Positions 1-64,000 of a stretch of 64,000 bases of DNA are shown here, piece after piece. The notes under the pieces are model-generated. The model was not told the DNA's origin, searched no databases, and saw nothing but the letters and a program-made list of their open reading frames with translations. This DNA comes from Burkholderiales bacterium. Lineage in GTDB: Bacteria; Pseudomonadota; Gammaproteobacteria; Burkholderiales; Burkholderiaceae_C. Made by a program: the position numbers and the translations under genes. Location: contig JANXYH010000090.1 in NCBI GenBank assembly GCA_025350145.1, positions 1 through 64,000 of the forward strand, given 5' to 3'. Position 1 is the first letter of the stretch, and each line of letters begins with the position of its first letter.

Positions 1-1221
<1,221 letters not shown>

Positions 1222-1367
1222 GGTGGGTCTCCGGCAATGGGTGGGTGTCGTGGCCTGCGCCGGCAAGGTCAGCCCAGGGCTGACCGGCGACGGGTCGGCG
1301 AATTTTAGGCGCCGGCCTGGCGCCGCCGGCTGCGCACTAACCGCAGGCGTGGGGCCCTGGCGGGCCG

Positions 1368-2747
1368 TCAGCGCGAGGTCGCGATCAGGTCCAGCACAAA
1401 CATCCGCGAATGGGCGCCGCAGCGCGCCAGCAGGGCCGCCAGGCTGGCGTCGAGCCGGGCGCGGGCGTCGGCCGGGCCGCGCGCCACCACCTCGGCCAGG
1501 TCCAGCCGAGGCTCGGTGACGCCGACGGTGTAGCCGGGGTCGGAGACATAGCGCGCCGGCATCGCCCCGGCCAGCACCGTGTCGAGCCCGTTGGCGCTGG
1601 CCTGCGACTCCTCGGTCACGACCGCGCGCAGGGTGTCGTCGCGCCAGGGCGGCGACGGATCATGGCTGCGCTCGCGCAGCGCCGCCAGCACCGGGTGGGC
1701 GGCGTCGCCGCGCTCCATCGCCCGGCGCATGACCCAGTACTGGTAGTTCTCCAGCGCGGTATGGCGGTTGCTCACCAGGGTCACGGCGTCGTTCTTGGCG
1801 CCATGCATGCCGGCCATGTCGAGGGCGTTGATCCAGAGCATGCGCGCCGCGCCGACCCCGGGCAGCACCCGGGCGTGGTAGGGCTGGGTCAGGTCCTGGA
1901 CATAGTGCAGCGCCCAGCCGGCAAAGCGCCAGCCCCAGTAGGGGTGGCCGGTCTTGAAGGCATGCCGGGCCAGAGCCTGCCACAGGTGCAGGCGGTACTC
2001 GGGGTAGGTGCGCTTGAGGAAACCGGCGGCGCTGTAGATGATGGCCGCCTCGTGGAAGAAGCCCATGTGCATCGGTGCCTGGCCCGAATACTCCAGCGCC
2101 GGGTTGCCGAAGGGCTGGTTGCCCATCGCGTAGGCGGCGCTGGCGGGGCCGGCGCTGTCGGCCCACAGGCCCAGGTCCAGGCCGTAGTCGGGCTCGTCGG
2201 CGGCGCTGACCAGCACCTCCAGCGGGCTGATGCGCTCGCCCTCGGTCAGGGCCACGAAACGGGTCGAGATCTGCGTGCCGTCGCCGCGCAGGGTGGTCAC
2301 CTTGGACCAGTTCAGCGGCGCCCGGCCGGCGTCGTCCTGGCCGGCCAAGCGCTGGCTGTACAGGGCCAGGCGCGACTCGGGGTTGATCCGCACCGCGGCG
2401 ATGAAACGCCGCCGCAACTCGGCCGCATCGACCGGCGCCGGCCCGGCGCGAAAGGCCAGCGCCTCAGGCCGGGCCGGGTAGGTCGGCACCGTGGCGCGGG
2501 CCCAGGCTTCTTCCTTGGCCAGCAATTGCGCCAGCGCCACCGCCTGATCCTGGACGAAGCGCTCGATCGTCTCGACCGCGACCGGCGCGGCCGCCCGCAA
2601 CTCCGGCACATCGGCCAGCGCCAGCGACGTGGCCATGCCATGGTTGCTCCAGGCCAGCGCCGGGCCGGCGCAGGCCAGGCCAGAGAGCAGCCCCAGGCCG
2701 CGACAGGCCACCCCCAGGAAATCAAACGCAGCGCGGAATGCGGTCAT
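1368..2747 (-). CDS. Secreted phospholipase C / S1-P1 nuclease-like protein
   Basis: 459-aa ORF with N-terminal signal (..[16 protein letters not shown]) and [12 protein letters not shown] motif typical of the zinc PLC/P1 nuclease fold. Confidence 0.6.
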
Positions 2748-2831
2748 GGCGGCTTCGGTCAGGGGTGGGCAGTTCCGCCATCATCGCCCAAGCTGTACCG
2801 CCATGGCGCCGCGCCGCCACCGCGCCAGGCC

Positions 2832-4511
2832 TCAGCGCTTGAGGCCGGCCGGCGGCGGCATGGCGCTGCCGCTGATGCTGTACTGGCCGATCGAGCCGTA
2901 GTTGCTGTAGCCGTTGGCCGTCGCCGGGTTGCCCAGGCCCACGCCCCTGACCGCCAGGTAGTAGGTGCCGGCCAGCGGCAGCTTCAGGCTGAGGCTGGCG
3001 CCGAGCTTGTCCAGCGGGTTGGCGCTGGCCAGCGATTTGCCATTGGCGTCGAACAGCTCAATGCTGGCGTCGAGGTTGCCGCTCCAGGCCGCCGGCGCCA
3101 GCGTCAGGCTAAGGTCGCCGGCGCCGGCCACAAAGCTGAACATGTCGATGTCGGCGGGCGTCTCTATCACCCCGGTGGCGGCCAGCTTGAGCGTGCCGCC
3201 GCTGTCGCTGCGCGACAGTGCAGTGGCCGTGGCGCGGGTGTTGCCGTGGTCGTCGGTGCGCGGGCGCAGGCCCTGCTTGGCCATCACCGCGTAGGCGTCC
3301 TCCTTGTTGGTGGCGCCGGGGTATTCGCCCTTGGCCCATTGGCTCAGGTTCTTGTAGTAGCTCACGCCCATGATCGGCGCCCAACCGGTATCGCCGCTGC
3401 CGCCACCGCCGTAGTAGGTGGACTTGGCGTCGCCCATGTGGTGCAGGCCCAGGGTGTGGCCGAGTTCGTGCGAGATGCACTCGGCAATCGGCTTCTCGGC
3501 GTTGGCCAGGTTGTTCTGGAAGCAGAACGCGGTCGCCGGATTGGCCTTGAAGGCGCTGAAGGCGTTGAGGTAGGCATAGCCACCGGCGTCCGAGGCCTGG
3601 TTCGTGATCAGAATGGTCACCCCCAGCTTGCCAACGGCCTCCAGCGGCAGCTCGGTGGTGATGTCGACATCGAAGGCTGAGAAGTCCTCGGCCACCCGCA
3701 GCCAGATGCGCTGGATCAGCGCCCGCTCGGCGTCGTTGAAGGTCGCCACCTGCTTGTCCAGATCGAACGCCGGTTTGCTGCCCTCGCCCTTGAAGTTGAG
3801 GTAGACCACCCGGGTCGAGGCGCTGCGGGTGTGCAGACTGAAGGTCTCGTTCAGCGCAAACGGCGCGCCGCTGGTGCTGGCCACGCCAGCGGTGGCCTTG
3901 TCGCCAGCCTCGATCTGGCCTGACAGTGCCGCTGGCGGTTGCGGCTCGGCGACGCGGTGCTGGTCGATGTACAGCAGGCGGCCCTTGCGGTCGACATGCA
4001 GGCTGCGGTCGCCGACCAGCATCTGGGCGAACTCGGCGCTGCTCTGGCCGTACCAGGCCGCGACCTGGGGCAGATCGCGGCCCAGCGCATCGACCGCAGC
4101 CTGGCCGTTGCTCATCGCCGCCAGGTAGATGTGGGGGAACGGGGCGTTGTCGGTCGAGCCCTCGGCGTTGGCGGGCACAACATCGGCGGCCAGCTCCAGT
4201 CCGGCCAACGGCTGCGCTGCGGGCGGCGCCAGCGCTGCCACTGGTGTGAACTTGGGCAGCGCGGCGGTCGCCACCTGCGCCGCCGCCTCGGCCTGCGCCG
4301 GCACCGCCGCTGCCACCGCCACCACGGCCGGGCGGGCGTGACCGACCAGCGGCCTGCGCTTGGCCGCGTTGGTGGCGCTGTCGCTGCCGCTGAGCAGCCA
4401 GAACGAGAACACGGCGACCGCGAGCACGGCCGGCGCGATCAGGCCGACGAAGGGCTTGCGAGGTTGAGCCGGTTGGCCGGGCTCAGGGGGTTGGACTGTG
4501 GCTTTGGACAT
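2832..4511 (-). CDS. Metzincin-type zinc metallopeptidase with C-terminal PPC-like domain
   Basis: HELGHTLGLHH zinc motif, N-terminal hydrophobic segment, C-terminal ...IDMFSFVAGAGDLSLTLAPAAWSGNLDASIELFDANGKSLAS..YYLAVRGVG (pre-peptidase C-terminal-like). Start MSKATV at 4511 is preferred over the ORF start at 4547. Confidence 0.85.
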   Translation of the reverse strand: MSKATVQPPEPGQPAQPRKPFVGLIAPAVLAVAVFSFWLLSGSDSATNAAKRRPLVGHARPAVVAVAAAVPAQAEAAAQVATAALPKFTPVAALAPPAAQPLAGLELAADVVPANAEGSTDNAPFPHIYLAAMSNGQAAVDALGRDLPQVAAWYGQSSAEFAQMLVGDRSLHVDRKGRLLYIDQHRVAEPQPPAALSGQIEAGDKATAGVASTSGAPFALNETFSLHTRSASTRVVYLNFKGEGSKPAFDLDKQVATFNDAERALIQRIWLRVAEDFSAFDVDITTELPLEAVGKLGVTILITNQASDAGGYAYLNAFSAFKANPATAFCFQNNLANAEKPIAECISHELGHTLGLHHMGDAKSTYYGGGGSGDTGWAPIMGVSYYKNLSQWAKGEYPGATNKEDAYAVMAKQGLRPRTDDHGNTRATATALSRSDSGGTLKLAATGVIETPADIDMFSFVAGAGDLSLTLAPAAWSGNLDASIELFDANGKSLASANPLDKLGASLSLKLPLAGTYYLAVRGVGLGNPATANGYSNYGSIGQYSISGSAMPPPAGLKR

Positions 4512-4640
4512 GGCGCGTTGACCTTGGAGTGGCGGGGCACAGGTCACGCGGCCGCTTGAGCCAGCGCCTGGATGCGGCGTTGCGGCCGTGGCGCCTTCGA
4601 AGCGATCAGGTTGGCTGCGTCGCGCTGTTCACGCGCCGCC

Positions 4641-4740
4641 TGTCAACCCGGCAACCCCGCTGTCGTGGCCTTGCAAGAAGGCGTTAGACCGGAGGCTTTG
4701 CGACCCCGGCTTTCGCTCGGGTGTGCCCTGATGGCCGCAA
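4641..4740 (-). ncRNA. Cyclic di-GMP-I (GEMM-I) riboswitch aptamer
   Basis: Reverse complement reads ...CATCAGGGCACACCCGAGCGAAAGCCGGGGTCGCAAAGCCTCCGGTCTAACGCCTTCTTGCAAGGCCACGACAGCGGGGTTGCCGGG. It carries GEMM-I hallmarks: AGGGCA, GAAA tetraloop, CGCAAAGCCTCCGG-CTAA and AGCGGGGTTRCCG. Located ~130 nt 5' of the protease start on the same strand. Confidence 0.9.
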
Positions 4741-4836
4741 GTGTAGGCAGCCCGGGCGCAGAAAAGGGGGGTATTGGCAGGCCAGTTCGCAGCCCGCCGG
4801 GCAGGGCGTGACGCCGTGCACGGACAATTCCGCACC

Positions 4837-5982
4837 ATGACACCTGCACGCATCGTGGTTGGCCTGTCCGGCGGCGTGGATTCGGCCGTCACGGCCTGGC
4901 TGCTCAAGCAGCAGGGCCATGAGGTGGTCGGCATCTTCATGAAGAACTGGGAGGGCGACGACGGCAAGGGCGAAGACAGCTACTGCCTGTCGAACGAGGA
5001 TTTCGTCGACGCTGCGGCGGTGGCCGATGTCATCGGCATCGAGATCGAGCATGTCAACTTCGCCGCCGACTACCGCGAACGGGTGTTTGCCGAGTTTCTG
5101 CGCGAGTACCAGGCCGGCCGCACCCCCAACCCCGACGTGCTGTGCAACGCCGAGATCAAGTTCAAGGCCTTCCTGGACCACGCGCTGCGCCTGGGCGCCG
5201 ACAAGATCGCCACCGGCCACTACGCCCGGGTCCGCCAGCGCAGCGCCGCCGGGCAAGAGCGCTACGAGTTGCTCAAGGGCCTGGACCCGGCCAAGGACCA
5301 GAGCTATTTCCTGCACCGCCTGACCCAGGCCCAACTTGCGCGCACGCTGTTCCCTATCGGCGGCCTGCACAAGACCGAGGTGCGCCGCCTGGCCGCCGAG
5401 ATCGGCCTGCCCAATGCCGCCAAGAAGGACTCGACCGGCATCTGTTTCATCGGCGAGCGGCCGTTCGGCGAGTTCCTCAACCGCTACCTGAGCCACCGGC
5501 CCGGGCCCATCCTGGACGACCGCGACCGCCGCCTCGGCCAGCATCTGGGCCTGAGCTTCTACACCCTGGGACAGCGCCAGGGGCTGGGCATAGGCGGCGT
5601 CCGCGACCGGGCCACGCCGGGCAGGCCTGGCGGCGACCATGCGCCCTGGTATGTGGCGCGCAAGGAGCTGGCCGCCAACACCTTGCGGGTGGTCCAGGGG
5701 CACGACCACCCCTGGCTGCTCAGCCCGGCGCTGGAGTTCGCCGATGCGAGCTGGGTGGCAGGCCAGCCTCCGGCTGCGGCCGTGCTGTCAGCCAAGGCGC
5801 GCTACCGCCAGGCCGATGCGGGCTGCGGCTTCGGCCCAGCGCTGCGTGGCGGTGTGGCGTTGCCCGGAAGCTACCGGCTCGACTTCGACCAGCCGCAGTG
5901 GGCGCTCACGCCGGGCCAGTCGGCGGTGCTCTACGACGGCGAGGTCTGCCTGGGCGGCGGGGTGATCGAAATGGCACTTTGA
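4837..5982 (+). CDS. mnmA: tRNA-specific 2-thiouridylase MnmA
   Basis: [42 protein letters not shown]...[19 protein letters not shown]...[14 protein letters not shown]. Confidence 0.97.
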
Positions 5983-6035
5983 CGCCCGGCCCGGCGCGGC
6001 GCTCAAGTCGCCAGCAGCGGCGCCGAAATGCTGGG

Positions 6036-8663
6036 ATGACCGCGCTTCTGCACGACACCCCTGCTCTGGCCACGCCCAGCCGCAGCCGGTGGTCGCGCCT
6101 GGCCCCGCGGGCTGCACGGCTGCTGGCGCTGGTGCACGGCACCCGGCTCTCGACCCGCATCGTCTGGACCTCGCTGGGCATGCTGATGTTGCTGCAGGCG
6201 ATTGGCTTCGGCGTGATCCGGGCCAACATCGAAGGCCATGCCCGGGCCAGCCTGCGCACCGAACTGGCTGCGGGCGACCAGGCCTGGCAGCGGCTGATGC
6301 AGCAGCGCGCGCTGAGGCTGGCCCAGGCGGCGTCGCTGCTGGCCGCCGATGACGCATTCCGCGCGGCCGTGGTCGGCCGCGACACGGCGCCGATCAGCCT
6401 GGCGCTGGAGCGGCACGGCCAGCGCATCGGCGCGGCAACCCTGGCCTTGCTTGACCCGGCGCTGGGCCTGCGTGCCAGCGCTGGCCTGGCCGGCGCCGAG
6501 ATGCAGGCGGTGCTGCGCCAACTGCCGCAGGCCATGGGCAGCCGCAACGACGCGGTCGGCGTGGTCGAGCAGCAGGCCTATCAGTTTGCGATGGTGCCGG
6601 TCCAGAACCCGGCAGTGCAGGGCACGGCGTTGCTCGGCTGGCTCGTGGCCAGCCAGGCCATGGACCAGGCTCTGGTCAACGAGATGCACGGGCTCACAGG
6701 CCTGCACAGCGCCCTGACCGTCAGGCCTGCGGCCAACACCCGGACGTTGGCGGTCAGCAGCCTGCCCATGCCGTCTCAGCACGCGCTGGCCAGGCAGGCT
6801 GGCGACGCAACCAGTGGCGCAATCGAAGGCGAAATCGAGTTGCAGGGTCAGGCCTACCTGGCGACGAGCCAGCGCATGGCCGGCGATGTCGGCGGCGCGG
6901 TCCACCTGGTGGTGCTGCGCGCCCTGGCCGACGCCTTGGCGCCATTCGCCGAACTGCAGTGGTTGCTGGCCTTGACCACCGCCGGCGGCCTGGTGCTGTT
7001 CGGTGTCGGCAGCGGCTGGACTGCGCGACGCGTGGCCCGGCCGATGCAGTCCCTGGTCGACGCCAGCGAGCGCCTGGCCAGTGGCGACTATGGGCAGGCC
7101 CCGGACCACCTCGGTCGGGCCGATGAGATCGGCGAGGTCGCCAGGGCGCTGGACCACATGCGCCTGAACATCGGCCGGCAGCGCTCCGAGATCCACAGGC
7201 TGGCCTACTGGGACCGGCTGACCGGGCTGCCCAACCGCCTGCAGTTCCGCGGCGCGGTCGAGCGCGCCATCGCCCAGGCCACGGCAGCCGGGCAGAGCGC
7301 CTTGCGCCAGGTCGCCGCCACGGCATCCGGCCCAGGCTCGGCACCGGCGCCAATGCCCCTGGCGGTGCTGATGCTCGACCTGGACCGCTTCAAGCATGTC
7401 AACGACGTGCTCGGCCATGGCTTCGGCGACCTCCTGTTGCGCGCCGTCACCGAGCGCCTGCAGAGCGTTGCGCGCGAGGGCGACACCGTGGCCCGCATGG
7501 GCAGCGACGAGTTCGCGCTGCTGCTGCCCTGCTCTGACGCTGCCCAGGCGCTGGGCGTGGCCCGCCGCATTGCCGCCAGCTTCGAGCGGGCCTTGCTGCT
7601 CGATGGGCACATGGTCGACCTCAGCGCCGGCATCGGCATCGCCAGTTGGCCGGCCCATGCCGACGATGTCGACACCCTGCTCTCACATGCCGAGGCGGCG
7701 ATGCACCTGGCCAAGGAGCACACCGCCGGGGCGCAGGTCTACGACCCTGTCCAGGACCAAAACACGGCCCACACCGTCTCGCTCTTGTCCGAGCTTCGCC
7801 ACGCGCTGGAGCACGACGAGTTGCGCATGTACCTGCAGCCCAAGATCGATCTGCGCGGTGCTGGCACCTTGGGTGCCGAGGCCTTGGTGCGCTGGCAGCA
7901 CCCCAGCCGCGGCCTGGTGCCGCCCCTGGAGTTCGTGCCCTTCGCCGAGCAGACCGGCTTCATCCGCCAGGTCACGCTGTGGATCTTCACCGAGGTCGTG
8001 CGCCAGCAGGCGATGCTGCAGAGCCTGGGCATCCAGAAGGTCTCGATCAACCTGTCGACCCGCGATCTGCAGGACCCGGACCTGCCCGACAAGCTCGACG
8101 CCCTGCTGACCCTGTACGGCGCGCAGGCCAGCGGCCTGTGCCTGGAGATCACCGAGAGCGCGATGATGGTCGACCCCAAGCGCGCCGAGACCACCCTGAA
8201 CCGCCTGGCCGAGCGCGGCTACACGCTGTCGATCGATGACTTCGGCACCGGTTATTCATCGCTGGCCTACTTGAAGCGCCTGCCGGTGCGCGAACTCAAG
8301 ATCGACCGCTCGTTCGTGATGGGCATGACCAAGGACAACAACGACGCCGCGATCGTGCGCTCGACCATCGACCTGGCCCACAACCTGGGGCTGCGGGTGG
8401 TGGCCGAGGGCGTCGAGAACGCCGCCGTGCTGGCCCAGTTGGAACGGCTGAACTGCGACGAAGCTCAGGGCTACCACATCGGCAAGCCCATGCCCGCAGC
8501 CGACATCCACAGTTGGGTGGCGATCTGGAACGCCAAGCGCCCGGGGCAGGTCGCCGCCTTGTCGGCCGGCCAGCCGCAGACCGCCGACTGGGCCGCCGCT
8601 CAGGCCTCTGCCGGCGCGGCGCCGGTCACAACCCGCGCCACCAATCCAGCAGCAAGCGGCTGA
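6036..8663 (+). CDS. Membrane GGDEF-EAL (diguanylate cyclase/phosphodiesterase) protein with periplasmic sensor region and HAMP
   Basis: GSDEF (RxxD-x5-GSDEF: REGDTVARMGSDEF), EAL (LGAEALVRWQHP), DDFGTGYSSLAYLKRLPVRELKID. Start MTALLHD at 6036; the ORF-track start at 5142 is an out-of-frame extension through mnmA. Confidence 0.93.
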   Translation: MTALLHDTPALATPSRSRWSRLAPRAARLLALVHGTRLSTRIVWTSLGMLMLLQAIGFGVIRANIEGHARASLRTELAAGDQAWQRLMQQRALRLAQAASLLAADDAFRAAVVGRDTAPISLALERHGQRIGAATLALLDPALGLRASAGLAGAEMQAVLRQLPQAMGSRNDAVGVVEQQAYQFAMVPVQNPAVQGTALLGWLVASQAMDQALVNEMHGLTGLHSALTVRPAANTRTLAVSSLPMPSQHALARQAGDATSGAIEGEIELQGQAYLATSQRMAGDVGGAVHLVVLRALADALAPFAELQWLLALTTAGGLVLFGVGSGWTARRVARPMQSLVDASERLASGDYGQAPDHLGRADEIGEVARALDHMRLNIGRQRSEIHRLAYWDRLTGLPNRLQFRGAVERAIAQATAAGQSALRQVAATASGPGSAPAPMPLAVLMLDLDRFKHVNDVLGHGFGDLLLRAVTERLQSVAREGDTVARMGSDEFALLLPCSDAAQALGVARRIAASFERALLLDGHMVDLSAGIGIASWPAHADDVDTLLSHAEAAMHLAKEHTAGAQVYDPVQDQNTAHTVSLLSELRHALEHDELRMYLQPKIDLRGAGTLGAEALVRWQHPSRGLVPPLEFVPFAEQTGFIRQVTLWIFTEVVRQQAMLQSLGIQKVSINLSTRDLQDPDLPDKLDALLTLYGAQASGLCLEITESAMMVDPKRAETTLNRLAERGYTLSIDDFGTGYSSLAYLKRLPVRELKIDRSFVMGMTKDNNDAAIVRSTIDLAHNLGLRVVAEGVENAAVLAQLERLNCDEAQGYHIGKPMPAADIHSWVAIWNAKRPGQVAALSAGQPQTADWAAAQASAGAAPVTTRATNPAASG

Positions 8664-9354
8664 CCGGGTCGGGCGCCTCCCAAGTCAGCAGGTGGCCGGC
8701 ATCGGCCAGCAGGTGCAGCCGCGCGCCGGTGATGCCCGCAGCGATCTCGCTGGCGCATTCGGGCGGGGTCAGCAGATCGGCCAGGCCGCCCACCACCAGG
8801 GTCGGACAGCCGATGCCGGCCAGGGTCGGGCGGCTGTCGGCACGGGCCATCACCGCCTGGTTCTGGGCGATCAACTGGGTGGCACCGGCGCGCCCAATCA
8901 TCGCCAGGTAGTCGGCCACCATCTGCGGGTCGGCGGCGTGGCGCGGGTGGAAGGCAAACATCACGTTGGCGCGCAGCACCTCGTCCATCCGGCCCTGGGC
9001 GAAGAGTGCGCAGGCCTGACGGCGAAGCGCGACCAACTCGGGCGTGTCGGGCCGCGCGCTGGTGCCCAGCAAGGCCAGCCCGGCGATGCGCTGCGGCGCC
9101 TGCCGCCAAAGCTCAAAGGCCAGCATCCCGCCCATCGAGCTGCCGGCCAGGGCCAGATCGGGCGAGCCGCACCCGGCCGGCGCCGGAAACTCGGCCAGCA
9201 GGGCCGAAGCCATCGCGCCGACACTGCCATGGCGGCTGTGGGCCGTGCTGACATCGACCCTGCCCAGCGCTGCCAGCCGCGGCAACTGGTCGCGCCAGAG
9301 CGCCGCGTCGCAGGCCAGGCCGGGCAGCAGCAAGAGGTGCGGCAAGGAGCGCAT
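8626..9354 (-). CDS. Alpha/beta hydrolase
   Basis: MRSLPHLLLLPGLACDAALWRDQL...LAGSSMGGMLAFEL (nucleophile elbow GSSMGG)...DAGHLLTWE. Confidence 0.85.
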   Translation of the reverse strand: MRSLPHLLLLPGLACDAALWRDQLPRLAALGRVDVSTAHSRHGSVGAMASALLAEFPAPAGCGSPDLALAGSSMGGMLAFELWRQAPQRIAGLALLGTSARPDTPELVALRRQACALFAQGRMDEVLRANVMFAFHPRHAADPQMVADYLAMIGRAGATQLIAQNQAVMARADSRPTLAGIGCPTLVVGGLADLLTPPECASEIAAGITGARLHLLADAGHLLTWEAPDPVSRLLLDWWRGL

Positions 9355-9475
9355 GGCAGCAGTGTGCCAGCGGCGTTCAAGCCGATTGGAGCCTGGCTTC
9401 AATCCTCGCCACCGGCCCGCGCCGGCGGGCGCCTAGACTGCCGGCTGTGCTGATCCCCGAAATGACTGGTCGCCA

Positions 9476-10303
9476 ATGCAAGACCTGCTGCTGAACCCGG
9501 CTGTCCAGTCCGGCATCCTGCCCGCGCTGGCGGCCTTGCTGGTGCTGGCGCTGACAGCGCGCACCCGGGCGCTGGTGCTGGTGCCGATGGCCGGCTTTCT
9601 GACGGTGGTGCTGTTGGCTGTGGGGTTTTCGCTGGAGCCCATGACCGCACGCAGCAAGGTGGTGGCCTGCGTCTTCGTCGCCGGCGGTCTGGCGCTGGCA
9701 CTGGAGCTGCTGCGGCCAGCGGCGACCCGAACGGTGCGCACAGTCTTGGCGGCGTTGACTGCGGCTGCGGCGCTCTGGGTGGCGATCCGGGTGTTGCAGC
9801 AAAAGGATGGTTCGGCCCTGTGGCTGCAGGCTGCGGCGGTGATGGTGTTTGCGCTGCTGATGTTCGAGTCGTCGCGGGCGGCCGCTGGCGACAGCCTGCG
9901 CGGCCTGGTGGTCGGCAACCTGCTGGGCTTCACCACCGGCGCGCTGGGCCTGCTGGGGGCCAGTTCTTCGGCCGCGTTCATGGGCATTGCCCTGGGCGCG
10001 GCCTACGGCGTGGCGCTGCTGGCGCAGATGTGGCGCGGCCGCTCGGCGCTGGCGCTGGACCACCTGAGCCTGCCGGCGACGGTGTTTGCGCTGCTGGGCG
10101 GGCTGATGGCCTGTTTGGCCGGCGAGTTGCCGTGGTACGCCTTGCTGCCGCTGCCGCTGATCGCGCCGGTCGCCAGGTTCGCGTCGCGCCCCGACACGCC
10201 GCCCTGGCGCGATGCCCTGGTCAGCGGTTTTGCGGCCCTGGTCCCGGCGCTGGTCGCCGTGGGGCTGGCCTATAGCAGCCTCGGCGCCAGCGTCGGCGGC
10301 TAA
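9476..10303 (+). CDS. Multi-pass membrane protein of unknown function
   Basis: 275-aa ORF with repeated hydrophobic helices; no family recognised. Confidence 0.65.
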   Translation: MQDLLLNPAVQSGILPALAALLVLALTARTRALVLVPMAGFLTVVLLAVGFSLEPMTARSKVVACVFVAGGLALALELLRPAATRTVRTVLAALTAAAALWVAIRVLQQKDGSALWLQAAAVMVFALLMFESSRAAAGDSLRGLVVGNLLGFTTGALGLLGASSSAAFMGIALGAAYGVALLAQMWRGRSALALDHLSLPATVFALLGGLMACLAGELPWYALLPLPLIAPVARFASRPDTPPWRDALVSGFAALVPALVAVGLAYSSLGASVGG

Positions 10304-10386
10304 AAAAACTGTTTGCGGCGTTGTGAAGAACTTTGCCGCGCCGCGCGTATCCCTACTTGTCCCCCCACCTTAGGAGCTCTCCGCCC

Positions 10387-10980
10387 ATGAATCGCCTGAC
10401 CCTGTTGACCCTCGCCGCCGCCGCCTCGCTGGCCACCGCCACCGCAATGGCCGCCCCGGAAACCTACACCTTCGATTCCACCCATACCCTGCCGAGCTTC
10501 TCGGTCAACCACCTGGGCATGTCGACCGTGCGCGGGATTTTTGAAGGCAGCACCGGCAAGGTGACGATAGACAACGCCGCCAAGTCCGGCTCGGTCGAAG
10601 TCACGATCCCTACCGGCTCGGTATTTACCGGCTACCTCAAGTCCACTGGCGCTGGCCGCACCCGCGACGAGCATTTGCGCGCCGCCGACTTCTTCAATTC
10701 GGCCGAATTCCCGACCATGGTGTTCAAGTCGAGCAAGTTCGTTTATGCAGGCGACAAGCCGGCCAGTATCGAGGGCACCCTCACGCTGCTGGGCGTGACC
10801 AAGCCGCTGACCCTCAAGGTCGACCACCTCAGTTGTGGCCCGCACCCCTTCAGCAAGAAGGACATGTGCGGCGCTGACCTGTCCGGCACGATCAAGCGCA
10901 GCGACTTCGGTATGAAGTTCGGCGTTCCGGCGATCGGCGACGAGGTCTCGCTGGTGATCGCGGTCGAAGCCTACAAGTAA
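10387..10980 (+). CDS. YceI family periplasmic protein
   Basis: Signal peptide MNRLTLLTLAAAASLATATAMA then APETYTFDSTHTLPSFSVNHLGMSTVRGIFEGSTGKVTID, YceI-like. Confidence 0.92.
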   Translation: MNRLTLLTLAAAASLATATAMAAPETYTFDSTHTLPSFSVNHLGMSTVRGIFEGSTGKVTIDNAAKSGSVEVTIPTGSVFTGYLKSTGAGRTRDEHLRAADFFNSAEFPTMVFKSSKFVYAGDKPASIEGTLTLLGVTKPLTLKVDHLSCGPHPFSKKDMCGADLSGTIKRSDFGMKFGVPAIGDEVSLVIAVEAYK

Positions 10981-10993
10981 GCCCGGCCGGAAC

Positions 10994-11653
10994 TCAAGCC
11001 GGGCGTTGCCAGGCCAGCAGCAGGTTGTTGGCCGGCATGTCGAAGCGCCGCAGCAGGCCCAGGCCGGCCTGGCTGGCCTGGGCGTCGACCTCGGCCAGGC
11101 GACGCAAGCCCCAGGCCGAATCGCGCTGGCGCAGGTCGGCATCGAAGGCCACGTTGCCTGGCGCCAGCGGCTCGCCGTCGACATGGAACGGGCCGTAGAC
11201 CAGCAACAGGCCGCCCGGCTTGAGGCAGCGCCGGGCACCTTGCATCAGTCCGGCGCAGGTCGCCCAGGGCGAGATGTGCAGCATGTTGGCGCAGCAGACT
11301 GCATCATGAACGGGCTCGGCGACCGGCCATCGCGGCGCCAGCACATCCAGAACCAGGCAGCTCCGGACATTGGCCAGCCCGGCACAGCGCGCATCGACAC
11401 TGGCCAGCGCCTTCGGGTTGAAGTCGCTCGGCTGCCAGTCCCAAGCCGGGCAGGCGGCGGCAAAGCGCTGGGCATGCTGGCCGGTGCCGCTGGCGATCTC
11501 CAGCACCCGGGCGTTGGCCGGCAGCAGGCTCCGCAGCACCGCCAGGATGGGTGCGCCGTTGCGCTCGGCCGGCGCGCTGAAGGGCAAGGCCGGCTCGGCC
11601 GCTGGCGTGGGCGATGCCGTGGGTGATGGCGGTGCCGGGTCGGGCTTGGTCAT
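10994..11653 (-). CDS. DUF938-type SAM-dependent methyltransferase
   Basis: ERNGAPILAVLRSLLPANARVLEIASGTGQHAQRFAAACPAWDWQPSD...YGPFHVDGEPLAPGN, DUF938 style; start MTKPDP at 11653. Confidence 0.85.
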   Translation of the reverse strand: MTKPDPAPPSPTASPTPAAEPALPFSAPAERNGAPILAVLRSLLPANARVLEIASGTGQHAQRFAAACPAWDWQPSDFNPKALASVDARCAGLANVRSCLVLDVLAPRWPVAEPVHDAVCCANMLHISPWATCAGLMQGARRCLKPGGLLLVYGPFHVDGEPLAPGNVAFDADLRQRDSAWGLRRLAEVDAQASQAGLGLLRRFDMPANNLLLAWQRPA

Positions 11654-11676
11654 GCGGCCAAGCATAGACTGGCCGG

Positions 11677-12507
11677 ATGAAAAACGCCCGCCAATGTGCG
11701 GCTGCAGGCCTGGCCAGCGCACTCTTGCTTGCCTGCGCCACGCCGCCAGCGCTGAACCCTGCGCCACTGACCGCGCAGCGCATCGCCGCCATCGTCGCCA
11801 ACCCCGAGCGCACCGAGGCCGACCGGCGCAACGACCTGCGGCGCAAGCCCGAGCAGATGCTGGCCTTCATCGGCATCCGCCCGGGCATGGTGGCGCTGGA
11901 CCTGTTTGCCGGCGGTGGTTACACCAGCGAGTTGCTGCTGCACGCGGTCGGACCCGATGGCCAGGTCTACGGCCAGAGCGCGCCACGCAGCCAGCGCCCG
12001 CCACCGGCCCAGCCCGAGGGCGGCGCCGCGCCGGCCGCAGCGCCCGCCGCCGGGCCGCCACGGACATCGGCCGTGATGGTCGGCGAGCGCGCAGCCCGGC
12101 TCAACGCAAGCAACCTCAGCGCCGTCGTCCAGCCCTACGAAGACCCGATCCCGCCGGGCCGGGCCGCCGCCGGACTGGACCTGGTGACGCTGATGTTCAA
12201 TTACCACGATCTCGGCCACATGGGGGTGGACCGGGCAAGGATGAACGCCGCAGTCTTCGCCGCACTCAAGCCCGGCGGCCTGTACGTCATCGCCGACCAC
12301 GGCGGCCGGCCCGGCACCGGTATCTCCGAAGCCGGCACGCTGCACCGGATCGACGAAGCCTTCCTGCGCGAAGAGGTTCAGCGCGCCGGCTTCAGGCTAG
12401 TCGCCGAAGGCCTGTTCCTGCGCAATCCGAACGACCCGCGCGACCGCAACACGCCCGAGCCGGCGCAGCCCAAGGACGATTTCGTGCTGAAGTTCGTCAA
12501 GCCCTGA
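11677..12507 (+). CDS. Exported class I methyltransferase-like lipoprotein (COG4798-like)
   Basis: MKNARQCAAAGLASALLLACATPP lipobox followed by RKPEQMLAFIGIRPGMVALDLFAGGGYTSELL. Confidence 0.8.
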   Translation: MKNARQCAAAGLASALLLACATPPALNPAPLTAQRIAAIVANPERTEADRRNDLRRKPEQMLAFIGIRPGMVALDLFAGGGYTSELLLHAVGPDGQVYGQSAPRSQRPPPAQPEGGAAPAAAPAAGPPRTSAVMVGERAARLNASNLSAVVQPYEDPIPPGRAAAGLDLVTLMFNYHDLGHMGVDRARMNAAVFAALKPGGLYVIADHGGRPGTGISEAGTLHRIDEAFLREEVQRAGFRLVAEGLFLRNPNDPRDRNTPEPAQPKDDFVLKFVKP

Positions 12508-12521
12508 ACCGGCCGCCGGGC

Positions 12522-13142
12522 TCAATGGCCCTGGCCGGCCTCGGCCACGTGTGCCAGTTGCCGCGCGATCCGCCGGTCGGGCACGAACCACATCAGCGCC
12601 ACCGCCACGAACAAGGCGCCTCCGCCGAATGGATGTACCCACAGCGCGATCGGGATCGCGGCGAAATAGAACAGCAGCGACAGCTTGCCTTTGGTGTCGC
12701 TGCCAATCGCCCGCGCCACCAGCGAATCGCGGCCATGGGCGGCGACGATGCCGAGCACCAGCAGGGTGTAGGCCAGGCCGCACATCAACAGCACGAAACC
12801 ATAGAACGCCGTGGGCAGCGGTGCGAAGTGGTTCTCGCCCATCCAGCCGGTGGCCCAGGGCATCAGCGAGAGCCAGAACAGCAGGTGCAGATTGGCCCAG
12901 AGGATGCGGCCGGTGACATGGTGCACCGCGTGCAGCAGGTGGTGGTGGTTGTTCCAGTAGATGCCGACGTTGACGAAGCTCAGGACGTAGCTCAGGAACA
13001 CCGGCCAGAGCGCGCCCAGCGCCGCCAGGTCGGCCTGGTGCGGCACCTTCAACGCCAGCACCATGATGGTGATGATGATCGCGATCACGCCGTCACTGAA
13101 CGCTTCGAGTCGGCCCTTGCCCATCGTCTGCTCCTGCGCCAA
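12522..13142 (-). CDS. TMEM175/DUF1211 family membrane protein (putative K+ channel)
   Basis: MGKGRLEAFSDGVIAIIITIMVLALKVP: FSD signature of bacterial TMEM175 homologs; multiple hydrophobic helices. Confidence 0.87.
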   Translation of the reverse strand: MAQEQTMGKGRLEAFSDGVIAIIITIMVLALKVPHQADLAALGALWPVFLSYVLSFVNVGIYWNNHHHLLHAVHHVTGRILWANLHLLFWLSLMPWATGWMGENHFAPLPTAFYGFVLLMCGLAYTLLVLGIVAAHGRDSLVARAIGSDTKGKLSLLFYFAAIPIALWVHPFGGGALFVAVALMWFVPDRRIARQLAHVAEAGQGH

Positions 13143-13205
13143 GTCCCATCGCGGCCACTGTAGCCCGACACCGCCGGGTCATCTGCCGGGTCGACAATGG
13201 CTGCC

Positions 13206-13862
13206 ATGACCGAACTGCTCGTGATCCGCCACGGCGAAACCGACTGGAACCGCGCCCACCGCTTCCAGGGCCAGATCGACGTGCCGCTGAACGCCCTGGG
13301 CCGGCTGCAGGCGCAGCGCCTGGGCCAGCGCCTGGCGGCCGAGCGCGCCGATGCCCTGGTCTGCAGCGACCTGCAGCGCGCCCTGGCGACGGCGGCGCCG
13401 CTGGCCCAGGCCTGGGGCCTGACGCCACAAGCCCAGCCGTTGTGGCGCGAGCAGGGCTTCGGCCTGCTGGAGGGCCTGGACGTGGCCACCATCCAGCGCC
13501 AGCACGCTGAGCTCTGGGCGCAATGGATCCGCCACCAGGCCGACTACGCCCTGCCCGGTGGCGGCGAGAGCAACACCGCCTTCCACGCCCGGGTGCTGCG
13601 CGCCCTGGCAGCGCTGGTCGCGGCCCATCCCGGGCAGCGCGTGGTGCTGGTCACCCACGGCGGGGTGCTGGACATGCTCTGGCGCAGCGCCCACGGCCTG
13701 GCGCTGTCGGGGCCACGCTGCTGTGAGATTCCCAACACCGGGCTGAACCGCCTGCGCTGCCAGGCCGGCCGGATCGAGGTGCTGGAGTGGGCCGACGCGG
13801 CGCACCTGGACGGGCTGCCAGCGCAGCCCAGCACGGTGCAGCGCCAGCACCACGCGGCCTGA
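13206..13862 (+). CDS. Histidine phosphatase family (phosphoglycerate mutase-like)
   Basis: MTELLVIRHGETDWNRAHRFQGQIDVPLN (RHGE) and VLVTHGGVLDML. Confidence 0.92.
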   Translation: MTELLVIRHGETDWNRAHRFQGQIDVPLNALGRLQAQRLGQRLAAERADALVCSDLQRALATAAPLAQAWGLTPQAQPLWREQGFGLLEGLDVATIQRQHAELWAQWIRHQADYALPGGGESNTAFHARVLRALAALVAAHPGQRVVLVTHGGVLDMLWRSAHGLALSGPRCCEIPNTGLNRLRCQAGRIEVLEWADAAHLDGLPAQPSTVQRQHHAA

Positions 13863-13867
13863 ACCGG

Positions 13868-14050
13868 AGGTCTAGGCCAGCCCCAGAGCCGCGTCCACCC
13901 GCGCCAATTGCCGGCGCAGGCGCGCCGACTGCGGCTGGGCGTTGAGCCGCGGCTGCAGCAGGTTCTGCACCGCGCCCCACTGGCCGTTGCGCTGCAAGGC
14001 GTCTAACCAGATTTGCTCGAACAGCTCGCGCTGGGCCTGGCTGCCGCCAA
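13868..14050 (-). pseudogene. Duplicated 3' fragment of the TPR gene at 15082-16404
   Basis: Colinear without gaps to 15078-15260 (offset 1210 bp); I count 11 mismatches over 13871-14050. Encodes AQRELFEQIWLDALQRNGQWGAVQNLLQPRLNAQPQSARLRRQLARVDAALGLA with no TPR start. Confidence 0.9.
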
Positions 14051-14106
14051 GCAGCGCAGGCCGTTTTGATGTACCTGGTGTGCTGGGTGGCCGGCGGCCG
14101 CAGGCT

Positions 14107-14718
14107 TTACGCGCCGCAAGCGCTTGCGCGGAAATCGAGGCCTGACCGGCCAGCGCTGCGTCGCACCAAGGCAAGGCCGGTCAAGGCCAGACCGAGCAGC
14201 GCAAAAGTGCCGGGCGCGGGCACCGTTGCCAGCGGTAGAAGCCTGTTATTGACGGACGAGTAGACGTCCGTGGCGCCTTCGAACCCGCTGTAGGTGAAGT
14301 CGTTCGTCGTGCCGGGCACGCCAGCGCGGATCCACCAATTCGTTTCACCGCCGGCAACGCTGCAACCGCCGCCGATGCAGCGGTTGCCGAAAAGAGCCTC
14401 AAGCAGGCCCCCCGAAGGATCGAATTCGAGCCAGCCGCTGTTTGCGCTGGTCTGGTCGAAGGTGAAGCCGTCGAATCCAACGCTCAGGCTGCTGAACAAT
14501 CCGGCCGCAAACACATAGCCGCCGCCGGCGGGGGTCACCGAGTCGTCGTAGGTAAATGTGCCGATTTTCGGACCGAACAACAACGGTCCGCTGACCGAAC
14601 TGAACTCGAACATGCGCGTGACCGGCGAGGCGGCGGAGATCGACGGCCAAGCGGCCAGGACAGCGAACGACGCCGCTGCCAAGGCACCCAAGGTACGTTT
14701 GCATGAGGTTTGTGACAT
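14107..14718 (-). CDS. Exported PEP-CTERM-like sorting-domain protein
   Basis: Signal-peptide N-terminus; C-terminal VPAPGTFALLGLALTGLALVRR (VPxP, hydrophobic helix, Arg pair), with an extra tail SAGRSGLDFRASACGA. Confidence 0.75.
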   Translation of the reverse strand: MSQTSCKRTLGALAAASFAVLAAWPSISAASPVTRMFEFSSVSGPLLFGPKIGTFTYDDSVTPAGGGYVFAAGLFSSLSVGFDGFTFDQTSANSGWLEFDPSGGLLEALFGNRCIGGGCSVAGGETNWWIRAGVPGTTNDFTYSGFEGATDVYSSVNNRLLPLATVPAPGTFALLGLALTGLALVRRSAGRSGLDFRASACGA

Positions 14719-14935
14719 TGGTCAGCCCTTTTCGGTGAAGCCACGCAGCCAAGGAAGTTGGCTGCCAGCAGCTTGCACGAGGGCGAAGCAAGTTTCGCGC
14801 CAATGAACAAAAATCACTGTCCGATCAACAGTCGGGCTGCGCCTGGGTGCACGATCTTGTCTCGTTTGTAAGATTTTCCGACAGCGAACAGGAACTTCAC
14901 ACGGCCTCTCGGGAACCGCCCGAAAGGCCGCGTCA

Positions 14936-15070
14936 GCCCTGGTCCCTGGATGTTGGCCGCCGTCGGATCGGCCTGCCTGCCCTGGCGGCTGCACCATTGC
15001 TGGCGCAGCCGATCGTGCATCTTCTCGAACCTGCCGGCTGCCGACCAGCGTTTGAACGACAGATAAACCG
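14936..15070 (-). mobile_element. IS5-family-like transposase relic (N-terminal domain fragment)
   Basis: Minus-strand translation VYLSFKRWSAAGRFEKMHDRLRQQWCSRQGRQADPTAANI resembles the pre-catalytic region of IS5-like transposases (VY..FRRW...G.FE.LHD.LR......GR...PTAAIID); no DDE region follows. Confidence 0.7.
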
Positions 15071-15081
15071 CTTGGCCAGGT

Positions 15082-16404
15082 CTAGCCCAGCCCCAAGGCC
15101 GCGTCCACCCGCGCCAGTTGCTGGCGCAGTCGCACCGACTGCGGCTGGGCGTTGAGCCGCGGCTGCAGCAGGTTCTGCACCGCGCCCCACTGGCCGTTGC
15201 GCTGTAAGGCGTCCAGCCAGATTTGCTCGAACAGCTCGCGCTGGGCATGGCTGCCGCCAATGCTGGCCAGACCCGGCAGGGCGGCGCCGAGTTGCTCGAC
15301 GGCGGCGGCCCATTGGCCGCGTGCGTAGGCCAGCAGGCCGCGAGCGGCGGGCACGGCGACCTGCACCCAGGCCTGGCGGTTGGCCACCGGCGCGCTCGGT
15401 GCGTGGGCTTCAAGGTTGGCCAGCAGGGTGTCGGCCTCGGGCCGGCCAGCGCGGGCCAGGCCGTAGGCGTATTGCAGGTCAAGAAACGGCAGCACCTGGT
15501 CGGCGGTGCGCGGCAGCAGCCATTGCACCAGCTCGCTCCAGCGCGGCCCCACCTCCAGCCCGGCCAGCTCCAGCCGGGCCAGCAGCGAGACCGCACCGAC
15601 CTGGTCCTGGCTGTAGCGCTTGTCGACGCCCCAGACCTGGCTGTCGTACAGCGCCAGCGCGGCTTCGGGCTGGCCCAGCTCGATCCGGAACAAGGCCAGA
15701 TGCCACCAGTTGTGGCTGCGCATGAACGAGCTCAGTCCGGCCCACTGCGGGCTGGCTTGCTGCATGAAGGCCGCGCCTTCGTCGAGCCGGCCCTCGGTCA
15801 GCAGCACATGCGCCAGCGCATGCTGGGCCCAGGGCTCGGCCGGGCGCATCGCCAGCGCGCGCCGCGCCGCCGCCTCGGCCCGGTCCAGGTGGTGGCATTG
15901 CTCATGGCCGAAGGCCAGCATGCCGTGCAGCCAGGCCTGGTCCTGCGCTGCCGGTGCGGCCAGCAGCGCCAGGCGCAGCATGATCGGCGAGTCGCCCAGG
16001 TTGAAGGCGTGGATCTGGCCCAGCTTGAGGCTGACCAGGTCGCGCGGGTACTGCCGCGCGAGCTGCTCATGGCTGGCCAGCGCGGCGTGCAGATCGGCGT
16101 CCAACCACTGCTGCACGGCCTGGGCGAACAGGCGCTCACGCGGGCTGGCCGGCAGGCCGGCGTGGGCGGCGCGCTGCAAATGCGCGCGTGCCCGCGGCGG
16201 CCCGGCGGGTGACTCGCTGAACATCCAAAGCATCGCCGCGCCGGCCTGGACATACAGGCTGGCGTCGTGCTCGGCCACGGCCAGCAGGTCAACGATGCTG
16301 GGCAGGTAGCCGAGAAAGCCGTTGCAGAAGGCATTCAGCGCCGCCGCGCCGCCGGGGTGCTGCAGGTGCACCGGGTTGCCGAAGGGGTCGGGCGTGGTGG
16401 TCAT
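15082..16404 (-). CDS. TTC38-like tetratricopeptide repeat protein
   Basis: MTTTPDPFGNPVHLQHPGGAAALNAF...HGMLAFGHEQCHHLDRAEAAARRALAMRPAEPWAQHALAHVLLTEGRLDEG...SHNWWHLALFRIELG. Confidence 0.85.
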   Translation of the reverse strand: MTTTPDPFGNPVHLQHPGGAAALNAFCNGFLGYLPSIVDLLAVAEHDASLYVQAGAAMLWMFSESPAGPPRARAHLQRAAHAGLPASPRERLFAQAVQQWLDADLHAALASHEQLARQYPRDLVSLKLGQIHAFNLGDSPIMLRLALLAAPAAQDQAWLHGMLAFGHEQCHHLDRAEAAARRALAMRPAEPWAQHALAHVLLTEGRLDEGAAFMQQASPQWAGLSSFMRSHNWWHLALFRIELGQPEAALALYDSQVWGVDKRYSQDQVGAVSLLARLELAGLEVGPRWSELVQWLLPRTADQVLPFLDLQYAYGLARAGRPEADTLLANLEAHAPSAPVANRQAWVQVAVPAARGLLAYARGQWAAAVEQLGAALPGLASIGGSHAQRELFEQIWLDALQRNGQWGAVQNLLQPRLNAQPQSVRLRQQLARVDAALGLG

Positions 16405-17486
16405 GGCTGGGACTGCGCCTGGGACTGGGACTGCGCCTGCGGCTGCGGCTCGGGCACCAGCAAAGTGCCGCTGCGCAGGCCGCGCAGCGTCGCCCACAGC
16501 AGCGCCGCGATCAACAGCGTCACCGCCAGCAACATCGCCAGGCCCAGCATGGCCATAGGCGCGCCCGGGCTGGGGCTGGCGCCGGGCATGTCGCTGACGG
16601 GCGCAGCCACCGGCCCGCTGGCCACCGCCAGGCGCAGGGTCAGCGCGGCCAGCGCCGCGAGCGGAAAACTCATGCCCCAATGCGCCAGGCCAAACGGCAG
16701 GGCCGCGATCCGCCGCGCCAGCAGGGCCACCCAGGCCAGGCTGAAGATGGCCATGCCCCACAGCGCCCAGGCCAGCGCCAGCGGTGCGCCGAGTTGCAGC
16801 AGCGACAGCCCGACCAGACTCGGCGGGGCGACCAGGATCAGGTTGGCCGGCAGCAGCCGCTCGGGCCACATCCCGTGCAGCGCCAGCCGCGCCAGCAGCA
16901 GGCCCATCGCCAGTGGCCAGAACATCAGCCCAACCCCGAACTGCGCCAGCGCCCACTCGGTGTGCCCCAAGGGCACCCCGCCCAGCGGCACCAGGACATT
17001 GCCGACCACCGGAATGAACAGTGCCGGCGTGACGCTGGCCCAGGGCCAGGGCGCCGCCCCCGGTGCGCCGGAGGCGGCCGGCCACCAGCGCGCCAGCACC
17101 CACAGCGTGACCACGAGCTGCGCGGCAGCGCCTGCGCACCACAGCAGATGTGCCGGCCAGATCGGCCCGAACAGTGCCACCAGTGCCGTGCCCAGCGCCA
17201 CGCAGGACGCCGGCAAGGTGGCCACAAAGGTGTGCCGCACCGGATGGCGCCGGTCCTCGGCCCAGGCCGGGGCATGGCGCAGGCCGCGCAGCGCGGTGGC
17301 GACCAGCAGCATGGCGAATGCCAGCCCCGCCAGCCCGGCGATGACCAGAGCGACATCGTCGGCCAGACGGCCCGGCCCGAGCAGGGGCAGCGCCCGGTGC
17401 CAGGCCAGCGCCAGGCCCGCCAGGCCCATGGGCAGGCCGAACCAGCCAGGGTAGAGGTAGGGCAATCGGGCGGGTGGCTGGGGCAT
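16401..17486 (-). CDS. TDT (SLAC1/TehA) family transporter
   Basis: 362-aa polytopic protein MPQPPARLPYLYPGWFGLPMGLAGLALAW...GNVLVPLGGVPLGHTEWALAQFGVGLMFWPLAMGLLLARL; ATGA overlap with the TPR gene start. Confidence 0.85.
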   Translation of the reverse strand: MPQPPARLPYLYPGWFGLPMGLAGLALAWHRALPLLGPGRLADDVALVIAGLAGLAFAMLLVATALRGLRHAPAWAEDRRHPVRHTFVATLPASCVALGTALVALFGPIWPAHLLWCAGAAAQLVVTLWVLARWWPAASGAPGAAPWPWASVTPALFIPVVGNVLVPLGGVPLGHTEWALAQFGVGLMFWPLAMGLLLARLALHGMWPERLLPANLILVAPPSLVGLSLLQLGAPLALAWALWGMAIFSLAWVALLARRIAALPFGLAHWGMSFPLAALAALTLRLAVASGPVAAPVSDMPGASPSPGAPMAMLGLAMLLAVTLLIAALLWATLRGLRSGTLLVPEPQPQAQSQSQAQSQP

Positions 17487-17646
17487 GGTGAAAGGCGGGG
17501 CAAGCGACGGGCAGGACGCGGAACCGCGCCAGACCGGCGTCGGATTCTGGTGGCCTTTTGGCGGCTGTCCGGCCTGGCGTCGACAATGTTTGGCAAGATG
17601 GCCGCCGCCGGCCCCTGCCGATCCGCCCGCACTCTGGAGACACCCC

Positions 17647-18105
17647 ATGCCCACCCGGCGCCAATTGCTGCAACGCAGCGCCAACCTGGCCGGCCTGCTC
17701 GCCGGCCTGGGGCTGTTGCCAACGGCTGCCCAGGCCGCCTGGAACAGCGCCGCGTTCGACGCCAAGTCGCCCGCCGAGTTGTTCAAACTGCTGGGCGCCG
17801 CCGCGCCCGTGGCCAGCAGCGCCGTCAGCATCACCGGGCCTGACATCGCCGAGAACGGCGCCGTCGTGCCGGTCGGCGCTGCCACCACCTTGCCTGGCGT
17901 CAAGCGGCTGATGATCCTGGTCGAGAAGAACCCGAGCACGCTGTCGGCGATTTTCGAACTCAGCGACGCGGTCGAGGCCAGCGTCAGCATCCGCGTCAAG
18001 ATGGGCCAGTCGTCCAACGTCATGGCCGTGGCCGTGACCGCCGACGACAGGCTGGTCTATGCGCAGAAGGAAATCAAGATCACGCTCGGCGGCTGTGGCG
18101 GCTGA
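17647..18105 (+). CDS. soxY: SoxY-like sulfur carrier protein
   Basis: Signal peptide MPTRRQLLQRSANLAGLLAGLGLLPTAAQA and the C-terminal GGCGG swinging arm diagnostic of SoxY. Confidence 0.9.
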   Translation: MPTRRQLLQRSANLAGLLAGLGLLPTAAQAAWNSAAFDAKSPAELFKLLGAAAPVASSAVSITGPDIAENGAVVPVGAATTLPGVKRLMILVEKNPSTLSAIFELSDAVEASVSIRVKMGQSSNVMAVAVTADDRLVYAQKEIKITLGGCGG

Positions 18106-18162
18106 AGCCGGCCACTGGAGACCACCAGCCCCAAGGCCGACCCGCCGGTGTCGGCGCCGCGA

Positions 18163-19635
18163 CTAGCCCAGCCTGGCCCTGAGCAGGGCGTTGACCTGGG
18201 TCGGGTTGGCCTTGCCGCGGCTGGCCTTCATGACCTGACCGACGAGCGCGTTGAAGGCTTTGTCCTTGCCGGCGCGGAACTCGTCCACCGACTTCGGGTT
18301 GGCGGCCAGCACCTCGCTGATGATCGCCTCCAGGGCGGCGCTGTCGTTGACCTGCCGCAGGCCCAGGCGGTCGATCTGTGCATCCACCGCCGCCTGTGCC
18401 TGGGCGTCGCTCCTACCGGCGGCCCAGAGCGCATCGAACACCTGGCGCGCGCCGTTGTGCGACAGCGTGGCGTCGGCGATGCGGCCAATCAGCGCGCCCA
18501 GCCGGTCTGGGCCGACCGGCAAGTCCGCCGCGTCGACCGCCAGCCCGGCGGCATTGAGCCGCTTGGCGAGCTCGCCCATGATCCAGTTGGCGGCCAACTT
18601 GGCCTGGCCGCATTGCGCCAGCGTGGCCTGGTAGTAGCGCGCCAAGGCCTGGCTCTGGGTCATCATCGCCGCGTCGTAGGGCGTCAGGCCGTCTTGCGAG
18701 ACCAGGCGCGCGGCCATCGGCGCAGGCAACTCGGGCAGCGCCGCCCGGACCCGGGCAATCCATTCGGGCGCAATCACCAGCGGCGGCAGGTCGGGGTCGG
18801 GGAAATAACGGTAGTCGTGCGCGTCTTCCTTGCTGCGCATGGCCCGGGTCTGGCCGCTGTCGGGGTTGAACAGCACCGTCGCCTGCTCGACGCTGAGGCC
18901 GTCTTCGATCCGGTCGATCTGCCACTGGACCTCGAAATCAATCGCCTGCTGCATGAACTTGAAGGAGTTCAGGTTCTTGATCTCGCGCCGCGTGCCCAAG
19001 GCCGCGCCAGGCCGCCGCACCGACACATTGGCATCGCAGCGGAAACTGCCCTCTTGCATGTTGCCGTCGCAAATACCCAGCCAGACCACCAGTTTGTGCA
19101 GCTCGCGGGCATATTCGACCGCCTCGGCGGCGGAACGCATGTCAGGCTCGGTGACGATTTCAAGGAGCGGCGTGCCGGCCCGGTTCAAATCAATGCCGGT
19201 CTGCCCCGCATAATCCTCGTGGAGGCTCTTGCCGGCGTCCTCTTCGAGGTGCGCGCGGGTCAGCCGCACGGTTCTGGGCTGATCCCCCAACCAGAATGAC
19301 AGGGCGCCGCCCTGCACCACCGGCAGCTCATACTGGCTGATCTGGTAACCCTTGGGCAGATCCGGGTAAAAATAGTTTTTGCGGGCGAAGATTGATTGCT
19401 CGGCGATTTTGGCGCCGACCGCCAGGCCAAACTCGATGGCGCGCTCCACTGCCGCCCGGTTCATCACCGGCAAGGTGCCTGGCAGGGCCAAATCGACGGC
19501 GCAGGCCTGGGTATTCGGGGCGGCACCAAAAGCGGTGCTGGCGCCCGAGAATATCTTGCTGCGGGTCTGCAACTGGGCGTGGGTCTCCAGGCCGATCACG
19601 ACCTCGTAGCCGCGAACCAAAGGCGAATTGTTCAT
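18163..19635 (-). CDS. gatB: Asp/Glu-tRNA amidotransferase subunit B
   Basis: [32 protein letters not shown]...[17 protein letters not shown]. Start at 19635 overlaps the gatA stop. Confidence 0.98.
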
Positions 19636-21134
19636 GGGCTTGCCGTGCGCTCGGGTGGGGCCTGCAGGTGCCAGTCGGTGGCCTGCTGCAGGGCATGCCC
19701 GGCGTGCAGCAACTGGGCTTCCTGAAAATAGTTTGCTATGAGTTGCAGGCCGACCGGCAGGCCCTGCCCGCCGAAACCCGCCGGGAGGCTCATGCCGGGC
19801 AATCCGGCAAGGCTCGCCGGCAGGGTGAAGATGTCGGCCAGATATTCTCTGACGGGATCCGTCTGCTGGCCCAGCGGCCAGGCCACGCTGGGCGCGACCG
19901 GGCCGGCAATGAGGTCGCACTCGGCAAAGCAGCGCTGAAAATCATCGGCGATCATCCGCCGAATCTTCTGCGCCTGAAAATAGTAAGCATCATAGTAACC
20001 ATGGCTGAGCACGTAGGCGCCGGTCATGATCCGCCGCTTGACCTCCGCACCAAAACCTTCGGTGCGGGTTTTCTTGTACATGTCGAGCAAATCGGTGTAG
20101 TGGGCGGCGCGGTGGCCGAATTTGACACCGTCAAAGCGCGAGAGATTCGAGCTGGCCTCGGCCGGGGCGATGATGTAGTAAACCGGAATGGCCAACTGGG
20201 TGCGCGGCAACTGCACGTCGATCAAGGTCGCGCCCAGGCGTTGCAGTTGCGCCAGGGCGGCCAGCACGGGCCGGGCGACGTCGGCGTCCAGGTTGTCGGG
20301 AAAAAACTGCGCCGGCAGGCCGATCCGCAGACCGGCCAGCGGCCGGCCCGGGCTGGCGTCGGGACGCGGGTCGAGCATGCGGGCATGAAAGTCCTGCGCC
20401 GGCCGCTCGGCGCTGGTCGCGTCGCGCTCGTCGAAGCCGCTCATCGCCGAGAGCAGCAAGGCGCAGTCCTGGGCCGAGCGGGCCAGCGGGCCGGCCTGGT
20501 CCAGGCTGGAGGCGAAGGCGATCATGCCGTAGCGGCTGCACACGCCGTAGGTTGGCTTGATGCCGGTGATGCCGGTGAAGCTGGCCGGCTGGCGGATCGA
20601 GCCGCCGGTGTCGGTGCCGGTGGCTGCGGGCAGCAGCCGCGCGGCGACGGCTGCCGCCGAGCCGCCCGACGAGCCGCCCGGCACCCGGCCGGTGTCCCAA
20701 GGGTTGTGGACCGGGCCATAGGCCGAGTTCTCATTGGCCGAGCCCATCGCAAATTCGTCGCAATTGAGCTTGCCCAGGCTGATCGCGCCAGCCGCCTTGA
20801 GCCTGGCCACCACGGTCGCGTCAAACGGGCTGCGGTAGCCGGCGAGGATCTTTGAGCCGGCCGTGGTCGGCTGGTCGGCGGTGACGAAGATGTCCTTGTG
20901 CGCAATCGGCAGGCCCAGCAGCGGGCTGGCGTCGCCCTGGGCGCGGCGCTGGTCGGCGCTGAGCGCGGCGGCCAGCGCGCCTTCGCTGTCGACATGCAGG
21001 AACGCGCCAAGCTCGGCGTGGGCGGCGATCCGGTCGAGCAGTGCGCGGGTCAGTTCGAGGCTGGAGACCGACCTGTCGGCAAGTGCGGCCAGGGTCTCGG
21101 CCACGCCCATTTCATGCAGAGCGGGGCGGCTCAT
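19632..21134 (-). CDS. gatA: Asp/Glu-tRNA amidotransferase subunit A
   Basis: Amidase signature ...[47 protein letters not shown]. Confidence 0.98.
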
Positions 21135-21430
21135 TCCATCACCTTGGGGACCAGGAACAGGCCGTCCTCGACCGCCGGAGCGCTGCGCTGGTTGGCCTGG
21201 CGCTGATCGATCTCGGTGACCACGTCGTCGCGCAGCCGCAGGCTGACCGTCTGGATCGCCGACAGCGGCGTGAACAGCGGCTCGACGCCGCTGGTATCGA
21301 CCGCCGCCATCTGCTCGACGATGCTGAAGAAGCCGTTCAAGTGGGCCAGCATGGCGGCCGCCTCGGCGGCTGGCAGGTCGAGGCGGGCGAGGTGGGCGAT
21401 GCGCTGGGCATCCTCCGGTGTCAAGGCCAT
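21131..21430 (-). CDS. gatC: Asp/Glu-tRNA amidotransferase subunit C
   Basis: [55 protein letters not shown]. Confidence 0.96.
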
Positions 21431-21593
21431 GAAATGGGGCAATCTGGTTGCGGGACCGAGATCGCCAACGGCGCCGGCCGACGGCTGCTGCGGGCCGCGC
21501 TGGCCTGGGATTTGAGGCCGGTCCACGAGGGTGATGCGGTATTATCGCCGGTTAAATTGATGCGTCCGGCCCCGGTGTGGCCCGCTGAATTGA

Positions 21594-22820
<1,227 letters not shown>

Positions 22821-22868
22821 GCGGCCGCCCCCGGTCGCCCAGACCGCGACGCTGACTGCGGACCCGCC

Positions 22869-23813
22869 ATGCCCCTGGGCACCATCGACCGCACGCCGCC
22901 GCCCTTCTTTCGCCAAGGGCCCTCGGCCCTGACCAAGCTGGCCTTGTGCGCCGCCCTGGCCATCTTCCTGATGGCCGCCGACAACCGCGTCAAGCTGATC
23001 GTGCCGCTGCGCGCCGCCCTGGCCACCGTGCTGCTGCCGGTACAGCAGGCACTCGGCGTGCCGATCCAGGTGCTGGCCGGCCTGGGCGCCCACGCCCAGG
23101 GCCTGCGCCAGGCGATGGCCAACGAGAACGCCGCGCGGGCCTTGCTGGCGGCGCAGTCCGAGCGCGCCGCCAAAGTCGAGCAACTCGCTGCCGAGAACGC
23201 CAGCCTGCGGGCGCTGTTGGCGCTGCGCCCGGCCTTGACGGTGAAATCGATCAGCGCCGAAGTCCTGTACGAGGCCGGCGATGTCTATTCGCGCAAGGTC
23301 TTCATCGACCGCGGCCAGCAGCACGGCGTGGTCGCCGGCTCGCCGGTGATCAACCAAGCCGGCGTGCTCGGCCAGGTCACCCGCGTCTACCCGCTGAGCG
23401 CCATCGTCACCCTGCTGAGCGACAAGGACGCGACCGTGCCGGTACTGAACACCCGCACCCAACAGCGCAGCGCGGCCTTTGGCGGGGTGCTGGCGCAGGG
23501 CCAGGGCGCGATGGAGTTGCGCTTCATGGCCGGCAACGCCGATGTCAAGGTCGGTGACGAACTGGTCACAGGCGGCGTCGACGCGGTCTATCCGCCGGCC
23601 TTGCCGGTGGCCAGGGTGGTGCAGGTTGACCGCCGCGCCGAGTCGGGCTTTGCCCGGGTGCTGGCCGCGCCGGCAGCGGCCATCGACGGTGCGCGCCACG
23701 TGCTGGTGCTGGAGCCGGTGGGGCTGCAGATGCCAGCCCGACCCGAGCCCGACGCCGTGGCACCGGCCAGGCCGCCCAAGTCGGCCCGGCCGGGCAAGGC
23801 GGTGGCGCCATGA
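22869..23813 (+). CDS. mreC: Rod shape-determining protein MreC
   Basis: Position between mreB and mreD; VFIDRGQQHGVVAGSPVINQAGVLGQVTRVYPLSAIVTLLSDKDATVPV. Confidence 0.97.
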   Translation: MPLGTIDRTPPPFFRQGPSALTKLALCAALAIFLMAADNRVKLIVPLRAALATVLLPVQQALGVPIQVLAGLGAHAQGLRQAMANENAARALLAAQSERAAKVEQLAAENASLRALLALRPALTVKSISAEVLYEAGDVYSRKVFIDRGQQHGVVAGSPVINQAGVLGQVTRVYPLSAIVTLLSDKDATVPVLNTRTQQRSAAFGGVLAQGQGAMELRFMAGNADVKVGDELVTGGVDAVYPPALPVARVVQVDRRAESGFARVLAAPAAAIDGARHVLVLEPVGLQMPARPEPDAVAPARPPKSARPGKAVAP

Positions 23814-24334
23814 GCCTGATGCCGCGCGACTCGAACCAGTTGCTGCTGCCGGCCAACCCGTTCTTCATCGGCTTCACGCTGCTGGCGGCGCTGCTGTTGG
23901 AGATGGTGCCGCTGGGCCGGCACCCGGCCGCGCCCGATCTGCTGGCGGTGGTGCTGGTGTTCTGGGTGGTCTACCAGCCGCGCCGGGTCGGCGTCGGGCT
24001 GGGCTTCGTGTTCGGCCTGCTGGTCGATGTGCACTCGGGCGCGGTACTCGGCCAGCACGCGCTGGCCTACACCGTGCTCAGCTTCTTCGCGCTGGCGGCG
24101 CACCGCCGGCTGCTGTGGTTCAGCGTGCCGGAGCAGGCGCTGCAGATCCTGCCGCTGTTTGCCCTGGCCGAGGCGGTCTCGCTGGCCACGCGGATGCTGG
24201 TCGGCGGCATGTTCCCGGGCTGGTGGATCGTCGCCGCGCCGCTGTTCGAGGCGCTGCTCTGGGCGCCGGTGGTGTGGCTGCTGCTGGCGCCGCAGCGCCG
24301 CGCGCCCGACCCCGACCAGATTCGGCCACTGTGA
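23810..24334 (+). CDS. mreD: Rod shape-determining protein MreD
   Basis: Small hydrophobic protein, 4-bp overlap with mreC, operon position. Confidence 0.93.
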   Translation: MSLMPRDSNQLLLPANPFFIGFTLLAALLLEMVPLGRHPAAPDLLAVVLVFWVVYQPRRVGVGLGFVFGLLVDVHSGAVLGQHALAYTVLSFFALAAHRRLLWFSVPEQALQILPLFALAEAVSLATRMLVGGMFPGWWIVAAPLFEALLWAPVVWLLLAPQRRAPDPDQIRPL

Positions 24335-24437
24335 CAAGCCCAGCGACGAGTCACGGGGCCAGCGCCGGGCCGCCCCAAGCGGCCCCGCACCCCCATGGGC
24401 GGGTCGGTCGACGTACCTCGGCGACCGGGGGGCACCA

Positions 24438-26459
24438 TTGACTGAGATCGTCAACCTCGAACGCGAGCTGGACCGGTTCCGCCTGCGCCTGTTCGCCGCC
24501 GCGCTGTTCGTGCTGCTGGGTTTCGGTCTGATCGCGGCGCGGCTGGTGGTGCTGCAGGTCGTGCGCCACGACGAACTGGCCGAGCAGGCCGAGGCCAACC
24601 GCATCACGGTGGTGCCGGTGGTGCCCAACCGCGGCCTGATCACGGACCGCAACGGCACGGTGCTGGCCAGCAACTACTCGGCCTACACGCTGGAGATCAC
24701 GCCGTCCAAGCTGCAGGGCGAACTTGAGGCGGTGATTGATGCGCTGGCCGGCGTGGTCGAGATCCAGCCGCGCGACCGGCGGCGCTTCAAGCGCCTGCAG
24801 GAGGAGAGCAAGAACTTCGAGTCGCTGCCGATCCGCAACAAGCTCAGCGACGAGGAGGTGGCGCGCTTCATGGCCCAGCGCTACCGCTTTGCCGGGGTAG
24901 AGGTGCGGGCGCGGCTGTTCCGCCATTACCCGTTCGGCGAGTCGGCCAGCCATGTACTGGGCTACATCGGGCGCATCAACCCCAGCGAAAAGCTGGCGAT
25001 GGCCGATTGGGACGACGATGCGCAGGCCAACTACAAGGGCACCGACAGCATCGGCAAGCTCGGCCTGGAGCAGAGCTATGAGCGCGAGCTGCACGGCGCC
25101 ACCGGCTTTGACGAGGTCGAGATCTCGGCCGGTGGGCGGGCGGTGCGGCGATTGCGCAGCCAGAGCGCCACGCCCGGCAACACCCTGGTGCTGGGGCTGG
25201 ACATGCGCCTGCAGCGGCTGGTCGAGGACCTGTATGGCGAGCGCCGCGGCGCCCTGGTGGCGCTGGATCCGCGCTCGGGCGAGGTGCTGGCCTTCGTCAG
25301 CAAGCCGACCTTCGATCCCAACCTGTTCGTTGACGGCATCGACGCCGAGAGCTGGAAGGATCTCAACGAGTCTCTCGACCGGCCGCTGCTGAACCGGGCG
25401 CTGCGCGGCACCTACCCGCCCGGCTCGACCTACAAGCCGTTCATGGCGCTGGCGGCGCTGGCGACCGGCAAGCGCACGCCGCAACAATCGATCTCCGATC
25501 CGGGCTACTTCTGGTTCGGCAACCACAAGTTCCGCGACGACAAGGAGGGCGGCCATGGCCTGGTCGACATGTACCGCTCGATCGTGCAAAGCTGCGACAC
25601 CTACTACTACCTGCTGGCCAACGACCTGGGCGTGGACCTGATGGCCCAGCAGATGGCGCCGTTCGGCTTCGGCCAGCTCACCGGGCTGGACTTGAGCGGC
25701 GAGGCGCGCGGCATCCTGCCCTCGACCGACTGGAAGCGGCGCAACTACCGCAAGCCCGAACAGCAGCGCTGGTACGCCGGTGAGACCATCTCGCTGGGCA
25801 TTGGCCAGGGCTACAACAGCTTCACCCTGCTGCAACTCGCCTACGCCACCGCCACCCTGGCCAGCGGCGGCCAGCGCCGGCAGCCGCACCTGGTGCGCGA
25901 GGTGGTCGACGTTGTCGCGGGCACGCGCCGGGCGGCGGTGCAGCCGGCCCTGGCCCCTTTGGCGATCAAGCCCGAGCACCTGGCGGTGGTGCGGGCGGCG
26001 ATGGTTGGCGTGAATGTCGAAGGCACCTCGGCCGCAGCCTTCAAGGGGGCGGGCTACACCTCGGCGGCCAAGACCGGCACGGCGCAGGTGGTGGCGATCA
26101 AGCAGGACGAGAAGTACAACGCGAGCCGGACCGCCGAGCGGCTGCGCGACCACGCCCTGTTCATCGCCTACGCGCCGGCCGAGGCGCCCACCATCGCGCT
26201 GGCCTTGGTGGTCGAGAACGCCGGCTTTGGCGCCGCCTCGGCCGCGCCCATCGCCCGCCGGGTGTTCGACTACTGGCTGCAGGGCCTGTACCCGGCCGAT
26301 GAAGATGTTGCGGCGGTGCAGCAGGGCCAGGCCGGGCCGCCGGTCAGGCCGGCGCTGCCGCTGGCCGAGTGGGCGGCCCTGCGCGCTGCGGCGGCATCGG
26401 CCGCCACGCCGCCAGGGCTGAGCCTGGCCGCAGCCGCGCCAGCCAGGGTCAGCCGATGA
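24438..26459 (+). CDS. mrdA: Penicillin-binding protein 2 (peptidoglycan transpeptidase), probable TTG start
   Basis: TEIVNLERELDRFRLRLFAAALFVLLGFGLIAARLVVLQV...TYPPGSTYKPFMALAAL...SAAKTGTAQVV; N-terminus fits TTG at 24438. Confidence 0.97.
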   Translation: MTEIVNLERELDRFRLRLFAAALFVLLGFGLIAARLVVLQVVRHDELAEQAEANRITVVPVVPNRGLITDRNGTVLASNYSAYTLEITPSKLQGELEAVIDALAGVVEIQPRDRRRFKRLQEESKNFESLPIRNKLSDEEVARFMAQRYRFAGVEVRARLFRHYPFGESASHVLGYIGRINPSEKLAMADWDDDAQANYKGTDSIGKLGLEQSYERELHGATGFDEVEISAGGRAVRRLRSQSATPGNTLVLGLDMRLQRLVEDLYGERRGALVALDPRSGEVLAFVSKPTFDPNLFVDGIDAESWKDLNESLDRPLLNRALRGTYPPGSTYKPFMALAALATGKRTPQQSISDPGYFWFGNHKFRDDKEGGHGLVDMYRSIVQSCDTYYYLLANDLGVDLMAQQMAPFGFGQLTGLDLSGEARGILPSTDWKRRNYRKPEQQRWYAGETISLGIGQGYNSFTLLQLAYATATLASGGQRRQPHLVREVVDVVAGTRRAAVQPALAPLAIKPEHLAVVRAAMVGVNVEGTSAAAFKGAGYTSAAKTGTAQVVAIKQDEKYNASRTAERLRDHALFIAYAPAEAPTIALALVVENAGFGAASAAPIARRVFDYWLQGLYPADEDVAAVQQGQAGPPVRPALPLAEWAALRAAAASAATPPGLSLAAAAPARVSR

Positions 26460-27610
26460 GCGGCGGGTTCGAGCGCCCATCCTTGTGGCAGCGCCTGCGC
26501 CCGGTGCTGGCGGTGATGGACGGCCCCTTGCTGGCCGGCGTCGCCCTGCTCTGCGCCATCGGTCTGGCGGTCATGTATTCGGCCGGCCATGACCAGGGCA
26601 CGCGCTTCGTCGACCATGGCCGCAACATGGGCCTGGCGTTTGTGGTCATGTTCCTGCTGGCCCAGGTGCCGCCGCAGAAGCTGATGCGCGCGGCCGTGCC
26701 GCTGTACGCGCTGGGCGTGGCGCTGCTGCTGGCCACGGCGGTGTTCGGCACCACCCGCAAGGGCGCGACCCGCTGGCTCAACCTGGGGCTGGTGATCCAG
26801 CCCAGCGAGCTCATGAAGCTGGCCATGCCGCTGATGCTGGCCTGGTGGTTCCAGCGCCGCGAGGGCCAGTTGCGGCTGCTCGACTTCTGCACCGCCGGCT
26901 TGTTGTTGGTCGTGCCGGTGGCACTGGTGGTCAAGCAGCCCGACCTGGGCACCGCGATCCTGATCCTGTCGGCCGGGCTCTACGTCATCTTCTTTGCCGG
27001 CCTGTCGTGGAAGCTGATCCTGCCGGCGCTGCTGGCGGCGGGCTTGGGCGTCATCGCGGTCGTCGTCAGCGCCGACCAGATCTGCGAGCCCGAGCGCGTC
27101 TGGCCGCTGCTGCGCGAGTACCAAAAGCACCGCATCTGCACCCTGCTGGACCCCAGCACCGACCCGCTCGGCAAGGGCTTTCACATCATCCAGGGGATGA
27201 TCGCCATCGGCTCGGGCGGCGTCACGGGCAAGGGCTTCATGGCCGGCACGCAGACCCATCTGGAGTTCATCCCCGAACGCACCACCGATTTCATCTTTGC
27301 CGCATTTGGCGAGGAGTTCGGCCTGCTGGGCGCGCTCACCCTGCTGCTGGCCCTGGCCTTCCTGATCCTGCGTGGCCTGCTGATTGCGGCGCAGGCGCCG
27401 ACCCTGTTCAGCCGGTTGCTGGCCGGTGCGATCACGCTCGGCTTCTTCACCTACGCCTTCGTCAACATGGGCATGGTCAGCGGCATCCTGCCGGTGGTCG
27501 GCATTCCGCTGCCCTTCATCAGCTACGGCGGCACGGCGATGGTGACGCTGGGCGCGGCCCTGGGCATGCTGATGGCGATTTCCCGACACCGCGGTTTGAT
27601 GCAGCGATGA
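26456..27610 (+). CDS. rodA: Rod shape-determining protein RodA (SEDS glycosyltransferase)
   Basis: GATRWLNLGLVIQPSELMKLAMPLMLAW...INMGMVSGILPVVGIPLPFISYGGTAMV-type SEDS signature; overlaps mrdA stop. Confidence 0.98.
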   Translation: MSGGFERPSLWQRLRPVLAVMDGPLLAGVALLCAIGLAVMYSAGHDQGTRFVDHGRNMGLAFVVMFLLAQVPPQKLMRAAVPLYALGVALLLATAVFGTTRKGATRWLNLGLVIQPSELMKLAMPLMLAWWFQRREGQLRLLDFCTAGLLLVVPVALVVKQPDLGTAILILSAGLYVIFFAGLSWKLILPALLAAGLGVIAVVVSADQICEPERVWPLLREYQKHRICTLLDPSTDPLGKGFHIIQGMIAIGSGGVTGKGFMAGTQTHLEFIPERTTDFIFAAFGEEFGLLGALTLLLALAFLILRGLLIAAQAPTLFSRLLAGAITLGFFTYAFVNMGMVSGILPVVGIPLPFISYGGTAMVTLGAALGMLMAISRHRGLMQR

Positions 27611-28539
27611 GCCCGCCCAAGTCGCCAGCGGTAGCGGTCGTCGGGCTGGGCAACATGGGCCTGAACCTGGCGCTGCGGCTGTGTCAGCGCGGCCACCGCC
27701 TGCACGTCCACGACCTGCTGCCCGAGCGCATGGCCACAGCCGCCGCTGCCGGGGCGCTGCCCTGCGCCGATGCGGCCGCCGCAGCCCAGGGCTGTGGCCT
27801 GGCGATCGTCGTGGTGGTCGATGCGGCGCAGACTGAAGCCGTCTTGTTCGGTCCGCAGGGCATTGCCGCCGGGCTGGCCAGAGGCGGCGACGTGATGCTC
27901 TGCCCGACCATCTCCCCCGACGATGTCGAGCGCTTTGCCGCCGGCCTGGCGGCGCGGGGTCTGGGTTGCCTGGACGCGCCCATGTCCGGCGGCCCGGCCC
28001 GCGCCCGCGACGGCAGCATGAGCCTGATGCTGGCCGGGCCGCCGGTGCTGCTGCAGCGCCACGCCGGCCTGCTGGCCGACCTGTCCAACCAGCGCCACTG
28101 CATCAGCCCGCGCTGCGGCGACGGCGCCCGGACCAAGCTGGTCAACAACCTGCTGGCAGCGCTGAACCTGGCCGGCGCCGCCGAGGCGATCGCGCTGGCG
28201 CAGCGGCTGGGCCTGGACGGCGACCGCACGCTGGCCGTGATCGCCCAATCCAGCGGCCAGAGCTGGATTGGCAGCGACCGCATTGGGCGTGCCCTGGCCG
28301 GCGACTTTGCGCCGCGCGCACACACCCGATTGCTGGCCAAGGACAGTGCGCTGGCGCTGGCCATGGCAGCAAAGGTAGACGCATCACCGGCACTCGGCGC
28401 GCTGGCCGCGGCGCTGTTCCAGCAGGCGTTGGCGGCGGGTTATGGCGACGACGATGACGCCCGTTTGCTCAGCCTGATGCAGACGCGGCTGGCGCCAGAC
28501 GGCGGCCCTGTCGCGGATGCCGGCGCCAGGCCGGACTGA
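27607..28539 (+). CDS. 3-hydroxyisobutyrate dehydrogenase-family NAD(P)-dependent oxidoreductase
   Basis: VAVVGLGNMGLNLALRLCQRGHRLHVHD Rossmann motif; DAPMSGGPARARDGSM; GARTKLVNNLLAA. Confidence 0.92.
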   Translation: MSPPKSPAVAVVGLGNMGLNLALRLCQRGHRLHVHDLLPERMATAAAAGALPCADAAAAAQGCGLAIVVVVDAAQTEAVLFGPQGIAAGLARGGDVMLCPTISPDDVERFAAGLAARGLGCLDAPMSGGPARARDGSMSLMLAGPPVLLQRHAGLLADLSNQRHCISPRCGDGARTKLVNNLLAALNLAGAAEAIALAQRLGLDGDRTLAVIAQSSGQSWIGSDRIGRALAGDFAPRAHTRLLAKDSALALAMAAKVDASPALGALAAALFQQALAAGYGDDDDARLLSLMQTRLAPDGGPVADAGARPD

Positions 28540-28561
28540 CCCAGCCGCTGCAGCCTGCGGC

Positions 28562-30115
28562 TCAGCCGTCCGTCAGCCCAGTCTTCAACAGCGCGGCCTC
28601 TGCCGCCGTCTTCAACCCAAAGCGCACCGTGAACCGCGCGCCGCAGCCTGTGCCCTGCGCTGCGGCCCAGGACCGCGGGCGTGCGTCCTCGATCGTCAAC
28701 TCGGCGCCATGCTGTTGCACGATCTCGTTGACGATCGCCAGGCCCAGGCCGGTGCCGTCGACACCGCTGCCAAGCGCACGGTAGAACGGCTGCAGCACCA
28801 GTGCCCGCTCGGCTTCGGCGATGCCCGGCCCGGTGTCCTCGACCTGCAGCACCAGCACCTGGCCAAACGGGTCGGCCATGACCCGCGCCGTCACCGTGCC
28901 ACCGGCAGGCGTGTATTGCAGGCCGTTGTCGACCAGGTTGCGGATCAACTCGCGCACCAGCAGCGGCTGCCCGAGCAGCCGGCCATGCTCGGGCAGGACC
29001 AGCGTCCGGCCCTCGTCCGGGCCCTCGTAGCCCAGGTCGATGCGCTTGTCCATCGCCTTGGGCACGAAATCGCGCACCGTCTCGCGCGCCAAGGCGGCCA
29101 GATCCACCTCCTGGGGCGGCCGGCGCGCGCTTTCCTTGTCCTCGGCACGGGCCATGGCCAGCAACTGGTTGACCATGTCGGCGGCACGCTGGCTGGCATG
29201 GGCAATCTGCTGCAGCGAGCGCTTGAGCGCCTGCGGCTCATGCTGGCCGGCATCGATCTCGCGCTGCGCCAGCTCGGCCTGCATCCGCAAACCGGCCAAG
29301 GGGGTCTTGAGCTGGTGCGCGGCGTCGGCCAGGAAATGTTTCTGGCTGCTCATCGAGCGGTCCAGCCGGGCCAGCAGGTCGTTCATCGCCCCCACCAGCG
29401 GCGCCACCTCCTCGGGCACGTCGCGCTCGCGCAGCGGCGACAGGTCATGGCTTTCGCGGCGCCGAATGCGCTGCTGCAATTCATTGAGCGGCCTGATGCC
29501 GCGGGCCAGCGCCAGCCAGACCAGCAGCACCGCCAGCGGCAGCACAACAAACTGCGGCACGATCACGCCCATGATGATCTCGGTGGCCAACTGCGAGCGC
29601 TTCTCCAGCGTCTCGGCCACCTGCACCAGTGTGGACGACTCACCCGCGCGGCCGCTGGCTGGCAGCCACAGGTAGGCGACGCGGACGTTGTCGCCGTGGA
29701 CCTCGTCGTCGCGGTAGCGCATTTCCTGGCCGGGCACGGTGGCCTCGTCGGGCACCGGCAGATCGCGGTCGCCGGCCACGAATTCGCCGCGCGTGCCCAG
29801 CACCTGGAAATAGACCTTGTCAGCATCGTCGGCGCGCAGCACCTCGGCCGCCACATCGGGCAGGCGCAGCCGGGTCAGGCGCCTGGCGTCGGCCGCACCA
29901 CGCTCGGGCGGCAGCACCTCGACCTGGCGCGCCACGGTCCGGGCCATCTCGGCCAGGTCACGGTCGAACGGCCGGTTGGCGATGTTCTGCGCGACCAGCC
30001 AGGTCAGTGCCACGCTCAGCGGCCAGAGCAGCAACAGCGGCGCCAGCATCCAATCGAGGATCTCGCCAAACAGCGAGCGCTGTTCGCGGGCCGGGCTGGC
30101 GGCGCCGGATTCCAT
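28562..30115 (-). CDS. Sensor histidine kinase (TctE/QseC-like)
   Basis: QKHFLADAAHQLKTPLAGLRMQAELA H-box, ATPase motifs GPGIAEAE and GTGLGLAIVNEIVQQHG. Preferred start 30115. Confidence 0.93.
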   Translation of the reverse strand: MESGAASPAREQRSLFGEILDWMLAPLLLLWPLSVALTWLVAQNIANRPFDRDLAEMARTVARQVEVLPPERGAADARRLTRLRLPDVAAEVLRADDADKVYFQVLGTRGEFVAGDRDLPVPDEATVPGQEMRYRDDEVHGDNVRVAYLWLPASGRAGESSTLVQVAETLEKRSQLATEIIMGVIVPQFVVLPLAVLLVWLALARGIRPLNELQQRIRRRESHDLSPLRERDVPEEVAPLVGAMNDLLARLDRSMSSQKHFLADAAHQLKTPLAGLRMQAELAQREIDAGQHEPQALKRSLQQIAHASQRAADMVNQLLAMARAEDKESARRPPQEVDLAALARETVRDFVPKAMDKRIDLGYEGPDEGRTLVLPEHGRLLGQPLLVRELIRNLVDNGLQYTPAGGTVTARVMADPFGQVLVLQVEDTGPGIAEAERALVLQPFYRALGSGVDGTGLGLAIVNEIVQQHGAELTIEDARPRSWAAAQGTGCGARFTVRFGLKTAAEAALLKTGLTDG

Positions 30116-30147
30116 GGCGGTACGGCCGGGCCGGGCGAGTGATCGAC

Positions 30148-30819
30148 CTAGGCGGCGATCTTTTCCAGGCAATAGCCCAGGCCGCGCACGGTGGCGATGC
30201 GAATCGGCCCCTGCTCGATCTTCTTGCGCAGGCGGTGGATGTAGACCTCAATGGCGTTGTTGCTGACCTCCTCGCCCCACTCGCACAGCCGCTCGACCAA
30301 CTGGTCCTTGCTGACCAGCCGGCCAGCGCGCTGCAACAGCACCTCCAGCAAGCTCAGCTCGCGCGCCGACAGCTCGACCATCTGGTCACTGATATAGGCC
30401 ACCCGGCCGGTCGAATCGAAGGTCAGCGGTCCGTGCTTGATGAGGCTGCTGGCGCTGCCCAGGCCGCGCCGCGTCAGCGCCCGCACCCGCGCCTCCAGCT
30501 CCTGCAACGAGAACGGCTTGGCCATGGTGTCGTCGGCGCCGAGATCCAGCCCCTTGACGCGCTGCTCGACCGAATCGGCCGCCGTCAGGATCAGCACCGG
30601 CACGCTGGATCTGCGTCCGCGCAGTTTGCGCAACACCTCGAAGCCGTGCATCTTGGGCAAGCCCAGATCGAGTATCAGCAGGTCGAACTCGTGCGAGGAC
30701 AGGGCCGCATCGGCCTCGGTGCCGCTGCTGACCTGATCGACCGCGTAGCCCGAGGCCCGCAACGCACGCAGCAGGCCGTCGGCCAGCACTTGGTCATCCT
30801 CGGCGATCAGTATGCGCAT
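30148..30819 (-). CDS. OmpR/PhoB-family response regulator
   Basis: [33 protein letters not shown]...[13 protein letters not shown]...[16 protein letters not shown]...[10 protein letters not shown]. Confidence 0.96.
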
Positions 30820-30900
30820 GTCTGTCTCCAATATTTTCAGGTGGACCGCTGCGCGCGATTTTAGGAGGCCGGGCAGAATCCCGAGCGGCGCGGCATCAGG

Positions 30901-30964
30901 CCCCCGCCCTGGCGGGGGCACCTGAAAGGCCGCCCCTGCCCTGGCGGGGGCACCGGAAAGGCTG
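30901..30964. repeat. Two tandem 32-bp units, each with a CCCCYGCC-CT-GGCGGGGG hairpin
   Basis: cccccgccctggcgggggcacctgaaaggccg / cccctgccctggcgggggcaccggaaaggctg. Confidence 0.9.
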
Positions 30965-30973
30965 CCCCCAAAA

Positions 30974-30993
30974 GACTGTACAAATATCCAGTT
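30974..30993 (+). promoter_or_regulatory. LexA (SOS) box upstream of recA
   Basis: gaCTGtacaaatatcCAGtt: CTG-N10-CAG 38 bp 5' of the recA start. Confidence 0.85.
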
Positions 30994-31028
30994 TCTGCCC
31001 TAAACTGCGGCATCAACTGGAGACACCC

Positions 31029-32072
31029 ATGGACGCACCCGTGAAAGCCCTGAACACCGAAAAGGCCAAGGCCTTGCAAGCCGCCCTGTACCAGATCGAA
31101 AAGCAGTTCGGCAAGGGTTCGATCATGCGCCTGGGCGATGGCGAGGTGGTCGAAAAGATCGAGGTCGTCTCGACCGGCTCGCTCGGCCTGGACATCGCCC
31201 TCGGGGTGGGTGGCCTGCCGCGCGGCCGGGTGGTCGAGATTTACGGGCCGGAGTCGTCGGGCAAGACCACGCTGACGCTGCAAGTGGTGGCACAGATGCA
31301 GAAGGTCGGCGGCACCTGCGCCTTCATCGACGCCGAGCATGCGCTGGACACGGGCTATGCGCAAAAGCTCGGCGTCAACCTCCAAGAACTGCTGATCAGC
31401 CAGCCCGACACTGGCGAGCAGGCGCTGGAAATCGTCGACGCCCTGGTCCGCTCGGGCTCGGTCGATCTGGTCGTGATCGACTCGGTCGCGGCGCTGACGC
31501 CCAAGGCCGAGATCGAAGGCGAAATGGGCGACTCCTTGCCGGGCTTGCAAGCCCGGTTGATGAGCCAGGCGCTGCGCAAACTCACCGGCACGATCAAGAA
31601 GACCAACTGCATGGTCGTGTTCATCAACCAGATCCGGATGAAGATCGGCGTGATGTTCGGCAACCCCGAAACCACCACCGGCGGCAACGCGCTGAAGTTC
31701 TATGCCTCGGTGCGGCTCGATATTCGCCGCACCGGCAGCATCAAAAGGGGCGAGGAAGTGATAGGCAGCGAGACCAAGGTCAAGGTCGTCAAGAACAAGG
31801 TCGCGCCGCCGTTCAAGACCGCCGAGTTCGACATCCTTTACGGCGAAGGCACCAGCCGCGAGGGCGAAATCATCGACCTGGCGTCCAACGCCCGGATCGT
31901 CGACAAGTCCGGCGCCTGGTACGCCTACAACGGCGAAAAAATCGGCCAGGGCAAGGACAACGCCCGCGAGTACCTGCGCGAGAACCCCGAGATCGCGCTG
32001 GAGATCGAAAACAAGGTGCGTGAGGCGCTCGGCGTGCCTCTGCAGGCTGGTCCGGCTGCGGCTGCGGCCTGA
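31029..32072 (+). CDS. recA: Recombinase A
   Basis: [23 protein letters not shown]...[21 protein letters not shown]. Confidence 0.99.
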
Positions 32073-32101
32073 CCACAACGCCTGGGCGCCGTCGCGCAGT
32101 C

Positions 32102-32689
32102 GTGGCGAACCCGCTGCGCCCGGCTTCGCTCAAGGTGCGGGCGCTGCAGTGGCTGGCCCAGCGCGAGCACAGCCCGCAGGAGTTGCGCCTCAAGCTGCTG
32201 CGCGCGGCTGCCGGCCGAAGGCCAAGCGGCGGCGCGGCGGCCAGCGCCGCGCCTGAGGAGGCCTGCGGCAACGCCAGCGCCACCACGGCAGTCGAGGTCG
32301 ACGCCCTGCTCGACTGGCTCGCCACCCGCGGCCACCTGTCGGCACAGCGCTTCGTCGACAGCCGCATCCACAGCCGCCAATCACGCTTTGGCAACCAGCG
32401 CATCCGTCAAGAGTTGCGCCAGCATGGTCTGGCACCAGACGCTGCGGCCCAAGCGGCGCTAGGCGACAGCGAGTCGGCACGCGCTCGCGAGGTATGGCAG
32501 CGCAAATATGGCGTACCGGCCAGAGATGCGGCGGGCCGGGTAAGGCAAATGCGATTCCTGGCCGGACGTGGCTTCTCCGCTGAAGTGGTGCGCCAGGTGC
32601 TGCGTCAAGTGGTGCGTGACCACGCCGTGGCCGCAGCCGGCGAAGGCAGTGGCAGTTTGGGTGGCGGCAGCGACGAAGACAGCGACTGA
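32102..32689 (+). CDS. recX: Regulatory protein RecX
   Basis: LKVRALQWLAQREHSPQELRLKLLR...ALLDWLATRGHLSAQRFVDSRIHSRQSRFGNQRIRQELRQHG; immediately 3' of recA; GTG start. Confidence 0.95.
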   Translation: MANPLRPASLKVRALQWLAQREHSPQELRLKLLRAAAGRRPSGGAAASAAPEEACGNASATTAVEVDALLDWLATRGHLSAQRFVDSRIHSRQSRFGNQRIRQELRQHGLAPDAAAQAALGDSESARAREVWQRKYGVPARDAAGRVRQMRFLAGRGFSAEVVRQVLRQVVRDHAVAAAGEGSGSLGGGSDEDSD

Positions 32690-32942
32690 CCCCCGCCAGA
32701 ACGGCCGACCGGCGCAGTCTGGCGGCCGTCACAGCGCAAGCTTGGCGTCAATTTGCCGCAGCGCAGCATGCTAAATTCCGCCCGCCCTGCACACCCGGGA
32801 TTGACAATGCCGCGACGGCATTGCTGCTGCCAGGCCAGGGCGGGTGACGTGGCCGCTGCCGGCGCGTCACCATTTTTTCACCGTCCAGGCCCGCCGCTGT
32901 CGCGCCCGGCCAGCCCCTTTTTCGTACCCGCTGCGAGCCACG

Positions 32943-34103
<1,161 letters not shown>

Positions 34104-34125
34104 GAACAAAAAGCCTACCCCCACC

Positions 34126-35019
34126 ATGTCCATTTTCATCAACCAAGACACCCGGGTCATCACCCAGGGCATCACCGGCAAGACCGGGCAATTCCACACC
34201 CGGAGTTGCCAGGCCTATGCCAACGGCAAGAACTGCTTCGTCGCCGGCGTCAACCCGAAGAAGGCGGGTGAATCCTTCGAAGGCATTCCGATCTTTGCCA
34301 GCGTCAAAGCTGCGGCCGCCAGCACCGGCGCCACGGTCAGCGTGATTTATGTGCCGCCAGCAGGGGCGGCGGCGGCGATCTGGGAGGCGGTCGAGGCCGA
34401 CCTGGATCTGGCGATCTGCATCACCGAGGGCATCCCGGTGCGCGACATGCTGGAGATCAAGAACCGGATGAAGGCCAAGGAGGCCGCTGGCGGCAAGAAG
34501 ACCCTGCTGCTGGGCCCTAATTGCCCCGGCCTGATCACGCCCGACGAGATCAAGATCGGCATCATGCCCGGCCATATCCACCGCAAAGGTCGGATCGGCG
34601 TGGTCAGCCGCTCGGGCACCTTGACCTACGAGGCGGTGGCGCAACTGACCGAGATCGGTTTGGGCCAAAGCAGCGCAGTGGGGATCGGCGGCGACCCGAT
34701 CAACGGCCTGAAGCATGTCGACGTGATGCGCGCCTTCAACGATGACCCGGACACCGACGCGGTGATCATGATCGGAGAAATCGGCGGCCCGGACGAGGCC
34801 GAGGCCGCGCGCTGGTGCAAGCTCAACATGAAGAAGCCCATCGTCGGCTTCATCGCCGGTGTCACCGCGCCGGCCGGCAAGCGCATGGGCCATGCTGGCG
34901 CCTTGATTTCCGGTGGCGCCGACACCGCCGAGGCCAAGCTGGCGGTGATGGAGGAGTGCGGCTTCACGGTCACCCGTAACCCGAGCGAGATGGCCAAGCT
35001 GTTGAAGGGCCTGCTCTGA
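34126..35019 (+). CDS. sucD: Succinate-CoA ligase subunit alpha
   Basis: [34 protein letters not shown]...[17 protein letters not shown]. Confidence 0.99.
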
Positions 35020-35182
35020 CCGACAGTCACAAGCCCGTGACCAGCCCGCGCCAGCCCGTGACCATCTCGCGATTGCAGGCGTACCCGCAGCGGGCTTGGC
35101 TGCGGTTCATCCCCGGCGCAGACTCGACTGCGAGCAGATAGCCGGCCAACCTGGCCCCCAGCGGCCGTGAGCGGAGCGACGC

Positions 35183-35881
35183 ATGGAAATCACCACCGCA
35201 GCATTCTGGGCCGCCCTCGGTTCCATCATTCTCGCCAACATCCTGCTGTCGGGCGACAACGCCGTGGTCATCGCCATGGCGGCGCGAACGCTGCCGGCGC
35301 ATCAGCAGAAGAAGACGATCGTCTGGGGCAGCGCGGCGGCGATCGTCTTGCGGGTGGTGCTGACACTGGTGGCGGTCGAACTGCTGAAATGGCCTTTCCT
35401 GAAGATCGTCGGCGGCCTGCTCCTGTTCTACATCGGGGTCACGCTGTTGCTGGGCGACGATGACGACGACGGCGCGACCGAATCTGAACGTGCAGCGGGC
35501 CACCTGCTGACCGCTATCCGCACCATCCTGATTGCCGACCTGGTGATGAGCCTGGACAACGTCATTGCCGTGGCCGCCGCCGCCAAGGGCGACACCCTGT
35601 TGCTGATCTTGGGCCTGGCGATCAGCATCCCGTTGATCATTTTCGGCAGCACCTTGCTGCTCAAGGTGATGGACCGCTTTCCGATCATCATCACGGCCGG
35701 CGCGGCGCTGCTCGGCTACTTGGCCGGCGAGATGCTGCTCACCGACCCTGCAGTGGCTCAGCGCTTTGGCGCACCTGCGCAGTCCCTGGTCGCCGCCGCC
35801 GGGGCCGCCTGCGCCGTCTTGGTCGTGGCCGTGGGCCTGGGCGTGAAGCGGCGCCGGGCCGCCAGGCCGTCGACCGCCTGA
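35183..35881 (+). CDS. TerC/YjbE-family integral membrane protein
   Basis: ILLSGDNAVVIAMAARTLP...IADLVMSLDNVIAVAAAAKGD. Confidence 0.93.
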   Translation: MEITTAAFWAALGSIILANILLSGDNAVVIAMAARTLPAHQQKKTIVWGSAAAIVLRVVLTLVAVELLKWPFLKIVGGLLLFYIGVTLLLGDDDDDGATESERAAGHLLTAIRTILIADLVMSLDNVIAVAAAAKGDTLLLILGLAISIPLIIFGSTLLLKVMDRFPIIITAGAALLGYLAGEMLLTDPAVAQRFGAPAQSLVAAAGAACAVLVVAVGLGVKRRRAARPSTA

Positions 35882-35882
35882 G

Positions 35883-36707
35883 ATGCCCGCAGGCCAGCCT
35901 CTGGGTGGACGCTTCCAGTTGGGCCGGTTGATCACCCGGTCCAGCACCGCCTGGCTGCATGTCGGGACCGACCTGCAGACGCAACACGAGGTGGTGCTCA
36001 AGCAATTGATCGTTCCGCCCGATCTGGCGCCCAGGATGGCGTCGCAATGGCTGGCCCACACCCGGCGCGAGGCTGACGCAGCGCGACGCCTGCACCACCC
36101 CGACATCGTCGCCCTGGTGGCTGCGGACCTCGATGCGCGACCGCCATGGCTGGCGATGGAGCGGGTTCGGGCCCCAGACCTGACGCCGCATTTGAGCGCA
36201 GACCGTCGATTGCCTGCTGCGCAGGTAATGCAGATTGGCCGCCGCCTGGCTGCTGCCCTGGCCCATGCCCATGGGCAAGGCGTGGTCCACCGCGACCTGA
36301 AGCCAGCCAATGTGTTGGTGGACTTGGCCAGCGACATCGTCAAGCTCGCCGACTTCGGCATTGCCCGCATCGACGACGGCATAGCCAGCGGTACCGGGAT
36401 GACCCTGGGCACGCCAGCCTACATGGCGCCCGAACTGTTGCGCGGTGACAGTGCGACACCGGCCAGCGACAGCTACGCGCTGGGCGTGATGCTCTATGAG
36501 CTGCTGACGCTGCGTCGCCCCCACGAAGCCCCCACCTTGGGCGCATTGCTTCGGGCCGTATCCGCGCAGGCGCCGATTGCCTTGGCCGTGCTGCGGCCCG
36601 ACTTGCTTGCAACCAGCGCCGCGGCCATCGACCACTTGCTCAAGCCCGCTGCCGCCCACCGCCCTGCCGACCTGCTGGCATGGGCGCAGCGGCTGACGAT
36701 CACGTGA
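35883..36707 (+). CDS. Hanks-type serine/threonine protein kinase
   Basis: GQGVVHRDLKPANVLVD, LADFGIAR, GTPAYMAPELL. Confidence 0.95.
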   Translation: MPAGQPLGGRFQLGRLITRSSTAWLHVGTDLQTQHEVVLKQLIVPPDLAPRMASQWLAHTRREADAARRLHHPDIVALVAADLDARPPWLAMERVRAPDLTPHLSADRRLPAAQVMQIGRRLAAALAHAHGQGVVHRDLKPANVLVDLASDIVKLADFGIARIDDGIASGTGMTLGTPAYMAPELLRGDSATPASDSYALGVMLYELLTLRRPHEAPTLGALLRAVSAQAPIALAVLRPDLLATSAAAIDHLLKPAAAHRPADLLAWAQRLTIT

Positions 36708-36888
36708 ACGACGTTACGTTTCCCCTGCCAAACTCAGCCCAATCTGGCGCATTCCCCCCCGGTGTAGGGAGGCATCCGTGTGACAGAACCAAGGCACAAT
36801 CGAATGCCTTGAGACCCGCCGCAATGGGTATCGGCCAACCGACCGCGCTGCGCCCACCAATGTCTTGACGCCCGCTGCCTGACTTCGC

Positions 36889-37674
36889 ATGAGCATCGAG
36901 TTCTATTACGCCCTCGACACCGGCCGAGCCCGCTCCAACAACGAGGACTCGGTGGCGGTTGACGAAGCGCATGGTCTGGCCGTGCTGGCCGACGGCATGG
37001 GCGGCTACAACGCCGGCGAAGTGGCCAGCCAAATGGCGACCTCGTTCATCAGCGCCGAGATGGGCCGCTGGCTTGAGCTGGCGGCCGAAAAGGCCACCGA
37101 CGCCGAACTGCGCCGTGCCTTCGACATCTGCGTGGACAACGCCAACCACGCGATTTTCGACGCCGCCAACTCCAACCCGCAATACGCTGGCATGGGCACG
37201 ACCTTGGTGCTGGCCCATGTGCGCGGCAGTGAGTTGCGCGTCGGCCATATCGGCGATTCGCGCGCCTACCGCTGGCGCGACAACGCGCTCAGCCAGATCA
37301 CCCGCGACCACTCGCTGTTGCAGGAGCAGATCGATGCTGGCCTGATCACGCCCGAGCAGGCCGCATACTCGGCCAACAAGAATCTGGTCACGCGGGCAGT
37401 CGGCGTCGAGGATCATGTGCAGTTGGAGACCCATCTGCACGACCTGCACCCCGGCGACGTGGTGCTGATGTGCTCTGATGGCTTGACGGACATGCTTCCT
37501 GACGCCGTGCTGGCGCGGCTGTTGCAGGCACACGACGCGCTGCCGGCCATCGGCCAAGCCATGATCGCGGCGGCCAACGAGGCCGGCGGAAAAGATAATA
37601 TTTCGTTGATACTGATACGCATGGCAGGCAGCGGTTCCGGGTCGAGCCGACCCTGGTGGAAATTTGGGCGCTGA
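36889..37674 (+). CDS. PP2C-family serine/threonine phosphatase
   Basis: RARSNNEDSVAVDEAHGLAVLADGMGGYNAGEVAS...GHIGDSRAYRW...MCSDGLTDML...GGKDNISLI. Confidence 0.97.
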   Translation: MSIEFYYALDTGRARSNNEDSVAVDEAHGLAVLADGMGGYNAGEVASQMATSFISAEMGRWLELAAEKATDAELRRAFDICVDNANHAIFDAANSNPQYAGMGTTLVLAHVRGSELRVGHIGDSRAYRWRDNALSQITRDHSLLQEQIDAGLITPEQAAYSANKNLVTRAVGVEDHVQLETHLHDLHPGDVVLMCSDGLTDMLPDAVLARLLQAHDALPAIGQAMIAAANEAGGKDNISLILIRMAGSGSGSSRPWWKFGR

Positions 37675-37767
37675 ACTGGGCGCAGCGGCAGACCGGCGAT
37701 CGGTGTGGTCATGGCGATAGAGGTACATGGCGGCCAGGGCGACGAATAGGCCGGACGACTGTGAAGG

Positions 37768-37792
37768 CTGTCAGGACTGTCAGGACTGTCAG
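37768..37792 (+). repeat. 9-bp tandem repeat (ctgtcagga), about 2.8 copies
   Basis: ctgtcaggactgtcaggactgtcag in the PP2C-FHA intergenic region. Confidence 0.9.
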
Positions 37793-37877
37793 AGTGGGCC
37801 AAGCTGTTGGCCCTGGTTGGGCCGACGGGCCGCTAGGCCGGTTGGCGAACAGGCCGGGTAGATAACAAGGGTCAAGC

Positions 37878-38579
37878 ATGGGCAAGCTGGTGGTTTCGCT
37901 GGATGGCGTGGTAATCAAGGATGTCCAGATCACCAAGGACAAGACCACGCTCGGCCGCCGGCCTTACAACGACATCGTGATCGACAACTTGGCGGTCAGC
38001 GGCGAGCACGCGGTCCTGCAAATGGTCGGCAATGACGTCTTCATCGAAGATCTCAACAGCACCAACGGTACCTACATCAACGGCAAGGCGATCAAGAAGC
38101 AATTGCTGACCCACAACGACACGGTAGAGATCGGCAAGTACAAGATCAAGTACCTGGTCGAGGACGGCGGCGACTATGAGCGCACGCTGATCATCCGTCC
38201 CGGCGCCAACGCGGCCGCGCCCGCGCCGGTCCTCAGCCGCACCTCGGCCATGCCTGGTGCGGCCGGATTGGGTGCCAGCCCGCCACCTTCGATATATTCG
38301 CCGCCGCCTGCGCCCAGCATGCCGGCCATGATCCGGGTGCTCAGCGGCGCTGCGGCAGGGCGCGAGGTCAGTCTGACCAAAGTTGTAACCACGGTGGGCA
38401 AACCCGGCGTTCAGGTCGCGGCCATCACCAAACGCCCGAGCGGCTATGTGATTGCCCACGTCGAAGGCGCGCTGCGACCGGCTGTCAATGGCGTGTCTTT
38501 GGCCACTGACACCGCGCCGCTGAAGAATGGCGACCTGATCGAGCTGGCGGGCACGCAAATGCAATTCATCCAGGCTTAG
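37878..38579 (+). CDS. FHA domain protein (two FHA-like halves)
   Basis: TLGRRPYNDIVIDNLAVSGEHAVLQMVGNDVFIEDLNSTNGTYINGK; C-terminal half has a second weaker FHA-like pattern. Confidence 0.93.
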   Translation: MGKLVVSLDGVVIKDVQITKDKTTLGRRPYNDIVIDNLAVSGEHAVLQMVGNDVFIEDLNSTNGTYINGKAIKKQLLTHNDTVEIGKYKIKYLVEDGGDYERTLIIRPGANAAAPAPVLSRTSAMPGAAGLGASPPPSIYSPPPAPSMPAMIRVLSGAAAGREVSLTKVVTTVGKPGVQVAAITKRPSGYVIAHVEGALRPAVNGVSLATDTAPLKNGDLIELAGTQMQFIQA

Positions 38580-38799
38580 TTCGCTGGCCACCGTACCGCC
38601 TGGCCGCGTCCAGCCTGAGTGAACCCGTGCGCAAAGGCCGGCCCATGGCGTGGTTGCGCGCGATATCGGTGGGACCGATGCGACCAACGCGAAATTTGCG
38701 ACTTGTGAGGCTTGCGCCGGTCAGCGCGGAGTTGCACCATCCCCAGATCGTCTGCACTGTGCGGCCATGGCCCACCTCCGGCCTGAGTCCTGTCCACCC

Positions 38800-39570
38800 A
38801 TGAAAATCCGCGTCCTCGGTTGTTCGGGCTCCATCGCTGCGGGCTGTCGCACAACCGCGTTCCTGCTGGATGACGGGGTGCTGATCGACGCCGGGACGGG
38901 TGTCGGCGACCTCAGCCTGGACGAATTGGCGCTTATTGACCACGTTCTCATCAGCCACTCGCACCTGGACCATATCTTGGGCGTGCCGCTGCTGGCAGAC
39001 AGCGTGATGCGCAGGCGCGTTGGTCGGGCGCCGATCCAGATCCACGCCTTGCCCGAGACCTTGCAAACCTTGCGGCAGCACATCTTCAACAATGCGGTTT
39101 GGCCGGACTTCACCCGCCTGCCCTCGCCCGAGCGGCCGATACTCCGGCTCAGTCCATTTGCGGTCGGCCAGGTGCTGTCGTTTGGCGAACACCGGATCGA
39201 AGTCTTGCCGGCATCACACACGGTGCCGGCGGTCGGCTTTGCGGTCCTGGCGCCCCGGGGTGCCTGGGTCTTCACCGGCGACACCGGGCCCAACCCCGCG
39301 CTCTGGGCCCGATTGGCGCAAATGGATGTGGCCCATCTGGTGATCGAGACCGCGTTCCGCAATGACGAAAAGGCATTGGCGCTGCGCAGCCGGCACCTGC
39401 ATCCGCTGGCGCTGCGCGACGAACTGGCGCAGCTCAAGCCTGGCGTCAACGTCCTGATCACCCACATCAAGCCGGGTGAACTGGAGACCGTGATGCACGA
39501 GATCGCGGCATTGGGCCTGCACCACCGAGTTCAGGCCCTGGTAGCCGGGCAACAAATCGCTCTGGACTGA
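38800..39570 (+). CDS. MBL-fold metallohydrolase (class II cyclic-nucleotide phosphodiesterase-like)
   Basis: [34 protein letters not shown]...[13 protein letters not shown]...VFTGDTGPN. Confidence 0.85.
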
Positions 39571-39741
39571 CCAGCGGGCCGCCCTTGCGGCAGCCGAGCG
39601 ACAACGCCTGTCATGCCCCCGCTGACAAGAATCGTCAGTCTTGCGCCCCCTGGGTGACGCGTTTGGTCCGCAGCGGTGGCGGCGAACGCTCGGTTTGTGC
39701 ACTTATGCCCCGATTTCGGCCGCCCGCAGGCTTGCCCAGGC

Positions 39742-39758
39742 TTGGCACGGTCCCTGCA
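39742..39758 (+). promoter_or_regulatory. Sigma-54 (RpoN) -24/-12 promoter upstream of pilin gene
   Basis: TTGGCACGgtccCTGCA versus YTGGCACG-N4-TTGCW, one mismatch, about 45 bp 5' of ATG. Confidence 0.75.
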
Positions 39759-39803
39759 TTGTTCTTGTCGTTCGTCCCCAATCCCCCCTTCCGGAGAGTC
39801 CCC

Positions 39804-40223
39804 ATGAAACGTGTTCAAAAAGGTTTTACCCTGATCGAACTGATGATCGTCGTGGCGATCATCGGCATATTGGCCGCAGTGGCACTGCCGGCCTACCAGC
39901 AGTACACCTTGAAGGCCAAGTTCAGTGAGGTGGTGCTGTCCACGGCATCGGTCAAAACCCAGGTCGAACTCTGCGCCCAGGACCAAAATGGCGTGTCGGG
40001 TTGCACCGCCGGCACCAACGGCATTGACCCCAACATTGCCGTCGGCGCCGGCAAGGTGGGAAGCCTGACCACCGCCGCCGGCGTCGTCACTGCGACGGCC
40101 ATTTCCGGCAGCGGCCTGACTGGCCAGACCTACGTCCTGACGGCCGCCTTCAGCAGCACCACGCTGCAAACGACCTGGACCGTCTCGGGTACCTGCTTGA
40201 CAGGCTCACCCAAACTCTGCTGA
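39804..40223 (+). CDS. pilA: Type IV major-pilin-like protein
   Basis: [42 protein letters not shown] prepilin signal; C-terminal disulfide-loop-like CLTGSPKLC. Confidence 0.95.
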
Positions 40224-40318
40224 GTTGGGGGCGTCGCTGGCGTGCCCGCCCCGAGTTGGCCTGGGCCGCGTTGTTGAGCGCTTCACGGCCGCGCCGCAGG
40301 CGCGGCTTACCTGACCCA

Positions 40319-40354
40319 AAGCGGGCCTTCTGTGAAGAAGGCCCGCTTCTTTTC
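40319..40354 (+). terminator. Rho-independent terminator after the pilin gene
   Basis: aagcgggccttct-gtga-agaaggcccgctt followed by cttttct; perfect 13-bp stem. Confidence 0.85.
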
Positions 40355-40395
40355 TGCCTGGCAGGCCGCACTGCGCGCCCGCTGAGCCTGCCCAG

Positions 40396-43300
40396 ATGCA
40401 CCGCAACGATCCGATCACCGAGGACAGCCGCCTTGCCGTCTGCATTTTGCTGGTGGGCCTGGGCGTGGCGTGGCTGGGGGCGCTGCTGGGGCTGAATTTC
40501 GCGCCCACGGCAACCATCGAACTGGCCCTGAGCCAAGCCAGCGGACTGGCCACCATGATGGGCCTGTACGGCAATGCGCCGGTCTTCGCGGTGATGTTCT
40601 GGGCCTCGGCGCCCAGCCTGCGTCAACAACGTGGGGTGCTGGTGGGTTGGGCCCTGACGATGGCGGCGCTGTGCTGGGCGCTGCGCGACCGCCTGCCGCG
40701 CAGCCTGGAGGCCACCGGAGATTTCTCCTGGACCTTCTTTCTCGCCGCCGGCTTGGCCATACCGTGCGCGATGGCGCTGCTCTGGCGCGCAGTCCGGCCG
40801 CAGGGCCAGGCGCTGGCCCTGCGGCTGCGCTGGCTGCTGGCGTTGGGAGCCCTGTTCTTGCTGGTGCCAGCACCAATCTTGAACCTGAGTGCGACCCTGC
40901 ATCCCTTGACACTGGACATGCTGGCGCTGCATTTCGACCATCTGGCCGGGCTGGGCCTGACGCCGGCATTGTTCGATCTGGTGCAGCGTGTGCCCTTGCT
41001 GCCGCAACTGATGGGCTCGGCCTACGGCATGACCCCGCTGGCGATGTTGGCGGTGGCCTTGCTGCAGTTGCGTGGCAAGCCTGCGCATGTGGCGTCGGCC
41101 AGCTTGGCCTGGGTGCTGATGACCGGCTTCGCCACACTGGCCTACCACTGCTTTCCGATCACCGGGCCGACCTACGTCTTTGGTCCCCACCAATTCATCG
41201 ACGCGCTGCGCCACGCCGCCCAGCAACCGATGCAGCCGACAGCGGTGGCGGGTTATCCGCGCAACGGCATGCCGTCGATGCACTTCGGCTGGATGCTGGC
41301 GGCGGCGGTGCTGTGGTGGCAATCCGGTACCCGGCCGTGGTCGCGGGCAGCGCTGTTGGCGATGACGGCGCTGACGGCCTTGGCGACGCTGTACTACGGC
41401 GAGCACTACCTGATCGACCTGATCGTGGCGGTGCCCTTTGTCTTGTCCAGCATCGCCCTGGCCAGCACCGGCGTGACCATGGCCAGGCGCTGGCCGGTGG
41501 CGGCAGCGGGTTTTGTCTGCTGGCTGGTCTGGGTGCTGTTGCTGCGCACCCAAATGCCGCAGTTCGTGGCCGCGCCCTGGCTGGCCCAGTTGCTGCTGCT
41601 GGCCACCGTTGTCGTCGTGCTGGCCCAGATCCTGGGCCTGCGCCGATTCAAGGCGGCAGCCGGCACGGGCTGGGTTGCGCAGCCCCGGGCGCGGCCGATC
41701 AAGGCGCCTTTGCAGCGCCGCTTCGGGCTGATGTTCTGGCTCTCCGGTGGCGCCGCACTGGTCTACCAGGTGACCTTTGCCAAGTCGCTGGCGCTGGTCT
41801 TTGGCAGCATGGCGACGGCGACCTTGTCGGTACTGGCCACCTTCCTGGGCGGGATGGCGCTGGGCTCGGTAGCCGGCGGCATGCTGGCCCAGCGGCTACG
41901 GGCGCCGCTGCGGACCTATGCCGCGGTCGAGTTCGGCATCGGCCTGTACTGCGCGGCAACGCCCTGGCTGTTTGACGCCGTTCAAGGCCTGTACGTCTGG
42001 CTGGCGGGTGGCGGTGCAGCCGACGCGCCGACCTTGCTGGCGCTGCGCGTGGCCCTGGGCGCCGCGGTGTTGCTGGTGCCGACGCTGCTGATGGGCACCA
42101 CCTTGCCGCTGCTGGCGTCGGCGCTGGGGCCGCAGGGCGGCGGCATGGGCCTGCGGGTCAGCGGCCTGTACTTCGCCAACACCGCCGGTGCGGCGGTCGG
42201 TGCGGTGTTGGCCGCCTACGTCTTGATGCCGTTGTTGGGCCTACGCGCCACCACCTTGGTCGCTGCGGTGTTGAACCTGAGCGTGGCCTGGTTGGCGATC
42301 CAGCCGACGCCGGCCGCGCCGGCCGGCCAAGCCCGCGACCTGGCCCGCGAACAAGCGCCCGCGCCGCAGCACACCTGGCCACGCAGCGCCGGCTGGGCCG
42401 GGCTGGCCTCGCTGGGCCTGGTAGGCGTGCTGTCGCTGGGCCTGGAGGTGGTCTATGTGCACCTTCTGGCGATCGTTGCCGGCAACAGTGTCTACGCCTT
42501 TGGGCTGATGCTGGCCACGTTCCTGACCGGCCTGGCGATGGGTGGCGCGGCGGCCCGCCGGGTGCTGCTGTCGGCCCGTGGCGACGCGGCGCTGGCCCTG
42601 GTCGTGGCACTGGCGGGGCTGGCCATCGCGGTGGCGCTGGGCAGCGGCTTCTGGAACGACATTCCCGGCTACTTCGGCAGCTTTGCCCAGTACCCTTTGG
42701 CACGCGGCTTCGGGGCGCGTGAGGCCATCCGTGGCCTGGTCTGCGCCCTGGTCATGGTGCCGCCCACCATCTTCATCGGTGCGGCCTATGTGCTGGCGAT
42801 GGCCTTGGTCACGGCCAGTGGCTGGCGCTCCAGCACGCTGGCCTTGGGCGCAGGCGCTGCGGTCAACACCCTGGGCAACATCAGCGGCGTGTTGCTGTTC
42901 GGCTTCATGCTGCTGCCGCGGCTGGGCGGCATGGCGGCAACCCAGGGCATCGCCGTGTCGGCAGCGCTGCTGGCCCTGCTGGTCTGGCTTTGTGCCGCCC
43001 GGCAGTGGCTGCGCAGCGGTGTGGCGCTGTTGGCCATGTGTCTGCTGGCGCTGGGCTATGGCGGCACCCGGCAACTCGACCTGGACCAGCTCAGCTCGGG
43101 CGCCAACGTCTACTTTCAGGCCCAGAACTGGGGCCACACCATCGACCATGCAGAAAGCCTGGACGGCGGATTGACCACCGTGGCCCAGCAGCAGACGGCG
43201 CAGGGCCCGCTCAAGACCTTGTTGACCAACGGCAAGTTTCAGGGCAATGACGCGGTGCAGGGCGAGATGCCGGCACAGATCGGCTTTGCGATGGCGCCGC

Positions 43301-44064
43301 TGCTGCACCAGCCTCGGCGCGAAGCCGCCCTGGTGATCGGCTACGGCACCGGCGTGACCTCGCGCGTGCTGCACGATGCCGGCTTTGCGCGGCTGGACAT
43401 TGCCGAGCTCAGCGCCGATGTGCTGCGCCTGGCCGACCGCCATTTCGCCGCCCAGAACCAGCAGGTGTCGCGCCAACCCGGAGTGCAGGTGCACACCACC
43501 GACGGCCGCAACTTCATGCTGCTCAGCCAGCGCCGCTATGACCTCATCAGCATCGAGATCACCTCGATCTGGTTTGCCGGCGCGGCGTCGTTCTACAACC
43601 AGGAGTTCTACCGCCTGGCGCGGCAGCGGCTGGCTCCCGGCGGGGTGTTGCAGCAATGGCTGCAGTTGCACCACCTGTCGCGGCTGGACCTGTTGACGGC
43701 CCTCAGCACGGTCCGCGCCGAGTTCAGCCAGGTGTCGCTGTATGTGATCGGTGGCCAGGGCATCCTGGTGGCCAGCAACCAGCCTGCGCCGGCCACAGCC
43801 GCCAGCCTCCAGGCCCTGCACGACGCGCCCGGACTGGCCAAAGTGCGCCAACTGGCGCAGCGCGAGTTGGACAGTTACGCCGACGACCTGTTGCTCGACA
43901 CCCAGGGCATAGACCGGTTCATCTTTGACAACGGCGTCGATCGCTCGGCCTGGCTGTCCAGCGACGACAACCTGGCGCTGGAGTACAGCACCCCCAGATC
44001 CAATGCCGGGGACAATCCCATCACGGTCGAGGCCAACCTGGCGCTGCTGCGCAAGTACCGCTAG
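40396..44064 (+). CDS. Fusion: N-terminal AUR1-like PAP2 phosphatase + polytopic segment + C-terminal spermidine-synthase-like domain
   Basis: YPRNGMPSMHFGW and YYGEHYLIDLIVAV (PAP2 C2/C3), then MFS-like helices, then AALVIGYGTGVTSRVLHDAGFARLDIAELSADVLRLA...DGRNFMLLSQRRYDLISIEITSIWFAG. Confidence 0.85.
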   Translation: MHRNDPITEDSRLAVCILLVGLGVAWLGALLGLNFAPTATIELALSQASGLATMMGLYGNAPVFAVMFWASAPSLRQQRGVLVGWALTMAALCWALRDRLPRSLEATGDFSWTFFLAAGLAIPCAMALLWRAVRPQGQALALRLRWLLALGALFLLVPAPILNLSATLHPLTLDMLALHFDHLAGLGLTPALFDLVQRVPLLPQLMGSAYGMTPLAMLAVALLQLRGKPAHVASASLAWVLMTGFATLAYHCFPITGPTYVFGPHQFIDALRHAAQQPMQPTAVAGYPRNGMPSMHFGWMLAAAVLWWQSGTRPWSRAALLAMTALTALATLYYGEHYLIDLIVAVPFVLSSIALASTGVTMARRWPVAAAGFVCWLVWVLLLRTQMPQFVAAPWLAQLLLLATVVVVLAQILGLRRFKAAAGTGWVAQPRARPIKAPLQRRFGLMFWLSGGAALVYQVTFAKSLALVFGSMATATLSVLATFLGGMALGSVAGGMLAQRLRAPLRTYAAVEFGIGLYCAATPWLFDAVQGLYVWLAGGGAADAPTLLALRVALGAAVLLVPTLLMGTTLPLLASALGPQGGGMGLRVSGLYFANTAGAAVGAVLAAYVLMPLLGLRATTLVAAVLNLSVAWLAIQPTPAAPAGQARDLAREQAPAPQHTWPRSAGWAGLASLGLVGVLSLGLEVVYVHLLAIVAGNSVYAFGLMLATFLTGLAMGGAAARRVLLSARGDAALALVVALAGLAIAVALGSGFWNDIPGYFGSFAQYPLARGFGAREAIRGLVCALVMVPPTIFIGAAYVLAMALVTASGWRSSTLALGAGAAVNTLGNISGVLLFGFMLLPRLGGMAATQGIAVSAALLALLVWLCAARQWLRSGVALLAMCLLALGYGGTRQLDLDQLSSGANVYFQAQNWGHTIDHAESLDGGLTTVAQQQTAQGPLKTLLTNGKFQGNDAVQGEMPAQIGFAMAPLLHQPRREAALVIGYGTGVTSRVLHDAGFARLDIAELSADVLRLADRHFAAQNQQVSRQPGVQVHTTDGRNFMLLSQRRYDLISIEITSIWFAGAASFYNQEFYRLARQRLAPGGVLQQWLQLHHLSRLDLLTALSTVRAEFSQVSLYVIGGQGILVASNQPAPATAASLQALHDAPGLAKVRQLAQRELDSYADDLLLDTQGIDRFIFDNGVDRSAWLSSDDNLALEYSTPRSNAGDNPITVEANLALLRKYR

Positions 44065-44154
44065 CGCCGGGCGGCAAGTGGCAATTGCGCTCGACCGCCC
44101 CGCCCCGTCCCGCCGAACTGCCGACCCGAACGGTGCCCGGCCAGCGCCACCGCC

Positions 44155-45903
44155 ATGAGCCTACCGATGACCCACCCGGCCATGCTGGCCGCGACTGCAC
44201 TGCTGGCCGGGGCGCTGCCGCCGCTGCTGGCCTACAGCCTGTCGCCCTCGGCGACGATGCTCAACCAATGTGCCGCCGTCGCGCTCTGGGGCTGGTGGGT
44301 GGTGGCTGTCGCGCCGCAACAGGCGCGTCGTGCACTGTGCGGTCCTGCCGGCAGCCTGGTGCTGGCCCTGCTGCTGCTGGCTGCGGCGGTGCTGTGGGCG
44401 ATGGCGGTGGCCCTGCCCAGCTCATTGGGCCTGTCGGCGCTGGGCCTGCTGGCCGGCGCGGTGCTGCTGGTCTGGGCCGGTGCCGACGCCGCCACTAGGC
44501 CGGCCGCTGTCCAGCTCTTCGCCTGGTTTGCTGCGGGTCTGCTGCTGGCCGGCCTGCTCTCGGCCGGGGTGGCGCTGGCGCAGGTGTTTGCGCCAGGCTG
44601 GGGCGAGGGCGGCCTGATCGCCGTTTCCGGCCTGGCCGGCCGCGCGGTCGGCAACCTGCGCCAGCCCAACCACTTGTGCAGCCTGCTGCAATGGGCGCTG
44701 ATCGCGCTGGTTCTGCTGGCCGAGTTGCGCTGGCTCAAACCCGCCATGGCCGTGGCAATGGTGGTCCTCTTGGTCTGGGCGGTGGAGCTGACAGCCTCCC
44801 GCACCGGCGCTGCCGGCCTGGCTCTGCTGGCGCTGTGGGGGGCGCTGGACCGGCGCTTGTCGCGACACGCCAGGTGGCTGCTGCTGGCCATGCCGGTCGT
44901 CTACCTGGTGGCCTTTGGCGCGATGGCCGCCTGGGGCCATTTCGAACACCAGAGCATTGGTGCGGCCGCGCGGCTGCAGGCCGAGTCCAGCGGCATCGAC
45001 AGCCCCAACACCCGTGGCCGGATCTGGGCCAATGCGCTGGCGCTGGTGGCGCAGCAGCCCTGGCTCGGGGTCGGCTTTGGCGAATTCAATTTCGCCTGGT
45101 CACTGACGCCGTTCCCCGGCCGCCCGACCGCGTTCTTCGACCACACCCACAACCTGCCACTGCAGCTCGCGGTCGAACTGGGCTTGCCGCTGGCTGCGCT
45201 GGTGCTGGCGCTGTCCAGCGCCGCGCTGTGGCGTGCCTGGCGACGCAGTGGCCAGGCACGCGGCGACACCGCGCTGGCGGCGCGGGCTGCCTGCATGCTG
45301 GTGGCGACGATAGGCCTGCACAGCATGGTCGAGTACCCGCTGTGGTACGCCTATTTCCTCTTGCCGGCGGCGTTTGCCTGGGGCTTTGCGCTGGGTGTTC
45401 CGGGCGCGGCGGGCCCGGCTATAACCCAGCCCGGCCCAGGCTGGACGGGCGTGGCGGCGGGCATCCTGCTGGCCGCGGGCGGGGTGTTCGCGGTCATCGA
45501 CTACCACCGGGTGGTGGTGATTTTTGCCCCGGCCGACGACAGCGCGCCGCTGGCCGAACGGATCGCACTGGGCCAACGCAGCCCGCTGTTTGCCCACCAC
45601 GCCGACTATGCCGCCGCCACCAGCGGCGAGCCCGGCGCGGCGGCGGCGCTGGGCTTTGAGCGGGCCACGCACAGCCTGCTCGACACCCGCTTGATGGTGG
45701 CCTGGTCCCGACACCTGGCCGCCAGCGGCGAGTTGGGCCTGGCGCAAGCGCTGGCCGACCGCTTGCGCGAGTTCCGCAACCGCGATGCGGACAGCTTCTT
45801 TGCCGAGTGCGCAGCCGGCGCAGCGCAGCCGCCTTTCCAGTGCCAGCTGGCAGCGTCAGCCCACGGCTGGCGCGAGTACCTGGCCGCCGCGCGCAGGCGC
45901 TGA
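44155..45903 (+). CDS. Wzy/PglL-family O-oligosaccharyltransferase-like membrane protein
   Basis: VGNLRQPNHLCSLLQWALI..., SGIDSPNTRGRIWANALALVAQQPWLGVGFGEFNFAW, FFDHTHNLPLQLAVELGLP, HSMVEYPLWYAYFLLPAAFAWG. Start could be 44167. Confidence 0.88.
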   Translation: MSLPMTHPAMLAATALLAGALPPLLAYSLSPSATMLNQCAAVALWGWWVVAVAPQQARRALCGPAGSLVLALLLLAAAVLWAMAVALPSSLGLSALGLLAGAVLLVWAGADAATRPAAVQLFAWFAAGLLLAGLLSAGVALAQVFAPGWGEGGLIAVSGLAGRAVGNLRQPNHLCSLLQWALIALVLLAELRWLKPAMAVAMVVLLVWAVELTASRTGAAGLALLALWGALDRRLSRHARWLLLAMPVVYLVAFGAMAAWGHFEHQSIGAAARLQAESSGIDSPNTRGRIWANALALVAQQPWLGVGFGEFNFAWSLTPFPGRPTAFFDHTHNLPLQLAVELGLPLAALVLALSSAALWRAWRRSGQARGDTALAARAACMLVATIGLHSMVEYPLWYAYFLLPAAFAWGFALGVPGAAGPAITQPGPGWTGVAAGILLAAGGVFAVIDYHRVVVIFAPADDSAPLAERIALGQRSPLFAHHADYAAATSGEPGAAAALGFERATHSLLDTRLMVAWSRHLAASGELGLAQALADRLREFRNRDADSFFAECAAGAAQPPFQCQLAASAHGWREYLAAARRR

Positions 45904-45934
45904 CGCTGAGCCGAGCCAGGCCGAGCCGACGCGC

Positions 45935-46435
45935 TCAGCCCGCCAGCGCCGCCGTGCTGTCGGCCTGCCAGTGCCCGGATTTGCCGCCGCGCTTTTCCAG
46001 CAGCCGGATGTCGCCCATCACCATGCCGCGATCGACCGCCTTGCACATGTCGTAGATCGTCAGCAAGCCCACCTGGACGGCGGTCAGGGCTTCCATTTCG
46101 ACCCCGGTCCGGCCGACGGTCTCGGCCTGCACCAGGCAATGCACGGCGCAGGCCTCGGCGTCGGGGCTGAAATCCACCGTCACCCGGGTCAGCGGCAGCG
46201 GGTGGCACAGCGGGATCAGCTCGGCGGTGCGCTTGGCGGCCTGGATGGCGGCGATCCGGGCGATGCCGATCACATCGCCCTTGCTGGCGTTGCCGCGCAA
46301 GATCAGCGCCAGCGTCTCGGGCTGCATGCGGATCGTGCCGCTGGCGCGGGCGACGCGGTGGCTCTCAGACTTGGCCGCGACATCGACCATGTGGGCCAGG
46401 CCCTGGGCATCAAAGTGGGTCAATGGCGAGGTCAT
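45935..46435 (-). CDS. moaC: Cyclic pyranopterin monophosphate synthase MoaC
   Basis: [37 protein letters not shown]...[12 protein letters not shown]...[28 protein letters not shown]. Preferred to the 529-aa ORF. Confidence 0.97.
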
Positions 46436-46480
46436 GGCAGGGCGCAACGCGGCGGAAACAAGGCGATGGGATGATAGGCG

Positions 46481-48256
46481 ATGCCCTTTGCAACGCCCGC
46501 GCCGAAGTCCGCCCGGCTGACCGCCGCCACCCGCCTGGCAGTTCTGTTGGCTGCGGTCCTGGCCTGCGGCTCGTTCGCCCTGGCGCAGGGGGCAGCCTCG
46601 ACGTCGGCAGGTGTCGCACCGCCGTTGCGACTGCCGTCGCTGGGCGAGTCGGCGTCCGACGAATTCAACCTGAGCGCCGAGAAGCGCCTGGGCGAACAGA
46701 TCATGCGCGACATCCGGCGCGACCCTGACTACCTCGACGACCCCCGGCTGCAGGACGAACTGCTGTTGATCTGGCAGCCGCTGGTGGCGGCCGCGCGGGC
46801 CCGTGGCGACATCGGCAGCGACACCGAGCGGCTGTTCCCCTACGAAGCCTTCTTGGTCCGCGACCGCAGCGTCAACGCCTTTGCGCTGCCCGGCGGCTAT
46901 GTCGGCATCCACCTGGGGCTGATCGCGATGACCGCCAGCCGCGACGAACTGGCCTCGGTGCTGGCCCATGAGCTCTCGCACATCACCCAGCGCCATATCG
47001 CCCGCAGCATCGCCGCGTCCAGCCGCAGCTCGACGCTGGGCATGGCCGGCATGATCCTGGGCCTGCTGGCGGCCAGCCGCAGCGGCAATGCCGATGTGGC
47101 CAACGCCGCCATCATGGGCGGCCAGGCGGCGATGGTCCAGGCCCAGCTCAATTTCTCGCGCGACATGGAGCGCGAGGCCGACCGCAACGGTTTCGCGCTG
47201 ATGGGCCAGGCCGGGTTTGCGCCGGCCGGCATGGCGGCGATGTTCGACCGGCTCGACCAGGCCAACCGGCTCAACGACAACAACGGCTTTCCCTACCTGC
47301 GCAGCCACCCGCTGACGACCGAACGCATCGGCGAGGCGCGCCAACGGGTCGGCCTGGCCGGTGCGCCGATTGCGCCGGTTGCGCCGGTTGCGCCCGACAC
47401 CAGCCCGGCAGGCACCGCCTCGCGCCCGGCCATGCTGCTGCCACCGACCCTTGGCCACGCCCTGATGCAGGCCCGCGCCAAGGTGTTGATGGACAACAGC
47501 GTCAGCGCCTGGCGGCGGCTGCAAGAGATTGACCTCGGCGAGGCCAGCGAGGCGCTGCCCGTCGGTGGGGCGGCCCAGGCCAGCAGCGTGGCTGCGCTCT
47601 ACGGCAGTGCCATGGCATCAATGCAGTTGCGCGACTTCGGGCGCGCCGAGCGGACGCTGGCGCGGGCCGACGCCAGTCTGCAGCGCCTGCGCGGCGGCGC
47701 CAGCCCGGCGCCCTACCCGTTCAGCGCGACCGATCTGGGGCGCGCCGGGCAACAGTTGACCGAGCTGCGAGTGCAACTGGCTCTGGCCGGCGGCGAGCCC
47801 GCCCGGGCGCAGCAGTTGTTGGCGGCCGTGACGCCTGACGGCTCGCGCAGCGACCTGCACCTGCGCGCCGAAGTGGCATTGGCTGCCGGCCAAGCCGCAG
47901 CGCTGCGTGAATGCAGCCAGTCGCTGCAGACCTGGGTGACCGAGCACCCGCGTGACAGCAGCGGCTGGCTGCTGCTGTCGCGCTGCGCCGGCCGCCAAGG
48001 CCAGCCGCTGCGCGCTTTGCGCGCCGAGGCCGAATCTCAGGCCGCCCTGGACAACCTGGCCGGGGCGATCGACCGCCTGCGGGCTGGCCAGCAACTGGCC
48101 CGCCGCAGCGGTGCCAACGGCGACTTCATCGAAGCCTCGGTGATCGACTCGCGGCTGCGCGCGCTGCAATCGCAGCGCCGCCAACTGCAGGACGAGGCCA
48201 ATCCACGACGCGGCTCCAGCCCGGCGCCAGAGCCACAGTGGCGCAGCCGAAGCTGA
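46481..48256 (+). CDS. bepA: M48 family metalloprotease (BepA/YfgC-like) with TPR-like C-terminus
   Basis: [41 protein letters not shown] (HExxH). Confidence 0.93.
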
Positions 48257-48278
48257 AGGCGCGTCGCCTGGCCCAAGC

Positions 48279-48638
48279 TCAGGCCGCAGCGCCGCCGAAC
48301 AGGCGCTCCATCGCCACGTCAATGACCATCCCGCACAGGCTGTAGATCACCGAGCCGATCACCGCCGCGCCGAAGCCGGCGACATTGAAGCCGTCGAGCA
48401 CGCCGGCCGCGGCCCAGAACATCAGCGCGTTGATGACCAACAGGAACAGGCCCAGCGTGACCACCGTCACCGGCAAGGTCAGGATCACCAGCAGCGGCCG
48501 CACCAAGGTGTTGAACAGACCCAGCACCAGCGCCGCCACCAGGGCAGAACGAAAGTCCGCCACCGTGACCCCGGGGTAGAGATTGGCGACCAGCAACAGC
48601 GCTGCGGCCAGCAGCATCCAGCGCACGATGAGTTTCAT
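48279..48638 (-). CDS. Phage holin family / Mycobact_4TM small membrane protein
   Basis: MKLIVRWMLLAAALLLVANLYPGVTVADFRSALVAALVLGLFNTLVRPLLVILTLPVTVVTLGLFLLVINALMFW. Confidence 0.85.
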   Translation of the reverse strand: MKLIVRWMLLAAALLLVANLYPGVTVADFRSALVAALVLGLFNTLVRPLLVILTLPVTVVTLGLFLLVINALMFWAAAGVLDGFNVAGFGAAVIGSVIYSLCGMVIDVAMERLFGGAAA

Positions 48639-48900
48639 GGCGCCGAGCATAGCGCGCAGCAGCGGCTGGGATGGCCGCTGCGCGGTCAGTCGCCGCGGCG
48701 CCAGAAGTGCGAATTGGCCAGGTCAGAAAGCGTGTCTTGCGAGGGAAAACCGCTTCTCAGGCCCGATCTCAGGCATTACCATTGCGGCCGCGAAGGGCGG
48801 GGTGTTGAGGCCATCGGGCATGCCGGATGGCGGCTCGACTTCAGACCCCTCGTTGGCGCACTAGACACACCCACACACCACACGACGGAGATCACTGAAC

Positions 48901-49323
48901 ATGGCAACTGCGAAGAAGGCTCCCGCCAAGAAGGCGGCACCGGCCAAAAAGGCCGCCCCAGCCAAGAAGGCGGCACCGGCCAAGAAGGCGGCAGCGGCTG
49001 CGCCCCAGGCAGCGGCCAACCCCGCCGCTAAACCGGCTGCCAAACCAGCCGCCAAACCGGCCGCAGCCAAGAAGCGCACCCCCAATGCCGCCTTCCTCAA
49101 GCCCATGACGCCCAGCGCCGCCCTGGCAGCGATCATCGGCGACAAGGCCTTGCCGCGCACCGAGGTGACGAAGAAGGTCTGGGAATACATCAAGAAGAAC
49201 GGCCTGCAGGACAAGGTCAAGCGCACCCTGATCAATGCCGACGCCAAGCTCAAGGAAGTGGTCAAAGCGGCGCAGGTCACGATGTTCGAGTTGACCAAAC
49301 TGGTCAACGCCCACCTGAAGTAA
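48901..49323 (+). CDS. SWIB/MDM2 domain protein with Lys/Ala/Pro-rich (histone H1-like) N-terminal tail
   Basis: (APAKKA)n N-terminus; KPMTPSAALAAIIGDKALPRTEVTKKVWEYIKKNGLQDKVKRTLINADAKLKEV SWIB fold. Confidence 0.93.
   Translation: MATAKKAPAKKAAPAKKAAPAKKAAPAKKAAAAAPQAAANPAAKPAAKPAAKPAAAKKRTPNAAFLKPMTPSAALAAIIGDKALPRTEVTKKVWEYIKKNGLQDKVKRTLINADAKLKEVVKAAQVTMFELTKLVNAHLK
48925..48996 (+). repeat. 18-bp coding tandem repeat, 4 units (AKKAAP)
   Basis: gccaagaaggcggcaccg x4 with variants; a 12-bp unit (gccgctaaaccg) repeats at 49024-49059. Confidence 0.9.
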
Positions 49324-49332
49324 GCCCTTCAC

Positions 49333-49397
49333 GCCGTGCCATCACCGATGGCACGGCAGTGCGCAATCAAAAAAAAGCCGGCGCGATGCCGGCTTTT
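49333..49397. terminator. Two tandem hairpins; the second is a bidirectional rho-independent terminator
   Basis: gccgtgccatc-acc-gatggcacggc (perfect 11-bp stem) then aaaaagccggc-gcgat-gccggcttttt, between convergent genes. Confidence 0.88.
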
Positions 49398-49419
49398 TCA
49401 TGCCCGCAGGCGTCTGACC

Positions 49420-50025
49420 TCAACCCTGGGCCAGGCGGCGCTCGACAAAGTCCAGGCGGTCCTGGCCCCAGAACAACTCGTCGCCAATCACGTAGCTCGG
49501 TGCGCCGAACACGCCGGCAGCCATGGCCTGGGCAGTGGCGGCCTCGTAGCGCTCATGGGCGGCCTGCGAGTGGGCGTCCTCGAGACGGCGCGCCGGCAGG
49601 CCCTGTTCGGCCAAGAGTGCCGACAGCACCGCCTCGTCGGCGATGTTGCGCTGCTCGGCCCAGACCGCGCGCAACACCGCCCCGCTGATCGCCATCGCCG
49701 CCTCGGCACCGTCACGCGTCGCCACCGCCAGGATCAGCTTGGCGGCGTCGTCACCGGCCACCGGAAAGTACTGCGGCTCCAGGTGCAGCGGGGCGTTCAG
49801 GTGGGCGCTGAAACGGCGCAACTCCTGCAACCGGTAGGCCAGGCGCTGCGGCGCCCGCTTGGCCAGGGGCAGCCCGCCGGAGCTCGGAAACACCCTGCCG
49901 CCCAGGTCGATCGGCAGCACTGCGATCTCGGCCTCGGCCGCACGCGCCATGCGCCAGAAGCGCTGGTGCCCAAGGTAGGCCCAAGGCGACTGGGGGGCAA
50001 AGTAGTAGTCAACGGCAATGCTCAT
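49420..50025 (-). CDS. DsbA-family / 2-hydroxychromene-2-carboxylate isomerase
   Basis: MSIAVDYYFAPQSPWAYLGHQRFWRMA...AGVFGAPSYVIGDELFWGQDRLDFVERRL. Confidence 0.93.
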   Translation of the reverse strand: MSIAVDYYFAPQSPWAYLGHQRFWRMARAAEAEIAVLPIDLGGRVFPSSGGLPLAKRAPQRLAYRLQELRRFSAHLNAPLHLEPQYFPVAGDDAAKLILAVATRDGAEAAMAISGAVLRAVWAEQRNIADEAVLSALLAEQGLPARRLEDAHSQAAHERYEAATAQAMAAGVFGAPSYVIGDELFWGQDRLDFVERRLAQG

Positions 50026-50182
50026 GGACGGCTCCGGCAAGACAGGGCGGGGCGAGTGTAGGGGGCAAGGCTGAGACCAAGTACAGCCGGCCAGCCGCCC
50101 TGGCCCAGTCGCTACCGGGCGCTAAACTGAACCCGACCCAGCGGCGCCAACATGACTGCGGGCACAGCACTGGAGCGAGACC

Positions 50183-50584
50183 ATGGAACCCCTGAACAGG
50201 CATCGCGACCCCGCAGCCAAGCCTGCGCCGCCGATGGTGGCGCGCGTCGCATCGTCCTGCCTTGCCCTGGCGCTGTGGCTGGCTGCAGCCGAGGTCGCGG
50301 TCGCTGCGGACGCATCCGACCCGTCGCGCTGGCCGGCGACCGTCAGCCAGGCCGTGGCCATGGTCGTGGCCCGGCTCACGCCCAGCCAGCAGTCGATCGT
50401 GCGCGGAACCAGCAAAGACAACCTGTTCATGCTCGAGGGCGAATGGGGCGAGGACATCAAGGCCCGGCTGGGTCTGGAGCAGGGCAACCGAGCACTGCTG
50501 CTGGCCGCCTGCGACAAACCCTGCAATGCCGAGCAGGCGACCAAGGTTCTGATCGAGGCCGCCTGGGAGGCGTTGCGGCGCTGA
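50183..50584 (+). CDS. Small exported protein, unknown (possibly DUF6794-like)
   Basis: Signal-like N-terminus then WPATVSQAVAMVVARLTPSQQSIVRGTSKDNLFMLEGEWGEDIKARLGLEQGN..LL..C. Confidence 0.55.
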   Translation: MEPLNRHRDPAAKPAPPMVARVASSCLALALWLAAAEVAVAADASDPSRWPATVSQAVAMVVARLTPSQQSIVRGTSKDNLFMLEGEWGEDIKARLGLEQGNRALLLAACDKPCNAEQATKVLIEAAWEALRR

Positions 50585-50744
50585 CTTGCAGGATGCGGTG
50601 GGACACACCCCGCATCATGGAAGGCTTGTAGATCAAATCGAGGCAATGCCCGGACGGAGGCCACGCCGTCGGGGGCTGCAGCCCGGAGGCCTCGGCGGGG
50701 CGACCAAGACGCCCGCCTGTCAACCTGTCAGCTTTGGGCGACAG

Positions 50745-51425
50745 TTACGGTGGCGGCCTTCGGCCTTTGGCAGCGGTTCTGGTCAACCCGCTACGTCCGG
50801 GGCGCTTTTGCGGCTCAGCGCTCTCGTCCTCGGCAGGGACATCCACACTTTCCAGAGCCGACAGGATTCGAAGCGCGAAAGCGCAGCCGCGCTTGCGGTC
50901 ATCTGGCGTCAACCTCGACATGGCCGGGGCCAGGGCGGAGTGATCGGCGAGATACCCGACCGCCTCTTCAACGACATGCAAGCCCCTTTTGGTCAGGTGC
51001 ACCAAGAATCCACCGCTGTGGCCCGGGTCCGGTAGGCGCTCTGCGAACCCCGCTTCGACGAGCCGATCGACCTTCTTGGTGATTGCGCCCGAAGTGACCA
51101 ACAGTGCGCGATAGAGGTCCGTCGGTCGCTTGACGTAGGGAGGGCCGCTGCGTCGCAGCGCCAGCATCACCCGCATGTCGCCGCCGTTGATGCCGTACGC
51201 CTTCTGGCAGTGCCGGTCATAGGCGCGGTCCACCAGCGTGCCCAGGCGCATGAAATAGATCGCGAGCAGGAAGTTCTGCAGATCGAGGTCGGTCCGCTCT
51301 CGCTGCCATTGAATGCTGATCAGTTCACTCAAGCTGGGTCCAGTGCCGCTTGTCTGGCTCGCTTCGTCCTGCTGCCCAAGATCACGACGTGCGTTGGCCC
51401 GATTGCTGTTTTTTTGCTCTTCCAT
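50745..51425 (-). CDS. MarR-family transcriptional regulator
   Basis: YGINGGDMRVMLALRRSGPPYVKRPTDLYRALLVTSGAITKKVDRLVEAGFAERLPDPGHSGGFLVHLTKRG winged-helix core. Confidence 0.92.
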   Translation of the reverse strand: MEEQKNSNRANARRDLGQQDEASQTSGTGPSLSELISIQWQRERTDLDLQNFLLAIYFMRLGTLVDRAYDRHCQKAYGINGGDMRVMLALRRSGPPYVKRPTDLYRALLVTSGAITKKVDRLVEAGFAERLPDPGHSGGFLVHLTKRGLHVVEEAVGYLADHSALAPAMSRLTPDDRKRGCAFALRILSALESVDVPAEDESAEPQKRPGRSGLTRTAAKGRRPPP

Positions 51426-51538
51426 AGAACTCGATCTCCTTCAGCTCAATCATCTTAGAGGCTGGCCGCGGCTCATGACGACCGCACAGCGCCAATGAAT
51501 TGAGGGTTTTCCTCATATGATTTGAATGCTGCCTCATG

Positions 51539-51554
51539 TATCTTCCATGGAAGA
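51539..51554. promoter_or_regulatory. Candidate MarR operator, copy 1 (TATCTTCCATGGAAGA)
   Basis: 14-bp perfect palindrome TCTTCCATGGAAGA (51541-51554) in the marR/ABC divergent region; matches 58757-58771. Confidence 0.6.
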
Positions 51555-51624
51555 CGATATGGATCAAGACTCAACTCGCGGGTTCGATCTAGGCGATCCC
51601 GCTCTCTTCCCAAGGTGACCTCCC

Positions 51625-52812
51625 ATGACACTGTCCGTCGCTCGCCTGCTGACAGGCTTGACCGCTGCATGCGTTCTCATCACCGCCCCAGTTGGGGCAT
51701 CCGCACAGGAAACGGTGAAGATCGGTTTCGTCGGTCCTTACACCGGGCCCTTTGCGGTAGCGGGGCAGTCTTTTCGCCAGGGTATCGAGGCCTACATGGC
51801 GCTCAACGGCGACAAGGCGGGCGGCGTCAAGGTCGAGGTCATCCACCGCGACAGTGCCGGTGCCGATCCGACGCTGGCCAAGCGTCTGGCCGAGGAACTG
51901 GTGGTCAAGGACAAGGTCGCCATGCTCGGCGGCTTCTACCTGAGTCCTGAAGTGGCCGCTACCGCGCCCGTGGCCAATGCCGCGAAGGTGCCGCTGTTCA
52001 TTGTCAACGCCGCCACACCGGCCTTGATGAAGATGTCGCCGTACTTCGTGCGCATGGGCCAGGCCATCAACCAGCCGGCTGAACTGGCCGCCACCTATGC
52101 CAGGCAGCAGGGAAAGTCGCGCGGCTATGTCGCCGTGGCCGACTACGGGCCCGGGCATCTGGTCGAAGAAGCCTTCACGGCCAAGTTCACGGCCGAAGGC
52201 GGGCAGATGATCGGCAACGTGCGTATCCCGCTCAACACCGCAGACTTTGCGCCGTTGGCGGAACGGATCGCCAATGCCAACCCCGACGTGCTGCAGATTT
52301 TCCTGCCGCCGGGGGCCGCATCGGTGGGCTTTAACAAAGCGCTGGCGGCGCGGGGCCTGACGCAGAAGGTGCTGATCATCGGCCAGGGCGAAGCGGAGGA
52401 CAGCGACCTGCCGATGTTCGACGATTCGATCGTCGGCTTCAAGTCGATCATCTACATAGATGCCAACGCCAAGAACGCCGAGAACACGGCCTTCGCAAAC
52501 TGGCTGGTCAAGAACGTGGGCCCCACCGCCCGGCCGAATTCCTTCAGCATCGGCGCCTTTGATGCGATGCACCTGGCCTACAAGATGCTCGCCGAGCAAG
52601 CCGGCAAGCCCTTTGACGGCACGCTCGCGTTGAAGTCGTTGCCCGGCTACACCTTCAAGAGCCCTCGCGGCCCGGTGACGATCGACCCGGCGACCCGGGA
52701 GCTGGTGCAGAACTTCTACCTGCGCGAGGTGGTCAAGGGTGCCGATGGCGTGAAGCGCAATCAGGTCATCAAGATCTGGGAGCAGGTCAAGCCCACGCCG
52801 CTCAAGGGATGA
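51625..52812 (+). CDS. Liv-type ABC transporter substrate-binding protein
   Basis: Signal peptide then ETVKIGFVGPYTGPFAVAGQSFRQGIEAYMALNGDKAGGVKVEVIHRDSAGADPTLAKRLAEELV. Confidence 0.95.
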   Translation: MTLSVARLLTGLTAACVLITAPVGASAQETVKIGFVGPYTGPFAVAGQSFRQGIEAYMALNGDKAGGVKVEVIHRDSAGADPTLAKRLAEELVVKDKVAMLGGFYLSPEVAATAPVANAAKVPLFIVNAATPALMKMSPYFVRMGQAINQPAELAATYARQQGKSRGYVAVADYGPGHLVEEAFTAKFTAEGGQMIGNVRIPLNTADFAPLAERIANANPDVLQIFLPPGAASVGFNKALAARGLTQKVLIIGQGEAEDSDLPMFDDSIVGFKSIIYIDANAKNAENTAFANWLVKNVGPTARPNSFSIGAFDAMHLAYKMLAEQAGKPFDGTLALKSLPGYTFKSPRGPVTIDPATRELVQNFYLREVVKGADGVKRNQVIKIWEQVKPTPLKG

Positions 52813-52867
52813 GGCCTAGCGGCGATCCCTCGTCGCCGCCTGACGGCCGAAACGGCGGCACCTGCCC

Positions 52868-53731
52868 GTGAGTTCCGCTGCCTTCATCCTGCTGTACGGC
52901 CTGTCGTACGGCTTGGTCCTGTGCCTGATCGCGCTCGGCCTGGTTGTGACGATGGGCCTGATGCGGGTCATCAACCTCGCCCACGGCGCCTTCGCTGCCA
53001 TCGGCGGCTACCTCGCGATCAGCCTGATGCAACAGCAGGGCTGGCCCTACGCGCTGGCGGTGCCGGCGGCCGTGCTGGCGGTGGCCGTGTTCGGCGTCGT
53101 CGCCGAGCGCCTGCTCTACGTCCACCTCTACAAGCGCAGCGACCTCGACCAGGTGCTCGTCACCATCGGCTTCAACTTTGTCGTGATTGCACTGTTGACC
53201 ATGCTGTTCGGCCCCAACATCGTGCGCATCGAGCTGCCCGGCTATCTGAAGGGCAACCTCGACCTCGGCATCCGGGAGTTCGAGACCTACCGCGTGGTGT
53301 CCGCCGCGATCTGTCTGGCCGTCATCGGCGCGCTCTGGTGGGTGTTCGAGCGCACCAGCACCGGCGCCCGCCTTCGCGCTGCGGTAGACAACCGCGGCAT
53401 GGCGCAGGCCATGGGCATGAATGTGCCCTTGCTGTTTTCCGCCACCTTCGCGCTGGGTTGCGGCCTGGCCGCGCTGGGCGGGATTCTCGCGGCGCCCATG
53501 CTGCCGATCGAGCCGATGTGGCCGCTCAAGTACCTGGTGCTGGTCATCGTGGCTCTCGCGGGGCACGGTCAGGTGACCGCGTCGGTGGTGGTTGCGGTCA
53601 TCGTCGGTCTGGTCGAGACCGCCGGCCGCTATCTGTTCCCCCAGTCCGGTGGCTTCCTGATCTACCTGCTGCTCATCGGCCTGATGGTGTGGCGGCCCGA
53701 CGGCCTGCTCGCGCGACGCCGGACGACCTGA
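52868..53731 (+). CDS. Liv-type ABC transporter permease (LivH-like), GTG start
   Basis: LLYGLSYGLVLCLIALGLVVTMGLMRVINLAHGAFAAIGGY. Confidence 0.95.
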   Translation: MSSAAFILLYGLSYGLVLCLIALGLVVTMGLMRVINLAHGAFAAIGGYLAISLMQQQGWPYALAVPAAVLAVAVFGVVAERLLYVHLYKRSDLDQVLVTIGFNFVVIALLTMLFGPNIVRIELPGYLKGNLDLGIREFETYRVVSAAICLAVIGALWWVFERTSTGARLRAAVDNRGMAQAMGMNVPLLFSATFALGCGLAALGGILAAPMLPIEPMWPLKYLVLVIVALAGHGQVTASVVVAVIVGLVETAGRYLFPQSGGFLIYLLLIGLMVWRPDGLLARRRTT

Positions 53732-53735
53732 AGCC

Positions 53736-54719
53736 ATGACTTCGCTCCCGCCCGATTCCATCCTCAATCGGCACCGTTGGCGTGTTGGCGAGTTTGTGTG
53801 GCTCGCCGCCGCAGTGGCTTGCTATTTCCTGTTCCCGCAATACCTGACGCTCGGCACCTCGGTGCTTGTGATGGTGCTGCTGGTGCTCTCCTACGACCTG
53901 CTGCTGGGATTCTCCGGCGTGCTCTCCTTCGGGCACGCCGTGTTCTTCGGTCTTGGCGCCTTCACCGCCGGCTGGCTGTCGCTTGCCGGCTGGGCCGAAC
54001 CGATCAGTGTCGTGCTGGTTGCGGGAGTTGTCGCGGCTGTTCTGGCTGCCCTGGTGGGGCCCTTTCTCCTGCGACTCACCGGCCTGCCGCTGCTGATGGT
54101 GACCCTGGCGCTCGGCGTGTTGGTGTTCGAGGCCGCCCACAAGGCCACCCGCATCACCGGCGGCGACGACGGCCTGGCCGGCATCCAGTTCGACGCGATC
54201 CTCGGGCGCTTCGACTGGGGCCTCGGAGGCAGTACCGCCTATCTTTACGTGCTGGCCTGGCTGGTGCTGCTGTTCGTCCTGCTCAAGCGTGTGGTGGCCT
54301 CGCCCTTCGGTGTGATGCTTCAGGGCGTGCGCGAGAACCCGGCGCGCATGCGCCTGATCGGCAACCGGGTGCTGCCGCACTTGACGGTGGCCTACGCGAT
54401 CAGCGGTGCCGTGGCCGGCATGGCCGGCGCGCTGTTCACGCAGGCCAATGCCTTTGTCGGTCTCGGCGTATTGGCGCTGGACACCTCCGTCGATGTGCTC
54501 GTCATGCTGGTGCTGGGCGGTATCGGCAGCCTCTATGGCGCCTTCATCGGTGCGCCGGCCTATATGCTGCTGAAGCACTTCTCTTCGCAGTGGAACCCGT
54601 ACTACTGGATGTTGATCATCGGCGCGCTGCTCATCGCGGTGGTGCTGTTCGGGCGGGGTGGTTTGCTCGGGCTGGCGCAGACCCTGAGTCGCAAGTTCTT
54701 GCGCCGGGGTAACCCATGA
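53736..54719 (+). CDS. Liv-type ABC transporter permease (LivM-like)
   Basis: LLVLSYDLLLGFSGVLSFGHAVFFGLGAFTAGW...ENPARMRLIGNRV. Confidence 0.95.
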   Translation: MTSLPPDSILNRHRWRVGEFVWLAAAVACYFLFPQYLTLGTSVLVMVLLVLSYDLLLGFSGVLSFGHAVFFGLGAFTAGWLSLAGWAEPISVVLVAGVVAAVLAALVGPFLLRLTGLPLLMVTLALGVLVFEAAHKATRITGGDDGLAGIQFDAILGRFDWGLGGSTAYLYVLAWLVLLFVLLKRVVASPFGVMLQGVRENPARMRLIGNRVLPHLTVAYAISGAVAGMAGALFTQANAFVGLGVLALDTSVDVLVMLVLGGIGSLYGAFIGAPAYMLLKHFSSQWNPYYWMLIIGALLIAVVLFGRGGLLGLAQTLSRKFLRRGNP

Positions 54720-55496
54720 CTGCCGCAGTCGCCGCTCTGCAGGCCAGCGGCCTGTCCAAGCATTTCGGTGCGCTTCATGTCACGCAGGATGTCAGCTTGA
54801 CCCTGCCCAGCGGCGCTCGCACGGCACTGATCGGGCCCAACGGCGCCGGCAAGACGACGCTGGTCAACCTGCTGACCGGCGTCTTGCAGGCCGACGCCGG
54901 GAAGCTGCGGCTGTTCGGCGAAGAGGTCAGTGCGGCTTCGGCGGCGGTACGAACGCGCAAGGGTCTGGTGCGGACCTTCCAGATATCGAGCCTCTTCGCG
55001 CAGCTGACCGTGCTCGAGAACGTCTTCATCGCCGTCACGCAGGCCGCGGGCCGGGGCTTCGACTTCTGGCGTCCGGCTGGCAGACAGCGCGATCTGCTCG
55101 AGCGCACCGAGTCACTGCTCGAACAACTCAAGCTGCAGGGCGACATGCACCGCAAGGTGACGGAGATCGCCTACGGCCGCCAGCGGTTGGTGGAAATCGC
55201 GATCGCGCTCGCATTGCATCCGAAGGTGTTGCTGCTCGACGAGCCCGCTGCAGGCATCCCGAGCAACGAACTCGACTTGCTGCACGGCGCCATCGACACC
55301 CTCCCGCTCGACATCGCCGTGCTGATGATCGAGCACGACATGGAAATGGTGCGCCGCTTCGCATCGGAGGTGGCGGTGATGGTCAACGGGGCGCTGCTGA
55401 TGTCGGGTAAACCCAAGGACGTGATGTCGCATCCTGAAGTGCAGGCTGTCTACCTGGGCGCCGCCGGCAAGAAGCGCTTCGACGGGAAGGCGGCCA

Positions 55497-55504
<8 letters not shown>
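54716..55504 (+). CDS. ABC transporter ATP-binding protein (LivG-like)
   Basis: GPNGAGKTTLVNLLTG Walker A; VLLLDEPAAGIPSNE Walker B. Confidence 0.96.
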
Positions 55505-56192
<688 letters not shown>

Positions 56193-56209
56193 ACATGGAA
56201 GGCCAAGCA

Positions 56210-56965
56210 ATGAAATTCTCCGGCAAGGTGGCCATCGTCACCGGTGCCCAGACCGGCATCGGGCTGGCCATCGCGCAGCGTCTGGCAGGCGAGGGCGCCG
56301 CCATGGTGCTGGCCGACATCGCGGATGCCGCGCCGCAGGCGCGCGAGCTTCAGGCCGGTGGCGCGCGAGCACTGGCACTGAAGGTCGACGTGGCCGACGA
56401 AGACTCGGTGCGGGCGATGGTCGAACGCACCGTGACCGAGTTCGGTCGCATCGACATCCTCGTCAACAACGCAGCCATCGCCGCGACCATTCAGTTGCGG
56501 CCCTTCGAGGAGATCTCGGTCGCCGAATGGCGGCGCATGCAGGACGTCAACGCGATGGGCCCCTTCCTGTGCACGCGCGCGGTGGCCGCACACATGCGGC
56601 GGCAGCAGTCCGGCCGGATCGTCAACATCACTTCGGGTACCGCCTTCAAGGGCGCGCCCTTCATGCTGGACTATGTGGCCAGCAAAGGCGCGCTGATGAC
56701 GATGACGCGGTCGCTGGCGCACGAACTCGGGCCGGCCTTCATCACCGTCAACGCGGTGTCTCCCGGGTACACGCTGAGCGAAGGGAACCTGGGCAACACC
56801 GCCTTTCTCGCGACCTATCGCGAGGCCGCCATTGCCACGCGCGCCTTGCCGCGCGACGGCTGGCCATCGGACATCGTCGGCGCCGTGGCGTTTCTGGCCA
56901 GTGACGACGCAGCCTTCATCTCTGGGCAGATCCTCGCCGTCGACGGCGGCTCGGTCTACCACTGA
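56210..56965 (+). CDS. Short-chain dehydrogenase/reductase
   Basis: KVAIVTGAQTGIGLAIAQRLAGEGA...LVNNAAIA...YVASKGALMTMTRSLAHELGP. Start 56195 also possible. Confidence 0.95.
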   Translation: MKFSGKVAIVTGAQTGIGLAIAQRLAGEGAAMVLADIADAAPQARELQAGGARALALKVDVADEDSVRAMVERTVTEFGRIDILVNNAAIAATIQLRPFEEISVAEWRRMQDVNAMGPFLCTRAVAAHMRRQQSGRIVNITSGTAFKGAPFMLDYVASKGALMTMTRSLAHELGPAFITVNAVSPGYTLSEGNLGNTAFLATYREAAIATRALPRDGWPSDIVGAVAFLASDDAAFISGQILAVDGGSVYH

Positions 56966-56979
56966 ACGAGGTCAGCCCC

Positions 56980-58275
56980 ATGCTGAACAAGGAAGTCAAC
57001 GAGCGGCTCTGCCGGGTCGGCCCCGAGCAGCCGATGGGGCGCGCGCTGCGCCGTTACTGGCTGCCGGTGCTGCTGTCGTCCGAACTTGAGCCGAATGGCG
57101 AGCCCAAGACCGTCGAGTTTTTGGGCGAGCGCTTCGTCGCCTGGCGCGATCAGCAAGGCCGCCTGGGGGTGTTTGCCGAGCACTGTCTGCACCGAGGCAC
57201 CTCGATGCAGTTGGCCCGCGCCGAAGGCGACGGTCTGCGCTGCGTCTATCACGGCTGGAAGTTCGCCGTCGACGGGCAGGTGCTCGACACGCCCAATGTC
57301 GCCGACCCGCAGTTCAAGCACCGCATCAAGGGGCGCGCCCATCCCGTGCGCGAGGCGGGCGGCCTGCTCTGGGCCTACCTGGGCCCGCGCGACCGGGAGC
57401 CGGAGTTTCCGCGCTGGCCATGGATGGACCTGCCCGATGCCAACCGGCTGGTGACGCGGCACCTCGAGGAATGCAACTTCGTGCAGGTGATCGAAGGCCT
57501 GGTCGATTCTTCGCACCTCGGCCTGCTGCACATGAACGGCCTGCGCCAGGCAGGTGGCACCGATCTCGGCTTCGCGCAGAAGGTCAGCTCGATGCAACAC
57601 AACCTGGCGCCGAGGCTGGAGGCGGAAGAAGCGCCGTTCGGCTTCTACTACGCTGCACTGCGCGACATCCAGGATGACCAAGGCAGCCGGACCGAGGCCC
57701 GGGTGGCGGCGTTCGTCTCGCCGTGCATCGTGCTGAACCCGAACGGCGACATCGCCACCTTCGTCGTTCCGATGTCCGATACCAGGACCGCCTTCATCCA
57801 TGTGTTTTGGAGCCAGACGCAGCAGCTCAATCGTGACCCGCTGCGCAGCCGGCACCTCGAGTTCATCGGCCTGACGCCGCAGGTGCTCGACGCGTTTGGC
57901 CTGACCGAAGACACGCTCGGGCGGGTCGACCGGCCCGGCCCGCACAACAACTTCATGCAGGACCGCCAGGCGATGCGCAGCGGCGAAAGCTGGAGCGGCA
58001 TGCCGGGTCTGATCGAGGAGGACGTAGCGGCTTCGGTGTCTGCCGGTCCGCTGCGTGACCGCGCCAACGAGACGCTTTCGGCGTCCGACATCGGGATTGC
58101 GCGGCTGTACCGGGCCTTGCTGTCCTGCGCCGATGTGGTCGAGATGGGCAGCGACCCGCTGGGCATCCGGCGCGGCGTCGATTGGTCGCAGGTGGCCGGC
58201 ACGAACGCCGTGCTCGGCGCCCGTCGATGGCAGGACCTGCTGCCCCAGCGAACCTCCGAGAAGGAGCCTGCATGA
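56980..58275 (+). CDS. Rieske [2Fe-2S] aromatic ring-hydroxylating oxygenase alpha subunit (copy 1)
   Basis: EHCLHRGTSMQLARAEGDGLRCVYHGWKF (CxH/CxxH Rieske); NFVQVIEGLVDSSHLGLLH mononuclear iron motif. Confidence 0.95.
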   Translation: MLNKEVNERLCRVGPEQPMGRALRRYWLPVLLSSELEPNGEPKTVEFLGERFVAWRDQQGRLGVFAEHCLHRGTSMQLARAEGDGLRCVYHGWKFAVDGQVLDTPNVADPQFKHRIKGRAHPVREAGGLLWAYLGPRDREPEFPRWPWMDLPDANRLVTRHLEECNFVQVIEGLVDSSHLGLLHMNGLRQAGGTDLGFAQKVSSMQHNLAPRLEAEEAPFGFYYAALRDIQDDQGSRTEARVAAFVSPCIVLNPNGDIATFVVPMSDTRTAFIHVFWSQTQQLNRDPLRSRHLEFIGLTPQVLDAFGLTEDTLGRVDRPGPHNNFMQDRQAMRSGESWSGMPGLIEEDVAASVSAGPLRDRANETLSASDIGIARLYRALLSCADVVEMGSDPLGIRRGVDWSQVAGTNAVLGARRWQDLLPQRTSEKEPA

Positions 58276-58730
58276 GCGCATCCCAAGCCGCCGTGTCGGC
58301 CGGTTTCGAGTGGACCGACGACTACGCGCTCGGCCACGAATCGATGGACGACACCCACCGCGAATTCGTCGGCTGCGTGGACGCGATGCTGCGCGCCAAT
58401 GACAGCGCGCTGGCCGCAGCGCTGGCCACGTTCGCCGATCATGCGCGCCGCCATTTCGCGGAAGAGGACGCGGCGATGCAGCAGACCGCCTATGGCTCTG
58501 CGGGTTGTCACATCGATGAGCATGCCGCCGTTCTGAAGTCGCTGGACGAAGTTCGCGCGGCATTCGATCAAGGCCATGTCGGCGTGGTGCGCTCCTTCGC
58601 GGCCGCGCTGGCGAACTGGTTTCCGGGACATGCGAGCGTGATGGATCAGGGCCTGGCGCGCTGGCTCGTGCAGCGCCGCTTGGGCGGCTCGCCGGTGGTG
58701 ATACGGCCGCGATCGTCCATGCCCGCGTGA
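58272..58730 (+). CDS. Bacteriohemerythrin
   Basis: FEWTDDYALGHESMDDTHREFV...HARRHFAEEDAAM...GCHIDEHAAVLKSL...WFPGHASVMD; ATGA overlap with Rieske copy 1. Confidence 0.92.
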   Translation: MSASQAAVSAGFEWTDDYALGHESMDDTHREFVGCVDAMLRANDSALAAALATFADHARRHFAEEDAAMQQTAYGSAGCHIDEHAAVLKSLDEVRAAFDQGHVGVVRSFAAALANWFPGHASVMDQGLARWLVQRRLGGSPVVIRPRSSMPA

Positions 58731-58756
58731 CGCGAGCCCCACTCTTTTTGACTTTA

Positions 58757-58771
58757 TATCTTCCATGGAAG
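58757..58771. promoter_or_regulatory. Candidate MarR operator, copy 2 (TATCTTCCATGGAAG)
   Basis: 15-bp identity to 51539-51553, directly upstream of the reductase start. Confidence 0.6.
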
Positions 58772-58787
58772 CTCTTATGAGCGCGTG

Positions 58788-59750
58788 ATGGAACAGTCGT
58801 TTCAAGTCAAGGTGGCCGCGCGCGAGGCGTTGGCCGAAGACATCGCCGGCTATGAATTCGTGGCCGCCGACGATGCGGTGCTGCCGGACTTCAAGGCCGG
58901 TGCGCACATCGACGTGCACATCCCCGGTGGCCTGATCCGCCAATACTCGCTGTACGAGTTGCCCGGCGAACACCGCCGCTACCGCATCAGCGTGCTGCGC
59001 GACGCGAAGTCGCGCGGCGGGTCGGTGCAACTGCTAGACAAGGTGCGTGAGGGCGACGTGCTCGCCATCAGCGCGCCGCGCAATCACTTCGGTCTGCACA
59101 GCGGTCCGGACCGCTCGCTGCTGTTCGCGGGTGGCATCGGCATCACGCCCATCCTGTGCATGGCGCTCCAGTTGGCGCAGGAAGGCCGGCCGTTCGATCT
59201 GCACTATTGCGGCCGTTCGCTGCCGCGCATGGCGTTCGTCGACCGACTGCGCGCTTGCGGCTATGCGGATCGGGTACAGATTCACGTCGACGACGGCGCG
59301 GTGTCGCAGCAACTGGACGCACGCACTGCGATCGGCGCGCCGAGCATCGACAAGCATCTCTATGGCTGCGGCCCGACAGGGTTCATGGATCACATTCTGG
59401 CAACGGCTCGCTCACTTGGCTGGGCCGAAGAGCGGATGCACCGCGAGTATTTCGCCGCCGCACCCATCGATCATTCGGCGGACGGGCCGTTCGAGATCGA
59501 GATCAGCGGCACGGGCCGGGTGATCCCGGTCGCCGCCGACCAGAGCCCCGCCCAGGCCTTGCTGGACGCCGGCTTTGCGCTGTCGCTGTCGTGCGAACAG
59601 GGCGTGTGCGGCACCTGCATGACCAAAGTGTTGGCGGGCGCCCCGGACCATCGCGACCTCTATCTCACCGACGCGGAACACGACCGCAACGACTGTTTCA
59701 CGCCGTGCTGCTCGCGCTCGCGCTCCCCGCGATTGATCGTCGAGCTCTAG
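58788..59750 (+). CDS. PDR/VanB-family oxidoreductase (flavin + NAD + C-terminal plant-type [2Fe-2S])
   Basis: FKAGAHIDVHIPGGLIRQYSLY, GGIGITPIL, LSCEQGVCGTCMTKV...C. Start could be GTG at 58785. Confidence 0.95.
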   Translation: MEQSFQVKVAAREALAEDIAGYEFVAADDAVLPDFKAGAHIDVHIPGGLIRQYSLYELPGEHRRYRISVLRDAKSRGGSVQLLDKVREGDVLAISAPRNHFGLHSGPDRSLLFAGGIGITPILCMALQLAQEGRPFDLHYCGRSLPRMAFVDRLRACGYADRVQIHVDDGAVSQQLDARTAIGAPSIDKHLYGCGPTGFMDHILATARSLGWAEERMHREYFAAAPIDHSADGPFEIEISGTGRVIPVAADQSPAQALLDAGFALSLSCEQGVCGTCMTKVLAGAPDHRDLYLTDAEHDRNDCFTPCCSRSRSPRLIVEL

Positions 59751-59787
59751 CGCCTCCCGCAACCGACCCACTGCAAAGGACAAGACC

Positions 59788-61086
59788 ATGCTGAGCAAAG
59801 AAGACAACGAACTGATGTGCCGCACCGGACGCGGCAGCGCGATGGGCGATGCCATGCGCCGCTTCTGGCTGCCGGTGATGCAGGCCGCCGATCTGCCCGC
59901 CGCCGCCGGGGAGCCCAAGGCCATCGAGGTGCTGGGCGAGAAGTTCATCGCCTGGCGCGACCAGCAGGGCCGACCCGGCCTGTTTGCCGAGCACTGCCTG
60001 CACCGTGGCTCGTCGATGCAACTGGCGCGCGCCGAAGGCGACGGTTTGCGCTGCATTTACCACGGGTGGAAGTTCGCCGTTGACGGCCAGGTGCTCGAGA
60101 CGCCGAATGTCGCCGACCCGAAGTTCAAGGAGCGCATCAAGGGCCGAACCTATCCCGTGCGCGAGGCCGGTGGCCTGTTGTGGGCCTACCTGGGAGCGGT
60201 CGACGAGCAGCCGGCGTTTCCGGCGTGGCCCTTCATGGCGGTGGACGACGCCCACCGCATCAGTGCCGCAGCGGTGGTCAACTGCAACTACGTGCAGGTG
60301 ATCGAGGGCCTGGTGGATTCGTCCCACCTCACGGTGCTGCACGCGTCGGGCCTGGCCAAGACCAACGGCGTGGAACTCGACTTCGCAAAGAAGACCACGC
60401 ACATGCAGTTCGACGCTTCGCCCACGATCGAAGCCGACGAAACCGACTTCGGCTTCCACTACGTGGCCATACGCAAGAGCGGTGCGAACCGGATGGCGCG
60501 CATCGCATCGTTCGTCGCCCCCTGTTTCGTGGCCAATCCGAACGGCGACCTTTGGTTCGCGGTGGTGCCGGTGAATGACGAGCGCTGCAACTTCTTCCAC
60601 GTCTGGTGGAGCAATGAGAAGGCGATCGGCGAGGAACCGTTGCGGATGCAGCAGCTCGCCTTTGTCGGCCTCGACGAACCGACGCTGACGAAGTACGGCA
60701 TGACGGCCGCCACCTGCGACGGCGAGCAAGCAATGTCACGGCGCAACGGCTATCGGCAGGACCGGGCCCAGCAGCGCGCCGGCCACTGGACGGGCTACGA
60801 CAGCTTCACCCAGGAAGACGCGGCTTGCAGCGTCTCCAGCGGCGCGCTGCGCGACCGTTCGCAGGAGATGCTGTCAGCGGCAGACATCGCCATCAGCCGT
60901 CTGTACCGCAGCCTGCTTGCCTGCGCCAAGGCGGCACGCGACGGACAGCAGATTCCGGCCTTGCAAGCCGATGTCGGGAAGGTCGTTGGCACCTTCGGCG
61001 AGATCGGCCCCGGGGAAGACTGGCGCTCCCTCGTCCCCCACCACAAGATCGTCTCGGGCAAGGCCGCACAGGCCGGCCGCGTCTGA
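59788..61086 (+). CDS. Rieske oxygenase alpha subunit (copy 2)
   Basis: EHCLHRGSSMQLARAEGDGLRCIYHGWKF; NYVQVIEGLVDSSHLTVLH. Confidence 0.95.
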   Translation: MLSKEDNELMCRTGRGSAMGDAMRRFWLPVMQAADLPAAAGEPKAIEVLGEKFIAWRDQQGRPGLFAEHCLHRGSSMQLARAEGDGLRCIYHGWKFAVDGQVLETPNVADPKFKERIKGRTYPVREAGGLLWAYLGAVDEQPAFPAWPFMAVDDAHRISAAAVVNCNYVQVIEGLVDSSHLTVLHASGLAKTNGVELDFAKKTTHMQFDASPTIEADETDFGFHYVAIRKSGANRMARIASFVAPCFVANPNGDLWFAVVPVNDERCNFFHVWWSNEKAIGEEPLRMQQLAFVGLDEPTLTKYGMTAATCDGEQAMSRRNGYRQDRAQQRAGHWTGYDSFTQEDAACSVSSGALRDRSQEMLSAADIAISRLYRSLLACAKAARDGQQIPALQADVGKVVGTFGEIGPGEDWRSLVPHHKIVSGKAAQAGRV

Positions 61087-61118
61087 GTCAAGTGATCCGC
61101 TGAAATCAGGAGTTCGAG

Positions 61119-62387
61119 ATGCTGAACCGTGAAGACAATGCCCTGCTGTGCCGCGTCGGCCCCGAGACACCGATGGGCAACATGATGCGTCGCTACTGGC
61201 ACCCCGTGTGCACCTCGGCCCAGTTGACCAGGCCGGATGCGCCGCCGCTGCGGGTTCGCCTTCTCGGCGAGAACTATGTCGCCTTTCGCGACAGTGAAGG
61301 CAAGGTCGGCGTGCTTGAGGAGCTGTGCATGCACCGCGGCGCATCGCTGGCCCTCGGTCGGGTGGAGGAGGGCGGTCTGCGCTGTCTGTATCACGGCTGG
61401 AAGTTCAACGTGAACGGCGCGGTTCTCGAGACGCCCAACAACTCCGACCCGAAGTACCGCACAAAGATGAAGGCGCCGGCCTTTCCGGTGCGGGAGGAAG
61501 GCGGCATCGTCTGGGCCTATGTAGGCCCGAAGGAGCTGCAGCCCGCGTTTTCGCGCTATGCCTTCATGGACGCCGAGCCTGCCAACCGCGTCGTGCTGCG
61601 CATCAACGTCGCCTGCAACTACCTGCAGCTTGTCGAGGGTGGCGAGGACTCGTCTCATGTCGGCGTGCTGCACGCCAACATGGCGCGCCCCGGCTGGAAG
61701 GATGGGGAGTTCGAGCCCAACCCCGACGTAGTGAATCCGGCGGCGCTTTCGTCGAATGACCTCGAGCCGGCGCTGAAGATGGAGGAGACGGCCTTCGGCT
61801 TCCAATACGTGGCCTTGCGAAAGGTGGGCAAGGCCGGGGTGAAGAACGCGCGCGTGGTGCCCTTCATCGTGCCGTACGGGCGCGTCATACCGGCGCCCGC
61901 CTTCCTGTTCACGGTGCTGGAGGTACCCGAGGACGATACGCATACCGCGACCTACATCGTGGTGCACGGCCAAGCCCCTGTGACTGACGACAAGATCATT
62001 GATCTGCTCGGCCTGGACGATCAGCGCTACTACGACCGCAGCACCTGCCTCTTCACTGCCACCTGGGCCGACGCCTTCGGCCAGAACCGTGAGCGCATGA
62101 AGGAGAACTGGACGGGCCTGCGCGGTGTCGAGGTGGAAGACGCCGCGATCGCGCTGTCGCAAGGAGCCCTGTACGACCGGTCGAAGGAGCATCTCGTGCC
62201 GGCCGACCAGGCCGTGATGCGGGTGCGGCGCGTGCTGCTCGATTCGGTCAGGCGGGTGATGGACGACAAGCCGCCGGTCGCGGTCGGCGTCGACCTGCGC
62301 GGTGTCAGCGCCTGCGACGCCGAACTGCCCGATGGCGCTTCGTGGCAGGACCTCCTGCCTTCGCATCGTGATGCGGTCGCGGCCTGA
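61119..62387 (+). CDS. Rieske oxygenase alpha subunit (copy 3, divergent)
   Basis: ELCMHRGASLALGRVEEGGLRCLYHGWKF; NYLQLVEGGEDSSHVGVLH. Confidence 0.95.
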   Translation: MLNREDNALLCRVGPETPMGNMMRRYWHPVCTSAQLTRPDAPPLRVRLLGENYVAFRDSEGKVGVLEELCMHRGASLALGRVEEGGLRCLYHGWKFNVNGAVLETPNNSDPKYRTKMKAPAFPVREEGGIVWAYVGPKELQPAFSRYAFMDAEPANRVVLRINVACNYLQLVEGGEDSSHVGVLHANMARPGWKDGEFEPNPDVVNPAALSSNDLEPALKMEETAFGFQYVALRKVGKAGVKNARVVPFIVPYGRVIPAPAFLFTVLEVPEDDTHTATYIVVHGQAPVTDDKIIDLLGLDDQRYYDRSTCLFTATWADAFGQNRERMKENWTGLRGVEVEDAAIALSQGALYDRSKEHLVPADQAVMRVRRVLLDSVRRVMDDKPPVAVGVDLRGVSACDAELPDGASWQDLLPSHRDAVAA

Positions 62388-62393
62388 GGCACG

Positions 62394-63221
62394 GTGATGA
62401 GCCGCACCGCCGAGGGCAACACCCCTGACTACCTGTCCCTGCTGCGCCTCGATGGCCGCGGCTTCGTCGTGCTCGGCGCGGGCCAGGGCATCGGCGAGCA
62501 GGCCGTGCATGCGCTGGCCCAGGCCGGTGCACGCGTCCTCTGCGTCGACCGCGACGAGGCGCTGGCGAGGCACATCGCCGAGTCCGTGGGCGGCGTGGCG
62601 TGCGCGGCCGACGTCACGCTGCGCAGCGACATGCAGCGCGTGTTCGACGCCGCGCGCCAGGCCTTCGGCCGCGTGCACGGCGTCGTCGACATCATCGGCG
62701 TGGCAGGCATCAAGCCGCTGTCGGCAGTGGACGACGCGGCCTGGGACCAGCAGTTCGACATCGTCCTGCGGCATGCCTACCTCGCGATCCAGATCGGCGG
62801 CGAAATGATGGCCGCCGACGGCGGCGGCAGCTTCGCCTTCGTCGGCTCGATGTCGGGCCACCGCGCCGTGCCCAACCAGACGGCATATGCCGTTTCGAAG
62901 GCGGCGCTGCACCACTTGGTGCGCTGCGCAGGCGCCGAATATGCGCGGCGCAAGGTGCGCATCAACGCCGTCGCACCGGGCTACGTGCGTACGCCACGCT
63001 TGAACGTGCGGCTCGACGAGGCGGCCTGGGACGCGATCAGCCAGGTCATCCCGATCGGCCGCCCCGCGACGCCGGCGGAAATCGCCGGCCCGCTGCTCTT
63101 TCTTGCGTCCGACCTGAGCGCGCACATGACCGGCGAAGTGATCGCCGTCGACGGCGGCGCCGGTGTGATGGCCGCCTTTCCCGACGTGAAGTTCGGTCCC
63201 GCGGCCAGCGCCACGCCGTGA
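62394..63221 (+). CDS. Short-chain dehydrogenase/reductase
   Basis: GFVVLGAGQGIGEQAVHALAQAGARVLCVDRD...YAVSKAALHHLVRCAGAEYARRKVRINAVAPGYV. Confidence 0.94.
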   Translation: MMSRTAEGNTPDYLSLLRLDGRGFVVLGAGQGIGEQAVHALAQAGARVLCVDRDEALARHIAESVGGVACAADVTLRSDMQRVFDAARQAFGRVHGVVDIIGVAGIKPLSAVDDAAWDQQFDIVLRHAYLAIQIGGEMMAADGGGSFAFVGSMSGHRAVPNQTAYAVSKAALHHLVRCAGAEYARRKVRINAVAPGYVRTPRLNVRLDEAAWDAISQVIPIGRPATPAEIAGPLLFLASDLSAHMTGEVIAVDGGAGVMAAFPDVKFGPAASATP

Positions 63222-64000
63222 GCCGTCTGCAGCAAGCCCACTCGATCGAGGATCTGCGCCTGCTGGCGCGGCGGCGGCTGCCGCGTGGCGTGTTCGACTT
63301 CTTCGACGGCGGCGCCGAGGACGAGACCACGCTGCGGGCCAACCGGGAAGGCTTCGAGCGTATCCGCCTGCGCCCTGGCGTGCTGGTGGACGTGCATGCG
63401 CCGGATCTCTCGACGACGATCGTGGCCGGGCCCGCGGCGGCACCGATCGTGATTGCACCCACTGGCGCCATCGGCGCGGGCTGGCCGCAGGCCGATCTGG
63501 CGATCGCGCGCGTGGCGGCGCGGCGCGGCATCCCCTACACGCTGTCCACCACGGCAACGTCGTCGATCGAAGACATCGCCCGGCTTGCAGGCGGGCGCCT
63601 GTGGTTCCAGTTGTACGTGTTGCGCGACAAGGCCTTCACCGCTGCCCTGGTGCAGCGGGCGGACGCGGCCGGCTATGAAGCGCTGGTCGTCACGCTCGAT
63701 CTTGCCACCGGCGGCAAGCGCGAACGCGACCTGCGCAACGGCTTCACGGTGCCGCTGCGGCCGAGCTGGCGCACTGCGCAAGACTTCGCAACCCACCCGG
63801 CGTGGTGCTGGCAGATCCTGCGCCATGGACAACCACGATTCGAGAACCTGCTGGGCTTCGAGGGCAACGCCGATCCGCGTGCCTCGATTGCCGCAAAGGT
63901 GGGTCGCAGCCTCGACGCGTCGTTCGACTGGGCCGCCTTGCAGCGCCTGCGCGAGGCCTGGCCACGCAAGCTGCTGGTGAAGGGTGTGGCCCGGGGCGAG
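63218..64000 (+). CDS. FMN-dependent alpha-hydroxy-acid oxidizing protein, 3' end cut by window edge; GTG start
   Basis: SIEDLRLLARRRLPRGVFDFFDGGAEDETTLRANREGFERIRLRPGVLVDV...IVIAPTGAIGAGWPQADLAIARVAARRGIPYTLSTTATSSIEDIA...LWFQLYVLRD; GTGA overlap with the SDR stop. Confidence 0.92.
   Translation, partial: MSRLQQAHSIEDLRLLARRRLPRGVFDFFDGGAEDETTLRANREGFERIRLRPGVLVDVHAPDLSTTIVAGPAAAPIVIAPTGAIGAGWPQADLAIARVAARRGIPYTLSTTATSSIEDIARLAGGRLWFQLYVLRDKAFTAALVQRADAAGYEALVVTLDLATGGKRERDLRNGFTVPLRPSWRTAQDFATHPAWCWQILRHGQPRFENLLGFEGNADPRASIAAKVGRSLDASFDWAALQRLREAWPRKLLVKGVARGE

Follow-up and report, generated by a model that had tools for sequence, protein, structure and literature searches.

Introduction

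Pilin carries modifications (glycans, phosphocholine, phosphoglycerol and phosphoethanolamine) that influence adhesion, recognition and phage attachment; those that are known rest, to our knowledge, on a few enzyme families. A known phospho-headgroup route onto pilin is that of Neisseria PptA/PptB, which belong to the sulfatase/EptA superfamily and not to PAP2. In Pseudomonas and relatives, the genes for TfpO, TfpW and TfpX/Y/Z lie directly behind the major pilin gene with a terminator in the gap, and they vary between related strains. In the layout described for such pilin-accessory cassettes, the terminator after the pilin gene attenuates the accessory gene; TfpX/Y/Z act on pilus assembly and leave pilin unmodified (PMC11841053). 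The known routes of phosphocholine addition to pilin pair PptA with phosphatidylcholine synthesis (PMC10434233).

Here we analyze a 1222-amino-acid PAP2_3–MFS-like–spermidine-synthase-like fusion that follows a type IV pilin gene in the window, by which we mean the whole 64,000-nucleotide stretch of Burkholderiales DNA under study. The pilin-accessory cassette context of this fusion is our main new result. Its gene shares with tfpO, tfpW and tfpX/Y/Z the position, the terminator and the variation between related strains, but the protein is much larger, carries PAP2 and SAM-type domains and, in an NCBIfam scan, did not match the TfpX/TfpZ model (NF041437). Its C-terminal half, an MFS-like barrel followed by a spermidine-synthase-like domain, resembles the fused MFS/spermidine synthases (NF037959); the fusion differs from them in its additional 12-TM PAP2_3 half, in forming its own clade and in its motifs, GYGTG and SIEIT, where many NF037959 relatives have GFGSG and SEPSNPW. 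AUR1/inositol phosphorylceramide synthase, the best fold match, likewise has a PAP2_3 domain with PSMH and H..D motifs, whereas the window protein is bacterial and fused. A precedent is fungal NHMT, which methylates secreted proteins and, like the fusion, has a membrane-anchored spermidine-synthase-like domain without the D/E of GxG(D/E)G (PMC10349129); it differs in lacking PAP2 and in having a 7-TM domain, which is reported to be unique to filamentous fungi (PMC10349129). With PptA/PptB the fusion shares an analogy of function only, although an EptA-family protein occupies the same slot in a sister species (L124).

Results

Domain organization of the fusion

The frame at 40,396–44,064 (+ strand) opens with ATG and runs for 1222 amino acids without an internal stop. 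Pfam recognized PAP2_3 (PF14378) at residues 178–355 (E = 2.3e-21, 76.9 bits against a cut-off of 27) and Spermine_synth at residues 967–1117 (E = 1.3e-6, 28.6 bits against a cut-off of 22.9), and NCBIfam assigned the C-terminal half to MFS_SpdSyn, 'fused MFS/spermidine synthase' (NF037959; 73.8 bits against a cut-off of 40). Together with the single-frame relatives described below, these calls confirm the first-pass annotation, which had proposed one frame with a PAP2 and a SAM-fold half. The motifs it quoted are present in the window protein, and GMPSMHFGW, G(E/Q)HY..DL, G(Y/F)GTG and SIE(I/V)(T/S)SIW are kept across the 11 full-length fusion sequences.

From Pfam, AF2 models and Foldseek, residues 1–437 (40,396–41,706, + strand) form a 12-TM half that contains PAP2_3 (178–355) and the putative catalytic residues His296, His337 and Asp341. 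The AF2 model of this half (pLDDT 83.7) matched Aur1-Kei1 (probability 0.99, E = 0.048), IPC synthase (0.94) and LpxE (0.99) as its best PDB folds in Foldseek, with weak E-values; a sequence search of the PDB with the PAP2 half gave no matches. The PAP2_3 Pfam score and the Aur1/IPC synthase fold matches uphold the AUR1-like assignment made earlier.

Residues 438–890 (41,707–43,065, + strand), which had been described as a second membrane region, do form one and, by AF2, Foldseek and loop charges, are more exactly a 12-TM MFS-like fold plus one additional TM helix (the 13th, about 872–890). Residues 891–1222 (43,066–44,061, + strand; Pfam, profile alignment and Foldseek) make up the spermidine-synthase/SAM-fold domain, with GYGTG at 982–986, E1004, D1036 and E1054, and without cysteine. 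In the AF2 model of the C-terminal half (pLDDT 73.9), Foldseek matched this domain to spermidine synthases and the membrane part to SLC37A2 (9ucm), an MFS-type transporter (E = 5.6e-6). A phage-defence gene was also considered and set aside; PADLOC gave only mad2, over the SAM-fold stretch 962–1085 (E = 5.9e-8).

Counted on the models, the fusion has 25 TM helices. The K/R charge of its loops alternates as for an inside N-terminus (p = 2e-4, shuffle test with loops treated as independent), which supports, without proving, the prediction that the C-terminal domain and the loops bearing the PAP2 motifs lie on the periplasmic side. The C-terminal domain is free of cysteine in all 14 fusions, and synthase-only relatives show the same loop-charge parity (p = 0.001, loops again treated as independent) and have a conserved Cys pair, as a disulfide would need; these features, too, point indirectly to the periplasmic side.

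Distribution and phylogeny

Full-length orthologues numbered 10, with 39–57% identity over the whole length, and three more distant full fusions (L046, L047 and L083) were found. All of these are single ORFs, which rules out the explanation that two separate proteins, or a frameshift in relatives, underlie the fusion. The window fusion and its 13 relatives make up one clade (support 100/99), scattered over Betaproteobacteria and one Methylomicrobium. Cultured hosts include Mitsuaria chitosanitabida (L028) and Methylomicrobium sp. RS1 (L029). Since all 14 fall together, a single origin of the PAP2_3–MFS–synthase fusion fits these sequences. Within the fusion tree, the nearest relative of the window protein comes from a Rhodocyclaceae MAG, and the Methylomicrobium sequence is nested in the betaproteobacterial set; host taxonomy is not mirrored in the tree, so that the patchy distribution likely reflects horizontal spread.

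The PAP2 half is rare. It occurred in 4 of the 401 family-level genomes, in 2 of 399 at the order level and in 2 of 369 at the class level, and the window's own genome is included in each count. The extra match at the class level is a stand-alone PAP2_3 protein adjoining a GT2-like gene, not a fusion. Without PAP2, the synthase half is widespread: at E 1e-10, and with partial and weaker matches counted, 84 of the 399 order-level genomes have it. In G331 (contig C26), what had looked like another PAP2 fusion matched the synthase half only.

The fusion follows a type IV pilin gene and a terminator-like hairpin

Upstream of the fusion on the same strand lies pilA (39,804–40,223; 139 aa; Pfam Pilin and NCBIfam PRK10574), which ranks first among the genome's 21 N-methylation-motif matches. 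As in the window, the gene immediately 5′ of the fusion is a co-oriented type IV pilin gene in L023, L024, L026, L027, L029, L030, L031 and L047; the one in L047 was located by tblastn. L022 has its pilin upstream in the same orientation as well, a TfpZ gene standing between the two. L021, L025 and L028 begin at contig ends and were left out of the adjacency scoring. As the window's 4.56-Mb genome has about 21 pilin-type N-terminal matches, recurrent direct adjacency is not due to chance. In L046 the pilin is 8 kb from the fusion, in a cluster with TfpZ, a TfpW-like protein, UbiA, DUF212, and FAD-binding and SDR genes; the last two appear to resemble arabinofuranose biosynthesis genes.

Between pilA and the fusion is an intrinsic-terminator-like hairpin with an 11-bp stem and a T-rich tail (40,321–40,355, + strand). 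Such a hairpin is present in all 10 pilin–fusion gaps (the window and nine relatives), weakly in L022. In a shuffle test on nine of these gaps (those of the window, L022, L023, L024, L026, L027, L029, L030 and L031), shuffled sequences reached the score in 0–1 of 100 cases, and in 13 of 100 for L022. By pattern match, a sigma-54-like promoter, TGGCACggtccCTGCA, stands about 60 bp before pilA (39,743–39,758, + strand). The window has two occurrences of the pattern, where chance would give 0.35, and similar sites precede the pilins in L023, L029 and L030. The earlier guess of a role near pilin thus holds, in that the pilin–terminator–gene layout recurs in distant relatives.

L083 is the only fusion with readable flanks and without a pilin. 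The PAP2 His/His/Asp residues (PSxH and HxxxD motifs; H296, H337 and D341 in the window) are kept in 13 of the 14 fusions, and the exception is L083, which reads PFMP and GKTY..A while its synthase motifs remain. This sole loss, a single case and weak evidence, points to a tie between PAP2 chemistry and pilin. PAP2_3/AUR1 chemistry uses phospholipids as substrates, and the fusion could, given also the pilin-less L083, be a phospholipid headgroup remodelling enzyme with no relation to pili, the pilin neighbour being incidental. We regard this as highly improbable, since pilin adjacency and the terminator recur in loci of several families and the pilin-less copy is the one that has lost its PAP2 catalytic residues.

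The fusion occupies a variable slot in a conserved gene order

In the window's genus, the gene order FHA, MBL, pilA, [X], PglL, MoaC, M48 is conserved. In the window it includes an FHA-domain protein (37,878–38,579, + strand) and an MBL-fold hydrolase (38,800–39,570, + strand) as conserved upstream neighbours of pilA, the hydrolase immediately 5′ of it (both Pfam and synteny), and a PglL/O-antigen-ligase-like oligosaccharyltransferase (44,155–45,903, + strand; Pfam Wzy_C, Wzy_C_2 and PglL_A; synteny), a genus-wide neighbour and not fusion-specific. Slot X holds the fusion in the window, TfpZ in six genomes (L122, L128, L129, L130, L134 and L136; by NCBIfam, L122 and L128 score above the cut-off and L130 just under it), an EptA/CptA-like phosphoethanolamine transferase in L124, a second PglL in L121, and no recognized gene in L120, L125, L126, L127 and L131. 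The swappable slot behind pilA places the fusion in the pilin-accessory functional class; this assignment is well supported, on positional rather than sequence grounds.

Such a position is not in itself proof of modification, because TfpX/Y/Z in a like slot affect assembly without modifying pilin. The fusion might likewise be a pilus assembly factor acting on pilin folding or fibre entry, its enzyme-like domains being lipid-only or partly relict; the slot that it has in common with TfpZ and the lack of pilin modification by TfpX/Y/Z (PMC11841053) speak for this. The catalytic residues are, however, invariant in the main clade, and TfpZ is present alongside the fusion in five loci (L022, L023, L025, L028 and L046), so that the fusion is no simple TfpZ replacement. 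We consider an assembly factor unlikely.

PglL adjoins the fusion in the window, L025 and L028 and is nearby in L031; it is absent from the immediate surroundings in L024, L026, L027 and L029. An obligate fusion–PglL partnership was rejected: sister species have PglL but no fusion, and several fusions have no PglL nearby. Of the neighbours to which the first-pass annotation had drawn attention, the pilin therefore recurs, and the PglL-like ligase carries less weight, as a fixed neighbour with or without the fusion. These neighbours bear on a further alternative, an enzyme of lipid-carrier recycling or glycan-precursor supply for pilin glycosylation of the PglL or TfpW type, in which PAP2 would dephosphorylate undecaprenyl-type carriers or trim a lipid-linked sugar. 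It would suit the loci with PglL near the fusion, and L046 with its TfpW-like protein and arabinofuranose-type genes. Yet L024, L026 and L029 have no ligase beside the fusion, sister species have PglL without it, and the MFS and SAM-type parts are left unexplained; we find this quite improbable.

The synthase-like domain departs from aminopropyltransferases

In a profile alignment to the aminopropyltransferase 1uir, the D/E of GGG(D/E)G, the dcAdoMet-binding position, is replaced by Thr985 (GYGTG), which is invariant in the fusion clade. In the catalytic loop, the first Asp is Glu and the second is Ser (Ser1057). The annotation's remark that ISIEIT lacks the usual Asp is therefore correct, but the more telling changes are the D-to-T replacement in GGGDG and the loss of the second Asp. 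The fusion, the sole speE-family match in the window genome, scored 39.7 bits with the speE model TIGR00417, far under the cut-off of 249.55. AdoMet decarboxylase (PF02675) was not found in the window genome (G000, 98% complete) or in G251 and G481 (both 100% complete). Among the 14 distinct fusion genomes it is present in 5 and absent from 9, of which three are at least 98% complete and the rest are MAGs or drafts of unstated completeness.

Spermidine synthases or related aminopropyltransferases make up the solved sequence relatives of the C-terminal domain, and this, with the decarboxylase in 5 of the 14 hosts, would favour an aminopropyltransferase or polyamine enzyme that still works and is coupled to transport, adding aminopropyl groups or making surface polyamines. 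Against it stand Thr for the D/E of GGG(D/E)G and Ser for the second Asp, the three near-complete genomes without the decarboxylase and the low speE score, and we judge it very unlikely. On the same features, the fusion was rejected as an ordinary polyamine synthase; ordinary polyamine synthesis, already doubted in the annotation, is very unlikely. Given the loss of the dcAdoMet-binding residue and the missing AdoMet decarboxylase in 9 of 14 hosts, SAM-dependent transfer, probably of methyl, appears more likely than aminopropyl transfer. Loss of that D/E has also served to tell fungal NHMT, a membrane protein methyltransferase, from spermidine synthases (PMC10349129). An analogy to the surface spermidine ascribed to P. 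aeruginosa PA4774 was dropped because PA4774, a 349-aa thermospermine synthase (PMC11107197), is too short for the membrane architecture of the fusion.

Discussion

The fusion is a real, rare and patchily distributed enzyme tied to type IV pilins. Among the open-access papers searched, none joined spermidine synthase, pilin and PAP2, and those pairing spermidine synthase with pilA were on unrelated topics.

On our analysis, periplasmic modification of pilin or its glycan is the most likely reading, with about an even chance of being correct. The same roughly balanced confidence applies to the fuller scheme, in which a pilin-accessory enzyme places a phospho-headgroup on pilin or on the pilin glycan and adds or prepares a second, SAM-type transferase change. 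From its slot behind the major pilin gene, the fusion would probably be expressed when transcription reads through the pilin terminator. As a 25-TM inner-membrane enzyme, it would have both catalytic parts on the periplasmic side, the side of the pilin head domain. Its AUR1-like PAP2_3 domain would most likely form a phospho-histidine intermediate, with a phospholipid or polyprenyl-phosphate as donor, and hand the phospho-headgroup on to the adjacent pilin or to the glycan of that pilin. The MFS-like barrel and the spermidine-synthase-fold domain would most likely add or prepare the second change, a SAM-dependent (probably methyl) transfer. We infer pilin or its glycan as substrate, the group transferred and any transport by the MFS-like part. 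The pairing of PptA with phosphatidylcholine synthesis makes such a headgroup-plus-methylation scheme plausible.

Modification by a periplasmic SAM-using domain needs exported SAM, which counts against it. Also counted against it are the weak Foldseek E-value of the PAP2 half (0.048) and the 8 kb between pilin and fusion in L046. The MFS barrel itself might carry SAM across the inner membrane, the outward-facing transferase and PAP2 then putting a methylated phospho-headgroup on the type IV pilin, a possibility that we consider rather unlikely.

If modification of pilin or its glycan is the role of the fusion, an unrelated enzyme type would be added to the pilin-accessory slot, the PAP2_3–MFS–synthase architecture would gain its first role, and SAM-type chemistry would take place on the outer face of the inner membrane. 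Should the MFS barrel export SAM in this way, enzymes of the wider MFS/spermidine-synthase family would be SAM-dependent and work outside the cytoplasm.

Genomic settings of the fusion and its relatives

A more distant copy of the PAP2_3–MFS-like–spermidine-synthase-like fusion lies in a single cluster (locus L046, 44–12000) together with genes for a pilin, the type IV pilin-accessory protein TfpZ, a TfpW-like TPR protein, SDR and FAD-binding proteins, UbiA and DUF212, an arrangement resembling a pilin arabinosylation locus. In another distant fusion (L083, 6515–9955), the PAP2 motifs are degenerate (PFMP, GKTY..A) and the synthase motifs are still intact; no pilin was found near this gene. 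A PAP2_3 relative of 433 aa stands on its own at L116 (2668–3969), followed by a GT2-like gene. In a sister species, the slot between pilA and PglL is filled by an EptA/CptA-like phosphoethanolamine transferase (L124, 2606–4396).

In one family (f23), MFS/spermidine-synthase proteins without the PAP2 half, in places two in tandem, likewise have pilins close to them or immediately downstream (L043, 5559–11595; L084; L095; L097; L098; L099), with FHA, MBL and GAF-T2SSE ATPase genes in the vicinity. In one of the fusion-bearing genomes, a Rhodoferax MAG, the first gene of an apparent minor-pilin operon encodes a TPR-bearing MFS/spermidine-synthase protein (L118, 7663–12671).

The C-terminal domain of the synthase-only relatives (L043, L044, L084, L087–L090 and L095–L099) contains a conserved cysteine pair (14/21 and 13/21 sequences). 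The two cysteines could be joined in a disulfide, a hint of an enzyme domain lying outside the cytoplasm across the wider MFS/spermidine-synthase family.
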